NCBI GenBank assembly: GCA_946186575.1
Contig: CAMHNO010000004.1
Location: forward strand, 55,739-119,738
Direction of reading: 5' to 3'
From: an uncultured Prevotellaceae bacterium
GTDB lineage: Bacteria; Bacteroidota; Bacteroidia; Bacteroidales; Muribaculaceae
DNA length: 64,000 nt
The notes beneath the pieces were generated by a model. The model saw nothing but the letters and a program-made list of their open reading frames with translations, was not told where the DNA came from and did no database searches. Shown here in pieces: positions 1 through 64,000 of this stretch. Made by a program: the position numbers and the translations under genes. Position 1 is the first letter of the stretch. Every line of letters starts with the position of its first letter.

Positions 1-1
1 T

Positions 2-640
2 GCTCAAGGCATAACAGCTGCACAACATGGCAACGAGCCTCTGGCCGACGTGGCTGCCGACACAGTGCTGCTGGCCGACAGCACAGCTTCGCTCACTGCC
101 ACTGTGCTAAAAAACGACTCGCTGGCCAGGGCTGTGCAAGAGCGTCGCTTCAATCCCAACCCCATGCGGGCAATGTGGCTCTCGGCCCTGTGTCCCGGGC
201 TGGGGCAGATTTATAACCACCGTTACTGGAAGCTGCCCATTGTGATTGGAGCCTTTGTGGGCTTGACCTACGGCACTGCTTGGAACAATCGCATGCTAAA
301 TGACTACAGCAAGGCCTATCGCGACATTAGCGACAACGACCCCAACACTCGCAGCTACATGGATTTTTATCCGCCCACTGTGCAAGAGAGCGACCTCGAC
401 AAGTCGTGGCTCACAAACACCCTCAGGAATCGCAGGGATTATTATCGCCGCTATCGCGACATCTGCATCATTGGCATGGCAGCGGTCTATCTGATAAATG
501 TGATTGACGCCTATGTCGATGCCTCGATGATGCACTTCGACGTGAGTCCCGATCTGTCGATGCGATGGGGCCCGGCTGTGATTGAGAGCAACACCACGGC
601 ACTGCCGTCAATAGGCTTGGGGTGCGCATTGTCGTTTTAA
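2..640 (+). CDS. DUF5683 family membrane protein (5' end outside window)
   Basis: Partial gene: the frame is open to the left edge, and the first visible residues (AQGITAAQ) look like the region just after a signal peptide, so the GTG at 50 is unlikely to be the true start. The core PNPMRAMWLSALCPGLGQIYN followed by two hydrophobic stretches (about WKLPIVIGAFVGLTYG and ICIIGMAAVYLINVIDAY) matches DUF5683, a Bacteroidetes inner-membrane/envelope family of unknown function. In this phylum it commonly sits between parA/parB and a LysM lytic transglycosylase, which is the gene that follows here. The family is recognised; its function is not known. Confidence 0.8.
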   Translation, partial: AQGITAAQHGNEPLADVAADTVLLADSTASLTATVLKNDSLARAVQERRFNPNPMRAMWLSALCPGLGQIYNHRYWKLPIVIGAFVGLTYGTAWNNRMLNDYSKAYRDISDNDPNTRSYMDFYPPTVQESDLDKSWLTNTLRNRRDYYRRYRDICIIGMAAVYLINVIDAYVDASMMHFDVSPDLSMRWGPAVIESNTTALPSIGLGCALSF

Positions 641-694
641 TGCTTAAACAACCAAGACTGAATTAAATATAGTAGTCAAGAAAAATAATAAGTT

Positions 695-3091
695 ATGAAA
701 TACAAAGTACTTTTATTAACATCGATTACATTGTTGATGTCGGTTTTCAACGCCATCGCGCAGAAGAAGAATGTGCTCTCGCTAAAGGAGTCGATTACCG
801 ACAATGCCATCGTCTATCCATCAAGTTTTGAAACCAATACTAAGGAGATGATGGAGAACTGGTACCTAAAAAACTATGCTGTCATCGATCAGAGTAGCAT
901 TGAGAACCATGACTATGGTGAGGTGAGCGACAAAGTCTACATTCAGCGACTTAAAGACATGCCAACCTCAATTGAAATGCCCTTTAATCAGATCGTGAAG
1001 AGCTACATTGAGCGGTATGTCAAGCGCAGCCGCACTCTTGTGGCGCAGATGCTGGGAATGGGACGCTACTATATGCCCATCTTTGAGGAAGCTCTCGAGC
1101 GACATGGACTGCCACTCGAACTCAAGTACATTCCCATCATTGAGTCGGCGCTTAACCCCAATGCCGTGTCACCTGCAGGCGCAGGAGGATTGTGGCAGTT
1201 CATGCCCGCAACCGGCAAGGGTCTTGGACTGGAGCTTAACAGCCTTGTCGATGAGCGCCGCGACCCTTATCGCTCCAGCGAGATGGCGGCTAAGTTTTTC
1301 AAGCAACTCTATAACACCTATGGCGACTGGACTCTTGCAATCGCAGCCTATAACTGCGGACCCGGAAATGTGAACAAGGCCATCAGGCGTTGTGGCAGTG
1401 AGCATCCTGACTTCTGGGAAATTTACAACTATTTGCCCAAGGAGACTCGTGGCTATGTGCCAGGCTTCATAGCAGCCACCTATGCCATGACCTACTACAA
1501 CGAGCACAACATCAGGCCCACACTCACTACCAAGCCACTTATCATCGACACTGTGCACGTTAACTATCGTGTTAACTTCAGCCAAATTGCTCAAGTGCTC
1601 AACATCCCAATCGATGAGATTAGGATTCTCAATCCTCAGTACCGCCAGGATGTGATTCCTGCCACTCCAAGCCATCCTTACTCGCTGGCATTGCCTTCAC
1701 AGCAGGTTTACAGCTACATCATGGCCGAGGATAAAATCTCGAAATATCACGCCAATCAGTATGCCAACCGGCCCGTTGTTCAGCCTGGCGACGTGAAGCG
1801 AATTGTCGACGATGAGCCAACCGACGACCGCTTCATTTATCATGAGGTCACTGAGGACGAATACTTCGAAGATATTGCCGATCGATATGGCATGCAATAT
1901 GACGATCTCATGGAGCTTAACCGTCTCACCAGCACTGTGCTGCAGCCAGGACAGGTGCTTAAGGTTGTAAGGCCTGGCGCTCAGGTTACTACAACGGTGC
2001 TCAGTGGAGTGGATGATGGTGGCAATACTGGAGTCTACACTCCGCAAGGTAGCACTGCTTACACTCAACCAACGAACCAAGGCAATAATGCACCCCAGCC
2101 TGCTCAGCAAACTTATACCGACAGGCAGGGTAGAGACACTCGCGCGGTGCCACCGCCACCAAAGCCTGCTCAGCAGCAACAGACACGGCAGAACACCCAG
2201 CAGCCACGGCAGAACACTCAGCAGCCACGGCAGAACACACAGCAGCCACGCCAGAACACACAGCAGCCGAGGCAGAACACTCAGCAACCGCCGAGGCAGA
2301 ACACTCAGCAGCCGCCAAGACAGAACACTCAACAGCCTAAAACAGTAAACCACTTGGTTCAGGAAGGTGACAACCTTACGCGACTGTCTCAGAGATATGG
2401 AGTCTCGATTGAGGCTATAAAGCAAGTCAATAACTTGACCGATGATAATATCCAGATAGGTAGGGTGGTGAAAATACCCACTTCGGGTGCAACTAACACC
2501 CAGCCTGCTAAGCCAGCACCCAAACCCGTTGCTCAGCAGCAACAGAAGCCTGCACAACAGCAGAAGCCTGCTCAGCAGCAACAGAAGCCTGCTCAACAGC
2601 AGAAGCCTGCTCAGCAGCAACAGAAGCCTGCACAACAGCAGAAGCCTGCCCAGCAGCAACAGAAGCCTGCACAACAGCAGAAGCCTGCACAACAGCAGAA
2701 GCCTGCTCAACAGCAGAAGCCTGCTCAACAGCAGCAACACCATCACAGTCAACAAGCAAAGCCCGCAGCTCAACAGCAGCAACACCATCACAGTCAACAA
2801 GCAAAGCCCGCACAGAAGCAGCAACAGAAGCCTGCTCAGAAACAGCAGCAGAAGCCTGCTCAGAAACAGCAGCAGAAGCCTGCTCAGAAGCAGCAGCAGA
2901 AGCCAGCTCAGAAGCAGCAGCAGAAGCCAGCTCAGAAGCAGCAGCAGAAGCCAGCTCAGAAGCAGCAGAAGAAGCCAGCTCAGAAGCAGCAGCAAAAGCC
3001 AGCCGCAAAGCCAGCCGCAAAACCTGCCGCTAAGCCAGCCGCAAAACCAGCTGCTAAGAATAACTCTACTGTAAAGCCTAAGAAAAAGTAA
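695..3091 (+). CDS. MltD-like lytic transglycosylase with LysM domains and a long low-complexity tail
   Basis: Predicted periplasmic murein lytic transglycosylase, 798 aa. Residues 1-22 form a signal peptide. The SLT domain spans about 112-250, with the catalytic Glu at about 150 in YIPIIESALNP and the family motifs GLWQFMPATG and AAYNCGPGNV. A LysM-like repeat lies at about 382-425 and a clearer one after KTVNHLVQEGDNL (about 555-600). Between and after them are repeats of QNTQQPR type and then QKPAQQ, HHHSQQAKPA and QKQQQKPA units, ending in a lysine-rich tail. Normal MltD proteins are roughly 400-500 aa, so the tail is an expansion. It lies 54 bp after the DUF5683 gene and probably shares its transcript. 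Confidence 0.88.
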   Translation: MKYKVLLLTSITLLMSVFNAIAQKKNVLSLKESITDNAIVYPSSFETNTKEMMENWYLKNYAVIDQSSIENHDYGEVSDKVYIQRLKDMPTSIEMPFNQIVKSYIERYVKRSRTLVAQMLGMGRYYMPIFEEALERHGLPLELKYIPIIESALNPNAVSPAGAGGLWQFMPATGKGLGLELNSLVDERRDPYRSSEMAAKFFKQLYNTYGDWTLAIAAYNCGPGNVNKAIRRCGSEHPDFWEIYNYLPKETRGYVPGFIAATYAMTYYNEHNIRPTLTTKPLIIDTVHVNYRVNFSQIAQVLNIPIDEIRILNPQYRQDVIPATPSHPYSLALPSQQVYSYIMAEDKISKYHANQYANRPVVQPGDVKRIVDDEPTDDRFIYHEVTEDEYFEDIADRYGMQYDDLMELNRLTSTVLQPGQVLKVVRPGAQVTTTVLSGVDDGGNTGVYTPQGSTAYTQPTNQGNNAPQPAQQTYTDRQGRDTRAVPPPPKPAQQQQTRQNTQQPRQNTQQPRQNTQQPRQNTQQPRQNTQQPPRQNTQQPPRQNTQQPKTVNHLVQEGDNLTRLSQRYGVSIEAIKQVNNLTDDNIQIGRVVKIPTSGATNTQPAKPAPKPVAQQQQKPAQQQKPAQQQQKPAQQQKPAQQQQKPAQQQKPAQQQQKPAQQQKPAQQQKPAQQQKPAQQQQHHHSQQAKPAAQQQQHHHSQQAKPAQKQQQKPAQKQQQKPAQKQQQKPAQKQQQKPAQKQQQKPAQKQQQKPAQKQQKKPAQKQQQKPAAKPAAKPAAKPAAKPAAKNNSTVKPKKK
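2190..3060 (+). repeat. Coding minisatellites in the transglycosylase tail
   Basis: Three tandem-repeat blocks keep the reading frame. A 21/24-bp unit encodes QNTQQPR/QNTQQPPR (about 2190-2335). Units of 15-18 bp encode QQKPA/QQQKPA (about 2535-2735), followed by two copies of a longer unit containing CACCATCACAGTCAACAAGC (about 2731-2812). A 24-bp unit encoding QKQQQKPA fills about 2813-3000. Unit lengths are multiples of three, so copy number can change without a frameshift. Confidence 0.85.
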
Positions 3092-3137
3092 ATGCTTGAG
3101 GTCGCTAAAACCTCATGACCTGATAGAGATAATAAAA

Positions 3138-3186
3138 CCACCGACCAGAGGAGCAATAAGAGTCTTCTGGTCGGTGTGTTGTTTTA
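3138..3186 (+). terminator. Hairpin terminator after the transglycosylase
   Basis: ACCACCGACCAGA pairs with TCTGGTCGGTGTGT across a short loop and is followed by a T-rich run. It lies between convergent genes and may serve both strands. Confidence 0.7.
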
Positions 3187-3206
3187 TGTCTGTTTTGCTT
3201 GAGGCG

Positions 3207-4169
3207 TTAATGTGGATTAACTACGTTGCATGGATTACCTTCGATGAAGGTGCGCACGTTGTTAACCACCACGTCCATCAGGCGCTGGCGCGCTTCAGGA
3301 CTGGTCCAGCCAATGTGAGGAGTGAAGTAGCAGTTGTCGAGGCTGAGCAGTGGATTGTCGGCTGCTGGTGGCTCCTGGCACAGAACGTCGACTGCCGCTG
3401 CCGCAATGGTGCCGTTCTTGAGGGCAGCAGCAAGGTCTTCCTCAACGATGAGTGGCCCGCGGCTGGTGTTGATAATCATGGCGGAGGGTTTCATCAGCGA
3501 GAGGCGATGCGCGTTGACGATGCCGCGAGTTTGGGCTGTGAGAGGGCAGTGCAGGCTCACCACGTCGCATGCGGCAAAGAGGTCGTCGAGCGTGTCGACG
3601 CGTGTCACATAGGCCGGTAGAGCCTCTTGAGCTTTGCTTGTGAAAGCGAGCACCTTCATTCCCATTGCGGCGGCAATGCGCGCCACTGTGCCGCCAATGT
3701 TACCCAGTCCCACGATGCCCATGGTTTTGCCGTCGAGCTCGATGAATGGTGCGCTGCAGTAGGTATAGTCGATGCTGCGGCTCCACACACCCTGACGTGC
3801 CTCGCGGGTGTAATGCTCGGCATGAGTGGTCATGTTGAGCAAGTGGGCTATTGCCACTTGTGCTACCGACGCTGTACTATAGGCTGGCACGTTGGTCACG
3901 ATTATGCCGCGCTCGTTGGCGGCATCTATGTCCACGATGTTGAACCCAGTTGCAATCACACCAATGTATTTAAGGTTGGGTAAAGCCTCGATGAGTTTGC
4001 GGTCGAACACCACCTTGTTGGTCAGCAGCGCATCGGCAGGCAGCGCTCTCTCGATGATTTCCTCGGGCTTGCTGCGTGGATAGACCGTTACATCGCCCAA
4101 TCTCTCAAGTGGTTCCCACGACAAGTCGCCCGGGTTGCCCACATATCCGTCAAGTACTACAATTTTCAT
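3207..4169 (-). CDS. D-2-hydroxyacid dehydrogenase (glycerate dehydrogenase-like)
   Basis: NAD-dependent D-isomer 2-hydroxyacid dehydrogenase, 320 aa, cytosolic; reduces a 2-keto acid such as hydroxypyruvate to the D-hydroxy acid. The Rossmann motif is GLGNIGG, preceded by the family stretch in which SIDYTYCSAPFIEL leads into DGKTMGIVG. The catalytic Arg is in NTSRGPLIVEE, the Glu in VLCQEPPA and the His in FTPHIGWTS. Length is normal. The N-terminus MKIVVLDGYVGNPGDLSW is characteristic of the Bacteroides glycerate-dehydrogenase-like branch; the substrate is inferred. It is monocistronic with its own minus-strand promoter. Confidence 0.88.
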   Translation of the reverse strand: MKIVVLDGYVGNPGDLSWEPLERLGDVTVYPRSKPEEIIERALPADALLTNKVVFDRKLIEALPNLKYIGVIATGFNIVDIDAANERGIIVTNVPAYSTASVAQVAIAHLLNMTTHAEHYTREARQGVWSRSIDYTYCSAPFIELDGKTMGIVGLGNIGGTVARIAAAMGMKVLAFTSKAQEALPAYVTRVDTLDDLFAACDVVSLHCPLTAQTRGIVNAHRLSLMKPSAMIINTSRGPLIVEEDLAAALKNGTIAAAAVDVLCQEPPAADNPLLSLDNCYFTPHIGWTSPEARQRLMDVVVNNVRTFIEGNPCNVVNPH

Positions 4170-4209
4170 GATTTAGTTACTCATTTTATCAATTAATAAT
4201 TACATGGTG

Positions 4210-4241
4210 CAAAAATAGTTACTTTCAATCACAAAAACAAC
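4210..4241 (-). promoter_or_regulatory. Bacteroidetes-type promoter for the hydroxyacid dehydrogenase
   Basis: On the minus strand GTTG, 20 bases, TATTTTTG: a match to the TTTG/TAnnTTTG consensus, placed about 40 bases before the ATG. Confidence 0.6.
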
Positions 4242-4269
4242 CATCCCGAGATAAAAACTCAGGATGGTT
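4239..4269 (-). terminator. Hairpin terminator after the dockerin/calycin gene
   Basis: AACCATCCCGAG pairs with CTCAGGATGGTT (one mismatch). It ends the minus-strand transcript that begins near 8.6 kb and abuts the promoter of the next gene. Confidence 0.6.
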
Positions 4270-4295
4270 AAAAATCGTTGCTTAACTGATTAGGG

Positions 4296-5753
4296 TTATT
4301 TTGCTGAACCGCTAAGCAGAATGCTATAAATCATGGTGACATCGGCCGATGAGATACCGCCATCGCCGTTTTGATCACCGTTGACGATATTGCTCATGTC
4401 ACCAGAGAGCAAGAACGAGTAGAGGGTGGTGATGTCGGTTGAATTCACATAACCATCACCATTCACATCGCCAGGAACAGCAGTGCTGGGCTTGGTGTAG
4501 TTGATGGTGTACATCTTCACGGTGTTGAAGTCGTTGCTCACCACGGCAACAATCAGTTTGTAACCATCCTCGGTCTCAATAGCTTTCTTCACGAGGTAGG
4601 CATGGGGGCTGATGTAGGTGGCCTCGATGTCGGTATCGGCCAATGTCTCGCCCTCAGCAAGCTCGAAGTTGTACTCATACACATCCTGTGAGAAGCCCTC
4701 AAGCTCCTCGCCCTTAACGTTAATGCCAGTGATAGCTGCGTTGTAGACCAGCGAGATGTCGTCAACATAGAGAGCGTCGCCACTCGCGCCGCCACCAGGA
4801 GTGCTGCTGGTCGAGAATGTAACTAACAGAGCGCGGCCAGTGAGGTTGGTGTTAATGTATTCAAATGGAACGGTATATTCAACAAAACCGGCACTCATTG
4901 CGATGTTCTCAAGATCCTTGGCAGTAGCAAGTTTGTTGGTATATTCTTTGTCCTCTGGGTCTTGATAGGCAGAGCCATTGGTGATGATTGCGCTCATCGA
5001 AGCGCGGTAGGTGCTGTTCTTGGGGTTGAACTTAGCCCAGAACTTGATTGCGTCGGGGCGGCCGTTCATGATAGTGTAGAAGGGGTCGCCATTGTCGTCG
5101 GTACTATTATCGCTGATGTTCATCTTGCTGCAGTTGACTTTGTCGGTAGCGGTGGTACTGGCGGCATTAAGGCGTCCGGTGGTCATTGTGCCATTGCCCA
5201 CCACTCCAAATAGTGAGCCCGAAGTCATGAGAGCACTATAGGTGCCGCTATGCTTGTCGGTACTCTTGTTTAATGAGCCAGGAGCCATTCCTGCAAAAAT
5301 GCCAGTAGCGCTCTTAAAACCATGCCAAGCAAATGGCTCGCCGTTGCTCTTGAAGTTCTCGAAGCCGCTGTTCTTGATTTGATAGCCAGTGGCCTCGCCG
5401 TCTTGTGTGAAGGTCACGGTCTTGGTGATGCCTTCTGGAGTCAAGATGTCGATGTTGGCTCCCAGGGCATATTGGTTGAAGGCAATCACGGCGCTTGCCA
5501 GGCCGCCCTCAATCTGCTGGCTTGTGACGATAGTGGTCACGCCATTGATGGTAGCGCCTGGAGCAGTAATCTCAACAGTGCCCAGCTGGCTAAAGTTGCC
5601 AAAGGTGACGGTATAGTTGTCGCCACTCTGATTCACGGTTACTGCTGCGGGCAAGTTAAAGCCGTCAACATGGACGGTGCCGGGATAGTCGGTAGAGGCC
5701 AATGCTGCTATTGCAGTCACTGTGGCGAGCATTGTAGTGAATAGTTTTTTCAT
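4296..5753 (-). CDS. Secreted calycin-like/PCMD-like protein with C-terminal dockerin tag
   Basis: 485 aa, with a signal peptide (MKKLFTTMLATVTAIAALAS). The N-terminal part (about 22-115) resembles the calycin-like beta-barrel domain common in Bacteroidales and is homologous to the next protein upstream. The middle (about 125-335, starting KNSGFENF and containing GRPDAIKFWAKF and ALYVDDISLVY) resembles the PCMD putative carbohydrate-metabolism fold. The C-terminus carries two dockerin-like calcium-binding repeats (VPGDVNGDGYVNSTDIT and NGDQNGDGGISSADVT). Probably an exported surface protein. Last gene of a four-gene minus-strand set; exact function unknown. Confidence 0.75.
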   Translation of the reverse strand: MKKLFTTMLATVTAIAALASTDYPGTVHVDGFNLPAAVTVNQSGDNYTVTFGNFSQLGTVEITAPGATINGVTTIVTSQQIEGGLASAVIAFNQYALGANIDILTPEGITKTVTFTQDGEATGYQIKNSGFENFKSNGEPFAWHGFKSATGIFAGMAPGSLNKSTDKHSGTYSALMTSGSLFGVVGNGTMTTGRLNAASTTATDKVNCSKMNISDNSTDDNGDPFYTIMNGRPDAIKFWAKFNPKNSTYRASMSAIITNGSAYQDPEDKEYTNKLATAKDLENIAMSAGFVEYTVPFEYINTNLTGRALLVTFSTSSTPGGGASGDALYVDDISLVYNAAITGINVKGEELEGFSQDVYEYNFELAEGETLADTDIEATYISPHAYLVKKAIETEDGYKLIVAVVSNDFNTVKMYTINYTKPSTAVPGDVNGDGYVNSTDITTLYSFLLSGDMSNIVNGDQNGDGGISSADVTMIYSILLSGSAK

Positions 5754-5857
5754 TTCTTCTTTTTTTGATTTATAGATTATTACCTATTGAACTAAATGTT
5801 TGGGTGTCAAACGTTTTGGTGCTTGGCACTTGGTGGTTAAATGCTTATAGGTTGAGC

Positions 5858-6406
5858 TTAGTCGCTCAGCATGATGTTATAGATTGCGGTAACATCGTTA
5901 GAGGTTACAGTGCCGTCACCATTCACGTCGCCATAAACGCCATCATAGTTGGGTGTGGCAAACACCACGTTGATGAACTGATGGATTGAACTACGCATGT
6001 CGATGTCGATGTCGGCCTTAGCCTTTGTGCCATTGAACTGTGCAGTCATGACGATGGGCACTTCGCCCAAATAGGGGCCATACCACATGGGCACGCTTGG
6101 GTCGGTGCCGTCTTGAATTGTAATCTTCTCGTCGGCAACCACAGTGGTCATGCCGGTGATAGTGTAGCCCTTGAGATTGTCGACCACGATATTGCCCACG
6201 TCAATGGTTGTGCCATTAGTGGAAAGGCGGAAGTTGTTGATGCTCAGTTTGTAGGTGCTGCCATCCTCGTTAGGTAAGATGGTGATGGTGGCATCTTGAG
6301 TGGTGGGCTCATTGTTGATAGTCACTGTGATTTTGCCAGTGTAGTCGGTAGCCATTGCTGCTAAACTAACTGCAGCGGCTGCAAAAAAAGTAAAAATTTT
6401 CTTCAT
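5858..6406 (-). CDS. Small secreted calycin-like protein with a single dockerin-like repeat
   Basis: 182 aa: signal peptide (MKKIFTFFAAAAVSLAAMA), a calycin-like domain (YTGKITVTINNEPTTQDATI onward) similar to the N-terminus of the following gene, and one terminal dockerin half-module (YGDVNGDGTVTSNDVTAIY). Standard dockerins have two such segments, so this is a half tag. It lies 104 bp upstream of the larger homologue, consistent with a partial tandem duplication. Function unknown; probably cell-surface or outer-membrane associated. Confidence 0.72.
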   Translation of the reverse strand: MKKIFTFFAAAAVSLAAMATDYTGKITVTINNEPTTQDATITILPNEDGSTYKLSINNFRLSTNGTTIDVGNIVVDNLKGYTITGMTTVVADEKITIQDGTDPSVPMWYGPYLGEVPIVMTAQFNGTKAKADIDIDMRSSIHQFINVVFATPNYDGVYGDVNGDGTVTSNDVTAIYNIMLSD

Positions 6407-6445
6407 GATTTATTCGTTTAAATATTGTATTATTCTTGTTGATTT

Positions 6446-7330
6446 TCATTTTATCTTGTATGCGATGCCAATGGTGCCGTAGATTGGGAAAAGCGTTTGG
6501 TCCAGGGTCTTGAACGAGCCCTTGAAAAATCCACTTAAGCCCCAGTTGAGGTCGGCATAGACACCAAATCGGCGGGTGAAGAAGTAGTCGACACCCACTC
6601 CCATGCCCCACTGGCAGCGACGAATGTCGTCCTTGAAGTCGTAGTTGCCTCGCTCCTCGTCGGTGTGTCCCAAGAAAACCTTGGCACCGGTTGGGTCGCC
6701 CTCTCGCAGATAGCCATCATAGGCAAAGCCATCAAAATTGGCACTGGTGAGGTAGGAAAAATAGGGGCCGAACTTCAGTCGCCACTTGTTGCTGATTTTA
6801 TAAGTTGCCTGAATGGGTATCGTAAACATCCACTGCACTGCATGGCTGTCGTTGTGGCCGGTGAACATGCCCTCGAGGGTTTGGCCGCCTTGTGTAAACT
6901 TGATGTGGTAGTTTTTGACTGTGGCATCGATGTGCATGGCTTTATTTTCGAAATGAATGCCCACAAGTATTCCCCAGTTCTTGCTCACGGGCTTGATGCC
7001 GTCAATACCAAAAGAGACGTTTGGCTGCAGAATAAACTTGTTGAGCTTGCGAATCTCGGCAGGGATGCCTAAGGGGGCCGTGCCACCTATCGAGTAGCCC
7101 AGCCTGCCATATCCCTCAAGGTTGTGATAGAATTTCTTGAGGTTCTTGAGGTCGTCATGGTTATCGTCGTCGTGTTTCTTGTCTTTGTCGTTGTCATCAT
7201 CTGCTGATAATGTGGCGGCCATCAAGTCCCCCTTTAAACCCGCGGTTTGGCTGGGAGTGCCTACTGGCTCAATGCACCATGCCGAGAGTGCTACAGCTAT
7301 TGCTAATACTGATGATATATGTCGTTTCAT
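6446..7330 (-). CDS. Outer-membrane beta-barrel protein
   Basis: 294 aa from the ATG at 7330, which begins a clean signal peptide (MKRHISSVLAIAVALSAW); an in-frame ATG 51 bases further upstream would put 17 polar residues in front of it. The body has alternating beta-strand segments typical of small porin-like barrels (GRLGYSIGG, LVGIHFENKAM, LKFGPYFSYL, VGVDYFFTRRFGVYADLNWGL) and ends in an aromatic/basic strand (GTIGIAYKIK). A DDDNDKDKKHDDDNHDD segment follows the signal peptide. The order with PCMD and calycin-like genes suggests a surface-protein operon. Confidence 0.75.
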   Translation of the reverse strand: MKRHISSVLAIAVALSAWCIEPVGTPSQTAGLKGDLMAATLSADDDNDKDKKHDDDNHDDLKNLKKFYHNLEGYGRLGYSIGGTAPLGIPAEIRKLNKFILQPNVSFGIDGIKPVSKNWGILVGIHFENKAMHIDATVKNYHIKFTQGGQTLEGMFTGHNDSHAVQWMFTIPIQATYKISNKWRLKFGPYFSYLTSANFDGFAYDGYLREGDPTGAKVFLGHTDEERGNYDFKDDIRRCQWGMGVGVDYFFTRRFGVYADLNWGLSGFFKGSFKTLDQTLFPIYGTIGIAYKIK

Positions 7331-7381
7331 TGTGTTTTTGAGTTTCTGAGTTTTTGAGTTAACACTTACAACTTGCCACAT

Positions 7382-8548
7382 TTATTCTTTAGTCTCGCAT
7401 GTGAGTCGCACCTTGTCAACCTTTAGCTGGCTGCCAATGGCCCCCTCGAACGAGGCACCCTTGATGCTTGACGAGAACACGAGTGTGAGGTTGTAGCCAC
7501 GTGAGGCAAGCAAGTCGATGTCGATGTCGCTCTTATATTCGAACTCCACGTCAAAGTAAATCCACTCACCATTAGTCTCTTTGATGTCATTGACTCGCGC
7601 TACAGCCACAATCAAGTCGCTCGAGAGCACGTTATCGCCATAGAGCACAGTGGGGTTGCCCTCTTCGTCGTGATTAAGGTAGAGCACCGAGTAGATGTCG
7701 CCGGCATCGATGCGCCCTGGAATCTCGTTGAAATTCTTGTCGATGAACATATCGCCTGGGTGATACTGATAGTATCCCGAAAGGCGTACAGGCTTCTGTT
7801 CAAATGGGATACCAAACTCTGTGGCTTTGAGCGTTTCTCTTAAGGCCATAGCAACGTTGAACTTACCCAGGAACATGTTGCCCGAAGCAATGGGCATGCC
7901 TTGACTCATGCCCAGCGGTCCAGTTTCGCGAGTTGTGAGCAGCACTCCATGCCCGTCGTAGCCCTGTTCGAGCACTACTGTAGGGAACTCATTGGCCTTG
8001 GCAAAGCTTTTCGACAACCTGAATCCCAGGTTACCTGTGGCCCAGTCGTCGCCGAGCGATCCGTCGGGCAAGGTGTTGTGCCACACGTAGAACTGGTGGT
8101 ACAGTGGGTCAAGCTCGAAGTGTTCGAAGTCGAAGTTCCACACTTCGGTGGTGAATCGGGCCAAGCGGTTGCACTCCACGGTGTAGTGGCGGCTCCACTT
8201 GCCGTCTTGTGAGGTCACGGTGTAGGTCACAGGCCCCTTGCTGAAGTCCTGCACCGAGCCATTGGCTGGTGTGATGGTAGCCCCATCGGTGATGGTGAAC
8301 TGTGGCGCTATAGCAGTGATGTCGGCATCGTCGCGCATGGTGAAAACAATCTTTGTGTCGGTGCTAAAGACTGTGACCAGCGTGTCGGTTGCGCTGTAGA
8401 ACATCTCGTTAAGATTGTCGGCATGAATCCATGCCTTCTCAATGTCGCACTCGGCGTTGAGTGGCTCGTCTTTGAAACACGATGTTGTGGTGATTGCCAG
8501 TGCGGCAAGTGCCACGATAGCAACGATATTATGATTGAAAATCCTCAT
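7382..8548 (-). CDS. PCMD domain lipoprotein
   Basis: 388 aa lipoprotein: signal peptide with lipobox ITTTSC (Cys about 24). Residues about 60-135 form a DUF5018/Ig-like strand domain (TDTKIVFTMRDDADI through PVTYTVTSQDGKWSRHYTVE). The C-terminal half (about 140-388) is a PCMD-type putative carbohydrate-metabolism domain (WNFDFEHFELDPLYHQFYVW, ending LKVDKVRLTCE). First gene of the minus-strand set, 51 bp from the barrel protein. Such lipoproteins are usually paired with calycin-like and barrel proteins in this phylum; the ligand is unknown. Confidence 0.8.
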   Translation of the reverse strand: MRIFNHNIVAIVALAALAITTTSCFKDEPLNAECDIEKAWIHADNLNEMFYSATDTLVTVFSTDTKIVFTMRDDADITAIAPQFTITDGATITPANGSVQDFSKGPVTYTVTSQDGKWSRHYTVECNRLARFTTEVWNFDFEHFELDPLYHQFYVWHNTLPDGSLGDDWATGNLGFRLSKSFAKANEFPTVVLEQGYDGHGVLLTTRETGPLGMSQGMPIASGNMFLGKFNVAMALRETLKATEFGIPFEQKPVRLSGYYQYHPGDMFIDKNFNEIPGRIDAGDIYSVLYLNHDEEGNPTVLYGDNVLSSDLIVAVARVNDIKETNGEWIYFDVEFEYKSDIDIDLLASRGYNLTLVFSSSIKGASFEGAIGSQLKVDKVRLTCETKE

Positions 8549-8589
8549 TCCAAATAGGTCTTATTTTTGTAAAAAGTCAATTCAAGCTA

Positions 8590-8597
8590 CAAAGGTA
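8590..8597 (-). promoter_or_regulatory. -7 box of the PCMD operon
   Basis: Minus-strand TACCTTTG, matching TAnnTTTG, about 40 bases before the ATG at 8548. No clear -33 element. Confidence 0.5.
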
Positions 8598-8712
8598 GTA
8601 ATTTTTTTTTATTTACTACTATTTTTGTAGCTAATATTATATAAATTAAACCATTCGAAAAAATATAATGTATAAATTAGTATATTTTGGCTGATTTGTA
8701 AAATAAAAATTG

Positions 8713-8720
8713 TATATTTG
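8713..8720 (+). promoter_or_regulatory. -7 box of the CapD-like gene
   Basis: TATATTTG matches TAnnTTTG, in an AT-rich stretch about 95 bases before the ATG. Candidate -33 TTTG at 8695 or 8686 gives non-ideal spacing. The roughly 85-base leader contains GCGCCATCGTCCCGGCGC, a possible hairpin. Confidence 0.5.
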
Positions 8721-8814
8721 CGCCACAATTTTTAAGATAAGGCTCAATTGCGCCATCGTCCCGGCGCAAGATAGTCGTTCACTTATTTCTCTGTTAGCAA
8801 AGCTTATTTACTGA

Positions 8815-10821
8815 ATGTTAGATACATTAATACGACAGTTATTTGAACTGAAGTTGTTCAAGAACCTGAAGACCAACACAGTTCCCCGATGGATGATATT
8901 GCTTATTGACATGTTGCTCGTGGCATGCAGCTACGGAGTGTTTGTCGTGTCAAGCCTGAACACCCAGACCGACCCTACGGCCTTCGTGCTTGTTCGCAAC
9001 CTGGTGCTTGTGGTGGCGGTTTATGGCCTGGTCACCTATTTGTCGAAGAGTTACACCTGCATCATCCGCCTGTCGGTCATTGAAGACTTGTACAGGGAGT
9101 TTGTTGTGGTGTTTGTGTCAACGCTAATCTTGATAGGCCTCATCATGATTTATAACGCAGTGATGCAGAGCGTGTTGTTCAGCTACTGGGGGGTGATTTA
9201 TGTGGGAGTGCTGTCGTTTGCTATGCTCATGGTGGAGCGCCTTGTAATCAAGTATATGTACGCTCGCATCACTGCCAGCGATAGCAATCGCCGCAAGGTG
9301 CTTGTGCTTGGCACGTCGCTCGACTCGCTGATTCTTGCCAATGCCTTGAAGAACGAGATAGGTGGCAAATATGAGCCCGTGGGCCTGTTGAGCATCAAGA
9401 GCGGTAAGGACAAAGATGAGATAAATGGCTTTAAGGTTTACAAGTATCGCCCCGAGGAGGTAGCCAATATCTTTGTGGGCGGCGGCATTCATGCGCTGAT
9501 CTTCGACTCGTCGAGCATCAAGCTCATGCGCAATGGCTTTGCCGATCCATTCATCGAGAACAACATAGCCCTTCTTGCCATCAACAAAGTTGAGGAGTTT
9601 GAGCTTGATGACGAGCGCGAGGGCTCAAACATCTCTACCTACATCAAGGAGGTGCAGATTGAGGACCTGTTGGGGCGCGACCCTATCGTGCTCAACAACA
9701 CGCTGGTTCGCTCTCACATCAAGGACTCAGTGGTTCTCATCACTGGTGCTTGTGGCTCGATAGGCAGCGAGATAGTTCGCCAGGTTGCGAGCTACAAGGC
9801 ACGTCAGATTGTGCTCGTTGACCAGGCCGAGACTCCGATGCACGACTTGAGCCTTGAGCTCAAGAAAGATTTTCCCGATGCCAATGTGGTGCTTTTCATG
9901 GGCGACGTGCACAACCATGCCCGCATGGAGAAGGCCTTCAATGAGTATCATCCAAAATATGTGTTTCATGCAGCTGCCTACAAGCATGTGCCCATGATGG
10001 AACTCAATCCCACCGAGGCAGTGCTCACCAATGTGGAGGGCACCAAGAACATCGCCGACCTGGCACTGAAGTATGGCGTGTACAAGTTTGTGATGGTGTC
10101 GACCGACAAGGCTGTTAACCCCAGCAACATAATGGGTTGCACCAAGCGCCTTGCCGAGATCTACTGCCAGTCGCTCTTCTTTGACGCTCAGAAGATGGGC
10201 AAGAACACCCAGTTTATCACCACTCGCTTTGGCAATGTGCTGGGCAGCAACGGCTCGGTAATACCATTGTTCCGCAAGCAGATAGAGAATGGTGGACCCG
10301 TGACGGTGACTCACCGCGATATCATTCGCTACTTCATGACCATACCCGAGGCATGCTCGCTCGTGCTCGAGGCCGGATGCATGGGTCATGGTGGTGAGAT
10401 CTACATCTTCGACATGGGTGAGCCAGTGCGCATCTACGACCTTGCCATCCGCATGATTTCGCTTGCCGGCTTGCGTCCCAATGTCGACATCAAGATTGAG
10501 GAGATAGGGTTACGCCCTGGCGAGAAACTCTATGAGGAGTTGCTGAACGACAAGGAGAACACAATTAAGACTGATAATGAGAAAATCATGATTGCTCGGG
10601 TGCGCAAGTATGACTACTTGGACGTGTGCAACAACATCGACAACATCATCGAGCTTGCTCAGAGTGGCAACATCCACGACATGGTCAAGGGCATGAAAAC
10701 GTTTGTGCCCGAGTACAAGAGCATGCACAGCGAATACGAGGTCATCGACCATGAGCTTGAGGATAAGGGGGAGAACAGCGATTCTTACTATTTTAATCCC
10801 ACAGCTCCTGTGGGCAAGTGA
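8815..10821 (+). CDS. CapD/WbpM-like nucleoside-diphosphate-sugar epimerase/dehydratase
   Basis: 668 aa membrane-anchored polysaccharide biosynthesis protein, probably a UDP-N-acetylhexosamine 4,6-dehydratase making a precursor for surface glycans. Four hydrophobic segments in the first ~140 residues are followed by a Rossmann-like domain (RRKVLVLGTSLDSLILANAL). The catalytic SDR domain begins at about 307 with VVLITGACGSIGSEIVRQ and includes HAAAYKHVPMME, VSTDKAVNPSNIMG and TTRFGNVLGSNGSVIPLF. GLRPGEKLYEELL lies near the end. Length and order match PglF/WbpM/CapD proteins. No other glycan genes are adjacent. Confidence 0.88.
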   Translation: MLDTLIRQLFELKLFKNLKTNTVPRWMILLIDMLLVACSYGVFVVSSLNTQTDPTAFVLVRNLVLVVAVYGLVTYLSKSYTCIIRLSVIEDLYREFVVVFVSTLILIGLIMIYNAVMQSVLFSYWGVIYVGVLSFAMLMVERLVIKYMYARITASDSNRRKVLVLGTSLDSLILANALKNEIGGKYEPVGLLSIKSGKDKDEINGFKVYKYRPEEVANIFVGGGIHALIFDSSSIKLMRNGFADPFIENNIALLAINKVEEFELDDEREGSNISTYIKEVQIEDLLGRDPIVLNNTLVRSHIKDSVVLITGACGSIGSEIVRQVASYKARQIVLVDQAETPMHDLSLELKKDFPDANVVLFMGDVHNHARMEKAFNEYHPKYVFHAAAYKHVPMMELNPTEAVLTNVEGTKNIADLALKYGVYKFVMVSTDKAVNPSNIMGCTKRLAEIYCQSLFFDAQKMGKNTQFITTRFGNVLGSNGSVIPLFRKQIENGGPVTVTHRDIIRYFMTIPEACSLVLEAGCMGHGGEIYIFDMGEPVRIYDLAIRMISLAGLRPNVDIKIEEIGLRPGEKLYEELLNDKENTIKTDNEKIMIARVRKYDYLDVCNNIDNIIELAQSGNIHDMVKGMKTFVPEYKSMHSEYEVIDHELEDKGENSDSYYFNPTAPVGK

Positions 10822-10872
10822 ATCTCACCCACACAGGACAAGCAAAATGCAAGTTTGAATTCTTACATCAGT

Positions 10873-10917
10873 AAAACAAGTAACGCTAAGCCTCACAGGC
10901 TCAGCGTTACTTGTTTT
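10873..10917 (+). terminator. Strong bidirectional terminator
   Basis: AAAACAAGTAACGCTAAGCC and GGCTCAGCGTTACTTGTTTT form a 20-bp stem with one mismatch and a 5-base loop, between two convergent genes. The A- and T-rich ends suit termination in both directions. Confidence 0.85.
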
Positions 10918-10972
10918 AATAGCTTTTCTCTGCCCAGGAAAGGTTTAGGGTCGGGTGTGGGATGAGAAGGTG

Positions 10973-12472
10973 TTATTTTTTTCTTCTTCTTAGAGTGGTT
11001 GGCACTGCGATTGCGGCTATCAGTGCAGCGGCGAGAGCCCCGGCAGTAACTTTTCCTGTGGTTGTTCCCAGCCATTGCGTAATCTTGCCAGTTGAGGCAT
11101 TGCCGCCAGCTTTCTGGGCAGCAATGCTATCGTTGTCCTGCGGTTGCTTCTCGATGATTACCGGTTCGGGCACGGCATACTCCACTTTGAAGATGTTCAC
11201 CGCAAGGCCACCCACGGTGCGCCCGCCATTGGTGTGCCCCTGCGATGTGACGATTACTGTTTTGCCGTCTTTGCTCACATCGAGGCCCACTGGGTAGGAG
11301 TCGACAGGAATCTCGGCTATCATCTTCATGGTGCGAGTGTCGACCACGCACAGGCTGCTTGAATTGTTGCAGGCGGCAAAGATATATTTGCCACTGGGCG
11401 AGAACTCGATGGTGCGGGCACCAGCACCCACCTTGCAGTTTTCCCAACCTTCGGAATTGCCCTTCTTGTTGGTCATGTTCATGGCAGCCTGCATGAATGT
11501 GTCGAGCTTGATGCGTTGCACATAGCCGGCGCTATTGATGCTCAAGTAGATGTAGCCGTCGCGAATGATGATGTGTCGCAAGTTAGGCATCATGCCCATG
11601 ACCCTGCCCAGATATTCCTGCTTCTCGACATCGATGACCGCGAGGCCACCTCCGCCACCCATGCAGCAGACGATGATATACTTGTCATCGGGGGTGAAAG
11701 CCGTACCACGGAGGCAGTAGCCGCTATTGTTGTCGCGGTTCACCTTGCGGTTGCCAAAGTTGAGCGGCAGCACATAGTCCACGACTAAGAGCTTGGTGTA
11801 ATGCCAGTCCTTGGGATTGTTGCTCGAGATGTCCATGAGCCCCACAGTGTTGTTGCCCCAGTGGGTGACGGCAAGTGTCTTGCCGTCGTGAGACGTGGCA
11901 ACCATCTTGGGCAGGGGGCCTGTTTCGAATAGTCTGACTATGGAGTCGGCCTTAGTGTCGATAACAGCCATTGCCGATGGTTCAACGGCGTTCATGTCGT
12001 AGGTGCGGCGATAGTATGGCACCCACAAGTAGCGTCCTCCATGCGAGAATGCCGCCTCTACAGGTTTGCCCATGAAGGTGTTGGGCGTTTTCCACTGCTT
12101 GTGCCACTCGAAGAATCCGCTTGATGGCGCCCACAGGTGACTTGAACCAGCGTCGGTGAAGGTGTGGCTTATCACTTTGAGCTTCTTGTGTGTGGCCATG
12201 TCGTAGGCTATGGTCACGCCGCCTTCGAGTGAGTTGATGTAATACTTCTTGCCGTCGGGTGTGACGCTGGCCGACTTGGGCGAGTTGATGTCGCGGTCGT
12301 AGCTGTCCTTCATGGCAGCACTGTAGTTTTGTTTCTTTGCCACGAGGGTGAGTTTGACCTGTCCGTCGGCCGAAGCGGCGGTGGTTCCCACCTTGGGGCG
12401 TGTTACTCCCTGAGCCAAGCCGCTTGTTGCAACAAGAGCTGCCAGCAGAAATAAAAAGTTGCGAGTTTTCAT
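10973..12472 (-). CDS. Secreted YVTN-type beta-propeller protein with C-terminal membrane anchor
   Basis: 499 aa with a signal peptide (MKTRNFLFLLAALVATSGLAQG). Repeated blade-like segments include SASVTPDGKKYYINSLEGG, ATSHDGKTLAVTHWGNNTVG, GTAFTPDDKYIIVCCMGGG, TIEFSPSGKYIFAACNNSSS and GLDVSKDGKTVIVTSQG, each with the PDG/SPSG turn of YVTN/YncE propellers. The C-terminus has a hydrophobic helix (AGALAAALIAAIAVPTTL) followed by RRRKK, which suggests an anchored protein facing the periplasm or surface. No catalytic motif seen; probably a binding or scaffold protein. Confidence 0.75.
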   Translation of the reverse strand: MKTRNFLFLLAALVATSGLAQGVTRPKVGTTAASADGQVKLTLVAKKQNYSAAMKDSYDRDINSPKSASVTPDGKKYYINSLEGGVTIAYDMATHKKLKVISHTFTDAGSSHLWAPSSGFFEWHKQWKTPNTFMGKPVEAAFSHGGRYLWVPYYRRTYDMNAVEPSAMAVIDTKADSIVRLFETGPLPKMVATSHDGKTLAVTHWGNNTVGLMDISSNNPKDWHYTKLLVVDYVLPLNFGNRKVNRDNNSGYCLRGTAFTPDDKYIIVCCMGGGGGLAVIDVEKQEYLGRVMGMMPNLRHIIIRDGYIYLSINSAGYVQRIKLDTFMQAAMNMTNKKGNSEGWENCKVGAGARTIEFSPSGKYIFAACNNSSSLCVVDTRTMKMIAEIPVDSYPVGLDVSKDGKTVIVTSQGHTNGGRTVGGLAVNIFKVEYAVPEPVIIEKQPQDNDSIAAQKAGGNASTGKITQWLGTTTGKVTAGALAAALIAAIAVPTTLRRRKK

Positions 12473-12591
12473 TGTTATAACAATTGATTGTGATACATTA
12501 CACCATTATTCAATCATCGTGAGTGTGATTGCGATAAATGATTCTTGATATTTTGAGAGATCTCTTTGGCGATAGATATATGATGATGGGG

Positions 12592-13680
12592 TTATTTTAC
12601 GTTTTTCTTCTCTTTCTTCTCTTTCTTCTCTTTCTTGTCATCTTCGTCCTTGACCTTGCCAGCGAGCATGCCGCATGCTGCTGCTATGTCCTCGCCGCGG
12701 CTGCGACGTATGGTGCAAGTGATGCCCTTGCTGTTAAGGTAGTCGCGGAAGTAGGCCATGCGCTCGTCGCTTGAGGTGCGCAACTTTGCCACTCCTGGAA
12801 TCATGTGGTAGCGGATGAGGTTGACGCGCACATGCTCATTGGGCAATATTTCGCGCAGTGCCTCGGCGTGCTTGATATCATCGTTGAACCATTGCCACAT
12901 GATGTACTCCACCGAGAGGCGGCGCTGGTGGGCGAAGTCGTACTTGCCCAGCAGTTCCATCACTTCCTTGATGTGGAATGCATTCTCGATGGGCATGAGC
13001 TGGCCTCGTTCGTCCTCGATGGCGTTGTGCACGCTCACGGCGATGTGCACGCTTGTGGTTTCGCACAGCATCTTGAGAGCGTTCTTCACCCCCACGGTAG
13101 AGACGGTGATGCGCTTTGGGCTCCAGGCCAGTCCCCAGGTAGCAGTGAGAATCTCGATTACCTTGAGCACATTGTCGAGGTTGTCGAGTGGCTCTCCCAT
13201 TCCCATGAACACGACGTTGGTGAGCTGCTCGCTCTGTGGCACACTCAGCACCTGGTTGATGATTTGGTTGGCGGTGAGGTTGCCATGGAAACCCTGGCGC
13301 CCTGTCATGCAGAAGTAGCAGTTCATGCGGCACCCCTTCTGCGATGAGATGCACAGCGTGGCTCGGTCGTCGTCGGGTATGAATACGCTCTCCACAGCCT
13401 TGTCGCCGCCAGCGTCGAAGAGGTATTTCACCGTTCCGTCCTCGCTTGCTTGTGCGCTTTGTGGCCCATAAAGCCCCACACAATATTGCTGTGCAAGTAG
13501 TTCTTTGTTAGCCTTAGAGATGTTTCTCATCTCATCGAAAGTGCTCACTCGCTTGTTGTAGATCCAGTCGGCGAGTTGAGTGGCGACAAACTTGGGCATT
13601 CCCAACGCGGCTGTTACTTCACGCAGTTCTTGCAAGTTCATTCCCGCAAGTGGCTTGAGTTTTTTGCTCTTGGATTCCAT
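12592..13680 (-). CDS. rlmN: 23S rRNA (adenine-2503-C2)-methyltransferase RlmN
   Basis: Radical-SAM methyltransferase of A2503 in 23S rRNA and A37 in some tRNAs, 362 aa. The 4Fe-4S motif is CRMNCYFC within SSQKGCRMNCYFCMTGRQGF. NVVFMGMGEPLDN binds SAM, and the C-terminal catalytic Cys is in DIAAACGML. The start at 13680 (MESKSKKLKPLAGMNLQEL) is preferred because a TAACTTTG promoter box at 13720-13727 overlaps the upstream in-frame TTG. The last ~20 residues are an unusual lysine-rich tail (KKEKKEKKEKK) encoded by a TTCTCTTTC repeat. Confidence 0.93.
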   Translation of the reverse strand: MESKSKKLKPLAGMNLQELREVTAALGMPKFVATQLADWIYNKRVSTFDEMRNISKANKELLAQQYCVGLYGPQSAQASEDGTVKYLFDAGGDKAVESVFIPDDDRATLCISSQKGCRMNCYFCMTGRQGFHGNLTANQIINQVLSVPQSEQLTNVVFMGMGEPLDNLDNVLKVIEILTATWGLAWSPKRITVSTVGVKNALKMLCETTSVHIAVSVHNAIEDERGQLMPIENAFHIKEVMELLGKYDFAHQRRLSVEYIMWQWFNDDIKHAEALREILPNEHVRVNLIRYHMIPGVAKLRTSSDERMAYFRDYLNSKGITCTIRRSRGEDIAAACGMLAGKVKDEDDKKEKKEKKEKKNVK

Positions 13681-13719
13681 TTTATTCTTTCTAAAGGATT
13701 GACAATTATAATGATTGTG

Positions 13720-13727
13720 CAAAGTTA
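13720..13727 (-). promoter_or_regulatory. -7 box of rlmN
   Basis: Minus-strand TAACTTTG, 40 bases before the chosen ATG; it excludes the longer start. Confidence 0.6.
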
Positions 13728-13867
13728 CAATTATTTTTTTTAATAAACGATAATTATCGTTTTTAAATGGCCGGTTGCATGTTGATGTAGTAAAATAACG
13801 ATTTAGAGTTCGTGCTCCTGAAAATAGTGATTTTTGCTACTGTTATTTGGAGTTTTTTAATGATTTA

Positions 13868-13899
13868 GTTGCGAAAATAAAATGTATGTGATATTTTTG
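13868..13899 (+). promoter_or_regulatory. Promoter of the 802-aa repeat protein
   Basis: GTTG, 20 bases, TATTTTTG; the ATG follows about 40 bases later. Confidence 0.65.
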
Positions 13900-13940
13900 C
13901 CATCGACATAAATCAGTATTAACAATAAACCACTTGTGTT

Positions 13941-16349
13941 ATGAAAAAAATTACCTTCTTTCTCACACTCCTTATCTTGTCGATGAGTGTGAGTGCTGTG
14001 TCTCAAACCAGACTTCAGCCACTCCCTAAGGACAGGGGGACAGAGGCCCTTAGCAGGCACCGCACCCCTATTGCTGCAAAGCATGTAGAGGTTCCTACGT
14101 CGCAAAGCGCACTCAATGCTGCGGCACCTGCCAGAGCCGAGGTGGTGACCCCTCCCGATGGGTTGGAAACCGAGAAATATCGTCTAAACGGCTACATCTA
14201 TGATGGTAGCAGCTGGACGACCGTGAGCCGCTCCATCAAGGTGGGCTGGGACGGAGACAATGTCTACGTTCAGGGTTTCAGTGTTCTGCTACCCGATGCA
14301 TGGATTATGGGTATCATCGACCATGAGACCAACACTGTGAGCTTCGGCCAGCAGTACTTTGGTCGTTATCAGGGCTACGACAGCTATTTCTTCCCTGTAT
14401 CTCCCACTAACGAAGGCTATGTGCCAGTGCTTGCAATCTTCAACTACAATGAGGAAGCTGGCACCTTTGTTCTCTCGCAAGACGTTGTGTGCTACATTAT
14501 TGAGAACTCCAGCCCAACCGAGCTTGCATGGTACTACCAGTACGACAGCGTGATGAACATGGTTCCCGATGCCGATGCCGTTGAGGTGCCTGAAGGCTTG
14601 GAGACCCAGGAATACACCATTCAGGGGACCTACATGGGTGTTACCGAAGGTGGCAGTTGGTTTGAAGGCGATCCATTGCTCAATAGCGCAAAAGTGGGCT
14701 TTGACGGTGATGACATTTACATCCAGGGCATGTGCGTCTACTTGCCTCAAGCGTGGGTTAAGGGTCATCGTGTGGGCGAGAGCTATGTGCTTGACAATGG
14801 ACAGTACTTTGGCACATTCATCTACACTGGCGATGCCTATCCTCTCTACTACATTGGCTGTGAGCCCGAGAGTCTGAATCCAGCCGAGGTTGTTCTCACC
14901 ATTGATGAGGACAGCGGCGAGATAACCGCTCAAAACTGGTATGCCATCAGTGCAAGTCCCGATGACGTGAATTGGTATGACATTCATGCCAATGTGGTGT
15001 TCAAGCCATTGCCCGACGCTCCTGCTGTGCCAGCTACCCCCAGCGTGTTGTACTATGAGTACATGCCCGACGACGGCTTCGGCTATATGATGCTTGACTT
15101 GCCCGTTAAGGACAGCGACGGCAACCCAATACTCTCGAGCCGCCTTGGCTATCGCCTCTATATGGACTACGGCAATGGCCCCGAGCCTTATGTGTTCACT
15201 CCTGACTACTATGGTTTTGACGAAGACGTAATCACTATTCCTTACTCCTTCAACGACGATATGAACTTCCTGGCAGCAGGCCAGCTGGTGGTGGTCTACA
15301 ACTTGGGCGAGGGCCTCAAGCAAGTTGGCGTTCAGAGCGAGTACACTGGTGGCGGCGAGGTTCACCTCTCGGAGATTGGCTGGTACAACGTTGCCGAGAA
15401 CGAGGAAGTGGAGATTACACTTCCCGAGGGTGTTGAGACCTTTACTTACTCGCTCACAGCTCAAGACCTGCAGTTTGGACCTGACTATCCCGAGGACTAC
15501 TCGGCCGATGTGCGCGTGGGCTTCGATGGCAGCGATGTCTACATCCAGGGCCTGAGCAAGTGGCTCCCCGAGGCATGGCTCAAGGGGACAATGGACTCGA
15601 AAGATAACACTGTGACCTTCGGCAAGCACTTTGTGGGCTACTTCACCGCGTGGGGCATCGACATGAAGATTGTGTTCAATGGTGCAACATTCAACTATAA
15701 TCCTGAGACCGACACCTTCACCTCGGCCGAGGGTTACACATCGACCAGCACCTATGAGCTTGAAGGCGAGGAATATCAAGAGGATGCCGACGTGTTCGCC
15801 AACGTTGTGATTACTCGTGCCGCCGATGTGGCCGCCGTTCCTTCCGCACCCGAGATTCTGGACTTCTACCTCAACGGCAGCTACGGCTATGAGTTGTTCC
15901 TTAACATTCCTCTCGAAGACGTGGATGGCAACCCAATCTTTGCCAGCATGCTAAGCTATCAGCTCTTCAGCAAGGTGGGTGACGAGGTGACTCCCATCGT
16001 GCTCAAAGCCGATCTTTATGAGTATGCAACCGAAGACATGACCATCATTCCATATCTCTACACCGACTACTGGGAGGTGATGCAAGGAGGCGAGACCGTC
16101 TATGTTCATGCCGAGGGCATTGAGACTTGGGATGCAATAGGTGCTAAGACCATCTACACCGGTGGTGGCGAGACCAATGAGAGCCCTATCACGTGGTATG
16201 ACATTAAGAATGTGGGCATCAATGGCATCACCATCGACGACAGCCGCTCGATGCAGCTCTACGACCTGATGGGCCGTCCGGTGGATGCCAGCAAGCTGCG
16301 TCCAGGCATTTACATCCGTCAGGATGGCCGCAAGATAATGGTTAAGTGA
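13941..16349 (+). CDS. Secreted three-repeat protein with T9SS-like C-terminal sorting tail
   Basis: 802 aa with a signal peptide (MKKITFFLTLLILSMSVSA). Three homologous modules begin about residues 72, 215 and 490. Each opens with P.G.ET..Y.L and contains VGFDGDDIYIQG....LP.AW.KG and a ..VTFG..YFG motif. Two further modules (about 362-465 and 635-735) share VPA.P..L, DGNPI and a YRL..... core and look fibronectin-like. The final 40 residues (MQLYDLMGRPVDASKLRPG through IYIRQDGRKIMVK) match type A sorting tails of the type IX secretion system. Unknown function; likely an exported surface or secreted protein, monocistronic. Confidence 0.78.
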   Translation: MKKITFFLTLLILSMSVSAVSQTRLQPLPKDRGTEALSRHRTPIAAKHVEVPTSQSALNAAAPARAEVVTPPDGLETEKYRLNGYIYDGSSWTTVSRSIKVGWDGDNVYVQGFSVLLPDAWIMGIIDHETNTVSFGQQYFGRYQGYDSYFFPVSPTNEGYVPVLAIFNYNEEAGTFVLSQDVVCYIIENSSPTELAWYYQYDSVMNMVPDADAVEVPEGLETQEYTIQGTYMGVTEGGSWFEGDPLLNSAKVGFDGDDIYIQGMCVYLPQAWVKGHRVGESYVLDNGQYFGTFIYTGDAYPLYYIGCEPESLNPAEVVLTIDEDSGEITAQNWYAISASPDDVNWYDIHANVVFKPLPDAPAVPATPSVLYYEYMPDDGFGYMMLDLPVKDSDGNPILSSRLGYRLYMDYGNGPEPYVFTPDYYGFDEDVITIPYSFNDDMNFLAAGQLVVVYNLGEGLKQVGVQSEYTGGGEVHLSEIGWYNVAENEEVEITLPEGVETFTYSLTAQDLQFGPDYPEDYSADVRVGFDGSDVYIQGLSKWLPEAWLKGTMDSKDNTVTFGKHFVGYFTAWGIDMKIVFNGATFNYNPETDTFTSAEGYTSTSTYELEGEEYQEDADVFANVVITRAADVAAVPSAPEILDFYLNGSYGYELFLNIPLEDVDGNPIFASMLSYQLFSKVGDEVTPIVLKADLYEYATEDMTIIPYLYTDYWEVMQGGETVYVHAEGIETWDAIGAKTIYTGGGETNESPITWYDIKNVGINGITIDDSRSMQLYDLMGRPVDASKLRPGIYIRQDGRKIMVK

Positions 16350-16373
16350 TGTGGCTTAGCTGGTTAGTTAACG

Positions 16374-16402
16374 AAAAACGCCCTCGCATGCGGGGGCGTT
16401 TT
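16374..16402 (+). terminator. Intrinsic terminator
   Basis: AAAAACGCCCTCGCATGCGGGGGCGTTTTTT: a GC-rich stem with A/T flanks between convergent genes. Confidence 0.85.
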
Positions 16403-16437
16403 TTGCGTGTGTATGTGTGTTTGTTTTTGTTTAGTTG

Positions 16438-17049
16438 TTAAGGATTGATATTGATGTTGTCGTTGCGGTAAGGCACGAGACGCCCGCGCAGGCTGATGTT
16501 CCCCCTTCCGAGGTTGGGGAACACGTCGGCAACAGCTTGGTCTGAGCCATTAAAGATGGTGATGGTAACGCTTGTGTTCATGCTGCGGCCAATCATGGTG
16601 TAGGTGACAATAGTGTTGCCCTTCTTGTCGGTCTTGACATTCTTGTTGCTGATGCGTCCGTGCAGTGTGATGCCTCCCAGCCCGTTGGCACCAGAGTCCA
16701 TGTTGTTAAAGGCCACTTGGAAGATTCCCTTGTCGCCTTGCATGAGCATGAAATTAGTGTTGTTGTTAAGTCCCATCTCATAGCTACCGTAGGAGCCTCT
16801 TACTTGTGTGGCCTGCAGTACAAAATATCCGTCTTCGACGGCCCTGGCGGCCTTTAGGTGAAACACCGAGTCTACGATTTGCTGGTCTCTCTTGATGCGG
16901 TCTTTTTTCTCGCGGCTTGTCTCGTTGGCCGGGATGGGTGCGGTTTCGTCGATTACATAGATATCGTCATAGTCTTGAGCCAGTGCAGTGGCGGGCAATG
17001 CCATCAAGACCATCATTAGTAGAGCAAAGAAGAAGTTGGTTTGTTTCAT
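16438..17049 (-). CDS. DUF4251 domain secreted protein
   Basis: 203 aa from the ATG at 17049, giving a signal peptide (MKQTNFFFALLMMVLMALPATALAQ). The DUF4251 pattern is clear: a FHLKAARAVEDGYFVLQATQV segment, then NNNTNFMLMQGDKGIFQVAFN, GLGGITLHGRISN, DKKGNTIVTYTMIG, and a PNLGRGNISLRGRLVPY ending. This Bacteroidetes family is periplasmic or outer-membrane with no established function. Monocistronic; TAAATTTG at 17083-17090 on the minus strand is the probable -7 box. Confidence 0.88.
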   Translation of the reverse strand: MKQTNFFFALLMMVLMALPATALAQDYDDIYVIDETAPIPANETSREKKDRIKRDQQIVDSVFHLKAARAVEDGYFVLQATQVRGSYGSYEMGLNNNTNFMLMQGDKGIFQVAFNNMDSGANGLGGITLHGRISNKNVKTDKKGNTIVTYTMIGRSMNTSVTITIFNGSDQAVADVFPNLGRGNISLRGRLVPYRNDNININP

Positions 17050-17082
17050 AATTGATGGTGTTTTAAAAATGTGATTGAGTTG

Positions 17083-17090
17083 CAAATTTA
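17083..17090 (-). promoter_or_regulatory. -7 box of the DUF4251 gene
   Basis: Minus-strand TAAATTTG, 34 bases before the ATG. Confidence 0.45.
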
Positions 17091-17131
17091 CATATTATAA
17101 ACACACACCCCCTCAATTTACTGCATCATTT

Positions 17132-17164
17132 TTTGATTTTTTTTTCAAGAAAATGCTATTTTTG
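17132..17164 (+). promoter_or_regulatory. Promoter of the CPBP-GDPD operon
   Basis: TTTG, 21 bases, TATTTTTG. Transcription would begin near 17170, so translation must start at the ATG at 17186 rather than further upstream. Confidence 0.7.
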
Positions 17165-17185
17165 CAGTCTAAAAGAGATTTTGTT

Positions 17186-18076
17186 ATGGATAAATACAGA
17201 AAACCCATATCTTCGTTAACCAAAATAGTGCTGCTGGGAAGCATGGCTGTGATGATGCTCTTTGTGGTGTCGATGCTGCTTGTGCTGGTTTATGGCTCAC
17301 GAGTGGCAGATATTCATGCTCAGCAACTTGCCATGGTTTTGCAAAACGTGCTTGTGTTCATCGCTCCAGTGGTGCTGCTGGCTCTGGTCAACCGCTCCAC
17401 CGAGCAACGTCCGGTGGCATCTACGCTGTGGATGACCAAAGGACCGTCGCTTAAAGGAGTGGCGCTGGTGGTGATGGTCTACATCATTGCTTTGCCAGCC
17501 ATGAACTACTTGGTGGCATGGAACGAGGGGCTGCACTTGCCGCAGGCTCTGCGTGATGTGGAGCAGGCGATGCGCAGCATGGAAGACGCTGCCAAGCAGG
17601 TGAGCGACGGATTGCTGGCCACTACCTCGTGGGGCGAGATGTTGCTCATGGTGCTGCTGGTGGGGGTGCTCACCGGCATGGGCGAGGAGATGTTTTTCAG
17701 GGCTGGCATGCTGGGCTCTCTGCACCATGGCAGGGCTGGCCGCCACGTGGCGGTGTGGCTTGTAGCTTTCTTGTTCAGCGCCATCCACATGCAGTTCTAT
17801 GGCTTTGTGCCACGACTGCTGCTGGGCGCGTGGTTTGGCTATGTGATGCTGTGGAGCGGAGAGGTGTGGACTCCAATCATAGCTCATGCGCTTAACAACA
17901 GCGTCGTGGTGGTGTCCACCTTCCTGTTCAACAACCACTACATCTCCCATAATGCAATCGAAACGCTGGGAGTGGCACCGGCTGGCGAGTTCCCCTGGCT
18001 TGCAGTGGCAAGCGCTGTGGCCACAGCTGCGGTGATAACCGCCTTCATGTGCAAGAAAAACAAGAGAAAAATATGA
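17186..18076 (+). CDS. CPBP-family intramembrane metalloprotease (CAAX protease-like)
   Basis: 296 aa, about seven to eight hydrophobic segments. The CPBP/Abi motifs are present: GEEMFFRAG (EExxxR, catalytic Glu pair), FLFSAIHMQF (FxxxH) and HALNNS (HxxxN/B), arranged as in Rce1-like proteases. Acts in the inner membrane; bacterial members serve in protein processing, bacteriocin immunity or signalling, and the substrate here is unknown. The start is fixed by the promoter at 17132-17164. Its TGA overlaps the ATG of the next gene by 4 bases, so the two are translationally coupled. Confidence 0.87.
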   Translation: MDKYRKPISSLTKIVLLGSMAVMMLFVVSMLLVLVYGSRVADIHAQQLAMVLQNVLVFIAPVVLLALVNRSTEQRPVASTLWMTKGPSLKGVALVVMVYIIALPAMNYLVAWNEGLHLPQALRDVEQAMRSMEDAAKQVSDGLLATTSWGEMLLMVLLVGVLTGMGEEMFFRAGMLGSLHHGRAGRHVAVWLVAFLFSAIHMQFYGFVPRLLLGAWFGYVMLWSGEVWTPIIAHALNNSVVVVSTFLFNNHYISHNAIETLGVAPAGEFPWLAVASAVATAAVITAFMCKKNKRKI

Positions 18077-18831
18077 GAAAGACAATTCTACTACTGGCCA
18101 TGCTTGTCGTGGCTATGGCAACAGCCAGTGCCCAAGAGGTGATTTGTCATCGTGGCTACTGGGATGCCGAAGGCTCGGCGCAAAACTCGCTGCGGTCGCT
18201 TGTCAAAGCCGACTCGATAGGGGCGTGGGGCTCGGAATTTGACGTGTGGATGACTGCCGACGGCAAGCTTGTGGTGAACCATGACCCGAGCTATGGCGGG
18301 GTGACTATCGAGACTGCCAAGTGGAAACAGCTCAAGGACATGCGCCTCAAGAACGGTGAGCGGCTGCCCACCCTGGAGGCTATGCTGGGCTGTGGTAAGC
18401 GCCTGTCAACTCGTCTCATCATCGAGATGAAGCCCCATCAAGACAAAGAGCACGAGCACGAAGCGGCTCGCAAGATAGTGAAGATGGTCAAAGACAAAGG
18501 CCTTGAGGCAAGGGTGGAGTATATCACTTTCTCCTATTCCGGCATGAAGCACCTCAAGGAGCTCGCTCCTGCCGGCACACCAGTCTACTATCTCAATGGC
18601 GAGCTGTCGCCACAGTCGCTTGCTGAGCTTGATGTGGCAGGCATTGACTACAGTATCAGGGTGATGCGTGAGCACCCCGAGTGGATCGACGAGGCCCACT
18701 CGCTGGGCATGAAGGTCAATGTGTGGACCGTCAACAGCGAGCGCGACATGGAGTGGTGCATCAACTACGGCGTGGACTTCATCACCACCAATGCGCCCGA
18801 GCTGCTGCAACAGAAGCTCAAGCAGTGGTAG
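18073..18831 (+). CDS. Glycerophosphodiester phosphodiesterase, periplasmic
   Basis: 252 aa with a signal peptide (MRKTILLLAMLVVAMATASAQ). GDPD TIM-barrel motifs: ICHRGYW (HRG, general base), GSEFDVWMTADGKLVVNHDP (metal-binding E/D and catalytic His), RLIIEMKPH, and the terminal VNVWTVNSERDMEWCINYGVDFITTNAPE. It hydrolyses glycerophosphodiesters to glycerol-3-phosphate and an alcohol and would act in the periplasm. The start at 18073 overlaps the upstream protease stop (ATGA), which argues against the in-frame ATG 24 bases earlier. Coupling with a membrane protease suggests envelope turnover (inference). Confidence 0.9.
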   Translation: MRKTILLLAMLVVAMATASAQEVICHRGYWDAEGSAQNSLRSLVKADSIGAWGSEFDVWMTADGKLVVNHDPSYGGVTIETAKWKQLKDMRLKNGERLPTLEAMLGCGKRLSTRLIIEMKPHQDKEHEHEAARKIVKMVKDKGLEARVEYITFSYSGMKHLKELAPAGTPVYYLNGELSPQSLAELDVAGIDYSIRVMREHPEWIDEAHSLGMKVNVWTVNSERDMEWCINYGVDFITTNAPELLQQKLKQW

Positions 18832-18926
18832 CCGTGCCCTTGAGAGACAAATTGAAAAATGGAAATATAAAACCGAAATATTGCCGAGATAAAGACGCTG
18901 GTTTTTCAAAAAACTGCACGCGATGG

Positions 18927-18957
18927 GTTGAAAAGTGAAAAGTATTTAGTAATTTTG
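18927..18957 (+). promoter_or_regulatory. Promoter of the mlaE-mlaF operon
   Basis: GTTG, 19 bases, TAATTTTG, about 50 bases before the ATG. Confidence 0.65.
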
Positions 18958-19006
18958 CAAGATATTTCACCCACTATGAAATAAAATCACTCGCATTTTT
19001 TTAAAT

Positions 19007-19756
19007 ATGGCATTGTTCAAGTCATTAGATAAATTAGGCTCTTACTGCATGCTCATGTTGCGCAGCATAGGCATCCCCGACAAGTGGCGGGAGTTCTTCA
19101 AGCGCTACATGGGTGAAATCTATAAATTGGGAATCGACTCGGTGCCCTTGATTCTCATTGTGTCGTTGTTTATTGGAGCGTTGTGCACCCTGCTCATCAA
19201 ACTCAACATCAGCAATCCGTTGCTGCCGCGATACACCGTGGGACTGACCACTCGCGAGATTATCCTGCTCGAGTTCTCGTCGTCGATTCTGTGCTTGATT
19301 CTCTCGGGAAAGATAGGCAGCAACATCGCCAGCGAGATAGGCACCATGCGTGTGACCGAGCAAATCGACGCCCTCGACATAATGGGTATCAATAGTGCCA
19401 ACTATCTGATAATGCCTAAGATAGCAGGCTTGATTACCATCATGCCATTCTTGGTCATCATCTGCATGGCCACCAGCCTTTTTGGCGGTTACTTGATTTG
19501 TGTGATCACTAATATCATCGACACCGATACCTATATCTATGGAATTCAGACGCTCTTCATCGAGTGGTATGTGTGGTTTGCGCTCATCAAGTCGCTGTTT
19601 TTTGCCTTTATCATCTCGAGCATCTCGTCGTTCTACGGCTACACCGTTAAGGGCGGCTCAATCGAGGTGGGCAAGGCCAGTACCGATGCCGTGGTGATGA
19701 GCAACATCATGATTCTGCTCACCGACGTGCTCTTGACCAAGCTCTTGATGATGTAG
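19007..19756 (+). CDS. mlaE: MlaE-family ABC transporter permease
   Basis: 249 aa permease with five to six membrane segments and the MlaE signature (IIGALCTLLIKLNI, then GLTTREIILLEFSSSILCLILSG and IGSNIASEIGTMRVTEQIDALDIMGIN). Part of the Mla/YrbE phospholipid transport system that moves lipids between outer and inner membranes. It is followed after 28 bp by the cognate ATPase. The MCE-domain substrate-binding protein MlaD is not adjacent. Confidence 0.9.
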   Translation: MALFKSLDKLGSYCMLMLRSIGIPDKWREFFKRYMGEIYKLGIDSVPLILIVSLFIGALCTLLIKLNISNPLLPRYTVGLTTREIILLEFSSSILCLILSGKIGSNIASEIGTMRVTEQIDALDIMGINSANYLIMPKIAGLITIMPFLVIICMATSLFGGYLICVITNIIDTDTYIYGIQTLFIEWYVWFALIKSLFFAFIISSISSFYGYTVKGGSIEVGKASTDAVVMSNIMILLTDVLLTKLLMM

Positions 19757-19784
19757 GGAGAAAAAAATTGAATTTTCAAGCACT

Positions 19785-20591
19785 ATGATAGAAGTTAAGA
19801 ACGTTGAAAAATCGTTTCAGGACGGTGACCAGATGCGCCAGATTCTGTTTGGAATAAATGCTAAGTTCTATGACGGAAAGGTGAACCTTATCATCGGGCA
19901 GAGCGGCTCGGGAAAAACGGTGCTGGTCAAGAACCTCGTGGGGCTTTTCAAGCCCGACAGTGGCGAGATTCTCTACGATGGCCGCGACATCACCAAACTC
20001 GACCGCAAGGCCATGAAAGAGTTGCGCAAGGAGATTGGCATGCTCTTCCAGGGCTCGGCGCTCTTCGACAGCGAGACCGTTATGGGCAATGTGATGTTTC
20101 CACTGAAGATGTTCTCCAAGATGAGCACCGGCGAGCAGCGCGAGCGTGCCCAGTTCTGCATCGACCGTGTGAACCTGAGCGGCAGCGAGAGCAAGTATCC
20201 GAGCGAGCTCAGTGGCGGCATGCAGAAGCGCTGCGCCATAGCTCGCGCCATAGCCTTGAATCCTAAGTATCTGTTCTGCGATGAGCCCAACTCGGGCCTC
20301 GACCCCAAGACCTCGCTTGTGATTGACGATCTGCTCTACGACATCACTCACGAGTTTGGCATCACCACCATCATCAACACCCACGACATGAACTCGGTGA
20401 TGGGAATAGGCGAGAACATCGTGTTCATCAACAAGGGCCACGTGGGGTGGATTGGCAACAAAGACGAGATTTACGACGTTGACAACGACGACTTGAACAA
20501 TTTTGTCTATGCCACCGACCTCTTTGCCGACGTGCGCAAGTATCGCCTTGAGCATGGCTACAAGCCCACTCGCCTTGCTCTGCAGAAATAA
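19785..20591 (+). CDS. mlaF: MlaF-family ABC transporter ATP-binding protein
   Basis: 268 aa cytoplasmic ATPase. Walker A IGQSGSGKT (about 38-45), Q-loop FQGSALFDSETV, signature LSGGMQKR, Walker B YLFCDEPNSGLDP, and the H-loop in INTHDM. The GSALFDS after the Q-loop is typical of MlaF. It energises the MlaE permease encoded just upstream. Length is normal and all nucleotide-binding motifs are intact. Confidence 0.92.
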   Translation: MIEVKNVEKSFQDGDQMRQILFGINAKFYDGKVNLIIGQSGSGKTVLVKNLVGLFKPDSGEILYDGRDITKLDRKAMKELRKEIGMLFQGSALFDSETVMGNVMFPLKMFSKMSTGEQRERAQFCIDRVNLSGSESKYPSELSGGMQKRCAIARAIALNPKYLFCDEPNSGLDPKTSLVIDDLLYDITHEFGITTIINTHDMNSVMGIGENIVFINKGHVGWIGNKDEIYDVDNDDLNNFVYATDLFADVRKYRLEHGYKPTRLALQK

Positions 20592-20644
20592 ATCTGAAAT
20601 CACATTTGATTTACACATTTTAATACTTAAATTTTTTCACAGCT

Positions 20645-21169
20645 ATGAAAAGAACTTTATTTTCTTTAATGTTGATTGTTGCTTCTGTTATGGCGATTCA
20701 AGCTCAAAGCCTGACAGGAAAATCATGGGCAGCATCGCTCGACGATGGCCAGGGCAACGATTTCAAGCTCGTAATGCAGTTTGAGAATGGCGGCGAGTGC
20801 TTATTGGCAGTACTTGCTCAGATGCCCATGGAGGAAGATGGCGTGAGAATCGACATCACGGCCGACACAGCCGTTCCAGGTTCCTACACTGTCAATAACA
20901 AGAAGCTTGATGTGAAGCTCAACAAGAGCAACGCCAAGATGGAGATCAATGTTGACATGAGCAAAAGTGGCATTCCCGCTGCCAACAAGCAGGTGGCTGA
21001 GAGCATGCTCAAGAGTGAGCTCGAGAAGCAAAAGCATGAACTCCTTAACGAGATTATGGAGTGCATCCCCAATTTAAGCAATGCGACCATCAAGACCTTG
21101 ACCGACGCCAAGCTCGTGCTTGTGGGCGCTAACGGTCAGGAGATGGAATTTGTTGCAGTTCCCGATTGA
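20645..21169 (+). CDS. Small secreted protein, lipocalin-like fold possible
   Basis: 174 aa with a signal peptide (MKRTLFSLMLIVASVMAIQAQ). The mature part opens SLTGKSWAASLDDGQGNDFKLVMQF, with alternating strands (GSYTVNNKKLDVKLNKSNAKMEI), then a charged helix (VAESMLKSELEKQKHELLNEI) and a closing strand pair. The G.W..........L.F start recalls small lipocalin-like proteins of Bacteroidales. I do not recognise a named family. Ends at a strong hairpin. Confidence 0.6.
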   Translation: MKRTLFSLMLIVASVMAIQAQSLTGKSWAASLDDGQGNDFKLVMQFENGGECLLAVLAQMPMEEDGVRIDITADTAVPGSYTVNNKKLDVKLNKSNAKMEINVDMSKSGIPAANKQVAESMLKSELEKQKHELLNEIMECIPNLSNATIKTLTDAKLVLVGANGQEMEFVAVPD

Positions 21170-21228
21170 TGTCATAACTGCCGTTTATTTTCACTCGCCG
21201 AGTGATGGCAACACACGCTGGCAATTAA

Positions 21229-21262
21229 GGGCGCGAGCACTACTGCTTGCGCCCCGTTTGTT
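21229..21262 (+). terminator. Intrinsic terminator
   Basis: GGGCGCGAGCA pairs fully with TGCTTGCGCCC (one G-U) around a 4-base loop, followed by GTTTGTTG. Confidence 0.7.
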
Positions 21263-21343
21263 GTCGGTGGCCGATGGGCAATGAGGTCGTGAATAATTTT
21301 TAAGAAATTGAGCTTTTAATTAGGAATGTTTCTCGGAATTTAG

Positions 21344-21351
21344 TAACTTTG
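21344..21351 (+). promoter_or_regulatory. -7 box of the first deoxynucleoside kinase
   Basis: TAACTTTG, 31 bases before the chosen ATG; it rules out the longer in-frame start at 21349, which lies within the box. Confidence 0.6.
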
Positions 21352-21381
21352 CCCTCTCAAGAGAAATATCCACCTTGCATC

Positions 21382-22020
21382 ATGCACATTGTCATTGCCG
21401 GAAATATTGGCTCAGGAAAGTCGACTCTCACTCGACTGCTGGCGCAGCACTATGGGTGGACGCCGCGCTACGAGAGTGTGGCCCACAATCCCTATCTCGA
21501 AGACTACTATCACGACATACAGCGATGGTCGTTCAACCTTGAGGTCTATTTCCTCAAGGAGCGATTCCGCGACCTGCTGGCCATCTCGCAGGCTCAGGGC
21601 ACCATTCTCCAGGATCGTTCAATCTTTGAGGGAGTGTATGTGTTTGTGGCTAACAACCGCGCCATGGGCAACATCTCGGAGCGCGACTTTGCCACCTACA
21701 TGGAGCTGTTTGAGCACATGCTCTCGATTGTGAAGCTCCCTGACCTGATGATTTACTTGCGCTCATCGGTCGAGCATCTGGTGTCGAACATTCAGAAGCG
21801 AGGCCGCGACTATGAGCAGACCATGCAAATTGAGTATCTCGACAATCTGAACCGTCGCTACGAGGACTTCATCGCCAACCACTACAAGGGTCGAGTGATG
21901 ATTGTTGAGAAAGACTCACTCGACTTTGAGAACCGGCGCGAAGACTTCATTGGCATAACCAACCGCATCGACTCCATCCTCTACGGCCTCTTCCCCATTG
22001 AGGGCGAAGAGCGATTATAG
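21382..22020 (+). CDS. Deoxynucleoside kinase (copy 1)
   Basis: 212 aa. P-loop GNIGSGKST at the N-terminus; substrate/lid motifs YESVAHNPYLEDYYHDIQRWSFNLEVYFL, the DRS-type motif QDRSIFEG, and YLRSSVEHLVSNIQKRGRDYEQ (arginine-rich lid). Salvage kinase phosphorylating deoxynucleosides (dA/dG/dC class) with ATP in the cytosol. The next gene is a paralogue with the same motif order; Bacteroidetes often carry two such kinases. Specificity cannot be assigned from sequence alone. Confidence 0.9.
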   Translation: MHIVIAGNIGSGKSTLTRLLAQHYGWTPRYESVAHNPYLEDYYHDIQRWSFNLEVYFLKERFRDLLAISQAQGTILQDRSIFEGVYVFVANNRAMGNISERDFATYMELFEHMLSIVKLPDLMIYLRSSVEHLVSNIQKRGRDYEQTMQIEYLDNLNRRYEDFIANHYKGRVMIVEKDSLDFENRREDFIGITNRIDSILYGLFPIEGEERL

Positions 22021-22030
22021 TTGTCGCGCA

Positions 22031-22102
22031 ACACTTACTACTTACTACTTACTACTTAACACTTACTACTTACTACTTACTACTTAACACTTAACACTTA
22101 AC
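22031..22102 (+). repeat. Heptamer tandem repeat between kinase genes
   Basis: About 70 bases built of CTTACTA units interrupted by CTTAACA variants. It fills almost the whole spacer between the two kinase genes. No spacers of CRISPR type. Confidence 0.85.
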
Positions 22103-22107
22103 ATATC

Positions 22108-22728
22108 ATGCACATAGCAATATCAGGAAACATTGGTTGTGGCAAGACCACATTGACCCGCATGCTTGCCGAGCACTACGGGTGGGAGCCACGCTATGAG
22201 TCGGTGACCAACAACCCCTATCTTGCCGACTTCTACGACGACATGGAGCGCTGGTCGTTTAACTTGCAGATTTACTTCCTTAACAAGCGTTTCAAGGACG
22301 TGGTGGAAATCTCCAAGAGCGACCAAGTCATCATCCAGGATCGCACAATCTTTGAGGACGCATGCATCTTTGCACCCAACCTCCACAACCAGGGCAAGAT
22401 GAGCGACCGCGACTTCGAGACCTATCAAGACCTGTTCAACCTGATGATGTCGCTCGTGGAGAAACCCGACCTCATGATCTACATCCGTTCGAGCATCTCA
22501 ACTCTGGTGGGGCAGATTCAGAAGCGTGGGCGTGAGTATGAGCAGACCATCCGCCTCGACTACCTCCAGGGTCTTGAGCGGCTCTATGAGAAGTGGATAG
22601 AGGGCTACGACGGCAAGCTCATCATCATCGATGGCGACAACTGCAAGTTTGGCGAGCGACCCGAAGACTTTGCCAAGGTCACCGAGCGCATCGACGGCCT
22701 CCTCTACGGCCTCTTCCCCATCATGTGA
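22108..22728 (+). CDS. Deoxynucleoside kinase (copy 2)
   Basis: 206 aa paralogue of the preceding kinase: P-loop [68 protein letters not shown]. The P-loop carries Cys-Gly-Lys-Thr-Thr instead of Ser-Gly-Lys-Ser-Thr. Two kinases may divide purine and pyrimidine deoxynucleosides or form a heterodimer, as in lactobacilli (inference). The repeat-filled spacer separates it from copy 1. Confidence 0.9.
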
Positions 22729-22939
22729 TGCACACCATGATCTGAAAGCTCCCGTGATAGGCGACAACGTAGAGGTGTGCTGTGGCGCTAAAGTGCTTGG
22801 CGGCATCACAGTGGGCGACAATGTGCTAATTGGGGCCAATGCCGTGGTGGTTAAGGACGTGCCCAGCAATAGTGTGGTAGCAGGAGTTCCAGCCCGTGTC
22901 ATCAAGCGCCTTGACCATGTGCGTGACCTAACGTTGTGA
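22729..22939 (+). pseudogene. Remnant of a hexapeptide-repeat acetyltransferase
   Basis: Directly after the kinase stop, one frame encodes [20 protein letters not shown], then [21 protein letters not shown] and [15 protein letters not shown]: the C-terminal left-handed beta-helix of a serine O-acetyltransferase/maltose-acetyltransferase-type enzyme. There is no start codon in frame after the kinase stop, and the N-terminal half of the fold is missing. The frame is open upstream only because it overlaps the kinase gene. Most likely a 5'-truncated relic. Confidence 0.65.
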
Positions 22940-23009
22940 CAATAATCGCGCATAGCCTTCGTTCTAATCTTAGAATCACGAATATCTAATTCTAAATAAT
23001 GCACGATGT

Positions 23010-24800
23010 ATGAGAGGATATGTTTTTTACTTTTTGAATATTCTGTGTTTGGCAAGTTTATGTGTGACCAAAGGCCATGCCGATGTTTTCGAGTCAGGAA
23101 CTTACTATTTTGACAACAGCAAGATTAATTATGATAATGTTGAGTTTGCGACTTTTGACACCGTGAATGTTGTGGTTAAAGTCTATCAGATGTCACCGCC
23201 TGCTGATGGTGGGTGCTGGTGGCAATTGACGCTTGAAGAGCTGGCCAGCTGCGACCTCTATTCTTTTATCGAAAGCGACGCTGACTCTGGCACCTTTAAT
23301 GAGGCAGTAAATGATTTTATTGAGAACCACACTTCACGACACACTCTCATGGGAATGTGGCGTGAGATAAACCCACTCACTCATCCTCATCTGAGTGGCT
23401 ATGTCTATTGTCCTATACTGAATGATGCCCAAGAGAGTGACGGCTATTGGAGAACTCAAGAGAGCTATAATGCCACAGCTTCGGGCACCTTGCCTGTTAT
23501 ACACATCAATACTCAAGGCTCTTGCCCGGTTACAACTAAGGATTATTACATTGATGCAACCCTATGGATTGACAATTGCGGCAGTGATGCTTTTCAATCG
23601 CTCGGCAGTGAGGAAAATCCTCTTGAACTGTCGATAAAGGGGCGAGGCAATTACACCTGGCTAGGATTCTATAAGAAACCTTACAAAATAAAGTTCGCTC
23701 ACAAGCTATCGCCTTTAGGCCTTGACAAGAGCAAGCACTTTGTCCTGCTGCCACACGCCGATGACTTGAGTGGTTTTTTGCGCGATGAGACAGGCTTTGA
23801 GTTGAGCCGACAGTTGGGAATGCCTTACACAACACGGCAACTGCCTGTTGAGTTGTACCTTAACGATGAATACGTGGGGCTTTATTTTCTGTGCGAGAAC
23901 ATAAGAGTGGAAGAAGGCCGAGTCGAGATTGTTGAGCAGGATGATAATGAGACCAATGCTTACAAAGTGAGTGGTGGATGGCTGCTTGAGGTTAACGGGA
24001 ATGACGCTCATGTTTATGGAATGTCACAAAATAATGATTTATCAAAGGGATGGTTCAACTTTACCTCTCATTCACCGGAAGAAGTGTCGCAAGCGCAAAT
24101 CGATTATCTTTCTCGCTTTATCTCTAAGGCCGACAGCTGTGTTTTTGTCAATGACAAAAATGACACTGGCTGGGAACACTATCTTGACATGGGCACACTC
24201 ACGCGATTCTACATCATTAATGAGGTGATGTCGAATATTGAATCATTCTGTCGCAGCATGTTTGTTTATAAGGACAGGGGAGAGGACGAGAAACTGAAGT
24301 TTGGGCCGGTATGGGATTTTGGCAATAGTTTCACATACGCCTCAACCGATGACTTCATTTATAACTATGATACACCCTTCACATTCTTGTGGATAGAGGA
24401 GCTGTTGCAGTTTCCACGGTTTCAGCAGTCGGTTTCGGCTATGTGGCAAGAATTTAGAGATGATGGCGTCTTAGACAAGGCCATTGCACACGATTGGCAG
24501 CTTGTTAATGCAATAGAGGCAGCAAAGCAACATGACAAAGTGAGATGGCCCTACTATAGTGACTTGTGGGATAGCGCTTCGGCCGAATTTGTTAATAACA
24601 TTTTGCTCAAGGCGACTTGGCTCGACGGCAAATGGGGCTATGATAGTAGTATATCGACTGTGACTCCCTGCAAAGAGGTCAAATCGGTGCTATATTATAA
24701 CCTGCAAGGCATTGAGTGGGCCACGCCACAGCCAGGCATCAATATAAAGGTGACCACCTGGAGCGACGGCAGCCGCACCACCGAGAAGATAATCAAGTAA
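23010..24800 (+). CDS. CotH-family kinase-like secreted protein
   Basis: 596 aa with a signal peptide (MRGYVFYFLNILCLASLCVTKGHA). The CotH domain spans about 200-480: LSIKGRGNYTW, KKPYKIKFAHKLSPLGL, KHFVLLPHADDLSGFLRDETGFELSRQLG, a VELYLNDEYVGLYFLCENIRV stretch, and GPVWDFGNSF. CotH proteins are atypical secretory-pathway protein kinases; those of Bacteroidetes are mostly uncharacterised. The last residues (YYNLQGIEWATPQPG through TTEKIIK) resemble a type IX secretion sorting tail. The first ~190 residues are not recognised. Confidence 0.82.
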   Translation: MRGYVFYFLNILCLASLCVTKGHADVFESGTYYFDNSKINYDNVEFATFDTVNVVVKVYQMSPPADGGCWWQLTLEELASCDLYSFIESDADSGTFNEAVNDFIENHTSRHTLMGMWREINPLTHPHLSGYVYCPILNDAQESDGYWRTQESYNATASGTLPVIHINTQGSCPVTTKDYYIDATLWIDNCGSDAFQSLGSEENPLELSIKGRGNYTWLGFYKKPYKIKFAHKLSPLGLDKSKHFVLLPHADDLSGFLRDETGFELSRQLGMPYTTRQLPVELYLNDEYVGLYFLCENIRVEEGRVEIVEQDDNETNAYKVSGGWLLEVNGNDAHVYGMSQNNDLSKGWFNFTSHSPEEVSQAQIDYLSRFISKADSCVFVNDKNDTGWEHYLDMGTLTRFYIINEVMSNIESFCRSMFVYKDRGEDEKLKFGPVWDFGNSFTYASTDDFIYNYDTPFTFLWIEELLQFPRFQQSVSAMWQEFRDDGVLDKAIAHDWQLVNAIEAAKQHDKVRWPYYSDLWDSASAEFVNNILLKATWLDGKWGYDSSISTVTPCKEVKSVLYYNLQGIEWATPQPGINIKVTTWSDGSRTTEKIIK

Positions 24801-25174
24801 CTCGCACACAATGTAGGTGCCACCAGCAGGCTGGCACCAACTAAGGCCCACGCCGCAGCCCCTCGCTCACGAGTGAGAACTGCGGCGCGTTTTTCCCCTG
24901 TTTTCGTCACAAGATAAAAAGTTGCCTGTGAATACTTGATTTTCAGCTTCTATTTGATGCTGCATGTGTGTCCTTCCTGAGATTTTGTTATTGTGTGACT
25001 CCGTGCCCCTATACAGGAAATGTTCAGAATATTAAAACTATAGCGCTAAACTTAAAAAGCTGTCAGTTGGGTGTAGAATTGCCTAAAACAGGATTGTTTT
25101 GGACAGGAAGTATAGAAGCAAACAGGAGGGTCATGTAGCCAACTTCTCTTGTCTTTCTTGTACTTCATGTCGCT
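24801..25174. other. Intergenic region between CotH and the DUF4298 gene
   Basis: Holds two hairpins. A 7-bp stem GGTGCCA/TGGCACC is at 24816-24838. A GC-rich terminator is at 24851-24895. The following ~270 bases contain no convincing coding frame or promoter; a short inverted motif around ACAGGATTGTTTTGGACAGG is too weak to call. Confidence 0.6.
24851..24895 (+). terminator. Intrinsic terminator after cotH
   Basis: CGCCGCAG pairs with CTGCGGCG, enclosing an inner CTCAC/GTGAG stem, followed by CGTTTTTCCCC. Confidence 0.75.
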
Positions 25175-25480
25175 TCACTCGTGGCGGAGGTGGGTGGCGA
25201 CGATTTCGAGCATTTGGGCTTGGAGTTCGCGGTTGGTGTCGATAACGTTCCAGATGCCGTCTTCGCTCAGCACACCGCACTTGAGGTCGGTGGGCAAGCG
25301 GCCGGCCTCACTGTCGGCAAAATCTTGCTCCCAGTCGTCGGTAGCGAGGTAGTCGTCGATGATTTCGATCGACTCCATGGCCTCAGTGTAGATGTCGAGT
25401 GCTTGGCTCAGTGCATTAACAGCTTGCGAGGCTTTGTTGAGGTGAGCCTCCATTGCATTGATACGTTCGATTTGTTCCAT
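25175..25480 (-). CDS. DUF4298 domain protein
   Basis: 101 aa acidic helical protein: MEQIERINAMEAHLNKASQ followed by ALDIYTEAMESIEIIDDYLATDDWEQDFADSEAGRLPTDLKCGVLSEDGIWNVI. The YY/WEQDFE..E.G..P.DLK.GVLSEDG...LL pattern is that of DUF4298. Cytosolic, function unknown. It starts 7 bases after the preceding gene's stop, the last member of the minus-strand operon. Confidence 0.85.
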   Translation of the reverse strand: MEQIERINAMEAHLNKASQAVNALSQALDIYTEAMESIEIIDDYLATDDWEQDFADSEAGRLPTDLKCGVLSEDGIWNVIDTNRELQAQMLEIVATHLRHE

Positions 25481-25487
25481 GCGTTTA

Positions 25488-25838
25488 TTATAATTGGGTT
25501 AGGATGTTGCGGGCAAAGTCCAGCCTCAGCACCGCCACAGCATCGCCTGGCTGTGGTGCGGCTGTAGTGGTGCGGGATGGTGGGTTGGGTGTGTGTGTGG
25601 CTTGCAGCAGTTGCATGAAGTGTAGTCGTGATGTTGCCTTGTGAAATGCCGCCTCTACAGCCTTTAGTGCCGATGATGGGGCCACGCACAGCGGTTGTGG
25701 TACGTATATGGTGTGGGCCAGCTCGTGGTCGAAGGGTGCTATGGCAATGAGCGTGCCATCGCTTGCCACGGTGGTGATGTGGTTGATGAGTTGTTGGCCG
25801 CTGACGAGGATGGTGTAGTTGGCAATAAATCTCTTCAT
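25488..25838 (-). CDS. Short protein resembling the N-terminal segment of an amidohydrolase
   Basis: 116 aa from the ATG at 25838. The first ~50 residues (RFIANYTILVSGQQLINH, then ITTVASDGTLIAIAPFD) resemble the beta-sandwich start of metal-dependent amidohydrolases, where a ....G..VPGF.N.H.H metal motif normally follows. Here that segment reads IYVPQPLCVAPSSALKAVE, and no HxH or barrel follows. A full amidohydrolase is often found at this place beside DUF4296/lspA in Bacteroidales (recollection). Could be a degenerate or repurposed relic; 25 bp from the DUF4296 gene and 7 bp from DUF4298. Confidence 0.5.
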   Translation of the reverse strand: MKRFIANYTILVSGQQLINHITTVASDGTLIAIAPFDHELAHTIYVPQPLCVAPSSALKAVEAAFHKATSRLHFMQLLQATHTPNPPSRTTTAAPQPGDAVAVLRLDFARNILTQL

Positions 25839-25863
25839 GATGTGGTGGAGAAGTGGATGCAGG

Positions 25864-26919
25864 TTACCTGATGGGGGCTCGGCCCACTCGTGGCTGGTTG
25901 GCAGGCCGCTGCCGTGGTGGCACCGCTGCCGGCTTGGCACGTCCCTCGGTGGGTTTGAGTGCCGGCTGCTGCCCTGGCATGCCTTGTGCTTGCTGTCGAG
26001 GTGTGTTGCCTGCCTGAGCAGGTGGCAGCTGGTTGCTGCCGCTTTCCTGGCTCATTTTGTCGATCACAGCCTTGGGGGCGATGAACTTTTGCACACTTAT
26101 CATGCCATACTTTGTTCGGTCGAGATGAGTGCGAAGCATGTAGATGCTGTCGATGAAGGCAACTCCCAGGGGCTTGATGTCGTAGCCAATGAAGCCATAG
26201 ATGCGCTTAACGGTGCGTGAGGAGTCGGCCTGCAGCGGGAAGTTTGACCACCCATTCACGTGCGCTGTGCGGCTGATGCATGTCATGGTTCCGTCTTGAT
26301 AGTCGATGGCGAGCATGACGCGCACGGTGCTGCCAGTGTTAAGCAACTTAAAGTTCAGGGTGTAGAGGTCGCCTGGCCGGTGCTGCTTGTCGGGCTTGTA
26401 GTCGAAGGTGATGTAGCCTTGCTGCATGGCACTTGTGAGAATCCAGTGCTGTGGCTCTTTCCACACGTTGGCACTGTCGCCAGTGGTGGCAAAGTCGCGC
26501 TTTACCTTGCCCTCGGCCAGTGATGGCAGTCCCTGCACTGATGGTGGTGCCACACCGGGCTTACTACCATCCTTTATGTCACTCTTGATACCCGCCTGCT
26601 TCTCGATGATTTTCACAGCCTCGTCGTGAACCTCTGCATAGAGTTTGAGGTTGTGCCCGTACCACGCGTATGACGAGTCGAGCATTGCCAGGTCGGCATC
26701 ATATTTCTTGAGAATCGACTGCTTGAGGGCCAACTTTGCCGAGTCGGTTTCGAACGTTCTGGGGTGCTGGTCCATGTAGGCTTCGGCAAGGGCAAAGTCG
26801 GCAAGCACGTGGGCCATGTCGTCCTCGGGGATGACACCGCTGGGCGCCTTGCTGCATGCCGACAAGATGCATGCTGCAACAATGCCGCTGATTAATGCTA
26901 TGATTGTCGACCTTGTCAT
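25864..26919 (-). CDS. DUF4296 domain lipoprotein
   Basis: 351 aa. Signal peptide with lipobox ILSAC. The DUF4296 domain follows at about 30-115: GVIPEDDMAHVLADFALAEAYM..H, LKQSILKKYDADLAMLDSSYAWYGHNLKLYAEVHDEAVKIIEK. The C-terminal half is a beta-rich region without a known motif, ending in a Pro/Gln/Arg-rich tail (PPAQAGNTPRQQAQGMPGQQ). Known members are shorter, so the tail is an extension. Outer-membrane or periplasmic lipoprotein; it lies directly downstream of lspA, the peptidase that matures lipoproteins. Confidence 0.85.
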   Translation of the reverse strand: MTRSTIIALISGIVAACILSACSKAPSGVIPEDDMAHVLADFALAEAYMDQHPRTFETDSAKLALKQSILKKYDADLAMLDSSYAWYGHNLKLYAEVHDEAVKIIEKQAGIKSDIKDGSKPGVAPPSVQGLPSLAEGKVKRDFATTGDSANVWKEPQHWILTSAMQQGYITFDYKPDKQHRPGDLYTLNFKLLNTGSTVRVMLAIDYQDGTMTCISRTAHVNGWSNFPLQADSSRTVKRIYGFIGYDIKPLGVAFIDSIYMLRTHLDRTKYGMISVQKFIAPKAVIDKMSQESGSNQLPPAQAGNTPRQQAQGMPGQQPALKPTEGRAKPAAVPPRQRPANQPRVGRAPIR

Positions 26920-26952
26920 GAAAAGTTCATTTAGTTATAGTCAGTGTGCCCC

Positions 26953-27636
26953 TCAGGCAGTGGTAGTGGAGTCGTGATTGGTGGCTGAGGGCTCTTGCTC
27001 TTGGTCTTTGTCTTTGTCGTCTTTCTTTTTGTCGCTTGTGAGATATTTGCTGTAGAAGATGAGCAGCACCAGAATACTGGTGGTGAGGCATGCATCGGCA
27101 ATGTTAAACACCGGTTGGAAGAACAGGTAGTGCGAGCCACCCACTACTGGCACCCAACTGGGCCAGTCCCACTCACACAGTGGGAAGTAGAGCATGTCGA
27201 CCACCTTGCCGTTGAACAGCGGTGCATATCCCCCCTCGCCTGGCATGAACTGAGCCACCTGCGGAGCCACAGGGTCGTTGAAAATTTGGCCATAGGCAAT
27301 GCAGTCAATCACGTTGCCAATGGCTCCTGCCGTGATGAGCGCCACGCAGGCCACGAAGCCCCGCGGCAAGTCGGTTCGGCGCCTGATTTTATATAGATAA
27401 TAGATGAACAGAGCCGAGAAGATGATGCGCAGCCATGTGAGAACGGTTTTGCTGCCAAGCTCCATGCCATAGGCCATGCCATTGTTTTCGATGAAAAACA
27501 GTTTGAACCAAGAGGTGATGTGCACTTGCTCACCATAGAAGAAGTGGGTCTTGACCCAGATTTTCAGAGCTTGGTCGATGATGATGGCCGTGACTATGAT
27601 GATAGCCGCCACCCATCCGTTAGATATTTTCTTCAT
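26953..27636 (-). CDS. lspA: Lipoprotein signal peptidase (signal peptidase II)
   Basis: 227 aa, four membrane helices; removes signal peptides from prolipoproteins in the inner membrane. Catalytic aspartates are at about 111 (AGAIGNVIDCIAYG) and 181 (FNIADACLTT), with the conserved N-terminal D..LK and FFIENNGMAYGM motifs. GNVID is followed by Cys where many species have Arg. The C-terminal ~25 residues form a charged tail (KKKDDKDKDQEQE) beyond the normal length. Between traR-like and DUF4296 genes, a conserved Bacteroidales order. Confidence 0.93.
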   Translation of the reverse strand: MKKISNGWVAAIIIVTAIIIDQALKIWVKTHFFYGEQVHITSWFKLFFIENNGMAYGMELGSKTVLTWLRIIFSALFIYYLYKIRRRTDLPRGFVACVALITAGAIGNVIDCIAYGQIFNDPVAPQVAQFMPGEGGYAPLFNGKVVDMLYFPLCEWDWPSWVPVVGGSHYLFFQPVFNIADACLTTSILVLLIFYSKYLTSDKKKDDKDKDQEQEPSATNHDSTTTA

Positions 27637-27659
27637 TGTGTGTGAAGGGCGCGCTGGCT

Positions 27660-28046
27660 TTAGCGTTTTGATTTGCGTTGTTGCTCAATTTCCTTGCCCT
27701 CGACCGAGAGAGTGGCGTGAGGCACGGCCATTAGCCTTCCCTTGGGAATGAGCTTGCCGGTGACGCGGCACACACCGTAAGTTTTGTTCTCAATGCGAAC
27801 CAGGGCGGCCTGCAGCTTCTTGATGAAGTCCTGCTGGCGAGCTGCGCGCTGGCTTGCCTCTTCCTGCTCGAGGGTGGCAGCGCCCTCTTCGAGCATGTTG
27901 AAGCTATTGCGGTTCTCGTCGGTCTGAATCTTAGCCATGAGCTGCTCATAGTTGGTTTTGGCTATCTCGATTTTCTCAAGAATCAGCTTCTTGAACTCCT
28001 GTAGCTCTTCGTCGCTATAACGTGTCTTTTCTTGTTCTGTTGCCAT
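27660..28046 (-). CDS. TraR/DksA-like protein with degenerate zinc finger
   Basis: 128 aa from the ATG at 28046 (MATEQEKTRYSDEELQEFK). N-terminal coiled coil (about 10-80) and a C-terminal segment NKTYGVCRVTGKLIPKGRLMAVPHATLS, which corresponds to the DksA zinc finger but keeps only one of the four cysteines. This zinc-less form is usual in Bacteroidetes. DksA relatives bind the RNA polymerase secondary channel and tune transcription with ppGpp. Between ileS and lspA in the operon. Confidence 0.87.
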   Translation of the reverse strand: MATEQEKTRYSDEELQEFKKLILEKIEIAKTNYEQLMAKIQTDENRNSFNMLEEGAATLEQEEASQRAARQQDFIKKLQAALVRIENKTYGVCRVTGKLIPKGRLMAVPHATLSVEGKEIEQQRKSKR

Positions 28047-28131
28047 AATGTTGCTGGTGTTAAATGAGTTATAGTAGTTAAGGCTGGCTGCGTGCACGTG
28101 GTTGCAGTAGTCAGCCTGTTGGTTGAATATC

Positions 28132-31100
28132 TCAGGCTTTCTCGACCTTGACGTTGAGTTTCCAGCCGTCCATGTCGAGCTCGATAGTGCCCTCGCCGTC
28201 GACTTGCTTGATTGCGATGTCGAGAGCGAGCACCTGGTGGGCGATGTAGTCGCCATAGGCCTCAACGGCATCGTTGATGCGCTCGTCGGGCGAGATGGTG
28301 ACGTGCACCTTGTCGGTGATGTCGAAGTTCTGGCTCTTGCGAATGTTCTGGATGCGGTTCACCAGTTCACGAGCCATACCTTCTCGTTTCAACTCGTCGG
28401 TAACTGTGATGTCGAGGGCCACTGTGAGGTTTCCTTCGTTGGAAACGAGCCATCCAGGGATGTCCTCACTGATGATTTCCACATCGGCTACGTCAACAAC
28501 AGCTTCTTGGTCGCCAACCATGAGCTTTATGTTGCCTTCCTGTTCAAGCTTGAGAATGTCGGCTTGCGACATTGTGGTAAGCTGTGCGGCAAGGGCTTTC
28601 ATGATCTTGCCATATTTAGGACCAAGTTTCTTGAAGTCGGGTTTCACCTTCTTGACCAGGATGCCCTCGTCATTGCCCACAAACTTGATGCCCTTGACGT
28701 TCACCTCGCTAGTGATGAGGTCGCTCACGGCCTCGATGGCGGCGCGCTGAGCATCATCGGTAACAGGGATCATGATGGCAGTGAGTGGTTGACGCACCTT
28801 GAGGTTCTTCTTGCGACGCAATGCAAGTACCATTGAGGTTACTTTTTGTGCCATTGCCATGCGGTGCTCAAGGTCACTGTCAATAACATTCTCGCAAACA
28901 GTGGGGTAGAGCATCAAGTGAACTGATTTCTCGCTTCCGGTAAGGTCGCGGTATAGCATGTCACTGTAGAATGGTGAAACCGGAGCCATGAGGCGTGAGA
29001 TGGTTTCAAGGCACTGATAGAGGGTTTGATAAGCAGCAAGCTTGTCGTCGTTCATTTCTCCGCCCCAGAAGCGCTTGCGGTTCAAACGAACATACCAGTT
29101 GCTGAGGTTCTCGCTCACAAACTCGCTGATTGCGCGGGCGGCACGAGTGGGCTCGTAGTCGTTGAATTGCTCGGTAACTTCCTTGACGAGTGTGTTGAGC
29201 AATGAGATTATCCATCGGTCGATTTCAGGACGTTTCTCAATGGGCACTTGTGGAGCCGCAGGGTCGAAATTGTCAACATTGGCATAAAGTGCGAAGAATG
29301 AATAAGTGTTATAAAGAGTGCCGAAGAACTTGCGGCTAGTCTCTTCTACGCCTGCAGTGTCGAACTTGAGATTCTCCCAAGGAGAAGAATTGCTGATCAT
29401 GTACCAGCGCAATGGGTCGGAGCCATAAGTCTCGATAGCATTGAATGGGTCAACAGCGTTACCCAGTCGCTTGCTCATCTTGTTGCCGTTCTTGTCTTGA
29501 ACAAGGCCGTTGGAAACTACACATTTATAAGCCACGCTATCAAATGCCATTGTGGCGATGGCATGGAGTGTAAAGAACCATCCACGGGTTTGGTCAACAC
29601 CTTCAGCAATGAAGTCGGCAGGATAGAACTTGCGCTCGTCGATGAGGTCTTTGCCCTCAAATGGGTAGTGTAGCTGTGCGTAAGGCATAGCACCGCTGTC
29701 GAACCATACGTCGATGAGGTCTAGCTCGCGCTTCATGGGCTTGCCGCTGTCGCTCACAAGAGTGATATAGTCAACGTAGGGGCGATGGATGTCAATCTTG
29801 TTATAGTTTTCCTCGCTGTAGTCGCCAGGCACAAAGCCTTTGTCCTTAAGTGGGTTGCCACCCATGATGCCGGCTGCAACTGCTTTTTCAATCTCGTTGT
29901 AAAGCTCTTCGATGCTGCCTATGCACTTTTCCTCGCCGTCCTCGCTGCGCCAGATGGGCAGTGGAGTTCCCCAATAGCGGCTGCGGCTCAGGTTCCAGTC
30001 GTTGAGGTTCTCGAGCCACTTGCCAAAGCGTCCGGTTCCTGTGTGCTCGGGTTTCCACTTGATGGTCTTGTTGAGCTCAACCATGCGGTCTTTGCAAGCG
30101 GTAGAGCGGATGAACCAGCTATCGAGTGGATAGTAGAGTACAGGCTTGTCGGTGCGCCAGCAGTGTGGATAGTTGTGCACGTGCTTCTCAATCTTGAAGG
30201 CGGTGCCTTCCTGTTTCATGCGGATGCACATGTATATGTTCAAATCCTCGGCCTTGCTGGCTGCTGCCTCGTCATACTTGCCGTTGACTGTGAACTTGGG
30301 GTCATAGGCATTCTTCACCCACGCACCTGCATATTCTTTGTAAAGCTCTACATTCACAAAGTTTTTCACGAAATCATCGTCAAGGTCCTCAATGTTGTAG
30401 TACTTACCTGTTAGGTCGACCATTGGACGAGTTTCAAGCTTTTTATTAATCATGAAAAGTGATGGAATGCCAGCGGCATGAGCCACAAAGGCATCGTCGG
30501 CACCAAAGGTTGGAGCAATGTGCACGATTCCAGTACCGTCATCGGTGGTTACATAGTCACCAGGGATAACACGGAATCCATTGTCGTTGCCCACAATCTT
30601 GTCGTCAATCTTGTCAACTGGCTTAACCCATGGGAATAGCTGCTTGTACTTGATGTCGAGCAGGTCGCTGCCCTTGAACTCGGCGATTACCTTATAAGGG
30701 ATAATCTTGTCACCGGGGGTATACTCGTCGAGAGGTTTCTCGGCACCTTCTGGTTTGAAATAGGCGTCGACGCGTGCCTTTGCCATCAGGTAGATAGCTG
30801 GGTTGCCGTTGTAGGGGTTATAACTTTCGATTGCAACATAGTCGATTTTCTGGCCAACGCACAGCGCGGTATTGCTTGGCAATGTCCAGGGGGTGGTGGT
30901 CCAAGCAAGGATTCGCAGGTTGTCGCGGAATTTCTCATCGGCAGCAGCCTTTATCGCCTCAAGCGCTTTGTGACCGTTGTCAACCACGGTAAATTCGGCG
31001 GTAACAGTCTGGTCTTTCACGTCGCGGTAGCATCCGGGTTGGTTGAGCTCGTGAGAGCTAAGTCCGGTACCGGCAGCGGGAGAGTAGGGCTGGATAGTGT

Positions 31101-31629
31101 AGCCCTTGTAGAGCAAACCCTTGTTGTAGAGCTGCTTCAGGAGCCACCATAGCGACTCGATATAGCCGTTCTTGTAGGTGATATATGGGTCTTTAGTGTC
31201 AACCCAATAACCCATTCTGTGGGTTAAGTCTTCCCACTCTTTGGTGTATTTCATCACTTCCTTGCGGCAAGTGGCATTGTAATCGTCTACGCTCACCTTC
31301 TTACCAATGTCTTCCTTGGTAATGCCCAAAGCTTTCTCAACTGCGAGCTCCACTGGCAAGCCGTGGGTGTCCCAACCAGCCTTGCGCAGCACTTGGTAGC
31401 CCTGCATGGTCTTGAAGCGGCACACAATGTCCTTGATGGTGCGTGCCATCACGTGGTGGATGCCAGGCATGCCGTTAGCGCTGGGAGGACCTTCATAGAA
31501 AACAAAGGCAGGTGCTCCGTCGCGTTCCTCGATACTCTTGTTGAACACGTCTTCTTCGTCCCATTTCTTCAGAACTTCCTTGTTGATGTCCGAAAGATTG
31601 AACTTGTTGTATTCGTTAAATTTCTTCAT
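28132..31629 (-). CDS. ileS: Isoleucyl-tRNA synthetase
   Basis: 1165 aa class I synthetase charging tRNA-Ile. The HIGH-type motif is GPPSANGMPGIHHVMART. Editing domain signals include WTTTPWTLPSNTALCVG and GTGIVHIAPTFGADD, and KMSKRLGNAVDP carries the KMSKS loop. The C-terminal part has an anticodon-binding helix bundle and a DUF5915-like beta extension, the long form typical of Bacteroidetes and eukaryote-like IleRS. Second gene of the operon, 21 bp after the small membrane protein. Confidence 0.95.
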   Translation of the reverse strand: MKKFNEYNKFNLSDINKEVLKKWDEEDVFNKSIEERDGAPAFVFYEGPPSANGMPGIHHVMARTIKDIVCRFKTMQGYQVLRKAGWDTHGLPVELAVEKALGITKEDIGKKVSVDDYNATCRKEVMKYTKEWEDLTHRMGYWVDTKDPYITYKNGYIESLWWLLKQLYNKGLLYKGYTIQPYSPAAGTGLSSHELNQPGCYRDVKDQTVTAEFTVVDNGHKALEAIKAAADEKFRDNLRILAWTTTPWTLPSNTALCVGQKIDYVAIESYNPYNGNPAIYLMAKARVDAYFKPEGAEKPLDEYTPGDKIIPYKVIAEFKGSDLLDIKYKQLFPWVKPVDKIDDKIVGNDNGFRVIPGDYVTTDDGTGIVHIAPTFGADDAFVAHAAGIPSLFMINKKLETRPMVDLTGKYYNIEDLDDDFVKNFVNVELYKEYAGAWVKNAYDPKFTVNGKYDEAAASKAEDLNIYMCIRMKQEGTAFKIEKHVHNYPHCWRTDKPVLYYPLDSWFIRSTACKDRMVELNKTIKWKPEHTGTGRFGKWLENLNDWNLSRSRYWGTPLPIWRSEDGEEKCIGSIEELYNEIEKAVAAGIMGGNPLKDKGFVPGDYSEENYNKIDIHRPYVDYITLVSDSGKPMKRELDLIDVWFDSGAMPYAQLHYPFEGKDLIDERKFYPADFIAEGVDQTRGWFFTLHAIATMAFDSVAYKCVVSNGLVQDKNGNKMSKRLGNAVDPFNAIETYGSDPLRWYMISNSSPWENLKFDTAGVEETSRKFFGTLYNTYSFFALYANVDNFDPAAPQVPIEKRPEIDRWIISLLNTLVKEVTEQFNDYEPTRAARAISEFVSENLSNWYVRLNRKRFWGGEMNDDKLAAYQTLYQCLETISRLMAPVSPFYSDMLYRDLTGSEKSVHLMLYPTVCENVIDSDLEHRMAMAQKVTSMVLALRRKKNLKVRQPLTAIMIPVTDDAQRAAIEAVSDLITSEVNVKGIKFVGNDEGILVKKVKPDFKKLGPKYGKIMKALAAQLTTMSQADILKLEQEGNIKLMVGDQEAVVDVADVEIISEDIPGWLVSNEGNLTVALDITVTDELKREGMARELVNRIQNIRKSQNFDITDKVHVTISPDERINDAVEAYGDYIAHQVLALDIAIKQVDGEGTIELDMDGWKLNVKVEKA

Positions 31630-31650
31630 TGTGATTTTATAGAATATATT

Positions 31651-32142
31651 TTATTGTTTTTTCTTAGTGAAGACATTTGCTACCCAGTTGGTTCCAAGTA
31701 CGAGAGCATAGGAAAATGCTGTGAAAAGCATCAGCAGCATCCCTGCTTCGAGCGAGAAGTGGGCTGTGAAAAGCGAAATTGCGCAAGCTGCAACCACTGC
31801 TATGATAATAAGCATTATGATTCGTGAGCGATTGTTGCACTGAAACAGCTGCTTGCGCTTGCCGTGCAGGAACGTTACAGCTAAGGCTGTCATTGCTATA
31901 GCGATGAGCAAGACCACCATCCACGACTCGCGTGCCCAAGGGGTAGCGCAAGCCACCAATGCAGCCATTGGAATTATGCGCTTGGTGCTGTAGCTCTCAT
32001 CTGTTTCTTGAAGCCAGACCATGAACTGCTTGTTGCTATTGTCGTTGTCTTGTAGCTTGAGCAAGTCCCATCTGAGCATTACAACCAATGCAAAAAAGCT
32101 TGAAACAGCAAGTAATATGTTGGCTATCAGTGGGTAATCCAT
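31651..32142 (-). CDS. Small four-helix membrane protein
   Basis: 163 aa with four hydrophobic helices (IANILLAVSSFFALVVML, WMVVLLIAIAMTALAVTFL, IIMLIIIAVVAACAISLF, LEAGMLLMLFTAFSYALVL) and a basic C-terminus (FTKKKQ). No family recognised. It begins just downstream of a TATATTTG promoter box and ends 21 bp before ileS, so it heads the operon. Confidence 0.65.
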   Translation of the reverse strand: MDYPLIANILLAVSSFFALVVMLRWDLLKLQDNDNSNKQFMVWLQETDESYSTKRIIPMAALVACATPWARESWMVVLLIAIAMTALAVTFLHGKRKQLFQCNNRSRIIMLIIIAVVAACAISLFTAHFSLEAGMLLMLFTAFSYALVLGTNWVANVFTKKKQ

Positions 32143-32174
32143 AACAAATAAGCTTAATCGCCTAAAATAATTTG

Positions 32175-32182
32175 CAAATATA
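32175..32182 (-). promoter_or_regulatory. -7 box of the ileS-lspA operon
   Basis: Minus-strand TATATTTG, 33 bases before the ATG of the membrane protein. Confidence 0.55.
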
Positions 32183-32321
32183 CAAAATTAACCCGAATTA
32201 TAGCGCACTAACACATCTATAAATAAAGAAAAACTTGTTAACAAGGCTTATTCAAAAGCAAAACTCAATATGGAAGACAATGGCTTTTGTTTTAGTCGCA
32301 TTTTTTTTCAGTGGAAACATG

Positions 32322-32447
32322 GACTCACTTGATTCATCTGATTCACTTGACTCACCTGACTCACCTGACTCACTTGACTCACCTGACTCACCTGACTCAC
32401 CTGACTCACTTGACTCACTTGACTCACTTGACTCACTTGACTCACTT
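32322..32447 (+). repeat. Nine-base minisatellite (GACTCACYT)n
   Basis: Fourteen tandem copies of GACTCACTT/GACTCACCT, the first three slightly diverged (GATTCATCT, GATTCACTT). The plus strand reads as Asp-Ser-Leu/Pro repeats after a short hydrophobic start (MAFVLVAFFFSGN at 32280), but no promoter or homologue supports a gene. The array ends exactly at the stop codon of the minus-strand ATPase. Confidence 0.9.
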
Positions 32448-33183
32448 AAAGTCCTAATTGCTTGAGATAGAGTTCACGGTTGAGGATGAAGTTGTGGAGA
32501 TCGCGGTAGACGCTGCAATCCTGGTAACTTTTGTGATGGATTTTTCCATCTTCTATCTCATAGATGCATGCGTCGGGGTAGGAGAGGACTACTGGCGAGT
32601 GTGTTGAAATAATGATTTGCGCTCCCTGCTGCACAACATTTTTGATCCAGCACAAGAAGGCGAGCTGATTCACGAAAGATAGCGCTGCCTCAGGCTCGTC
32701 GAAGATGTAGATGCCGCGGCCTTGCAAGCGGTTCTGAATCAATGCCATAAAACCCTCTCCATGGGAACGCTCGTGAATACTTTTGCCGCCATAGTAAGCA
32801 AGATAACCTGGATCGCCGTGAGCGAGGCGGTCAATCTCGGAAATCACGTTGTAATAGCTCTCGGCACGGAAGAAGAAAGTGTCCTCAAACGAGAGGCTTG
32901 CCATGCCCTTGCCTAGTTCTTTCCATAGCGATGAGTGAGAATCAACCGTGCGAAAGTTAAAGTTGCGAGTGCCGCCTTCGGGATTCATGTCCAGCAACAC
33001 TGCAATAGCTTCGAGCAACGTGGATTTTCCTGAACCATTAGGCCCCACGATGTAGGTGACCGACTTGTTGAAAACCAGCTCCTTGAAATTTGCAATCACA
33101 GGAATTGAGAAGGGATATTGCTCCCGCTCCTGCTTCTCGTGCTTGTTAAAGATGCGATTGAGATAAACATTTTCTTTTGCCAT
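32446..33183 (-). CDS. AAA-family ATPase (ABC-like, COG3910 type)
   Basis: 245 aa stand-alone ATPase: Walker A YIVGPNGSGKST, signature region GKSIHERSHGEGFM, Walker B GIYIFDEPEAALS, and the switch His in IISTHSPVVL. No membrane or DNA-binding domain. This compact SMC/ABC-like group is widespread and uncharacterised; related ATPases occur in defence and repair. A TATTTTTG box at 33201-33208 on the minus strand is its probable promoter. Confidence 0.88.
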   Translation of the reverse strand: MAKENVYLNRIFNKHEKQEREQYPFSIPVIANFKELVFNKSVTYIVGPNGSGKSTLLEAIAVLLDMNPEGGTRNFNFRTVDSHSSLWKELGKGMASLSFEDTFFFRAESYYNVISEIDRLAHGDPGYLAYYGGKSIHERSHGEGFMALIQNRLQGRGIYIFDEPEAALSFVNQLAFLCWIKNVVQQGAQIIISTHSPVVLSYPDACIYEIEDGKIHHKSYQDCSVYRDLHNFILNRELYLKQLGL

Positions 33184-33200
33184 ACTTTTTGTTTTTATAG

Positions 33201-33208
33201 CAAAAATA
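33201..33208 (-). promoter_or_regulatory. -7 box of the AAA ATPase gene
   Basis: Minus-strand TATTTTTG, 18 bases before the ATG. Confidence 0.5.
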
Positions 33209-33251
33209 GGCTGCTCTTGGGCAAAAAACCTTCACAATAAAGTTAAAAGGT

Positions 33252-34136
33252 TTAAAGTGATGTGTTGCGGCGCACCGAGAGTGGGGTGGTGCCGCGCATG
33301 CGTTTGTAGAATTTGTCGAAAGAGGCGCTGGTAGCGAAGTGCAATTGGTCGGCAATCTGTTCGACTGTGAGAGCTGTTGATTTGAGCAGACGGGTGGCCT
33401 CCATTGCCAGCAGTTCGTTGATGCATTCCATCACTGTGCGGCCTGTTATCTGCTTGACTATTCGTGATAGGTAGGTGGTGGTGATGAAAAGGCTGTCGGC
33501 GTAGAATTTCAAGTCGCGATGCTCAAGATAATTGTTTGTGAGAAGAGTGTAGAATGAGACAAAAATCTCTTCGCTCTGTCGTGACATAGAAAGTCGAGTC
33601 TTCTCAAACGACTGGATGCTGATGAGGTCGTTGATGAACACCGAGTAGAGATGCTCCAAAATTTCACTTTTTAGTGATAAAGGTTGCATGATATATTGCC
33701 TGATGAGTAGCATGAGCGACTGTAGTCGCTGGGCGTCATCGGGCAATAGGGTGACCTTGGAATTTCCATAATTAGAAAGAGGTATCACCGAGGCTTTGAT
33801 AAGGTTGCGAAATGCTTGTGTGTCATGTGCCATCTGCTCGTCGATGATGAGGCAAATGCCCTCGTAATCATCGCTTGCCTCATAAATGTAGATTGGGCTT
33901 CCTGGATAGAATACAAACATCTCATTGGGAGTGAAAATCATCTCACCACCGCCGTTGTCAAGGATGATGTGGCCCTCGGTCACAAGGGTAAAGCTGTATA
34001 TTTTCAGCTCTCCCGACATTTCGTTGGTGAGCATTGTGAGCTGCTTGTTGGTGAGAGCACAGGTGAGTTTGTTGTCCCACGTCTCGCGCTCGAGCATCTG
34101 GAGATGTGTTGTGCTGATTTCGTTCAGATTTGCCAT
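33252..34136 (-). CDS. AraC-family transcriptional regulator
   Basis: 294 aa. The N-terminal ~190 residues form a cupin-like sensory domain (EGHIILDNGGGEMIFTPNEMFVFYPGSPIYI). The C-terminal double HTH spans about 200-292 (DLKFYADSLFITTTYLSRIVKQITGRTVMECINELLAMEATRLL, then TVEQIADQLHFATSASFDKFYKRMRGTTPLSVRR). The ATG at 34136 is used because the upstream in-frame TTG overlaps the TATCTTTG promoter box. Divergent from the ferritin-like gene, which it may control (inference). Confidence 0.9.
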   Translation of the reverse strand: MANLNEISTTHLQMLERETWDNKLTCALTNKQLTMLTNEMSGELKIYSFTLVTEGHIILDNGGGEMIFTPNEMFVFYPGSPIYIYEASDDYEGICLIIDEQMAHDTQAFRNLIKASVIPLSNYGNSKVTLLPDDAQRLQSLMLLIRQYIMQPLSLKSEILEHLYSVFINDLISIQSFEKTRLSMSRQSEEIFVSFYTLLTNNYLEHRDLKFYADSLFITTTYLSRIVKQITGRTVMECINELLAMEATRLLKSTALTVEQIADQLHFATSASFDKFYKRMRGTTPLSVRRNTSL

Positions 34137-34154
34137 GTTGATTGATTTTTGCTG

Positions 34155-34162
34155 CAAAGATA
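34155..34162 (-). promoter_or_regulatory. -7 box of the AraC regulator
   Basis: Minus-strand TATCTTTG in the divergent intergenic region; it overlaps the rejected TTG start. Confidence 0.55.
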
Positions 34163-34237
34163 ATAAAAAATATCGTTTGTTTCGTTTGGGATAATCATTG
34201 GTTTTGAAAAAATAGTGTTTATCGACGGAAAACGCTG

Positions 34238-34245
34238 TAATTTTG
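34238..34245 (+). promoter_or_regulatory. -7 box of the ferritin-like gene
   Basis: TAATTTTG, 46 bases before the ATG; no good -33 match, which fits an activated promoter. Confidence 0.55.
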
Positions 34246-34290
34246 CAGCATCAAAACAAACATTTTATAAACACATAATCATTTTAAGAA

Positions 34291-34749
34291 ATGGACGCAA
34301 AAAAATCAATCGAAGCATTACAGTTTTTCGTAACCAATTTGAACGCTCAGTCGTTCCAACACAAGTTGCAGGCCAAAATCTTTGGTTCGCTCGGATTTAA
34401 GAAGCTTGAGGCTAAGTATCTTGAGCACGCCAAGGAGGAAGGCGAGTTTGTTGACCAATTTATCGATCGTCTTCTCGACTTGGGTGGTGAACTTAAGCAA
34501 GAAGCAGTTGAGGCTCAGACTCTCTACAAAGATCCCGTTGAGTTTCTTAAGGCCGACTACAAAGTGTCGGTTGACGGCATTGAGCTCCTGCGCAAATGCA
34601 TGGACGGCATCAAGGATGATATCACCACTTTCGACATGATGAAGGTGTATCTCAAGGACGAAGAGGATGACATGTACTGGAGCGAGGAGCAGCTTGGCCT
34701 CATCGAACTCATCGGCGCTAAGCCCTGGCTAATTAAAACTGCACTTTAA
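34291..34749 (+). CDS. Ferritin-like/Dps-like iron-binding protein
   Basis: 152 aa four-helix-bundle protein of the bacterioferritin/DpsL type. Candidate metal ligands: Glu in KKLEAKYLEHAKEEGEF (ExxH pattern), and the second pair in LKDEEDDMYWSEEQLGLIELIG. Length matches the small ferritin-like proteins of Bacteroides that protect against peroxide and store iron. Next to a mini-HTH gene and upstream of a glutathione peroxidase, so an oxidative-stress context. Confidence 0.82.
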   Translation: MDAKKSIEALQFFVTNLNAQSFQHKLQAKIFGSLGFKKLEAKYLEHAKEEGEFVDQFIDRLLDLGGELKQEAVEAQTLYKDPVEFLKADYKVSVDGIELLRKCMDGIKDDITTFDMMKVYLKDEEDDMYWSEEQLGLIELIGAKPWLIKTAL

Positions 34750-34775
34750 TTTTAACTTAATTAATAATCTTTACT

Positions 34776-34955
34776 ATGGAAGCTAAAGATCAAGTACTAG
34801 AAGCTATGCGCAAGGCGGGTGTGCCTTTGGCTGCTGGCAAGGTGGCAGAGCTCACTGGCCTCGACCGCAAGGTCGTTGATAAGGCATTTGCCGAGTTGAA
34901 GAAAGAGGGCGCTATCACATCGCCCGTGCGCTGCAAGTGGGAGCCTGCTAAGTAA
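34776..34955 (+). CDS. 59-aa winged-helix-like regulator
   Basis: Short gene: MEAKDQVLEAMRKAGVPLAA, then GKVAELTGLDRKVVDKAFAE, then LKKEGAITSPVRCKWEPAK. The pattern of helix, helix, recognition helix (LDRKVVDKAFAELKKEG) and a short wing resembles a minimal winged HTH. Similar tiny 'transcriptional regulator' genes accompany ferritin-like genes in Bacteroides (recollection). It follows the ferritin-like gene by 26 bp and precedes a strong terminator, so they form a two-gene unit. Confidence 0.8.
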   Translation: MEAKDQVLEAMRKAGVPLAAGKVAELTGLDRKVVDKAFAELKKEGAITSPVRCKWEPAK

Positions 34956-34984
34956 GGCTTGGCACCCAATTTAAAACAGTTTAG

Positions 34985-35039
34985 TGGTTGGGTTATTGTG
35001 ATTGCATCGATGCAACCATGAAGCCCAACCATTTTTTTC
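34985..35039 (+). terminator. Intrinsic terminator
   Basis: TGGTTGGG pairs with CCCAACCA, with an inner TTGCATCGATGCAA palindrome and a T7 tract. Confidence 0.85.
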
Positions 35040-35064
35040 AAAATTGAAAATAGTCTAGATTGAT

Positions 35065-35544
35065 ATGGAAACAATATATGATTTCAAAGCCTTGACGAGC
35101 AGAGGTCAGGAGTTGGACTTTGCTCAGTTCAAAGGCAAGGTGTTGCTCATTGTCAATACAGCCAGCAAGTGTGGCTTCACGCCTCAATTTAAAGGACTTG
35201 AGGAGTTGAACCAGAAGTATAAGGACCGCGGCTTGGTGACGATAGGTTTTCCCTGCAACCAGTTCAACCACCAGGATCCAGGCACTGATAGCGAGATTGA
35301 GGGCTTCTGTCAGCTCAACTATGGCGTGACGTTCCAAATCATGAAGAAAATCGACGTTAACGGTGATGATGCTCATCCCATTTTCAAGTTCTTGAAGAGC
35401 AAGACTAAAGGTTTGCTCGGAAGTGCCATCAAGTGGAATTTCACCAAGTTCCTAATTTCGCGTGACGGTGAGGTGATAAAGCGTTATGCTCCAATTACTG
35501 CGCCAGAGAAAATAGTTAAGGACATTGATAAAATGCTAGGATAA
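35065..35544 (+). CDS. Glutathione peroxidase-family thiol peroxidase
   Basis: 159 aa. Active-site NTASKCGFTPQ (peroxidatic Cys about 36), GFPCNQF.HQDPG (Gln and resolving-Cys region) and WNFTKFLISRDGEVIKRY (Trp/Asn of the tetrad). Cys rather than selenocysteine; such bacterial forms usually depend on thioredoxin. Cytosolic peroxide detoxification. Its TAA shares one base with the ATG of the next gene. Confidence 0.93.
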   Translation: METIYDFKALTSRGQELDFAQFKGKVLLIVNTASKCGFTPQFKGLEELNQKYKDRGLVTIGFPCNQFNHQDPGTDSEIEGFCQLNYGVTFQIMKKIDVNGDDAHPIFKFLKSKTKGLLGSAIKWNFTKFLISRDGEVIKRYAPITAPEKIVKDIDKMLG

Positions 35545-36200
35545 TGAAGAAGATTTTAATTATTGACGGAGGCCCTCGCAAGACTTTTAACACTGCCTCT
35601 ATGTTGCAACAGATTGCCGAAGGAGTTGCCTCTGTGAGTGAAGAAATTGAAGTGAAGACTGTGCGACTCTACGGCATGGACTACAAGGGTTGTATGTCGT
35701 GCCTGGCATGCAAGATTAAGGACAAGGCAGTCAATGTGTGCAAGTTCCGCGACGACCTAACTCCATTGCTCGAAGAAGTGGCTGAAGCCGATGGGTTGGT
35801 GATGGGGTCGCCAATCTACTTCAGCGAGGTGACAGCGCAGCTGCGCGCGTTCCTAGAGCGCTTGATATTCCCGTGGCTGTCATATAACGACTACAGCCTC
35901 ACCGCGCCAAAGCGTATTCCCGTGATTCTCTCCTACACAATGAATGCCAATGATGAACAAGCCAAGGGCGTTTATCAGTCGATGGGAATTATTGAGAGTT
36001 GCCTCAACAGGGCGATGGGCGATGTGGAGCATGTGGATGCCCATAACACCTATCAGGTGAAGAACTACGACCGCTATGAGCTCGCCGGTTTCAGCGAGGA
36101 GGCAAAGCGTGAGTATCGCGAACAGAATTGGGAGAACGACCTGAAGCGCGCCTACAATGCTGGTCGCCGCATGGCCGAGAAGATATTAGCAAACCAATAA
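35544..36200 (+). CDS. Flavodoxin-fold NAD(P)H-dependent FMN reductase
   Basis: 218 aa. FMN-binding start KKILIIDGGPRKTFNTASML, the Cys cluster GCMSCLACKIKDKAVNVC after the first strand pair, and DGLVMGSPIYFSEVTAQLRAFLERLI typical of the flavodoxin_2/FMN_red group. The cysteines resemble iron-sulfur flavoproteins but the spacing is not canonical. Translationally coupled to the peroxidase; probably a redox partner or quinone/nitro reductase (inference). Confidence 0.85.
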   Translation: MKKILIIDGGPRKTFNTASMLQQIAEGVASVSEEIEVKTVRLYGMDYKGCMSCLACKIKDKAVNVCKFRDDLTPLLEEVAEADGLVMGSPIYFSEVTAQLRAFLERLIFPWLSYNDYSLTAPKRIPVILSYTMNANDEQAKGVYQSMGIIESCLNRAMGDVEHVDAHNTYQVKNYDRYELAGFSEEAKREYREQNWENDLKRAYNAGRRMAEKILANQ

Positions 36201-36212
36201 ATAATACAACAA

Positions 36213-36962
36213 ATGGAAATAAAAGCATTAAAAATGTTTGATGGCGGCTTTATGAACCAGGCATTTGCCTTTGGTGGTGAGGAAGGCCGTGATGCGTTTG
36301 ATGAGCAGATTATCTATCGCAGCAGTCTGCAAAACTTCTTGATTGATACTGGCACTGAGGTGATTCTAGTTGACACTGGCTTTCAAAATGACTATGACGC
36401 TCCTGCCAAGAAACTTGGCGCGCCACTCTACATGGGCGAGAAGATAGCCGATTTTATGGAGGCATTTGCCGCTGCTGGCTACCGTCCAGAGCAGGTGACA
36501 AAGATTCTTGTCACTCACAAGCATCCTGACCACACCGCTGCGTTGCAGTATTTCCCCAATGCCAAGATTTACATCGCGCCCGAGGATGCCGACGCTCTCA
36601 AACTTGAGGGCGACAACATTGTGCGCGCAACCTATGACGATGGCGCTTATCACAACTTCCCTGCTGCGCAGAAGGTTGCAGAGGGTGTCTACTTTATTAA
36701 GGCTAAGGGACACACCAATGGTAACAGCATCGTGATTGCTGAGGATGGCGACTTGTTCTACATGATGCATGGCGACGTGACCTATTGCGACGCTGCACTC
36801 AAGGCCAACAAACTGAGCATCATTTTTGAGGACCTGGCAGCGGCCCGCGATACTCTCGACCGCGTGCGTGAGTTCATCGCCAATAATCCTACCGTTTACC
36901 TTTCCACTCACTGCCCCGAGGGCTACGAGAACCTGGAAATGAAACGCGTGATGAAGCTGTAA
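36213..36962 (+). CDS. MBL-fold metallohydrolase (lactonase-like)
   Basis: 249 aa. Metal-binding motif VTHKHPDHTAAL (HxHxDH), later GHTNGN (His), MHGDVTY (bridging Asp) and STHCPEGY (terminal His), as in the N-acyl-homoserine-lactonase/glyoxalase II superfamily. No signal peptide. Third gene of the peroxidase operon, 12 bp after the flavoprotein. Substrate unknown. Confidence 0.87.
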   Translation: MEIKALKMFDGGFMNQAFAFGGEEGRDAFDEQIIYRSSLQNFLIDTGTEVILVDTGFQNDYDAPAKKLGAPLYMGEKIADFMEAFAAAGYRPEQVTKILVTHKHPDHTAALQYFPNAKIYIAPEDADALKLEGDNIVRATYDDGAYHNFPAAQKVAEGVYFIKAKGHTNGNSIVIAEDGDLFYMMHGDVTYCDAALKANKLSIIFEDLAAARDTLDRVREFIANNPTVYLSTHCPEGYENLEMKRVMKL

Positions 36963-36986
36963 ACCACATCACTAAACCGAAAAAAG

Positions 36987-37020
36987 GCATTGAGAATTTG
37001 TGTTTTCAATGCCTCTTTTG
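36987..37020 (+). terminator. Intrinsic terminator
   Basis: GGCATTGAGAA pairs with TTTTCAATGCC (near perfect), preceded by A6 and followed by TCTTTTG. Confidence 0.8.
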
Positions 37021-37148
37021 TTTCATTAATCAAAGAATTGCTGAGGTGTAAAACATGAAATAACTTTGTTAGTAACAAACTTCTTAGTAAGAAAGTTCTT
37101 ACTTTTTGTTGTTTTTGTGAAAAAGTCTGGATACAAGTAATTTATTTT

Positions 37149-37958
37149 CTATGGCGAGAGCAGAAATTTGGCGATCTCGGCGACTTCTTCCTCGCGTTTT
37201 GTGCGCTTGATGAAGATGGCGATAGGGTAGAAGTCGCCATCGGGCATGACAACAATGCCCACGTCGTTGATGCCTCTAAGCGTTTTGCCTTTGGAGAATC
37301 CAGTACCGGTCTTGTGGGCGAGTTGAGCGCCTGGTGGAAGTGCGGCTTTGATGCGGTTGTTGCCAGTTTCACACTTGAGCATCAAGTCCCATATATACAT
37401 CAACACAGGGCTTGATTGTCGCTCGCAGTAGAACCAATTGAGCAGTTCTGCCATATCGCGAGGCGTGCACCAATTGTCGTGTGATCGTCGTGGCTTGTTG
37501 TGCATTTGCTTCTCGGTCCATTTCAAGCGTATGTCCTTAAAACCCAAGTTTTGCAAGTAGTTTTGTACATCCTTGGGACTACCACACAACTTGAACAGTA
37601 GGTCGCAGGCGTTGTTGTCACTCTGTTGTAGCGACATGGCAAGCAGCTGGCCATAGCTAAAATCTCGCTCCTCGTCAATCATTTTGAGCATAGGTGACCA
37701 AGTGTTCTGGTCTAAGTCATGCTTTTTCACAGTCACACGTTGGTTGAGACTGATGCCGCACGAGTCAAGATAATGGGCGACATAGATTGCTTGAGGGAAC
37801 TTCATCACGCTGTTCATCTCATAGCGTTTATCAGCAGTGCGCTCATAACTAATATAAAGATCTCCCTTAATAATGAAAGCACCACAACGTTGCGCCTGCA
37901 CTTGAAATCCGAGCGACAGAACTAGGAAGAAGAATAATAATTTCGTTGTGCTCTTCAT
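37149..37958 (-). CDS. Class A (A2-like) beta-lactamase, internal start
   Basis: 269 aa from the ATG at 37958: signal peptide MKSTTKLLFFFLVLSLGFQVQAQ. Serine beta-lactamase motifs in order: NSVMKFP (SxxK), QQSDNNACD (SDN), KWTEKQMHN (general-base Glu and Asn, in the form seen in CfxA/PER-type A2 enzymes), then HKTGTG (KTG). All catalytic residues are present, so it is probably an active periplasmic beta-lactamase; its drug range cannot be told. In a one-base-shorter ancestor it would be a separate gene two bases after the msrA stop. Confidence 0.8.
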   Translation of the reverse strand: MKSTTKLLFFFLVLSLGFQVQAQRCGAFIIKGDLYISYERTADKRYEMNSVMKFPQAIYVAHYLDSCGISLNQRVTVKKHDLDQNTWSPMLKMIDEERDFSYGQLLAMSLQQSDNNACDLLFKLCGSPKDVQNYLQNLGFKDIRLKWTEKQMHNKPRRSHDNWCTPRDMAELLNWFYCERQSSPVLMYIWDLMLKCETGNNRIKAALPPGAQLAHKTGTGFSKGKTLRGINDVGIVVMPDGDFYPIAIFIKRTKREEEVAEIAKFLLSP

Positions 37959-38483
37959 TGCTACTTTTTTTTCTCGCGAGGGCTTCGCGCGGCGAGCGAG
38001 CTCAAAAAGGCCAAGAGGGAGGTGGCAGTAGCCGTCGGGGTTCTTGTCGAGGTAATCTTGGTGGTATTCCTCGGCGGGATAGAAGCAATTGAGGGGCAAC
38101 ACCTCGGTGACAATGGGCTTGAAGTAGCGTTCGGCCTCATTGGCTACCCGCTTTTCGATAATTGGTAGGTCGGCGGCATCGGTGTAGTAGATGCCTGTGC
38201 GGTATTGTGGCCCCACGTCGTGCCCTTGCTGATCTTGGAGAGTGGGGTCAATAGCTTTGAAATACATGTCGAGTAGGAACTCGAGTCCGATTTTCTCGGG
38301 GTCATATACCACTTTCACGGTCTCAGCGTGCCCAGTCTTGTGAGTGCAAACCTGTTCATAGGAAGGATTCTCTACTGTGCCATTGGCATAACCTACTTGA
38401 GTGTCTATTACACCGTCAATCAACTTAAAAAAATGCTCTGTGCCCCAAAAGCATCCACCTGCAAAATATATTTCACGTGTCAT
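37149..38483 (-). CDS. msrA: Peptide methionine sulfoxide reductase MsrA fused in frame to a class A beta-lactamase
   Basis: 444-aa continuous frame. Residues 1-170 are MsrA: catalytic YFAGGCFWGTEHFF (Cys 11), the segment from GVIDTQVGYANGT to NPSYEQVC, and a Cys near 153. It repairs methionine-S-sulfoxide in proteins. Without a stop the frame runs into a secreted beta-lactamase whose own ATG and signal peptide start at residue 176. An internal signal peptide after a cytosolic enzyme makes a functional fusion unlikely. The junction holds an A8 tract (37965-37972): with one A fewer, MsrA would end at TAG immediately before that ATG. Either a recent indel, an assembly error or slippage-based read-through. 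Confidence 0.8.
   Translation of the reverse strand: MTREIYFAGGCFWGTEHFFKLIDGVIDTQVGYANGTVENPSYEQVCTHKTGHAETVKVVYDPEKIGLEFLLDMYFKAIDPTLQDQQGHDVGPQYRTGIYYTDAADLPIIEKRVANEAERYFKPIVTEVLPLNCFYPAEEYHQDYLDKNPDGYCHLPLGLFELARRAKPSREKKVAMKSTTKLLFFFLVLSLGFQVQAQRCGAFIIKGDLYISYERTADKRYEMNSVMKFPQAIYVAHYLDSCGISLNQRVTVKKHDLDQNTWSPMLKMIDEERDFSYGQLLAMSLQQSDNNACDLLFKLCGSPKDVQNYLQNLGFKDIRLKWTEKQMHNKPRRSHDNWCTPRDMAELLNWFYCERQSSPVLMYIWDLMLKCETGNNRIKAALPPGAQLAHKTGTGFSKGKTLRGINDVGIVVMPDGDFYPIAIFIKRTKREEEVAEIAKFLLSP
37965..37972 (-). other. A8 homopolymer at the msrA/beta-lactamase junction
   Basis: Eight As (T8 on the plus strand). The present frame reads GAA AAA AAA GTA GCA ATG, giving fusion; A7 would read GAA AAA AAG TAG, ending MsrA. 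Confidence 0.9.
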
Positions 38484-38559
38484 GATTCTCTATGTTTTTA
38501 TTTTATAACGTATTAAAGTGTTGTTAAATTATGCTGAGCTTCAAAAATTGTAACTTGTG

Positions 38560-38591
38560 GTTGCATAATCATTATATTTTCACTATATTTG
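38560..38591 (+). promoter_or_regulatory. Promoter of the acyl-CoA synthetase
   Basis: GTTG, 20 bases, TATATTTG; the ATG at 38616 follows after 24 bases, which excludes the TTG six bases earlier as the preferred start. Confidence 0.7.
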
Positions 38592-38615
38592 CACGATTAA
38601 TCAAGACTATTGCAT

Positions 38616-40478
38616 ATGCAGAATGAATTTGTGAGCCTGATAAGTAGCCAGGCAAAGAAATATGGCAACCGTGAGGCGTTGCGCTATCGTGACTACCTGA
38701 CCGACCAGTGGACATCGCTGTCGTGGAACAGTTTTAAGCAAGACATTGAGCGCTGTGCCAATGCACTGCTGCTTAGTGGCGTGGAGCCACAGGGCAAGGT
38801 TGCTGTGTTCTCGCAGAATTGTCCTGAAATTTTGATAACTCATTTTGCTGCGTTCTATAATCGCGCAGTGCCTGTGCCCATCTATGCTACCAGCAGCAAA
38901 GATGAGGCTGCTTATATCATCAACGATTCAGGTGCTACTGTGCTTATGGTGGGCGACCAGGCTCAATATGACATCGCGGTGCAACTTTTTGACAAGTGCC
39001 CTTGCTTGAAGCTGGTGGTGGCAATGAATACCAATGTTGAGATTCACAAGCAATCGAGTAGCGTGACCACCTGGCGCAAGTTCCTGAGCGATGGCGGTCA
39101 GGCTGGCGAGTTGGCAAAGAGTGCTCTGGCAAAACGCATGGACGAAGGTCGCCCCGACGACTTGATGTATCTCATTTACACTTCGGGTACCACAGGGCAG
39201 CCTAAGGGGGTGATGCTCACCCACAGCAACTTTGGTGCTGCAATGATGGCTCACGGCATGCGCTTGACCTACGTTGACGACACCGACGTGTCGCTCAGTT
39301 TCTTGCCACTGAGCCACATTTTTGAGCTTGGCTGGACAATGTTCTGCCTGATACATGGGCTTGTAGTGGCAATTAACTACAATCCCAAGGACATTCAGCG
39401 GGCCGTTAAGGAAATAAGTCCAAACTGCATGTGCAGCGTGCCTCGGTTCTGGGAGAAAGTATACACTGCAATCATGGACAATGTGAACGGAGCCAAGCCC
39501 GTGGTTAAGACTTTGTTCAAGACAGCGATAAAAGTGGGCAAAACACGTAACATCAAGTATGCGCGCAATGGACTGAAAGCGCCATTCCTGATAGAGAAGC
39601 AATATCAATATTTTGAGAAAAAAGTTTTCTCGCGCTTGCGCAAGGCCATAGGCGTGGAGAACGGCAAACTGTTTCCCACGGCTGGTGCCATGCTAAGCGA
39701 CAACATCACCGAGCTGCTGCATGCCGTGGGCATCAACATTGTGATTGGCTACGGACTGAGCGAGACTAATGCCTCGGTTTGTTTCTATCCAAACACTGGT
39801 TGGGAGCTGGGAACCATAGGCGAGCCCATCCCTGGCGTGAAGGTGAAAATTGGCGATCAGAACGAGATTTTAGTCAAGGGTCCCACTGTGATGCGTGGCT
39901 ATTACAATAAGCCAGAGGAGACGGCAATGGCTATAGATGCCGACGGATGGTTCCACACTGGCGATTGCGGAGAGCTAACCGAGAAAGGGCACTTGGTCAT
40001 GACCGAGCGACTTAAGGACTTGTACAAAACCAGTAATGGCAAGTATATAGCTCCACAGCAGCTTGAATCGCTACTGGCACAAGACAAATATATGGCTCAG
40101 GTGGCTGTGATAGGCGATGGGCGCAAATATGTGAGCGCCCTTATTGTGCCCGACTTTGACGAGCTGGGTGAATGGGCCGCTAAGCACAAGATAAAATTCA
40201 GGAACAACGAGGAACTGGTTAACGATCCCAAGATTCACGACATGATAGAAAAGCTCATCAATGAATATCAGAAGAATCTTGCGGGTTATGAGCAGATAAA
40301 GCGTTTCGTGTTGCTTCCCAGACCATTCTCGATGGAAAACGGAGAACTAACTAACACGCTCAAAATCAAGCGTGCTGTGGTCAACAAGCGCTATGCCAAG
40401 CTCATCGATGCCATGTATGCCATGGATTATCGCTCCAAGAGCAAGAAAGAAATGACACTCGATGTGGAGTTTGGATAA
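38616..40478 (+). CDS. Long-chain fatty-acid-CoA ligase (AMP-forming)
   Basis: 620 aa acyl-CoA synthetase activating long-chain fatty acids through an acyl-adenylate. P-loop YTSGTTGQPKGVMLTH, linker/adenine motif GYGLSETNA, TGDCGEL and the FACS-type hinge ERLKDLYKTSNGKYIAPQQLE. The VPIYATSSKDEAAYIINDSGA region is typical of the family. Length is normal, all core motifs intact. Membrane-associated cytosolic enzyme of lipid metabolism. Single gene upstream of prfB. Confidence 0.92.
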   Translation: MQNEFVSLISSQAKKYGNREALRYRDYLTDQWTSLSWNSFKQDIERCANALLLSGVEPQGKVAVFSQNCPEILITHFAAFYNRAVPVPIYATSSKDEAAYIINDSGATVLMVGDQAQYDIAVQLFDKCPCLKLVVAMNTNVEIHKQSSSVTTWRKFLSDGGQAGELAKSALAKRMDEGRPDDLMYLIYTSGTTGQPKGVMLTHSNFGAAMMAHGMRLTYVDDTDVSLSFLPLSHIFELGWTMFCLIHGLVVAINYNPKDIQRAVKEISPNCMCSVPRFWEKVYTAIMDNVNGAKPVVKTLFKTAIKVGKTRNIKYARNGLKAPFLIEKQYQYFEKKVFSRLRKAIGVENGKLFPTAGAMLSDNITELLHAVGINIVIGYGLSETNASVCFYPNTGWELGTIGEPIPGVKVKIGDQNEILVKGPTVMRGYYNKPEETAMAIDADGWFHTGDCGELTEKGHLVMTERLKDLYKTSNGKYIAPQQLESLLAQDKYMAQVAVIGDGRKYVSALIVPDFDELGEWAAKHKIKFRNNEELVNDPKIHDMIEKLINEYQKNLAGYEQIKRFVLLPRPFSMENGELTNTLKIKRAVVNKRYAKLIDAMYAMDYRSKSKKEMTLDVEFG

Positions 40479-40564
40479 GTCACAAAAAAACATTGAAAAA
40501 ATTTTATTGATAATAGAGAATCACTTAACATTTAATTTATTAACCCCTAAATCATTGAGCTCAG

Positions 40565-41678
40565 ATGATTACAATCGAACAACTAAAAGAGATACAAGAA
40601 CGCAAGGATGCGTTGAGGAGGTATCTTTGACGTCGATAACAAGAAAATCCAATTAGAAGAAGAGGAGTTGCGCACTCATGTGCCCGACTTCTGGAGTGAC
40701 CAAAAGAAAGCTGAAGCGCAGATGCGCAAAATCAAGACGCTGAAGATGTGGATTGAGAAGTGCGCTGAGGTTGAAGCTGCTGTGGGCGAAGTGGAAGTGG
40801 GATTTGACTTTGTGAAAGAAGGCGTGCTCAGCGAAGAAGAACTCGACGACTTGTATAGCGACGCGCTCGACAAAATTGAGAAACTCGAACTTCGCAACAT
40901 GCTTCGCCGCGAGGAAGACAAGCTTAGTGCCATCATGAAGATTAACTCGGGAGCCGGTGGCACCGAGAGTCAGGACTGGGCGTCGATGCTCATGCGAATG
41001 TACCTGCGCTGGTGCGAGAAGCATGGCTACAAAACCGCTATCCAGCACATGGTTGACGGCGACGAGGCAGGCATCAAGAGTGTGACAATAGGCATCGAGG
41101 GCGATTTTGCATACGGCTACCTCAAGAGCGAGAACGGAGTGCATCGCCTTGTGCGCGTGTCGCCCTATAACGCTCAGGGCAAGCGCATGACCTCGTTTGC
41201 CTCGGTCTTTGTCAGCCCCATGGTCGACGACACTATCGAGATTGTTCTTGACCCAGCCCGCATCTCGTGGGACACCTTCCGCAGTGGTGGCGCTGGCGGT
41301 CAGAACGTTAACAAGGTGGAGAGTGGAGTGCGTGTGCGCTATCAGTACAAAGACCCCTACACTGGCGAGGAAGAGGAAATCCTCGTAGAGAACACCGAGA
41401 CCCGCGACCAGCCCAAGAATCGTGAGAATGCTCTGCGAAACCTCAAGTCCATTCTTTATAACAAGGAACTTGAGCACCGGCGCGAGGAGCAGCGCAAGAT
41501 TGAGGATAGCAAGAAGAAGATAGAGTGGGGTAGCCAAATACGCAGCTACGTCTTCGACGACCGTCGCGTCAAGGACCACCGCACCAACCACCAGACCAGC
41601 AACGTTGGCGCCGTGATGGATGGCGACATCGACGACTTCATCAAAGCCTACCTCATGGAGTTCTCCACCGACGAATAA
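40565..41678 (+). CDS. prfB: Peptide chain release factor 2 with programmed +1 frameshift
   Basis: The first frame, 40565-40627, encodes MITIEQLKEIQERKDALRRYL and ends at TGA (40628). An internal AGGAGG, then TATCTTTGAC, is the classic RF2 autoregulatory slippage site. Shifting +1 (CTT to TTT) continues from 40629 as DVDNKKIQLEEEELRTHVPD to 41678, about 370 aa in total. The catalytic GGQ loop is RSGGAGGQNVNKVES. The stop-codon recognition tripeptide reads SPY rather than the SPF of E. coli RF2. Low RF2 lets the ribosome pause at TGA and shift, so the gene senses its own product. Confidence 0.95.
40616..40631 (+). promoter_or_regulatory. RF2 programmed frameshift site
   Basis: AGGAGGTATCTTTGAC: an SD-like element three bases before the CUU slippery codon and the in-frame UGA followed by C, a weak termination context. 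Confidence 0.93.
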
Positions 41679-41692
41679 TCCCTTTCTCTCAG

Positions 41693-41710
41693 ACGATTAA
41701 ATACGATTAA
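41693..41710 (+). repeat. Left arm of the 18-bp inverted repeat around the GxxExxY gene
   Basis: ACGATTAAATACGATTAA, itself two ACGATTAA units ten bases apart; perfect reverse complement at 42177-42194. Confidence 0.85.
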
Positions 41711-41724
41711 AAACAATTTATTAC

Positions 41725-42162
41725 ATGATTGATATTAGCGTATTGAAGAATAATATCTATGATGTCATAGGAGCGATTTATGAGGTTCACTCTGAATTAG
41801 GCCCTGGATTAAATGAATCCTGCTATCAAGAAGGGTTACAAATGGAATTCAATGAAAGAAATATTCCTTTTGAGCGTGAAATGCCATTTCATCCTTCTTA
41901 TCATGGGGTTTCTATGGAATCGTTATTTCGATTAGATTTCTTATGTAAGAATGACATAATAGTTGAATGTAAAGCTGTTCCAGAACTCATTAAAGTTCAT
42001 AGGGCACAATTGTTTAACTATATGAGATTGCTTAATATTCATTGCGGAATACTTGTTAACTTTCTTCCACCAACCATTGACTATGAGCGTTATTTCTATG
42101 ATGAGGAAACAAAGCAGATCTTAGGTGTTGATGGACAAGTTGTGTATTATTATAAAAGATGA
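41725..42162 (+). CDS. GxxExxY protein
   Basis: 145 aa. The defining motif is GPGLNESCYQEGLQMEF. The region ESLFRLDFLCKNDIIVECKAV has the D..L....I.VE.K core of PD-(D/E)xK nuclease-like folds, and LLNIHCGILVNF closes the domain. The family is scattered among Bacteroidetes and other phyla, with unknown function. The gene is clearly more AT-rich than prfB before and the kinase homologue after it, and lies inside a perfect 18-bp inverted repeat, which suggests acquisition as a small cassette. Confidence 0.9.
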   Translation: MIDISVLKNNIYDVIGAIYEVHSELGPGLNESCYQEGLQMEFNERNIPFEREMPFHPSYHGVSMESLFRLDFLCKNDIIVECKAVPELIKVHRAQLFNYMRLLNIHCGILVNFLPPTIDYERYFYDEETKQILGVDGQVVYYYKR

Positions 42163-42176
42163 GGTTAATTTAGTAA

Positions 42177-42194
42177 TTAATCGTATTTAATCGT
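42177..42194 (+). repeat. Right arm of the 18-bp inverted repeat
   Basis: TTAATCGTATTTAATCGT, exact reverse complement of 41693-41710. The enclosed segment is 466 bp and contains only the GxxExxY gene. Confidence 0.85.
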
Positions 42195-42213
42195 TTGATA
42201 ATAAGATAGAATT

Positions 42214-42993
42214 ATGAGGAAGAAGCTTACTATAGTGAACGTTGATGGCATTGTGGTAGAGGATCCTGAGAATCTGCGCAAGCTGATTCGTGACTTTGCT
42301 GCAATCAAGGGATTAAAACTCTTTGTGCACGGCGAGGGAACCATGGCATCGATGGTTGCCGAGAAATGGGGCATCACCATTCGCCAGACCAGTGATGGGC
42401 GCGACATCATCGACGATAGGGTGATGGATCTTGTGACTATGGTGTATGGTGGACTTGTCAACAAGCGTCTTGTCGCCATCATGCAGTGGCGTGGACTTAA
42501 TGCGGTGGGGCTCACTGGAGTGGACCTTAACCTGGTGACAAGCAACAAAGTGCCTATCAAGCCGGTAAACGTGGGCCGGGTGGGTACCGTGAGGCGCGTT
42601 AACTCAACGATGCTTATTAAGCTCCTTGAAGAGGATGTGGTGCCTGTTATCGCTCCAATCACCCACGATGGCAAGGGTAACCTGTTGAATGGCGATGTGA
42701 AGATGTTTGCCTATGAGATAGCGCGCACGCTCACAATAGCTTATGACGTTACAATCATCAACGTGTTAGCCCAGGAAGATGGCGTGCTCACCAACGGCGA
42801 TGATCCCCACACTGTGATACCTATGTTGCGTCGAGCACAGTACAAGGCGATGTGTGAAAGCGGCGAAATTAATCCTGTAGCCTATCCCAATATCAATAAC
42901 GCCTTTTCGGCTATTGACCACGGTGTGAGAGAGGTAGTGCTTATCAATGCAACTCACTTTAGCGACCTTAAGGGAGGCACTCACATTAAATAA
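42214..42993 (+). CDS. Acetylglutamate kinase homologue lacking catalytic residues
   Basis: 259 aa with the amino-acid-kinase fold and overall similarity to Bacteroidetes ArgB (VTMVYGGLVNKRLVA, GLTGVDLNLV, VVPVIAPITHDGKGNLLN). The active-site signatures are altered. The N-terminal VKVGGK motif reads VNVDGI (Lys to Asn 9). HGGG reads HGEG (39-42). The Asn-x-Asn-Ala-Asp loop reads NGDVK (159-163). The GMIPK lysine is replaced by VAYPN (222-226). These positions bind the phosphates and transition state in E. coli ArgB, so phosphotransfer is unlikely. The frame is intact, so it may be a regulatory pseudokinase or a divergent paralogue. Confidence 0.8.
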   Translation: MRKKLTIVNVDGIVVEDPENLRKLIRDFAAIKGLKLFVHGEGTMASMVAEKWGITIRQTSDGRDIIDDRVMDLVTMVYGGLVNKRLVAIMQWRGLNAVGLTGVDLNLVTSNKVPIKPVNVGRVGTVRRVNSTMLIKLLEEDVVPVIAPITHDGKGNLLNGDVKMFAYEIARTLTIAYDVTIINVLAQEDGVLTNGDDPHTVIPMLRRAQYKAMCESGEINPVAYPNINNAFSAIDHGVREVVLINATHFSDLKGGTHIK

Positions 42994-43075
42994 ATCCTCT
43001 TTTTATTATAACTATTGCATTATGAGCTGGGCAAGATGTATTGCTTGGCTCAAATTGCATAATCGTCTCATTATA

Positions 43076-43113
43076 ATCGGGCGGACTCCACAAGGGGCCG
43101 CCTGATCTTTTTC
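43076..43113 (+). terminator. Intrinsic terminator
   Basis: ATCGGGCGG pairs with CCGCCTGAT, followed by CTTTTTCC. Confidence 0.75.
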
Positions 43114-43220
43114 CAGCAATCAACCACACTTCTTCAGCGCTGGTATTTTTCTATTAAAAATCCGAAGGTAAATAATTGTTAAATAGTGATTGGTAAATAT
43201 GATATTTTAATAAATAATTA

Positions 43221-43228
43221 TAACTTTG
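43221..43228 (+). promoter_or_regulatory. -7 box upstream of the dockerin protein
   Basis: TAACTTTG in an AT-rich stretch, with a leader of about 95 bases; no clear -33. Confidence 0.5.
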
Positions 43229-43325
43229 CAACGATGAAAACAGAGCATGCAAGGGATAAAGGGCTCTTCCCTTTTGCAACTCTTTTTATTAATGTTTTTT
43301 GAGCCCACCATGAAAACAATTGCTT

Positions 43326-43991
43326 ATGGTAAAATATCTACTAACATTAGTTGTAGCTTGTGTTGTGGCTTTGCCGCAAGTTGTGGGTCAGACGTTTGAA
43401 TTTCGTTATCAAGGCCAGTCCTTGCCCGATGGTGCCACTGTGACCATTGCCGCCGAGGAAGATGAATGGGGATTTGGCGAGATGTGCTGTTACTCCAATC
43501 CAAGTTCCGACCCTGACAATGGACTAATATTGAAAGTGCTTTCAGGAAGCGGAGTACAAGGCAATGCCACGTTGACGATTGATGAAAAGACATTTGATGT
43601 TGCGAGGTTGCTGTGGTGCATGGGCGGCAACTGTATGCAAATTGGAAATAACACAACAATAAATAAATCCTTTATCGATAATAATGGCATCTGCCAAGTG
43701 CAGTTTGATGCCGAGGATATCACGACCGAGGGTCATCTGCTTGCTACGCTCACAGCCACAATAGGCAGCGAGAGTCATGTGGTGAAAATAAAGTTCACTA
43801 ATGGCGAGCAGGCGGCAGTGCCAGGCGATGTGAACGGTGATGGCAAGGTCACGAGTGTCGACATCACATCCCTCTACAATTGGCTGCTCAATAGCGACGA
43901 CAGCTCTATTGTCAACGGTGACCAGGACGGCGATGGCAAAATCACTGCAGTAGATGTTACTGTGGTCTACAATATCATGCTTGACGATTGA
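43326..43991 (+). CDS. Secreted dockerin-tagged protein
   Basis: 221 aa from the ATG at 43326 (signal peptide MVKYLLTLVVACVVALPQVVGQ). A beta-rich domain of about 135 residues follows (TFEFRYQGQSLPDGATVTIA, then the Cys pairs FGEMCCYSNP and RLLWCMGGNC). The dockerin tag is VPGDVNGDGKVTSVDITSLYNWLL plus NGDQDGDGKITAVDVTVVYNIML. The N-terminal domain is seen near Omp28/TlpA proteins in Bacteroidales but has no assigned role. About 110 bp upstream of the Omp28 gene. Confidence 0.75.
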   Translation: MVKYLLTLVVACVVALPQVVGQTFEFRYQGQSLPDGATVTIAAEEDEWGFGEMCCYSNPSSDPDNGLILKVLSGSGVQGNATLTIDEKTFDVARLLWCMGGNCMQIGNNTTINKSFIDNNGICQVQFDAEDITTEGHLLATLTATIGSESHVVKIKFTNGEQAAVPGDVNGDGKVTSVDITSLYNWLLNSDDSSIVNGDQDGDGKITAVDVTVVYNIMLDD

Positions 43992-44031
43992 TGTTAGAGC
44001 AGTCACAACCGCTTGTGTCGAGTGCCTGTTT

Positions 44032-44049
44032 AGCATAAAGCTTTATGCT
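44032..44049. repeat. 18-bp perfect palindrome
   Basis: AGCATAAAGCTTTATGCT, reading the same on both strands, between the dockerin gene and the Omp28 gene. Could be a hairpin without a loop or a dimeric-protein site. Confidence 0.6.
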
Positions 44050-44102
44050 CCCCCAAAAGAATTCACATAAAACTCTAAAACTTAATAAAAAACACAACGA
44101 TC

Positions 44103-45971
44103 ATGAAAAAAACAGTTCTACTAATGTTTGCCATCGTCATGGCTTTAGCAAGTTTTGCCCAACCTAAGGGCAACACTATCACACCCACTGGCACCGAGAT
44201 GTGGTGGGGCTATTTCACTGAGAATGACGCCAATGCTGACAACTTCAGTGGAGTGGGCGTCGCCGCTGTTGCCAACTATGAGGCAGCAGTGCGAATCGTT
44301 AAAAACAACCCCTTGCTTAGCACTGCCACCATTAAGGGTGTGCGCTTGTGGCTCAAGGGCAGCACAATTCCTAAAATCACAAGACTAAGAGTGTGGGCTA
44401 CATCTACTGCGCTGAAGACCAACGCTAACGGAGTTGACTACGTTCAGGATGTGGACCTCTCCACCTTGACCGAAGGTGCCAACGACATTGCATTTACCAC
44501 CCCATACGATATTGTGGGAACTAAGAATTGCAACGTGGGCTACACAATGGAGCTTAGCAGCCAGGATGCGCCAGTGATGTGTGGTGGCGAATGGGAGGAA
44601 AATTCCTTCTGGTTCCGCGCATCGGTTAGCTCTACCACTTGGCAACAGAAGAAGACTGACGGCAAGCTGGCCTTCCAGGTGCTTGTGGATGGAGCTAACA
44701 TTCCTGACAACGCAGCTGCAGCTGCCGACTTTGGCACTCACTATGCCGAGGTGAACCATGATGCGGTGGTGCCTGTTACCATTATTGGCAAGGGCAAGAA
44801 CCCAGTTTCATCAATCTCTTATGTTGTTGTCACCGATGGCGATGCCTCGACTGCAACTCCCGAGGTGACTGTGCCTATGAACAATGTTCCCTACAACGGC
44901 AATGGCGTGATTGATGTTACGCTCGATGCCAGCCAGGCGATGTCAACCACTCGAAGCGTTGTCATCACCAAGGTGAATGGCGAGCCCAATGGCCTCTCGG
45001 CCGATGAGTGTGCAGGTAATGGTCAGCTGGTAGTTCTGGAATATCTGTTCACTAAGGTGCCTGTTGTTGAGGAATTCACAGGCACATGGTGTGGATGGTG
45101 TCCTCGCGGATTCACTGCTATGGAGATGGCTCACGAGGCCTATGGCGAGCAGGCCGTGCTCATTGCAGCCCACAATGGCGACCCAATGGCGATTGCTGAC
45201 TATAATGCCGTGATGGCATCGAGCTTCCCAACTGCTAAAATTGACCGCTACATTGACGTTGACCCACACCCAACTGAACTGCTCCCGGCAATTGAGGATG
45301 ACATGCTCACCCCACCCGATGCTAAGATAGATATTACTGCTAAATGGAACGATGAGGAGATGACAAAAATCGACATCGTGGCAAGCCCAACGTTTGCCTT
45401 TGGCTCCAATAATGCCGACTATGGTATCGCACTCGTCCTCACTAATGATGGACTCAAAGGCACTGGTTCGTCGTGGGCTCAAGCCAATAACTATAATAGC
45501 CAGCACGACCCTTACCTCGATGAGTTCTGGTTCGGAAAGGGTTCAAGGGTTTCGGGTTTGACCTTCAATCATGTGGCTGTGGCTGCATGGGACATTAAGT
45601 ATGGCATCGATGGCTCGGTTCCCACAGCATTCCAGGCCGGCGAGGCACTGCCATTCGCTTACTGTGCTGACATTAGCCAAAAAACAGTAATCCAAGACAA
45701 GACCAAGCTCCATGCCATTGCGTTGCTTATTGACCGCAAGACAGGCAAGATCGTGAACGCAGGTCAAACCGACATTGAGGCCTATGGTGCTGCCGTTCCT
45801 GGCGACGTGGATGGCGACGGCGTGGTGACCAGTGGTGATATCACTGTTCTCTACAACTACTTGCTCAACTCCGACGACAGTGCTGTTGTGAATGGCGATC
45901 AGGATGGCGATGGGGCAATAACCTCTGGCGATATAACCATGATTTACAACATGCTGTTGAGCAACAAATAA
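44103..45971 (+). CDS. Omp28-related thioredoxin-fold surface protein with dockerin tag
   Basis: 622 aa. Signal peptide MKKTVLLMFAIVMALASFAQ. Residues about 20-210 are a beta-rich region (GTEMWWGYFTENDANADNFS). The Omp28/thioredoxin-like domain spans about 315-560, with the redox motif EFTGTWCGWCPRGFTAME (CxxC) and the partner segment SSFPTAKIDR. The C-terminus is a two-repeat dockerin (VPGDVDGDGVVTSGDIT, NGDQDGDGAITSGDIT). Probably an exported thiol-disulfide or adhesin-like protein. Precedes TlpA-, DUF6029- and a second Omp28-type gene. Confidence 0.85.
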   Translation: MKKTVLLMFAIVMALASFAQPKGNTITPTGTEMWWGYFTENDANADNFSGVGVAAVANYEAAVRIVKNNPLLSTATIKGVRLWLKGSTIPKITRLRVWATSTALKTNANGVDYVQDVDLSTLTEGANDIAFTTPYDIVGTKNCNVGYTMELSSQDAPVMCGGEWEENSFWFRASVSSTTWQQKKTDGKLAFQVLVDGANIPDNAAAAADFGTHYAEVNHDAVVPVTIIGKGKNPVSSISYVVVTDGDASTATPEVTVPMNNVPYNGNGVIDVTLDASQAMSTTRSVVITKVNGEPNGLSADECAGNGQLVVLEYLFTKVPVVEEFTGTWCGWCPRGFTAMEMAHEAYGEQAVLIAAHNGDPMAIADYNAVMASSFPTAKIDRYIDVDPHPTELLPAIEDDMLTPPDAKIDITAKWNDEEMTKIDIVASPTFAFGSNNADYGIALVLTNDGLKGTGSSWAQANNYNSQHDPYLDEFWFGKGSRVSGLTFNHVAVAAWDIKYGIDGSVPTAFQAGEALPFAYCADISQKTVIQDKTKLHAIALLIDRKTGKIVNAGQTDIEAYGAAVPGDVDGDGVVTSGDITVLYNYLLNSDDSAVVNGDQDGDGAITSGDITMIYNMLLSNK

Positions 45972-46004
45972 ACCATTGGACTTAACATAGGTCTAATAAT
46001 TGAA

Positions 46005-46070
46005 AAGGATGTTGCAAAACTCAAGTTGCTTCCTTGAAAGAGAATTGGCAAAGCGTTTTGCAACATCCTT
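46005..46070 (+). terminator. Long hairpin, possible attenuator/terminator
   Basis: AAGGATGTTGCAAAAC and GTTTTGCAACATCCTT form a perfect 16-bp stem with a 34-base loop, between the Omp28 and TlpA genes. There is no strong T-tract, so it may only reduce read-through or protect mRNA. Confidence 0.55.
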
Positions 46071-46099
46071 ATTACTTAAACTTTTAAAAACAAAGAATA

Positions 46100-46591
46100 A
46101 TGAAAAAAATCTTATTGTTGACTTGCATGCTCGCACTTGCTGCGTCGAGCCAGATGTTTGCTCAGTTGCCCGCAGTAACTCTTAAAACCATCGACGGGCA
46201 AATGGTGAGAATGGATACTGTCTCCAACAATGGTAAACCCATCATTGTTGATTTCTTTGCCACTTATTGCAAACCATGCATTCGTGAGCTTGACGCCATT
46301 GCCGAGGTCTATGACGAGTGGCAGGAGGAAACCGGTGTGAAGCTGATTCTCGTGAGCATCGACGATGCCCAGAACGCTCACAAGGTGAAACCGCTGGTGA
46401 GCAACCACGATTGGCCATTTGAGGTGTTTCTCGACACTAACGAGGAACTCAAGAGGGCCTTCGGAGTTCAAATGGTTCCCTTCACAATGATTCTTGATGG
46501 CCAGGGAAAGGTGGCATTTAAGCACACAGGATATTCCACTGGTGGTGAAGAAGAATTGATAACAAAGGTGCGTGAACTCGTGGCTCAATGA
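46100..46591 (+). CDS. TlpA-like thiol-disulfide oxidoreductase
   Basis: 163 aa, signal peptide MKKILLLTCMLALAASSQMFAQ; thioredoxin fold with active site DFFATYCKPCIREL (CxxC) and cis-Pro in QMVPFTMILD. Periplasmic redox protein. The stop overlaps the next ATG by 4 bases (ATGA), so it is coupled to the DUF6029 barrel. Confidence 0.9.
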   Translation: MKKILLLTCMLALAASSQMFAQLPAVTLKTIDGQMVRMDTVSNNGKPIIVDFFATYCKPCIRELDAIAEVYDEWQEETGVKLILVSIDDAQNAHKVKPLVSNHDWPFEVFLDTNEELKRAFGVQMVPFTMILDGQGKVAFKHTGYSTGGEEELITKVRELVAQ

Positions 46592-48156
46592 GACGCTCGC
46601 TACTGTACATAGCATTGCTGTGCACCTGCTTGGGCTCTATGGCTCAAGAAGATAACAAGGTGAAGGTGACCGGTAGCGTGCAGAGCGACATGCTCGTGCC
46701 CATGCGCGACGAGGCTATTGGTGCCGAGAAGACCGAGGATTTCCAGACCAACACCTACGCCGATGTCATGCTCCAGAGCAAGTGGGTTGACGCGGGGTTG
46801 AGGTTTGAGTATCTTGACCACCCTCTGCCCGGCTTTGAAAAGGACTTCAAGGGCTGGGGTGTGCCGCACTTTTGGGTGAAGGGTAAGTACAAGAACACCG
46901 AGCTCACTGTGGGTACCTTCTACGAGCAATTCGGCTTGGGACTGATTTTGCGCACCTATGAGGAACGCTCGCTGGGCGTTGACAACTCGTTGCTGGGAGC
47001 GCGCGTGGTGACAAGGCCAGTAAAGGGTGTCACTATCAAGGCTCTCACGGGCCGCCAGCGCCGCTACTGGGGCTGGAACAAGGGCTTGGTGAGCGGTGCC
47101 GATGCCGAGCTCAACATCAACGAGTGGATACCAGCCTTGCGCGATCGGGGCACCGAGATTATGATTGGCGGCTCGTGGGTTAACAAATATGAGAAGCAGG
47201 AAGACATCTTTGTCGACCCCACCCACAAGCTCAATCTTCCCAAGTATGTCAATGCCTGGGATGTGAGAGCGTCGCTCAACACAGGGCCGTGGAGCCTGCT
47301 TGCTGAGTATGCCCACAAGTCGCAAGACCCGTCGTTCGACAATGGCTACAAATACACCACTGGCTCGGCGGCAGTTCTCTCGGGCTCATACACCAAGAGC
47401 GGCCTGAGCCTGCTTGTGCAGGTAAAGCGCAGCGAGAACATGTCGTTTCGCAGCCGCCGCAGCATGATAGGCACCTCGTCGTTTATCAATCATCTGCCTG
47501 CTTTCACTCAGCAGCAGACCTATGCACTTGCATCGCTCTACCCCTATGCTACCCAGTTGGCAGGCGGTGAATGGGCCTGGCAGGTCGAGGCGGGCTATAA
47601 CTTCAAGCGCAAGACCAAGCTTGGTGGTAAGTATGGCATGAACTTGAAGTTTAATTTCTCTCATGTGCGTTGGAAGGGCGAGACCTTCTATCAAGACATC
47701 GACGTGCAGCTATCACGCAAGCTCTCACGCACCGTGAAGCTGAATCTGATGTACATGAACCAGCGCTACAACATGACGGTGGTAGAGGGCCATGGTGGCA
47801 TGGTGCGGTCTAACATATTCATTGCAGATGCTAATTTTCAGCTGTCGAAGAAGACCTCGTTGCGAGCCGAGCTCCAGTACATGTCCACGCCCGATGATAA
47901 GGGCGACTGGCTCTATGGCCTGGTAGAATTTTCACTGGCTCCACACTGGATGTTCTCGGTGAGTGACCTCTACAACGTGGGCGAGACCAACATTCACTAC
48001 TATCACGGCGACGTGACATTCAGTGCCGCTGGACACCGAGTAATGCTGGGCTTTGGTCGCACCCGTGCTGGCTATAACTGCTCGGGCGGTGTGTGCCGCT
48101 ATGTGCCCGCAAGCCGTGGTTTCACATTGTCTTACAACTATAACTTTAGTATCTGA
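46588..48156 (+). CDS. DUF6029 outer-membrane barrel-like protein
   Basis: 522 aa with a signal peptide (MRRSLLYIALLCTCLGSMAQ). Continuous amphipathic beta strands (YADVMLQSKWVDAGLRFEYL, LTVGTFYEQFGLGLILRTYEERSLGVDNSLLGARV, VTIKALTGRQRRYWGWN) and a terminal SYNYNFSI strand fit an outer-membrane beta-barrel; the SLGVDNSLLG pattern is that of DUF6029. Overlaps its neighbours at both ends (ATGA and TGATG). With TlpA and Omp28 it forms a conserved Bacteroidales module of unknown task, perhaps export or redox maturation of surface proteins. Confidence 0.85.
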   Translation: MRRSLLYIALLCTCLGSMAQEDNKVKVTGSVQSDMLVPMRDEAIGAEKTEDFQTNTYADVMLQSKWVDAGLRFEYLDHPLPGFEKDFKGWGVPHFWVKGKYKNTELTVGTFYEQFGLGLILRTYEERSLGVDNSLLGARVVTRPVKGVTIKALTGRQRRYWGWNKGLVSGADAELNINEWIPALRDRGTEIMIGGSWVNKYEKQEDIFVDPTHKLNLPKYVNAWDVRASLNTGPWSLLAEYAHKSQDPSFDNGYKYTTGSAAVLSGSYTKSGLSLLVQVKRSENMSFRSRRSMIGTSSFINHLPAFTQQQTYALASLYPYATQLAGGEWAWQVEAGYNFKRKTKLGGKYGMNLKFNFSHVRWKGETFYQDIDVQLSRKLSRTVKLNLMYMNQRYNMTVVEGHGGMVRSNIFIADANFQLSKKTSLRAELQYMSTPDDKGDWLYGLVEFSLAPHWMFSVSDLYNVGETNIHYYHGDVTFSAAGHRVMLGFGRTRAGYNCSGGVCRYVPASRGFTLSYNYNFSI

Positions 48157-48950
48157 TGAGAATTAAGGCCTATATAGTATTTCTCGTGGCTGCAGTGCTG
48201 ATGACTGCGTGCAGCCACATCGATGAAGATGAACAACTGATATATGTGAAACCTGCGCCCGTTGAGCGCAGTGTGCTAATTGAGGACTTCACAGGTCAGC
48301 GTTGTGTGAACTGTCCTATGGCAGTTCTCGAGATTGAGAAGCTGCATGAGCAGTATGGCGAGGATGCCATCATTGCGGTGAGCATCCACTCGGGTCCATT
48401 GGGATTCCGCACCAACAGTCGTTTTTTGGGTCTGCTAACCGACACTGGTGACAGCTACTACAACCACTGGAACCTGGAGTATCAGCCTGTGGGGTTGATC
48501 GACCGTGGTTCTCCTGCCGAGTACACCGCTTGGAGCACACTCGTGCGCCAGGAGTTGCAGAAGACAGCCCCAGTCGAGATTGACGTTGAGCCATCGCTCG
48601 AAGGCGAGAACGTCAACATTCATACTACAGTGAGGGGCGTTGATGGCAGCACCAGTGGCAAGTTGCAGCTGTGGATTGTTGAGGACAACATCACCGCCTT
48701 CCAGATGATGCCCGACGGCACTCGCAACGACAACTACTTGCACCAGCACGTGTTCCGTGCTGCCGTCAATGGTGAGTGGGGCGAGGATGTGACGGTGGGT
48801 GAGGGCTATGCCGTTGAGCAGTATCACACCATCGCAGTTTCAGAAGACTGGAACCCCGAGAATCTCTCTATTGTGGCATTTGTCTACAACGATTCAGGCG
48901 TGCTGCAAGTGACTAAGGCAGCACTGGTCAGTAGCGATCAAGAGCAATAA
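48156..48950 (+). CDS. Omp28-family lipoprotein
   Basis: 264 aa. Lipobox LMTAC (Cys about 19). Thioredoxin-like Omp28 domain: LIEDFTGQRCVNCPMAVLEIEKLHEQYGEDAIIAVSIHSG, with CxxC, then a beta-rich C-terminal region (VNIHTTVRGVDGSTSGKLQLWIVEDNITAFQ). Unlike the 622-aa relative it carries a lipid anchor and no dockerin. Its ATG overlaps the DUF6029 stop by one base. Ends before a hairpin at 48974. Confidence 0.88.
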   Translation: MRIKAYIVFLVAAVLMTACSHIDEDEQLIYVKPAPVERSVLIEDFTGQRCVNCPMAVLEIEKLHEQYGEDAIIAVSIHSGPLGFRTNSRFLGLLTDTGDSYYNHWNLEYQPVGLIDRGSPAEYTAWSTLVRQELQKTAPVEIDVEPSLEGENVNIHTTVRGVDGSTSGKLQLWIVEDNITAFQMMPDGTRNDNYLHQHVFRAAVNGEWGEDVTVGEGYAVEQYHTIAVSEDWNPENLSIVAFVYNDSGVLQVTKAALVSSDQEQ

Positions 48951-48973
48951 GACCTGTAATGATAGTAATTAGG

Positions 48974-49003
48974 AGTGGCTAAGGGTTTCGACCTTTAGCC
49001 ACT
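48974..49003. terminator. Hairpin between convergent transcripts
   Basis: AGTGGCTAAGGG pairs with CCTTTAGCCACT (one G-U), 6-base loop; the T-tract is weak on both sides. Confidence 0.6.
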
Positions 49004-49026
49004 CGTCTGTCATAGCATATCCAGAT

Positions 49027-50049
49027 TTAGTCTCTCTTTGTGAAGCCACGATGGGAGATGAGGTACTGGCCAATCTGCACGGCGTTGAGGGCCGCGCCTT
49101 TCTTGATTTGGTCGCCCACTACCCAGAACGTCAGTCCGTTGTCGCTGCTGGTGTCGATGCGAATGCGGCCCACGTACACGGGGTCCTTGCGAGTGCATGT
49201 GATGGGCATGGGGTAGGTGTTGCTTGCAGGCTCGTCCATCACCACGATGCCTGGTGCAAGTTGCAATGCGGCACGTGCCTCCTCGGGGCTGATAGGCTCC
49301 TCGCATTCAATCCACACCGCTTCGCTGTGGGTGCGCATCACAGGCACACGCACGCAGGTGGCGCTCACGCGAATGTCGCTGTGCATTATTTTGCACGTTT
49401 CGCGCACCATCTTCATCTCCTCCTTAGTGTAGTCGTTGTCGGCAAATACGTCGATGTGCGGAATCACGTTGTAGGCCAGCTGATGCTGGAAGTGCTTTAC
49501 CGTGGTTTCGAGTTTGCCATGCGCAATCTCGCTCTGCTGCAGTGCCAGCTCGTCCATAGCTTGCAGGCCAGCTCCACTTGCTGCCTGATAGGTGGCCACT
49601 TGCACATTTTTGATGTGCGAGATGTTATCGAGGGGTTTCAGGGCCACCACAAGGATAATGGTGGAGCAGTTTGGGTTGGCGATGATGCGCCGTGGGGCGT
49701 TGAGTGCGTCGTCGCCGTTGACCTCAGGCACCACTAATGGCACGTCGTCGTCCATGCGGAAAGCGCTGCTGTTGTCAATCATGATGCAGCCATATTTAGT
49801 AATGGTCTCGGCAAACTCGCGTGCCGGTCCGCCCCCCATCGACACAAACGCGATGTCGATGTCGCGGAAGTCGTCGTTGTGCTGCAGCAGTTTCACCACA
49901 TGGTCTTTGCCACGGAAGGTGAAGATGCGGCCTGCACTGCGCGCCGAGCCAAAGAGTACTAGCTCGTCGACAGGAAAATTCTGCTCGTCGAGCACACGCA
50001 TAAATTCTTGTCCCACAGCGCCACTTGCGCCCACAATTGCTACTTTCAT
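49027..50049 (-). CDS. asd: Aspartate-semialdehyde dehydrogenase
   Basis: 340 aa. Reduces aspartyl phosphate to the semialdehyde with NADPH, the branch point to lysine/diaminopimelate, threonine and methionine. NADP motif [10 protein letters not shown], catalytic Cys about 128 in [17 protein letters not shown], and the C-terminal [18 protein letters not shown]. Length normal. A TAACTTTG box on the minus strand at 50089-50096 is its promoter and overlaps the 3' end of the next minus-strand gene. Confidence 0.95.
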
Positions 50050-50088
50050 TTGAGTTAATGTAAATGAGTTTCTATTTATATGTTGCTA

Positions 50089-50096
50089 CAAAGTTA
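50089..50096 (-). promoter_or_regulatory. -7 box of asd
   Basis: Minus-strand TAACTTTG, 40 bases before the ATG. Confidence 0.55.
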
Positions 50097-51140
50097 TATT
50101 TTTTTTGTGTTAATAGCAACTTTCATGCCACAAATTAAATGAGTAAAGTCGTTAAGTTCATGGCATTGATTTCTTGTGAGGCCATTTTGTTTCTCTTCTT
50201 GCTCTGGTGTTATCAGTAATAGGGTTCCATTAGCACAGGCGTCAAAAAGTTTGCCTGGTGGTTTCTCGATGTTTGAGTATTTCTGTTTTGTTGGGATGAT
50301 GATTGGTAATCCTGCATTAAGGGCGCGGTTTTTTATAGTTTTCTCTCCTGGGCTAATCCCTGGAGTCACTATCACATAGCCTTGCTCGGCTAAATTGAGA
50401 ATTTCTTTCCACTTTTCTTCAATTTGCTGCTCTGTCAGTTTTCTTGAGCATTGCACTTGCACTTTCAAGGGGTAGTTGAGCAAGAAATGGTTACCGATGG
50501 TTGTCGCTTTTGTATAACCAATCATCAGTTCAGAATGAGTGGTGAAAAAATCAGGGTGCTGGCGTTTGATCCACAAACGCCTGGGGTTGTCGTGCACATA
50601 GTTAATCATGTGTTGCAGTTGTCCTCTTCCCCTAAGAATGCGGTCGTGATAGCCTTTTTTCCATAGAGGTAGCGATAATGGCTGCTGTGCGACCATTGTC
50701 GGTGTGGGCAGAGGCCGTGCCTCTGCCTTCGCCAACAACCGCCTCACTGCACGGTTGCAGCCAATTTTAAACCCGTTCACAATTTGCCCAAGGTGCTGTT
50801 GAATATCCTCGGTGACGTAGAGAATGCCATGGAAGTGGTCAGGCATCAGCTGATAGGCAATAACCTGCACTTTAGGGTAGTAGTGCTGTGTGTCGCGCCA
50901 TGCCAGTATCACATTTCGCCCTAACTCGCTTGGCTCAACCCATGGTAGCTCATGCCACTCATCGCTGTTATGCAAAGTGCCCAAAACTGCTTTACGTTGC
51001 TCGGTGCACAGTGTTATCATGTAGATGCCTTTGCCGCGGTAGTCATGCCCCACCATTCGCTGCAACTTGCCGTGTTGAAACTGATGTTCAGGATGTTGTT
51101 TGATCCACTCCAGCCGTTGGGTTAATCGCTTTTCGTCCAT
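50094..51140 (-). CDS. REP-associated (Y1/HUH) transposase with extra C-terminal domain
   Basis: 348 aa from the ATG at 51140; the earlier in-frame TTG lies in the TAACTTTG promoter box. Residues about 25-200 are a Y1-transposase domain: GIYMITLCTEQR, HUH motif QLMPDHFHGIL (His 102/104), and the nucleophile candidate Tyr 181 in MINYVHDNPRR. The C-terminal ~125 residues are an additional Rossmann-like domain (GYVIVTPGISPGEKTIKNRAL, then AGLPIIIP and LFDACANGTLLLITP) recalling SLOG/DprA-type nucleotide-binding folds. No terminal repeats were found, so it looks like a domesticated single-copy RAYT. Confidence 0.82.
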   Translation of the reverse strand: MDEKRLTQRLEWIKQHPEHQFQHGKLQRMVGHDYRGKGIYMITLCTEQRKAVLGTLHNSDEWHELPWVEPSELGRNVILAWRDTQHYYPKVQVIAYQLMPDHFHGILYVTEDIQQHLGQIVNGFKIGCNRAVRRLLAKAEARPLPTPTMVAQQPLSLPLWKKGYHDRILRGRGQLQHMINYVHDNPRRLWIKRQHPDFFTTHSELMIGYTKATTIGNHFLLNYPLKVQVQCSRKLTEQQIEEKWKEILNLAEQGYVIVTPGISPGEKTIKNRALNAGLPIIIPTKQKYSNIEKPPGKLFDACANGTLLLITPEQEEKQNGLTRNQCHELNDFTHLICGMKVAINTKKI

Positions 51141-51155
51141 GTGTTTATTTTGTTG

Positions 51156-51163
51156 CAAAGTTA
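51156..51163 (-). promoter_or_regulatory. -7 box of the RAYT gene
   Basis: Minus-strand TAACTTTG, 16 bases before the ATG at 51140. Confidence 0.55.
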
Positions 51164-51215
51164 GGGTTTTTAAGTGATAAATGCAAATTTTGTGCTAAGG
51201 TTGCAATAGCGTTAA

Positions 51216-51247
51216 TTTGGTAAAATGGAATAAAATGCTTAATTTTG
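51216..51247 (+). promoter_or_regulatory. Promoter of the TPR-AraC regulator
   Basis: TTTG, 20 bases, TAATTTTG, 40 bases before the ATG: a near-consensus Bacteroidetes promoter. Confidence 0.72.
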
Positions 51248-51287
51248 CCAAATAAAACTAAGGAATTATCACAGTATTCTTAATAAA

Positions 51288-52991
51288 ATGACTAATCACA
51301 AAGCGTTTAGATTTATTCTTGTGGCATTGATGCTGGCTTATGCCTCATCGTTGCTATCGGCCAATGTGGATCAACTCATAAAGAATTTTGATGCAAGCCA
51401 GAATGTGGCTACAGCCAATGCATTTTTCAAGGAGCTCGACAATGAGAAGTTTACCGACGAGCTCCTTCATTTCAAGTCCAACGCTCACCCCGATACCTTG
51501 CGACAGCAGGTGTGGTACTGGGCTGCCGAGTGGTACTACGACCAGCAGCAGTACCAGCGCGCCGTCGACTACGGACTCAAGGCGCTGCCTCACTGCAAGA
51601 GTGGCAACAATAGGGTGGTGGAAGGTGACTGCGAGAACCTGCTTGGCGTAATCTACATTCGCCTTGCCGACTATGACAACGCAGCCAAGCATGCCAAGGC
51701 GTGCTACGAACTTGACCGCCGCAGTGGCGACCCCGATGCCATGAGCTCGAGCCTCAACACCCTGGCGGCCATCTACATGGGTGCTCGCCAGCCCAAAGAG
51801 GCTGAGAAATACATTCTTGCCGCCCTTGAGCAAGCCAAGAAAGCCAACAACCCAGCTCGCCTTGCCACCATCAATGGTATTGCCAACGAGGTGTATCACA
51901 GCTTGGGCGAGGAGGAGAAGGCATTGAGCTACGCCAAGGCTGCCTATGACATTGAGGTGAAACTGGGCGACAAAGGTCGCATAGCCATGCGTCAGGCGCA
52001 GATGGCGTCGTCGCTCTTGTGGCTCAAGCGCTATGATGAGGCTCAACAGCAGCTCGAGGCGGCAATCCCCCAACTGCGTGCCAGTGGCAACATGCAGTCG
52101 TTGGGTATAGCGCTGAACCAGATGGGTGGCGTGATGCTCCAGAAGAAGCAGCCAGCCGAGGCAGTGAAATACTACCGTGAGGCAGCCAATATCTTTGTAA
52201 AACTCAAGGACATATACAACGAGAGCCACAGCAGGCTGGGCCTCTATAACGCTCTCAAAGACAGTGACCCGCAGGCTGCCATGGCCGAGATGGAGCGCTA
52301 CAAGTCGCTCAAAGACAGTATTTATAGCAACGAGACAGCCGAGAGCTTAGGGCGCTATAGCGCTCAGTATGCCAACGAACAGCTGCTGCTCGACAACGCC
52401 AATCAGCGCTCCACCACCAAGCGCGCCATTATAATAGGTGTGCTTGTGGCATTGCTGCTGTGCTGCTTGGCAGGGTTGATATGGTGGATAATGCGTCGCC
52501 GCAACAAGCGTCAGGGTGCTATCAATGAACAGCTTAGTGCTAATATTGAGGAGCTGCGAGAGCAGTATCGTCAGCTTCATCTCGACTATAGCCTGGCCTT
52601 GGAGTCGCATGGTGACGCCAACGATGAAGACGTAATATCGAGTGCCGATCGCGAATTTCTCGAGGAGACTATAAATATTATAAATGAGCTCATCAGCGAC
52701 GGGCAAATTGATGCCACCACTGTTGCCGCTCGCCTTAACCTTAGTCCTTACCAGTTAAGGCAGCGGTTGAGCACTATCACCGGCAACTCGCCTCAAGCTT
52801 TTATCCAGATCATAAGGATGCGCCGTGCTCGCCACCTGCTCGACAACCACGCCGAGCTCAACATCAACGAGATTGCCCGCCTGTGTGCCTACAACGACAC
52901 CCCCAATTTCACTCGCGCCTTCAAAAACACCTTTGGCATCACTCCGTCGCAGTACCTGAGTGGCACCCCCTGCGTTGAGCGCGCCGATTGA
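51288..52991 (+). CDS. TPR-containing membrane-spanning AraC-type regulator
   Basis: 567 aa one-component regulator. Signal peptide/N-terminal helix (about 1-26), then six to seven TPRs (about 65-340, for example NLLGVIYIRLADYDNAAKHAKACYELD and NQMGGVMLQKKQPAEAVKYYREAANIF). One membrane helix lies at about 383-402 (IIIGVLVALLLCCLAGLIWWIM), then a short coiled coil and an AraC double HTH (about 455-560: QIDATTVAARLNLSPYQLRQRLSTITG, LNINEIARLCAYNDTPNFTRAFKNTFGITPSQY). The TPRs face the periplasm and sense a signal or partner. Targets are not apparent. Confidence 0.88.
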   Translation: MTNHKAFRFILVALMLAYASSLLSANVDQLIKNFDASQNVATANAFFKELDNEKFTDELLHFKSNAHPDTLRQQVWYWAAEWYYDQQQYQRAVDYGLKALPHCKSGNNRVVEGDCENLLGVIYIRLADYDNAAKHAKACYELDRRSGDPDAMSSSLNTLAAIYMGARQPKEAEKYILAALEQAKKANNPARLATINGIANEVYHSLGEEEKALSYAKAAYDIEVKLGDKGRIAMRQAQMASSLLWLKRYDEAQQQLEAAIPQLRASGNMQSLGIALNQMGGVMLQKKQPAEAVKYYREAANIFVKLKDIYNESHSRLGLYNALKDSDPQAAMAEMERYKSLKDSIYSNETAESLGRYSAQYANEQLLLDNANQRSTTKRAIIIGVLVALLLCCLAGLIWWIMRRRNKRQGAINEQLSANIEELREQYRQLHLDYSLALESHGDANDEDVISSADREFLEETINIINELISDGQIDATTVAARLNLSPYQLRQRLSTITGNSPQAFIQIIRMRRARHLLDNHAELNINEIARLCAYNDTPNFTRAFKNTFGITPSQYLSGTPCVERAD

Positions 52992-53028
52992 GCGCTTAAC
53001 GTTGCTTGCTACTGACGAAACAACCATT

Positions 53029-53065
53029 CCCCCATTGTCATCAACGAAATGCGTGATAATGGGGG
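53029..53065 (+). terminator. Hairpin terminator
   Basis: CCCCCATTGTCAT pairs with GTGATAATGGGGG (one mismatch), followed by ATTTG. Confidence 0.65.
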
Positions 53066-53138
53066 ATTTGCTGTGTTGTTTTTACGAAATGATAATTATA
53101 TTTGATGAAATGATAACGGCTTTGCCTGCTGTAATGGG

Positions 53139-53146
53139 TAATTTTG
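53139..53146 (+). promoter_or_regulatory. -7 box of the small ORF/dockerin operon
   Basis: TAATTTTG, 25 bases before the ATG of the 75-aa gene. Confidence 0.55.
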
Positions 53147-53171
53147 CAATTGTGAAATTACTCATTTTTTT

Positions 53172-53399
53172 ATGGCAAAAAAGAGCAAATATAATGACGC
53201 TGCAATGCGCTACGCGATGGACTATCTTGACCACTTGCTTGAGCTTGAAGACTACGTCGACTCACAGGTGGAGAAGAAGCTCGATCGCATGGTAGAGCGC
53301 AAGCTTGCTGAGCAAGAGCACAAGCATGATAAATTGAGCGATGCTTCGCAAGCACAAAAATCAAATGAAATTATTAACCAAAAACACAATAAATTATGA
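53172..53399 (+). CDS. Small highly charged helical protein coupled to the next gene
   Basis: 75 aa, no signal peptide: MAKKSKYNDAAMRYAMDYLD then HLLELEDYVDSQVEKKLDRM and a long charged stretch; probably one coiled coil. It follows a good promoter box, and its TGA overlaps the ATG of the 981-aa secreted protein by 4 bases. No family recognised. Could be a leader ORF that couples translation, or a cytosolic partner. Confidence 0.55.
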   Translation: MAKKSKYNDAAMRYAMDYLDHLLELEDYVDSQVEKKLDRMVERKLAEQEHKHDKLSDASQAQKSNEIINQKHNKL

Positions 53400-56341
53400 G
53401 AAAACTATTATCCTCACTTCTTTTTGTGCTGATGGCGATGAGTGCCGGTGCAACTGACTACTTTGCGATGTTCATAGGTGGCGTTCAGCTCAATACCCTT
53501 AACATTGCTTCGTCGTCAACCTTGACAAGCCAACTGCAGAGCAATGGCGTGCTCCAGAGTGGCACCGTTGAGTTTCAGCATACCTGGCAAGGCGATAATC
53601 ACACAGGAAAACTTATCCTCACCAATGCAGTGTTGAGTTATAATAAAAACACCGGTGTCATTTGGGCGGGCGTGAATGGTAGCTTAGGTTCTTACATCGA
53701 ACTTGACCAATTAGAGATAGTTTTGAATGGTACCAATAGCGTCACAAACACTAATTCGGGTGGGTCGGCAATCTACATGGGCGGCACTGCTTGTCATGAC
53801 TTCGCCCGCCTTGAATTTAGTGGCAATGGCACTCTTGAGCTGCACGGCGGCAGCAGCACCGGTGCCGGCATCACAGCAGCCAATCGCAGTGGAGTGTCGG
53901 TGACCACTCTAACCGAGAGTTGTACGCCAACCATCATTTGTGACGGATTCACCGGTGTGCGCAGCCTGGGTAGTACCACATTTCAATACATGCTCGGCCA
54001 TGGCACGTTTAAAGCCACAGGGACAGTTTATGCTTGCATGCATGAAGCTATCGCGGCAATGAACCTAAGTAACAAGCGAAAAGTGATAGATCCCGAAAAT
54101 GGTCATATAGGTGAAGATGATTACATGTACACAATGTGTAATAGTAGTGGCAATTCGGTAAAAACCTTTACAGTTGGTCCTGAGCAATATCCCCTGTATG
54201 TGTGCGGTGTTCAGGTCGATGCCGACAATGCGTCGAAGCTCACCACTATACTGACAAACTTAGGCTATCTAAAGAGTGGCACAGTGCAATACCTTCCTGA
54301 TAACAAAGATCTCGAATTCTATAATGCCAATATAGAATATAATATTGGTCCTTATTATTCAGCGATAGTGAGAAATGGAAATCACAACCTTGATGGCAGC
54401 GTATATGCACCTGGAATTAATAATCTTGTGGTTACTTTTTCAGGCAACAACACATTAGGTGGCGATACAAGGGTTGGAATCGATAACAACAAGGCCAACA
54501 TGAAGTTGCGGCTCTATAATGGTGCTCACTTGACCATTAATACTCGCAATGGCATTTATCACAACATAGCGATGCTTTATGCCGGCAATGGCAGTGGCAA
54601 TTACACATTCACCATTACCAATGGTAACATAAACCCTGGTCCTAACGATCCTGCCCTGCTCACTATCAATGCCAGCAATGGTTATGGCTTCTATGGTGAC
54701 TTTGGCCAGATTAATTATGAGTCGGGAGTGACAAAATTCTCAGGAACTCAAGGTGCTATAAGTTTTGGCAGTGGCGCTGGTGATGATGTGCCCCCAATAT
54801 ATTATAGATTCACATCGGGTGGCGACAACTATGGTTTCCGCCACGGTGAGATAATTAGACAAGCTGGTTACTGGTATTACGTTTGCGCTGCTGATAACAG
54901 CGAAGCCACAAGTGCCGAGATAGGCTGGGTGGGCAACACATACGGTATCAAGATATTAGGTGCGTCAATCACCGACTATCTGGTGAGCCACATGAGTGAG
55001 CTGTTTGGCAACAACTCGTTTGCTAATGCCATAAAATTTGATGGTTATAAGACACTGACGTTCGACAGCTTCGGTAGCAACATAGTGAATTGCACCAACA
55101 CAGCTGTTCCACTAATCGAGAGCAATATCGACGGTCTTAAAATCAAGTCGACAGGCACCAATCTGAACAATGTGGGTTATGCCGGAACGGTCTTGAAGCT
55201 CAATGCTCCCGCTACCTATGAACCCGATGCTGCCACCCGCACCCTGCGCCTGCGCTCATTGCAGGGAGCTGCCGTGGTGCTCACGTGCGACAACGCACTC
55301 ACTGTTAAGAACGGCATCCTTGATGCTCAAGGAGCGACCTATGGCATCATGGGCTCAAAGGTGACAAGCCCCACAACAGTTTATAATGGCACATTTAACA
55401 TGGAAGGCGGAAAGGTGCTATCGATAGGTAACACAGCCAGCGTAGCCCAACTCAAGGCTTTCAACCTTAACAATTATGCCATCGTTGCGCCCGAGGGAGC
55501 AACATGGAGCTCAACTGCTCATGGTGTTGTTGACACTAATGGCAACCTGGTGGCCGGCACCACGGTAGAAGTTGGTCCTAAGATCTACGACTTGAAAGTG
55601 GGCGGTGTGCAGGTTACCAGCGCCAATTGTGGCGACATCCTGGGCGACGGCACCGTGACCTACGACCCTGTGGGCAATAAGCTGATTCTTAACAATGTGA
55701 ATTACAACGAGAGCTTTAACGACTATTTTATAAAAAATGAAATTGACGGCCTGCAGATAGTGGTCAATGGCGAGAATTACATTGGTCCCAATGTGCTTAA
55801 AGGAATTAGCGTTGGCAACAATGCTAAGACCACCATCACCGGCGGTGGGTCGCTCACGATAGATGTGGGTCAGACCGGCGTGTACACTTGCAGCTTGCTG
55901 ACAATCACTGGCGGAGTTCAGCTGAGCTCCAAAGGCACGTACGCTTACTCGGCCTATAACTATGCCGGCATAACGATATCAAATGCCATGACTCGCGTGA
56001 AAGGTTATGGCACAAAATCCTGCCTTTATAATGTGAATGGTCTCACACTGAATGATGGCTTGCAAATTGTGGAACCGGAAGGCGCCCACATGGAAGGCTG
56101 GACAATGATGGATGCCGATGGTAACATTCTCAAGAACACATGGCTTGTGATAGCGAAGTCGGCAGCCATCCCTGGCGATGTGGATGGCGACGGCAGCGTG
56201 ACCAGTGCCGACATCACTACGCTCTACAACTACTTGCTCAATGGCGACAGTAGCAGCCTGGTGAATGGCGATCAGGATGGTGATGGCAGCATCACCAGTG
56301 GCGATGTCACAGCGGTTTATAACATCTTGCTGGGAAATTGA
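53396..56341 (+). CDS. Modular secreted surface protein with dockerin tag
   Basis: 981 aa, signal peptide MRKLLSSLLFVLMAMSAGA. Built from repeats of a carbohydrate-binding-like beta-helix module, each opening with a 'Y.[L/M].[I/V]GGVQ[L/V]' strand and a GTV.[Y/F] plus L.L.NA turn, starting about residues 22, 263 and 731. The last module (residues about 747-926) is encoded by DNA identical to that in the next gene. The tail is a dockerin (IPGDVDGDGSVTSADITTLYNYLL, NGDQDGDGSITSGDVTAVYNILL). Probably a cell-surface glycan-binding or adhesive protein; no catalytic motif. Confidence 0.8.
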   Translation: MRKLLSSLLFVLMAMSAGATDYFAMFIGGVQLNTLNIASSSTLTSQLQSNGVLQSGTVEFQHTWQGDNHTGKLILTNAVLSYNKNTGVIWAGVNGSLGSYIELDQLEIVLNGTNSVTNTNSGGSAIYMGGTACHDFARLEFSGNGTLELHGGSSTGAGITAANRSGVSVTTLTESCTPTIICDGFTGVRSLGSTTFQYMLGHGTFKATGTVYACMHEAIAAMNLSNKRKVIDPENGHIGEDDYMYTMCNSSGNSVKTFTVGPEQYPLYVCGVQVDADNASKLTTILTNLGYLKSGTVQYLPDNKDLEFYNANIEYNIGPYYSAIVRNGNHNLDGSVYAPGINNLVVTFSGNNTLGGDTRVGIDNNKANMKLRLYNGAHLTINTRNGIYHNIAMLYAGNGSGNYTFTITNGNINPGPNDPALLTINASNGYGFYGDFGQINYESGVTKFSGTQGAISFGSGAGDDVPPIYYRFTSGGDNYGFRHGEIIRQAGYWYYVCAADNSEATSAEIGWVGNTYGIKILGASITDYLVSHMSELFGNNSFANAIKFDGYKTLTFDSFGSNIVNCTNTAVPLIESNIDGLKIKSTGTNLNNVGYAGTVLKLNAPATYEPDAATRTLRLRSLQGAAVVLTCDNALTVKNGILDAQGATYGIMGSKVTSPTTVYNGTFNMEGGKVLSIGNTASVAQLKAFNLNNYAIVAPEGATWSSTAHGVVDTNGNLVAGTTVEVGPKIYDLKVGGVQVTSANCGDILGDGTVTYDPVGNKLILNNVNYNESFNDYFIKNEIDGLQIVVNGENYIGPNVLKGISVGNNAKTTITGGGSLTIDVGQTGVYTCSLLTITGGVQLSSKGTYAYSAYNYAGITISNAMTRVKGYGTKSCLYNVNGLTLNDGLQIVEPEGAHMEGWTMMDADGNILKNTWLVIAKSAAIPGDVDGDGSVTSADITTLYNYLLNGDSSSLVNGDQDGDGSITSGDVTAVYNILLGN
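55634..56172 (+). repeat. 539-bp direct repeat, copy 1
   Basis: No difference by eye from 58567-59105. It covers the last beta-helix module and the linker up to the start of the dockerin tag. Identity stops at one third-base change (CCT/CCC). Confidence 0.92.
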
Positions 56342-56427
56342 TTAATGCACAATTCACAATGCATAATACGCAATGTGGAGGTGGCTCACAATTTTGAAAT
56401 TAAAGAATAAAATAAAACTCGATAGCT

Positions 56428-59274
56428 ATGAAAAGATTTTTAATGTTGATAGTTGCTGTGATGGCGCTCGTGGTCGCACGTGGTGCCGAGCAGGGCTATT
56501 TCAAGTTTGAAGTGAGTAACGGGCAAGCCGTGATTACCGGTTTGACAACCGCTGCGCAGTCGATGAACCTGTCGACGCTCGAGATCCCCGGTTTCATCCA
56601 TTACAATGGTCTGGTGTGGCCCACTCGAATCAGGACGTCGGCCTTTCAAGGCTGCAAGGCCAGTGATATAATCATCCACTACGGCTGCCAGCGCATCGAC
56701 GACTACGCCTTCGCAAGCTGCGTCAACCTGAGTCAGGTGCGCATTCCCAGCAGCGTGACCTACCTGGGTGCCGGATTAGTTTTGAATTCAGGCAAGAACA
56801 GCAATTCCATTCTCGTTGCAATGGCAGGCCAGGAGCCGCTTGATGCGTCAAGCATGCCAAGCAGTGCCTTTATTGGCTCGTTGTCGACGAATGGTGTGAA
56901 GCTCGGGCTCTCGACTCAGGCTGCATATAATGCTTTCACACAAAATTCCTTGATACAAGGCATGAGCTTCAATGATATATTCATTAGTGCTTTTGCCAAT
57001 GACTATGAGGACAATAACGGCTCGACCTACGTTGTGGATCGTCCTGCTATATATAATGTTCAGCAGGGAAATTTATGGCTTGTGAACTCCACCAGTGAAG
57101 ATGTGATTGTGTGCCCCGATGAAATTCATCTTGACGATTACGGTGCAAGCGATAATCCCGTTTCCTATGTGTGCAGAAGGGTTGCCGACTATGCTTTTTA
57201 TCAAAGTAATGCAATCAAATCATTTACATGGACAGGAGTGTCTGGTAAATATCTCATAGGTGAATATGTGTGTACTGGTTCAACATCATTGAGAAAGGTT
57301 ACGATAGACTGTAACGCGGTTGCTAAAGGCGCATTTAATAATTCAGGCGTTAGTGAGATTAATTTATTGGAAGGAGTTATAACGCTAATGAATTGCTTTG
57401 TAGGTTGCAGTTCACGTTCTTTGAAGTCGGTGAAATTTCCCAAGTCATTGAATAGCATTTATAACTCGTTTATAGGATGTCGCTATATTAAAAAATTTGA
57501 ATCGGACTGCGAGGAATTTGAGCGTGTCTATTTCGTTTATAAAGACTGTCTATATGAAAAACGATATGATGCTGATGGTAATAATATAGCCGTGCTTTGT
57601 CGTGTGCCACCAAGCAAAGAAATGCTTATTTATAATCCGATTCATCCCAAAACACGTATTATTGGCTCCTACGCTTATTATGATCACATGTATTACGATG
57701 TGTTGGATATTCCCTACGGTGTCACTACTATAGAGGATTATGCATTTGAGGAAGCCTGTGTGGGCGCTATCCACATCCCCAGCAGTGTGACAACATTTGG
57801 CAATAATATTTTTAAAACAAGCCGTATCATGGCGCTGAACTTTGGCGCTGCAGTGCCCCCTCTGCCTTATAGTGTGATGTTAAAGCTCATAGAGTGCCAA
57901 AACACATTACACTATAGCATGTATATCTTCTGCCCAGTAGAATCGTTAAACTCTTATACTCAGATATTTAACTATGGTGGAAACAAAGTGTATATTGGTG
58001 GATATGATGTGTATGACACATCTAATAATGTGAGCTATCGCATTAAAGATGACAACACAGCCACATTGTGCATGGGAACCTATGATAATCCTAACATTCC
58101 CACTTATGTTTCAATTCAATATACTAACTATGAATATGTGGCCAGAGATTATTTGTATGATTGGGAAGATGGCATCTACACAAGGGTTTTGAAATTTAAA
58201 GAGACGATAAAAGTCAATGAAAAGGACTATGAGCTTGACGAAGTTTCGCCTTCGGCATTGGCTGGCTTGAGATTGCTCTCGGGCGTTACATTACCATCAA
58301 CAGTTAATAAAATAGGTGATTATGCTATGGCCAACTTGCCAACGCTACAGACTGTAACAGCCAAAATGACGACTTTGCCAGAGCTTGGCCTAAACGTGTG
58401 GGGCGGAACTACCACTCCCAACACAGTTTCGCTATATGTTCCTGCAGGCATGAAGGCAACCTATGCCGCTGCCGATCAATGGAAGGATTTTGGCCATATC
58501 TATGAGGGAAATGTATCCTACGACCTCTATGTGAAAGGCATTCAGGTGACGAGCAGCAACTGCGATGACATCCTGGGCGACGGCACCGTGACCTACGACC
58601 CTGTGGGCAATAAGCTGATTCTTAACAATGTGAATTACAACGAGAGCTTTAACGACTATTTTATAAAAAATGAAATTGACGGCCTGCAGATAGTGGTCAA
58701 TGGCGAGAATTACATTGGTCCCAATGTGCTTAAAGGAATTAGCGTTGGCAACAATGCTAAGACCACCATCACCGGCGGTGGGTCGCTCACGATAGATGTG
58801 GGTCAGACCGGCGTGTACACTTGCAGCTTGCTGACAATCACTGGCGGAGTTCAGCTGAGCTCCAAAGGCACGTACGCTTACTCGGCCTATAACTATGCCG
58901 GCATAACGATATCAAATGCCATGACTCGCGTGAAAGGTTATGGCACAAAATCCTGCCTTTATAATGTGAATGGTCTCACACTGAATGATGGCTTGCAAAT
59001 TGTGGAACCGGAAGGCGCCCACATGGAAGGCTGGACAATGATGGATGCCGATGGTAACATTCTCAAGAACACATGGCTTGTGATAGCGAAGTCGGCAGCC
59101 ATCCCCGGCGATGTGGATGGCGACGGTCATGTGAGCAGTGTTGACGTGACAGCGCTCTACAACTACCTGCTCAACAACGACGATAGCGCCATCGTCAATG
59201 GCGACCAGGATGGCGACGGTCACATCTCGAGTGTGGATGTGACGGCGGTTTACAACATACTGCTGGGAAACTAA
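56428..59274 (+). CDS. BspA-like leucine-rich-repeat surface protein with dockerin tag
   Basis: 948 aa, signal peptide MKRFLMLIVAVMALVVARGA. BspA/LRR_5 repeats occur in several blocks (IRTSAFQGCKASDIIIHYGCQRIDDYAFASCVNLSQVRIPSSVTYLG, DIPYGVTTIEDYAFEEACVGAIHIPSSVTTFG, LPSTVNKIGDYAMANLPTLQTV). A beta-helix module at residues about 705-893 is almost entirely encoded by the 539-bp repeat. The dockerin (IPGDVDGDGHVSSVDVTALYNYLL, DQDGDGHISSVDVTAVYNILL) differs from that of the upstream gene. BspA-type LRRs mediate binding to host proteins in Treponema and Tannerella. It follows by 86 bp. Confidence 0.85.
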   Translation: MKRFLMLIVAVMALVVARGAEQGYFKFEVSNGQAVITGLTTAAQSMNLSTLEIPGFIHYNGLVWPTRIRTSAFQGCKASDIIIHYGCQRIDDYAFASCVNLSQVRIPSSVTYLGAGLVLNSGKNSNSILVAMAGQEPLDASSMPSSAFIGSLSTNGVKLGLSTQAAYNAFTQNSLIQGMSFNDIFISAFANDYEDNNGSTYVVDRPAIYNVQQGNLWLVNSTSEDVIVCPDEIHLDDYGASDNPVSYVCRRVADYAFYQSNAIKSFTWTGVSGKYLIGEYVCTGSTSLRKVTIDCNAVAKGAFNNSGVSEINLLEGVITLMNCFVGCSSRSLKSVKFPKSLNSIYNSFIGCRYIKKFESDCEEFERVYFVYKDCLYEKRYDADGNNIAVLCRVPPSKEMLIYNPIHPKTRIIGSYAYYDHMYYDVLDIPYGVTTIEDYAFEEACVGAIHIPSSVTTFGNNIFKTSRIMALNFGAAVPPLPYSVMLKLIECQNTLHYSMYIFCPVESLNSYTQIFNYGGNKVYIGGYDVYDTSNNVSYRIKDDNTATLCMGTYDNPNIPTYVSIQYTNYEYVARDYLYDWEDGIYTRVLKFKETIKVNEKDYELDEVSPSALAGLRLLSGVTLPSTVNKIGDYAMANLPTLQTVTAKMTTLPELGLNVWGGTTTPNTVSLYVPAGMKATYAAADQWKDFGHIYEGNVSYDLYVKGIQVTSSNCDDILGDGTVTYDPVGNKLILNNVNYNESFNDYFIKNEIDGLQIVVNGENYIGPNVLKGISVGNNAKTTITGGGSLTIDVGQTGVYTCSLLTITGGVQLSSKGTYAYSAYNYAGITISNAMTRVKGYGTKSCLYNVNGLTLNDGLQIVEPEGAHMEGWTMMDADGNILKNTWLVIAKSAAIPGDVDGDGHVSSVDVTALYNYLLNNDDSAIVNGDQDGDGHISSVDVTAVYNILLGN
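58567..59105 (+). repeat. 539-bp direct repeat, copy 2
   Basis: Same sequence as 55634-56172, 2,933 bp downstream in the same orientation and frame. Confidence 0.92.
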
Positions 59275-59365
59275 AATAATGGACAATGCATAAATTCAAA
59301 ATGAAGAATAATTCTTTTGAGAACATAAATTTTATTAAATCATCTAATTTAAAAAATTTCTATTT

Positions 59366-59914
59366 ATGAAAAAGTTATTATTAATGTTTGCAGTTGTAGG
59401 CCTTATGGCTTCCTGCACAGGTAGTGGATCTAATAGTGGCAGTGCTTCTAAAGCCAGTGGCGCCTCGGTTGAGCAATCGTCCTCTCAAGGTCAGGATAAG
59501 GAAGTGGCTATCGAGGACCAGAAGGAGCTTGACGCTAATGCCTATACCCTCAAGGTACCGGCAAATTGGAAACCTACAAGTCGTGTGGTTGGTGGAAACT
59601 CTTGCAATCTTAGATTGCGTGAGAATCCATTTACTACGGCAGTGCTTGGGTATGACTCTTACGAGTTAGAAAAGATTACAGCCAACTTAACTGAAAATGG
59701 TTTCAAGCCAGTAGACGACATCACAGCAGGTGGCAAAACCTACAAGGTGTACTTCCTTGAGAAAGATACCGAATATGAAGCTCTCGTTCCACAAGGCGAT
59801 GGTTTTGTGACCATCAGCGTGTCGTCTGGTGGCACCACAATGGATAAGGCCGAGCTCAAGGAAGTTGTTCTTAAAAATCTCAATGAAATGATCAACGCTA
59901 TCACTATCAAGTGA
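59366..59914 (+). CDS. Lipoprotein, paralogue 1 of a local trio
   Basis: 182 aa. Signal peptide MKKLLLMFAVVGLMASC with Cys 17 lipidated. A low-complexity Ser/Gly linker (TGSGSNSGSASKASGASVEQ) precedes a compact domain of about 125 residues (YTLKVPANWKPTSRV onward, ending LKNLNEMINAITIK). The leader is nearly identical to the next gene, while the domain is shorter and diverged. Function unknown; probably outer-membrane anchored. Confidence 0.7.
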   Translation: MKKLLLMFAVVGLMASCTGSGSNSGSASKASGASVEQSSSQGQDKEVAIEDQKELDANAYTLKVPANWKPTSRVVGGNSCNLRLRENPFTTAVLGYDSYELEKITANLTENGFKPVDDITAGGKTYKVYFLEKDTEYEALVPQGDGFVTISVSSGGTTMDKAELKEVVLKNLNEMINAITIK

Positions 59915-59973
59915 TTGTTGCTTAGTGAGATGTCAAGATAAAATATTAATTAAAAAACAAAAGTCCCAGAAAA

Positions 59974-60582
59974 ATGAAAAAGTTATTATTAATGTTTGCA
60001 GTTGCAGGGTTAATCGCATCTTGCACAGGAAATGGAACCACCAGCGGCAGCGGCAGCGCCAGTGCCAGCGGTGACAAGAAAGAAGAGGCTAAGACCGAGG
60101 CCACCAAGGAGAAAAAGGATACCGTAAAGGGTCCAGTGACCATCGAGAACCCCTCTTGGTCGGTCGACGTGCCCGAGGGTTGGTATGTTGTTAGCGAGAG
60201 TGCTGGCAGGGATCAGAAGGCATCTTCTTATCTTCGCATTCAGCCATTGGTACGTCCCAAGGGCATGATAGGCCTGGTTTCGGCAACAGTTAAGTCTTAT
60301 CCATTTAAGAGCAACACCGTTGAGCAAGATCAAGAGACGTTCAAGAGCGCGTTCAAGGTTGAGAATGCCAAGATTGAGAAAGAGACAATAGGTGGCATGG
60401 AGTTCCAGAAGATTGTTAAGCCAGCCGGCAGTGGCGGTGGCATCATCTCTCACATGACAGCTCCATTAAAGCCCGAAGGCAACATCTCGATCGAGGTTCA
60501 GGGCTATGAGCTCACCGACCCCGTTATCGCCGCTATGCTCAAGAGCTTCAAGATGAAGCCAGCCGATCCCGCGGCGAAGTAA
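59974..60582 (+). CDS. Lipoprotein, paralogue 2
   Basis: 202 aa. Lipobox LIASC. A Gly/Ser then Lys/Glu-rich linker (SASGDKKEEAKTEATKEKKD) leads to a domain with NPSWSVDVPEGWYV, SYPFKSNTVEQDQETF, IGGMEFQKIV and AAMLKSFKMKPADPAAK. It aligns along its length with the lipoprotein at 63217, from which a 2-kb dockerin-gene segment separates it. The W..D.PEGW pattern is reminiscent of PsbP/DUF1795-like domains, but that is weak. Confidence 0.72.
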   Translation: MKKLLLMFAVAGLIASCTGNGTTSGSGSASASGDKKEEAKTEATKEKKDTVKGPVTIENPSWSVDVPEGWYVVSESAGRDQKASSYLRIQPLVRPKGMIGLVSATVKSYPFKSNTVEQDQETFKSAFKVENAKIEKETIGGMEFQKIVKPAGSGGGIISHMTAPLKPEGNISIEVQGYELTDPVIAAMLKSFKMKPADPAAK

Positions 60583-60841
60583 GGTTTTATCTCTATGGCT
60601 TAAACCGAATGCCCTAAAAGAATCAGAAGTCAGACTGAAGAATTTTAGGACGATAAATTCTGATTTCTGAAGTCTGACTTCTGACTTTTAATATAACGCA
60701 GTGCTTGAGAGTGCATTTTTCGCAAGATGATAAAATTACTTGACGAAAAGATAGTCACTATAGCTTGTTATGGTAGTAATTTTGTAATTAGATAACGAAG
60801 AATTACTTGAACATAATTTTTAAATTACAATCCTACATAAA
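60583..60841. other. Intergenic: hairpin terminator and promoter of a truncated gene
   Basis: Holds the inverted repeat at 60623-60684 and, at 60777-60784, a TAATTTTG box that would serve the truncated leader ORF at 60842. Nothing else is recognised. Confidence 0.55.
60623..60690 (+). terminator. Long inverted repeat, terminator-like
   Basis: TCAGAAGTCAGACT and AGTCTGACTTCTGA form a 14-bp perfect stem with a 34-base AT-rich loop that pairs further (GAATTT/AAATTC), followed by CTTTTAAT. Confidence 0.65.
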
Positions 60842-60910
60842 ATGAAAAAATTTTTACTACTTTTTATGACGGCGATGGCGCTGCTAGGGTGTGCCCTATT
60901 CTTTTTTTAG
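60842..60910 (+). pseudogene. Truncated signal-peptide ORF
   Basis: MKKFLLLFMTAMALLGCALFFF and stop: a typical export leader preceded by a TAATTTTG promoter box, cut off at residue 15 where the 173-bp inverted repeat begins (60886). The frame then runs into the hairpin sequence. Reads as the 5' end of a dockerin-type surface gene whose body was lost. Confidence 0.65.
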
Positions 60911-61058
60911 GCACACCCTTAATGTCCTCCATTCACTTTTCGGGGAGAAGATTGTCAATTATAAATCATGAATTAATCAATTACCTAACAAGATGTTATA
61001 GACCGCTGTCACATCGCCACAGGTGATGCTACCATCGTTATCCTGATCGCCATTCACC
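60886..61058 (-). repeat. Left 173-bp inverted repeat, carrying an inverted dockerin 3' end
   Basis: Reverse complement of 62758-62930 with five differences. It contains the hairpin AGGGTGTGCC/GGCACACCCT (60886-60919) and, on the minus strand, the coding tail VNGDQDNDGSITCGDVTAVYNILLGN plus stop (60981-61058). No upstream gene body exists for this tail. Confidence 0.9.
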
Positions 61059-61294
61059 TGTTGTAATGTCTTGACGCGTTCTTGGTGTCGTTTTAACGTT
61101 AGTTAGACGAAATTAATTAGTTATAATCAGCATGTTAGCAATTGATAGCGTGTCTTAGATGGTGATGCGGTTCATCATTACCAGATCACTTTTTAGCGTA
61201 TTGTGGTTTTTTGTTGTATCAAATTACGAATATATTTTGTTTGTGTGATAAAAAATGCTAATTTTGCACATTATTTATAGAAATATTTAACGAT
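61059..61294 (+). repeat. Direct repeat carrying a promoter, copy 1
   Basis: From TGTTGTAATGTCTTGACGCG to the leader of the 511-aa gene, highly similar to 62931-63166. The first ~170 bases show only a few changes (for example GTGTCGTT against GTGTTGTT). Contains the promoter at 61236-61266. Confidence 0.88.
61236..61266 (+). promoter_or_regulatory. Promoter of the 511-aa dockerin gene
   Basis: TTTG, 19 bases, TAATTTTG; the ATG lies 37 bases downstream. Confidence 0.7.
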
Positions 61295-61303
61295 AATAAA
61301 AGA

Positions 61304-62839
61304 ATGAAGAAACTCTTTACTTTATTGATAATTGCAATGGCAGTGTTTAGCGTTAATGCTGCTGGAGTTATGATTTGTGGAAAGGTCTACAATGAAAATA
61401 GTTATCAGCTTATAAATCAAGAACTCACTGAGGCTGGCTATTTGAAGAGCGGTACGGTGGCCTATGATCCTGTGAACTACAAATTGACACTCAACAATGC
61501 CGATATATTGTGCGATAAAACTATTATTGAGACCTATCAGCTTGAGGACCTTGAGATAGAGGTGATAGGCAATTGCACACTCAAGACTAAAAAAGAAGGT
61601 AATGAGAATGTCGACAATGGACTCAGCTGTATTAATGTCACAGCTGCTAGTACCAAGCCAATGACTATTGATTTCACTGGCAACGGATCGCTGAAAATGA
61701 CCTCCACCAATATTGCTTTCTTTGCTTTCAACCGATATAGCGTGCAATACAAGTTTGATGGTCCCGATGTTACCATTAAATCGGCCCGTGGCATTTGGTC
61801 AACCAGTGTTTATCGTGTGGCTTATAAAATGAATGCTGGCTCGTTGAAGATTTGGAGCGACTATGGAGCCATCGACCATGCTTTCAATATGGATAATGGT
61901 GTGTATGGCACTATGTCGTTTGCCCCAGGCATTAAAATCTTGGAGCCTTATGACGGCTACTGGGATTGTGTATTGCCAAAGTATGGTTATGCCCAGATAA
62001 GACACTTTGCTGGTGAGGCCAAGACGGTGAAGATAGGCAGCACCTATGACCTCAAGGTTGGCGGAGTGCAAGTCACCACCCAAAACTGCAACGACATCCT
62101 GGGCGATGGCAATGTCTCTTACTTTCAGACAAATAACTTCTTGACTTTGAACAATGCCACAATTGAGGCCGATGGTCAGGTCATCGTCAGCGACATCCAG
62201 TGGCTGAAAATCAGGATTGCTGGTAACAACCGTCTCATCACACATCACAACACCTATGGTATAGATTTAACTGAGTGTGATGGCGTGGCAATTGAAGGCG
62301 CTGGCAATGGAGTGGAGAATGACGTCTTGTCGATGGAATCGACTGTCAATCAAATGGGCATAGGTTACTTCACCCATAAGAAAGGCGAACCTGCTCAAAC
62401 CTACATCCGTAACTGCTCTATCACAATGCCAGGAGGTGAGATTCAAAACGAGGACAATGACTGCGCGCTCACTATAGAGAACGCATATATCCACTTAGCC
62501 GATGGTTACATCAGCACACCACCAGCGCTCACCCTCAACAATTGCTACATCAGTAAGCCCGTGGGAGGGCATATTGATAATTACGGCAATATTTGTGCCG
62601 ACGGCAGCAACGGCATGTACTGGGGGGAGATTGAAATTATGCCTGGCACACCTCCCAATCCAGCCGTTCCTGGCGATGTGGATGGTGATGGCAGCGTGAC
62701 CAGCGGTGACATTACGGCGCTCTACAACTACTTGCTCAATGGCGATAGCAGCAGTCTGGTGAATGGCGATCAGGATAACGACGGTAGCATCACCAGTGGC
62801 GATGTGACAGCGGTCTATAACATCTTGTTAGGTAATTGA
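61304..62839 (+). CDS. Dockerin-tagged beta-helix surface protein in an inverted-repeat-bounded segment
   Basis: 511 aa with a signal peptide (MKKLFTLLIIAMAVFSVNA). Two modules homologous to those of the 981-aa protein: AGVMICGKVYNENSYQLINQ...GYLKSGTVAYDPVNYKLTLNNADI, and YDLKVGGVQVTTQNCNDILGDGNVSYFQTNNFLTLNNATI. Then comes the dockerin VPGDVDGDGSVTSGDITALYNYLL plus NGDQDNDGSITSGDVTAVYNILL. The second dockerin half lies in the right 173-bp inverted repeat, so inversion of the segment would restore the same ending from the left copy. Probably exported; function unknown. Confidence 0.82.
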   Translation: MKKLFTLLIIAMAVFSVNAAGVMICGKVYNENSYQLINQELTEAGYLKSGTVAYDPVNYKLTLNNADILCDKTIIETYQLEDLEIEVIGNCTLKTKKEGNENVDNGLSCINVTAASTKPMTIDFTGNGSLKMTSTNIAFFAFNRYSVQYKFDGPDVTIKSARGIWSTSVYRVAYKMNAGSLKIWSDYGAIDHAFNMDNGVYGTMSFAPGIKILEPYDGYWDCVLPKYGYAQIRHFAGEAKTVKIGSTYDLKVGGVQVTTQNCNDILGDGNVSYFQTNNFLTLNNATIEADGQVIVSDIQWLKIRIAGNNRLITHHNTYGIDLTECDGVAIEGAGNGVENDVLSMESTVNQMGIGYFTHKKGEPAQTYIRNCSITMPGGEIQNEDNDCALTIENAYIHLADGYISTPPALTLNNCYISKPVGGHIDNYGNICADGSNGMYWGEIEIMPGTPPNPAVPGDVDGDGSVTSGDITALYNYLLNGDSSSLVNGDQDNDGSITSGDVTAVYNILLGN

Positions 62840-62930
62840 TTAATTCATGATTTGTAATTGACAATCTTCTCCCCGAAGAGTGAATGGAGAACATTAAGGG
62901 TGTGCCTAAAAAAAGAATAGGGCACACCCT
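62758..62930 (+). repeat. Right 173-bp inverted repeat
   Basis: Encodes the last 26 codons of the dockerin tag, then a short AT-rich stretch and the hairpin at 62896-62931. About 97% identical to the reverse complement of 60886-61058. Confidence 0.9.
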
Positions 62931-62931
62931 T
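62896..62931 (+). terminator. Hairpin terminator within the right inverted repeat
   Basis: AAGGGTGTGCC and GGCACACCCTT, an 11-bp perfect stem with a 14-base A-rich loop. Confidence 0.75.
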
Positions 62932-63166
62932 GTTGTAATGTCTTGACGCGTTCTTGGTGTTGTTTTAACGTTAGTTAGACGAAATTAATTAGTTATAATC
63001 AGCATGTTAGCAATTGATAGCGTGTCTTAGATGGTGATGCGGTTCATCATTACCAGATCACTTTTTAGCGTATTGTAGTTTTTTGTTGTATCAAATTGCA
63101 AATTTATTTTGTTTGTATAATAAAAAGTGTTAATTTTGCACATTGTTTATGGAAATACTTAACGAT
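62931..63166 (+). repeat. Direct repeat carrying a promoter, copy 2
   Basis: Copy of 61059-61294 placed before the third lipoprotein gene; identity declines near the 3' end. Confidence 0.88.
63108..63138 (+). promoter_or_regulatory. Promoter of lipoprotein paralogue 3
   Basis: TTTG, 19 bases, TAATTTTG, inside the second direct repeat; leader of about 75 bases. Confidence 0.68.
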
Positions 63167-63216
63167 TATAGATTTTAAAGTCAATTTTTATTTTTAATTC
63201 TAAATTCAGTTCTGTT

Positions 63217-63807
63217 ATGAAGAAATTATTTTTAATGTTAGCAGTGGCAGGGCTCATGGCTTCCTGCGCAGGCAATGGGAACACCAGCGGCAGTGCAAGT
63301 GGTGAAAAAAAAGACAGTACTAAAACCGAAGAAACCAAAGAGAAGAAAGACACTCTCAAGGGTCCAGCAACTATCGACAATCCAACCTGGTCAGTAGAAC
63401 TGCCCGATGGATGGCAGGCTCCTTCGGTTCGTCCTGGCGATAGCCAAAAGAGTTCTTCTTATTGCGAGCTCAAGCCTATTGTTGTTCCCGATGGATTTAA
63501 AGGTCCTGTTGGCGTGAGAATCAGCTCTTATCCTTACAAGAGCAATACTGTTGAGAAAGATATGGAATCTTTCTTCAATATCTACAAAGATGCCAAGAAA
63601 GATGGAGAAGTAGAAATCGGTGGAGTGAAGTTCCAGAGAGCTGTGAAGGTTTATCCTGATGGTAATACTGTAACAAATCTTTGCGCTCCTCTCAATCCTG
63701 AAGGCAGTGTGAGCATAAAACTCTCGCACATGAAGTATGATGAGGAAATCATTCAAACCATCCTCAAGTCTTTCAAGCTCAAGCCATCCGAGCCTGCTGC
63801 AAAGTAA
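63217..63807 (+). CDS. Lipoprotein, paralogue 3
   Basis: 196 aa, lipobox LMASC, then a Lys/Glu/Thr-rich linker (EKKDSTKTEETKEKKDTLKG) and the domain NPTWSVELPDGWQAP, SYPYKSNTVEKDMESF, IGGVKFQRAV, ending LKSFKLKPSEPAAK. It aligns with the lipoprotein at 59974 from leader to last residue. The two were probably adjacent tandem copies before the dockerin-gene segment arrived. Function unknown. Confidence 0.75.
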   Translation: MKKLFLMLAVAGLMASCAGNGNTSGSASGEKKDSTKTEETKEKKDTLKGPATIDNPTWSVELPDGWQAPSVRPGDSQKSSSYCELKPIVVPDGFKGPVGVRISSYPYKSNTVEKDMESFFNIYKDAKKDGEVEIGGVKFQRAVKVYPDGNTVTNLCAPLNPEGSVSIKLSHMKYDEEIIQTILKSFKLKPSEPAAK

Positions 63808-63852
63808 ACTGAATGGCATCTCTGATGCCTAACATCCTTAATGTTTGTCTCG

Positions 63853-63885
63853 GCGGCATCGTGAGGTCAAAACTCATGATGCCGC
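63853..63885 (+). terminator. Intrinsic terminator
   Basis: GCGGCATCGTGAG pairs with CTCATGATGCCGC (one mismatch). Confidence 0.65.
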
Positions 63886-63958
63886 TGGTGCTTTGTGTGA
63901 GTTTTTTTTCACTCGGTTTGCACTAATTTTGGATAAATTAGGCTACACCTCTTTTATT

Positions 63959-63989
63959 TTTGCAGTCGGAAAAGTTTAGATTAACTTTG
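63959..63989 (+). promoter_or_regulatory. Promoter of a gene beyond the window
   Basis: TTTG, 19 bases, TAACTTTG at the right edge. A second -7-like TATTTTTG at 63955-63962 overlaps its -33 element. Confidence 0.6.
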
Positions 63990-64000
63990 CCAATAAAAGT

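Follow-up and report, generated by a model that had tools for sequence, protein, structure and literature searches.

In Bacteroidales, long inverted repeats that flank a surface-protein gene readily suggest phase variation. Inversions of the sap and slp S-layer genes involve inverted repeats that overlap the surface-protein genes, with expression alternating between genes or gene bodies. For Bacteroidales themselves, one study describes inversions that affect promoters or occur within genes (PMC10939037), and for Ureaplasma another describes inversions of the UU172 element that alternate expression between genes or bodies (PMC3047005). Template switching at inverted repeats, with inversion of the spacer, is described for yeast by Abraham and Hazkani-Covo (2021, PMC8604942).

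Here we study a window of 64,000 nucleotides, the whole stretch of DNA that was analysed, which comes from a gut bacterium, probably of the rumen. A first-pass annotation had read a dockerin-tagged gene near its right-hand end as a possible invertible cassette. The flanking repeat turned out to be real, and nothing positive for the cassette emerged beyond the repeat itself. We favour, with a probability of about two in three for the scenario as a whole, the reading that the two arms do not bound an invertible cassette but are a static scar of a rearrangement at the edge of a hairpin. The fallback offered by the annotation, in which a template switch at the hairpin left a frozen by-product, comes close to this reading. 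If it is right, the case shows how local copying can produce a repeat that passes the filter for phase variation.

The repeats around the dockerin gene

Gene G (61304..62839, plus strand) encodes a 511-aa protein whose body is conserved across species and which ends in a type I dockerin tag (62672..62839, plus strand; Pfam PF00404, 37.9 bits against a cut-off of 22.9). Solved dockerins match this tag, and the Dockerin_1 match places G among the type I dockerin proteins. The annotation had reported 173-bp inverted repeats with five mismatches around the gene, and its coordinates were exactly reproduced. The left arm (60886..61058, minus strand) and the right arm (62758..62930, plus strand) are 97% complementary over 173 nt, share exact runs of 58 and 40 nt, and are separated by 1699 nt. 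A search for further copies, which the annotation had proposed, was run on the source genome (G000, a draft of 2.7 Mb in 80 contigs). It returned two full-length copies only (E 2.8e-86 and 2.4e-79) and three shorter matches to dockerin tags (74-85%). The E value of the second copy places the inverted repeat far beyond chance.

Each arm consists of the end of the tag, the 3' UTR, and a hairpin of 34 nt, and the left arm is reversed relative to the right one. The annotation was thus correct about the last 26 codons of the dockerin tag and about the hairpin. The latter is a putative terminator at most: no T-run follows the right copy, and the terminator scan covered only loops shorter than the one in this hairpin. 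The hairpin closes the right arm at 62897..62930 (DNA fold of -11.4 kcal/mol, z -5.5, for the stretch 62890-62930) and lies at 60886..60919 in the left arm, where its loop is in the reversed orientation. Its exact pattern has no third site in the 2.7-Mb genome, and we rejected an origin from REP/RAYT elements because the pattern occurs at two places only. A RAYT-like (REP-associated-transposase-like) gene is present at 50094-51158 (minus strand), with a score below the curated cut-off. At four related loci (L031, L033, L037, and L039), apparent fragments of the start of such a gene, read by eye, lie just upstream of the G homologs. Between positions 60000 and 63400, no known RNA matched in Rfam up to E = 1.

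The annotation had overlooked a 240-nt direct repeat, hereafter DR, which immediately follows each arm (61059..61298 and 62931..63170, both on the plus strand). The two copies have the same orientation and are 95% identical, with 13 mismatches over 240 nt. Each carries a promoter-like site, TTTG-N19-TAnnTTTG, which we take to be the Bacteroidetes-type promoter consensus. The site in the left copy (61236-61266) lies upstream of G and the one in the right copy (63108-63138) precedes a small lipoprotein gene (63217..63807, plus strand); the window holds 6 matches to the consensus against 1.1 expected. Gene G is therefore enclosed by two copies of a 413-bp unit, made of tag end, hairpin, and promoter repeat, in which the left arm alone is reversed. 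Both DR copies also contain a terminator-like hairpin upstream of the promoter-like site (61160-61183 and 63032-63055), and the three such hairpins of the region are not above the 1.9 expected by chance.

The divergence between the DR copies is uneven. The last part (61205-61298 and 63077-63170) differs at 12 of 94 positions and the preceding part at 1 of 146 (Fisher p 7e-5), which points to more than one event or to later conversion. The two parts thus have different histories or constraints. The arms differ from each other at 5 of 173 positions, no closer a match than that over the initial 146 nt of DR, and the inverted repeat thus gives no sign of a special homogenisation.

DR occurs twice in the source genome. 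Elsewhere, a sample of 397 genomes of the family, in each of which 2 candidates were scored, gave only short pieces of it, and one exact pattern drawn from it had no match in IMG/VR. The whole 413-nt query was found in the source genome only, among 101 genomes of the genus with at most 6 candidates scored in each.

Three weaker inverted pairs in the window are each formed by dockerin tags on opposite strands (69-85%). Separate inverted arms of at least 100 nt at 90% identity or more are absent from 242 kb of related loci. These contain one inverted case within a repeat array at locus L028 (53-76 nt, 83-86%) and, at other loci, self-palindromes of 56-202 nt at 69-92%. The same search over 160 kb of the source genome (20 stretches around dockerin and lipoprotein matches) also gave no such arms, and three self-palindromic matches.

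To the left of the left arm lies another feature missing from the first-pass annotation. A signal-peptide leader, possibly of a lipoprotein (MKKFLLLFMTAMALL..., 60842..60885, plus strand), runs into the arm and is cut off at its start, and the rest of its putative gene, which we call X, is missing. Of 100 other genomes of the genus, 20 had partial matches to the leader, mostly to leader sequences, and none yielded a native continuation of X. A 10-nt microhomology between X and the arm, AGGGTGTGCC, was dropped as a candidate because those bases belong to the arm.

Origin of the reversed arm

The longest piece of DR in the family sample tells which arm was probably reversed. It is found in a genome of the same genus, G051, as part of an element that resembles the 3' UTR and the hairpin stem at 78% over 78 nt. 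This element leads on into TTGTTGTAATG, with which DR begins, and stands after a different gene, an ORF of 478 codons. As it runs into the start of DR in the way the right copy does, the right-hand order is probably the native one and the left-hand order derived. The breakpoint of the reversed copy falls at the edge of the hairpin: both in G051 and in the right copy, the stem is succeeded by the very bases with which the left DR starts. No microhomology is visible at the junction of arm and DR.

In the scenario we favour, the 413-bp unit would first have come to be present twice, on either side of G. Its upstream copy would have been part of X, a second tagged gene that would survive in its signal-peptide leader alone. 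The 173-bp arm of the left copy would then have changed its orientation, breaking at the base of the hairpin. This could have been an inversion of the left arm in place, or a stall of replication at the hairpin followed by copying of the opposite strand. The present state would be a fixed one.

When the left arm alone was re-inverted by computation, the junction between hairpin and DR was restored and the leader of X came into frame with the tag end. The restored junction comes in part by construction, as the right copy has arm and DR side by side, and the frame match has a chance of 1 in 3 by itself, so the exercise is only suggestive. It would suggest, rather than prove, that the arm and not the cassette was reversed. 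The five differences between the arms are not one-sided. Judged against the 981-aa dockerin gene of the window and, by eye, against the G051 element, the left arm looks derived at three of them and the right arm at two, and the left arm is therefore not simply a decaying copy.

These two-sided differences also speak for an invertible cassette, in which recombination between the arms, either homologous and at low frequency or driven by a recombinase acting in trans, would flip G with its promoter. The same is true of the identity of the arms, their long exact runs, and their distance of 1.7 kb. The arithmetic of the annotation was sound as well: inverted on paper, the segment 61059-62757 gives an intact 511-codon ORF with S498C as the sole change. 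We nevertheless consider this reading unlikely. As the annotation had anticipated, the promoter would travel with the gene, the promoter-like site being inside the segment, and a flip would thus not switch G on or off. There is a single gene body between the arms and no second one to alternate with. Read from the sequence, inversion would alter neither expression nor, save for S498C, the protein. The cysteine, which sits in the tail now unused, would fall in a column where none of 72 sampled tags has one (S 44, A 20, G 5, T 2, V 1). A search for tyrosine recombinases, suggested in the first pass, gave five matches to PF00589 in the genome, which is to the credit of the cassette, but they are on contigs C2, C12, C26, C28, and C34 and none is on C4, the contig of the window, which ends near the element. 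The proposed comparison with relatives did not help the cassette either, as the arms are absent from 18 related loci and, at the seven of these where a lipoprotein gene closely follows the homolog, the two genes always share a strand; the assembly shows one orientation only. A flip that acts as a switch was rejected on account of the internal promoter-like site, the single body, and the off-contig recombinase matches. Rare inversion between the arms by homologous recombination may still occur.

It is much less probable still that the reversed arm was produced in the assembly, by a fold-back or a chimeric join of reads. The draft state of the genome would favour this, as would the end of the contig at window position 64000, which is 1.07 kb past the right arm and had gone unmentioned in the annotation. 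The contig of a relative (G019) starts inside its own G gene, and assembly may thus be difficult in this region. A fold-back, however, would yield identical copies, whereas here the arms differ at 5 sites and the DR copies at 13.

We give hardly any weight to a mobile unit, in which G and the arms, as 173-bp terminal inverted repeats, would have inserted into gene X. The inverted, hairpin-bearing ends, the leader truncated on the left, and a body conserved across species would fit such a unit. Yet the only long ORF inside is G itself, shorter overlapping antisense ORFs aside, and no target duplication was seen by eye. The right end continues into DR like the G051 element, the hairpin occurs at two places only, and the homologs of G at the 18 related loci are without such ends.

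Related loci and the exchange of gene bodies

A scan of one genome per species gave the 18 loci with homologs of G. Their records are metagenome-assembled genomes labelled Muribaculaceae, Prevotellaceae, Porphyromonadaceae, or Bacteroidales, of ruminant origin wherever a source is named. Sequence upstream of the matched gene start is included in 13 of them, and five (L040, L041, L042, L043, and L045) hold or match only the 3' part of G. The non-coding part of the arm, DR, and the region of X were matched in none of the 18 loci, which agrees with a derived state of the arrangement in the window. A relative of the small lipoprotein gene closely follows G at 7 of the 18 loci, on the same strand in all seven, at about 45-100 bp as against 377 bp in the window. 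The gene asd shares a contig with G in the window, in G049, and in G084, standing a few kb upstream each time, and is on another contig in G019 and G046. At L028, a match to the 3' tail of a lipoprotein gene (L028:9534-9623) comes directly after the G homolog, as if G had replaced the body of that gene.

Conservation along G is uneven. In blocks of 25 codons, seven homologs (L028-L033 and L037) match G at 85-100% identity over codons 26-425, except for one L031 block at 77%, and the tag blocks (codons 451-511) of the same homologs go down to 39-89%; these ranges leave out the more distant L034-L036, L038, and L039. Five relatives have both G and IleRS. In four of them the dS of the body is 0.16-0.21 against 0.83-1.30 for IleRS, a single core gene and hence a thin yardstick. 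In the fifth (L039) the body itself is divergent, with a dS of 1.99, and the pattern is thus not universal. The tag is saturated or nearly so, with a dS of about 1.1 in two of the five and none computable in the other three. The nearest relative by IleRS among ten genomes searched, G019 (98%), has a G fragment that is yet only 93% identical.

Inside the window, the neighbouring 981- and 948-aa dockerin genes share 539 identical bp (55634..56172, plus strand, equal to 58567-59105), which makes the cluster look prone to rearrangement. The identical run stops a single base short of the tag. Beyond that base come 20 further identical ones, and identity then drops to about 70-80%. Copying thus seems to be freer for bodies than for tags. 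We advance only tentatively, as a possibility we hold somewhat below even, the broader idea that the arms are a visible scar of a continuing, genus-wide exchange, in which bodies of dockerin proteins are copied between genes and species and the loci keep their tag, 3' end, and promoter. Under this idea, G would exemplify exchange between species and the 981- and 948-aa genes exchange inside a genome. A limited literature search on dockerins and gene conversion found nothing relevant, and the wider literature may differ.

We compared tags within and between five genomes. From 79 fetched regions, which were high-scoring ones, we set aside 5 without a tag and dropped 8 misread ones; with five tags of the window and one of L114, this left 72 of 407 dockerin matches. 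The nearest sampled tag came from the same genome for 31 of the 72, against 21.6% expected, a value reached by 1 of 2000 label shuffles. For the tag of G itself, the nearest sampled tag came from the same genome in two of the five genomes only (G000 and G046); in G049, G080, and G019 its nearest sampled tags were in other genomes. That the recipient's tag is kept is therefore only partly supported.

Dockerins are abundant in these genomes. There are 81 Dockerin_1 matches in the source genome, and 71-121 per genome when seven others of the genus are included, some of these counts being lower bounds. Cohesins gave one marginal match in the source genome and none in three of the eight genomes. 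The surroundings of the arms matter more than the arms themselves: there are many dockerins and few recognisable cohesins, and bodies appear to be mobile and tags to remain in place. Such genomes would be a natural experiment in the modular assembly of surface proteins.

Comparison with known systems

Gene G carries a C-terminal tag like the type I dockerin tags (PF00404) of cellulosomes. Unlike in cellulosomes, recognisable cohesins are few or absent here, and the body of G matches no family in Pfam or NCBIfam. The locus differs from the sap and slp S-layer inversions by its single body between the arms. It shares with the UU172 element (PMC3047005) inverted repeats that overlap surface-protein genes, and departs from it by the same single body. 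With the invertible promoters and intragenic inversions of PMC10939037, it has in common a host among Bacteroidales and inverted repeats beside a surface-protein gene, but here the promoter would stay with the gene and the contig is without a tyrosine-recombinase match. The closest likeness to the scenario we favour is template switching as set out in PMC8604942: a reversed copy of nearby sequence, and a breakpoint at the arm, of about 10 nt, of an inverted repeat, here a hairpin. The yeast spacers differ by 2-5 bp, whereas the reversed stretch of this bacterium measures 173 bp and its mechanism is a proposed one; and here the upstream gene would have been reduced to its leader.
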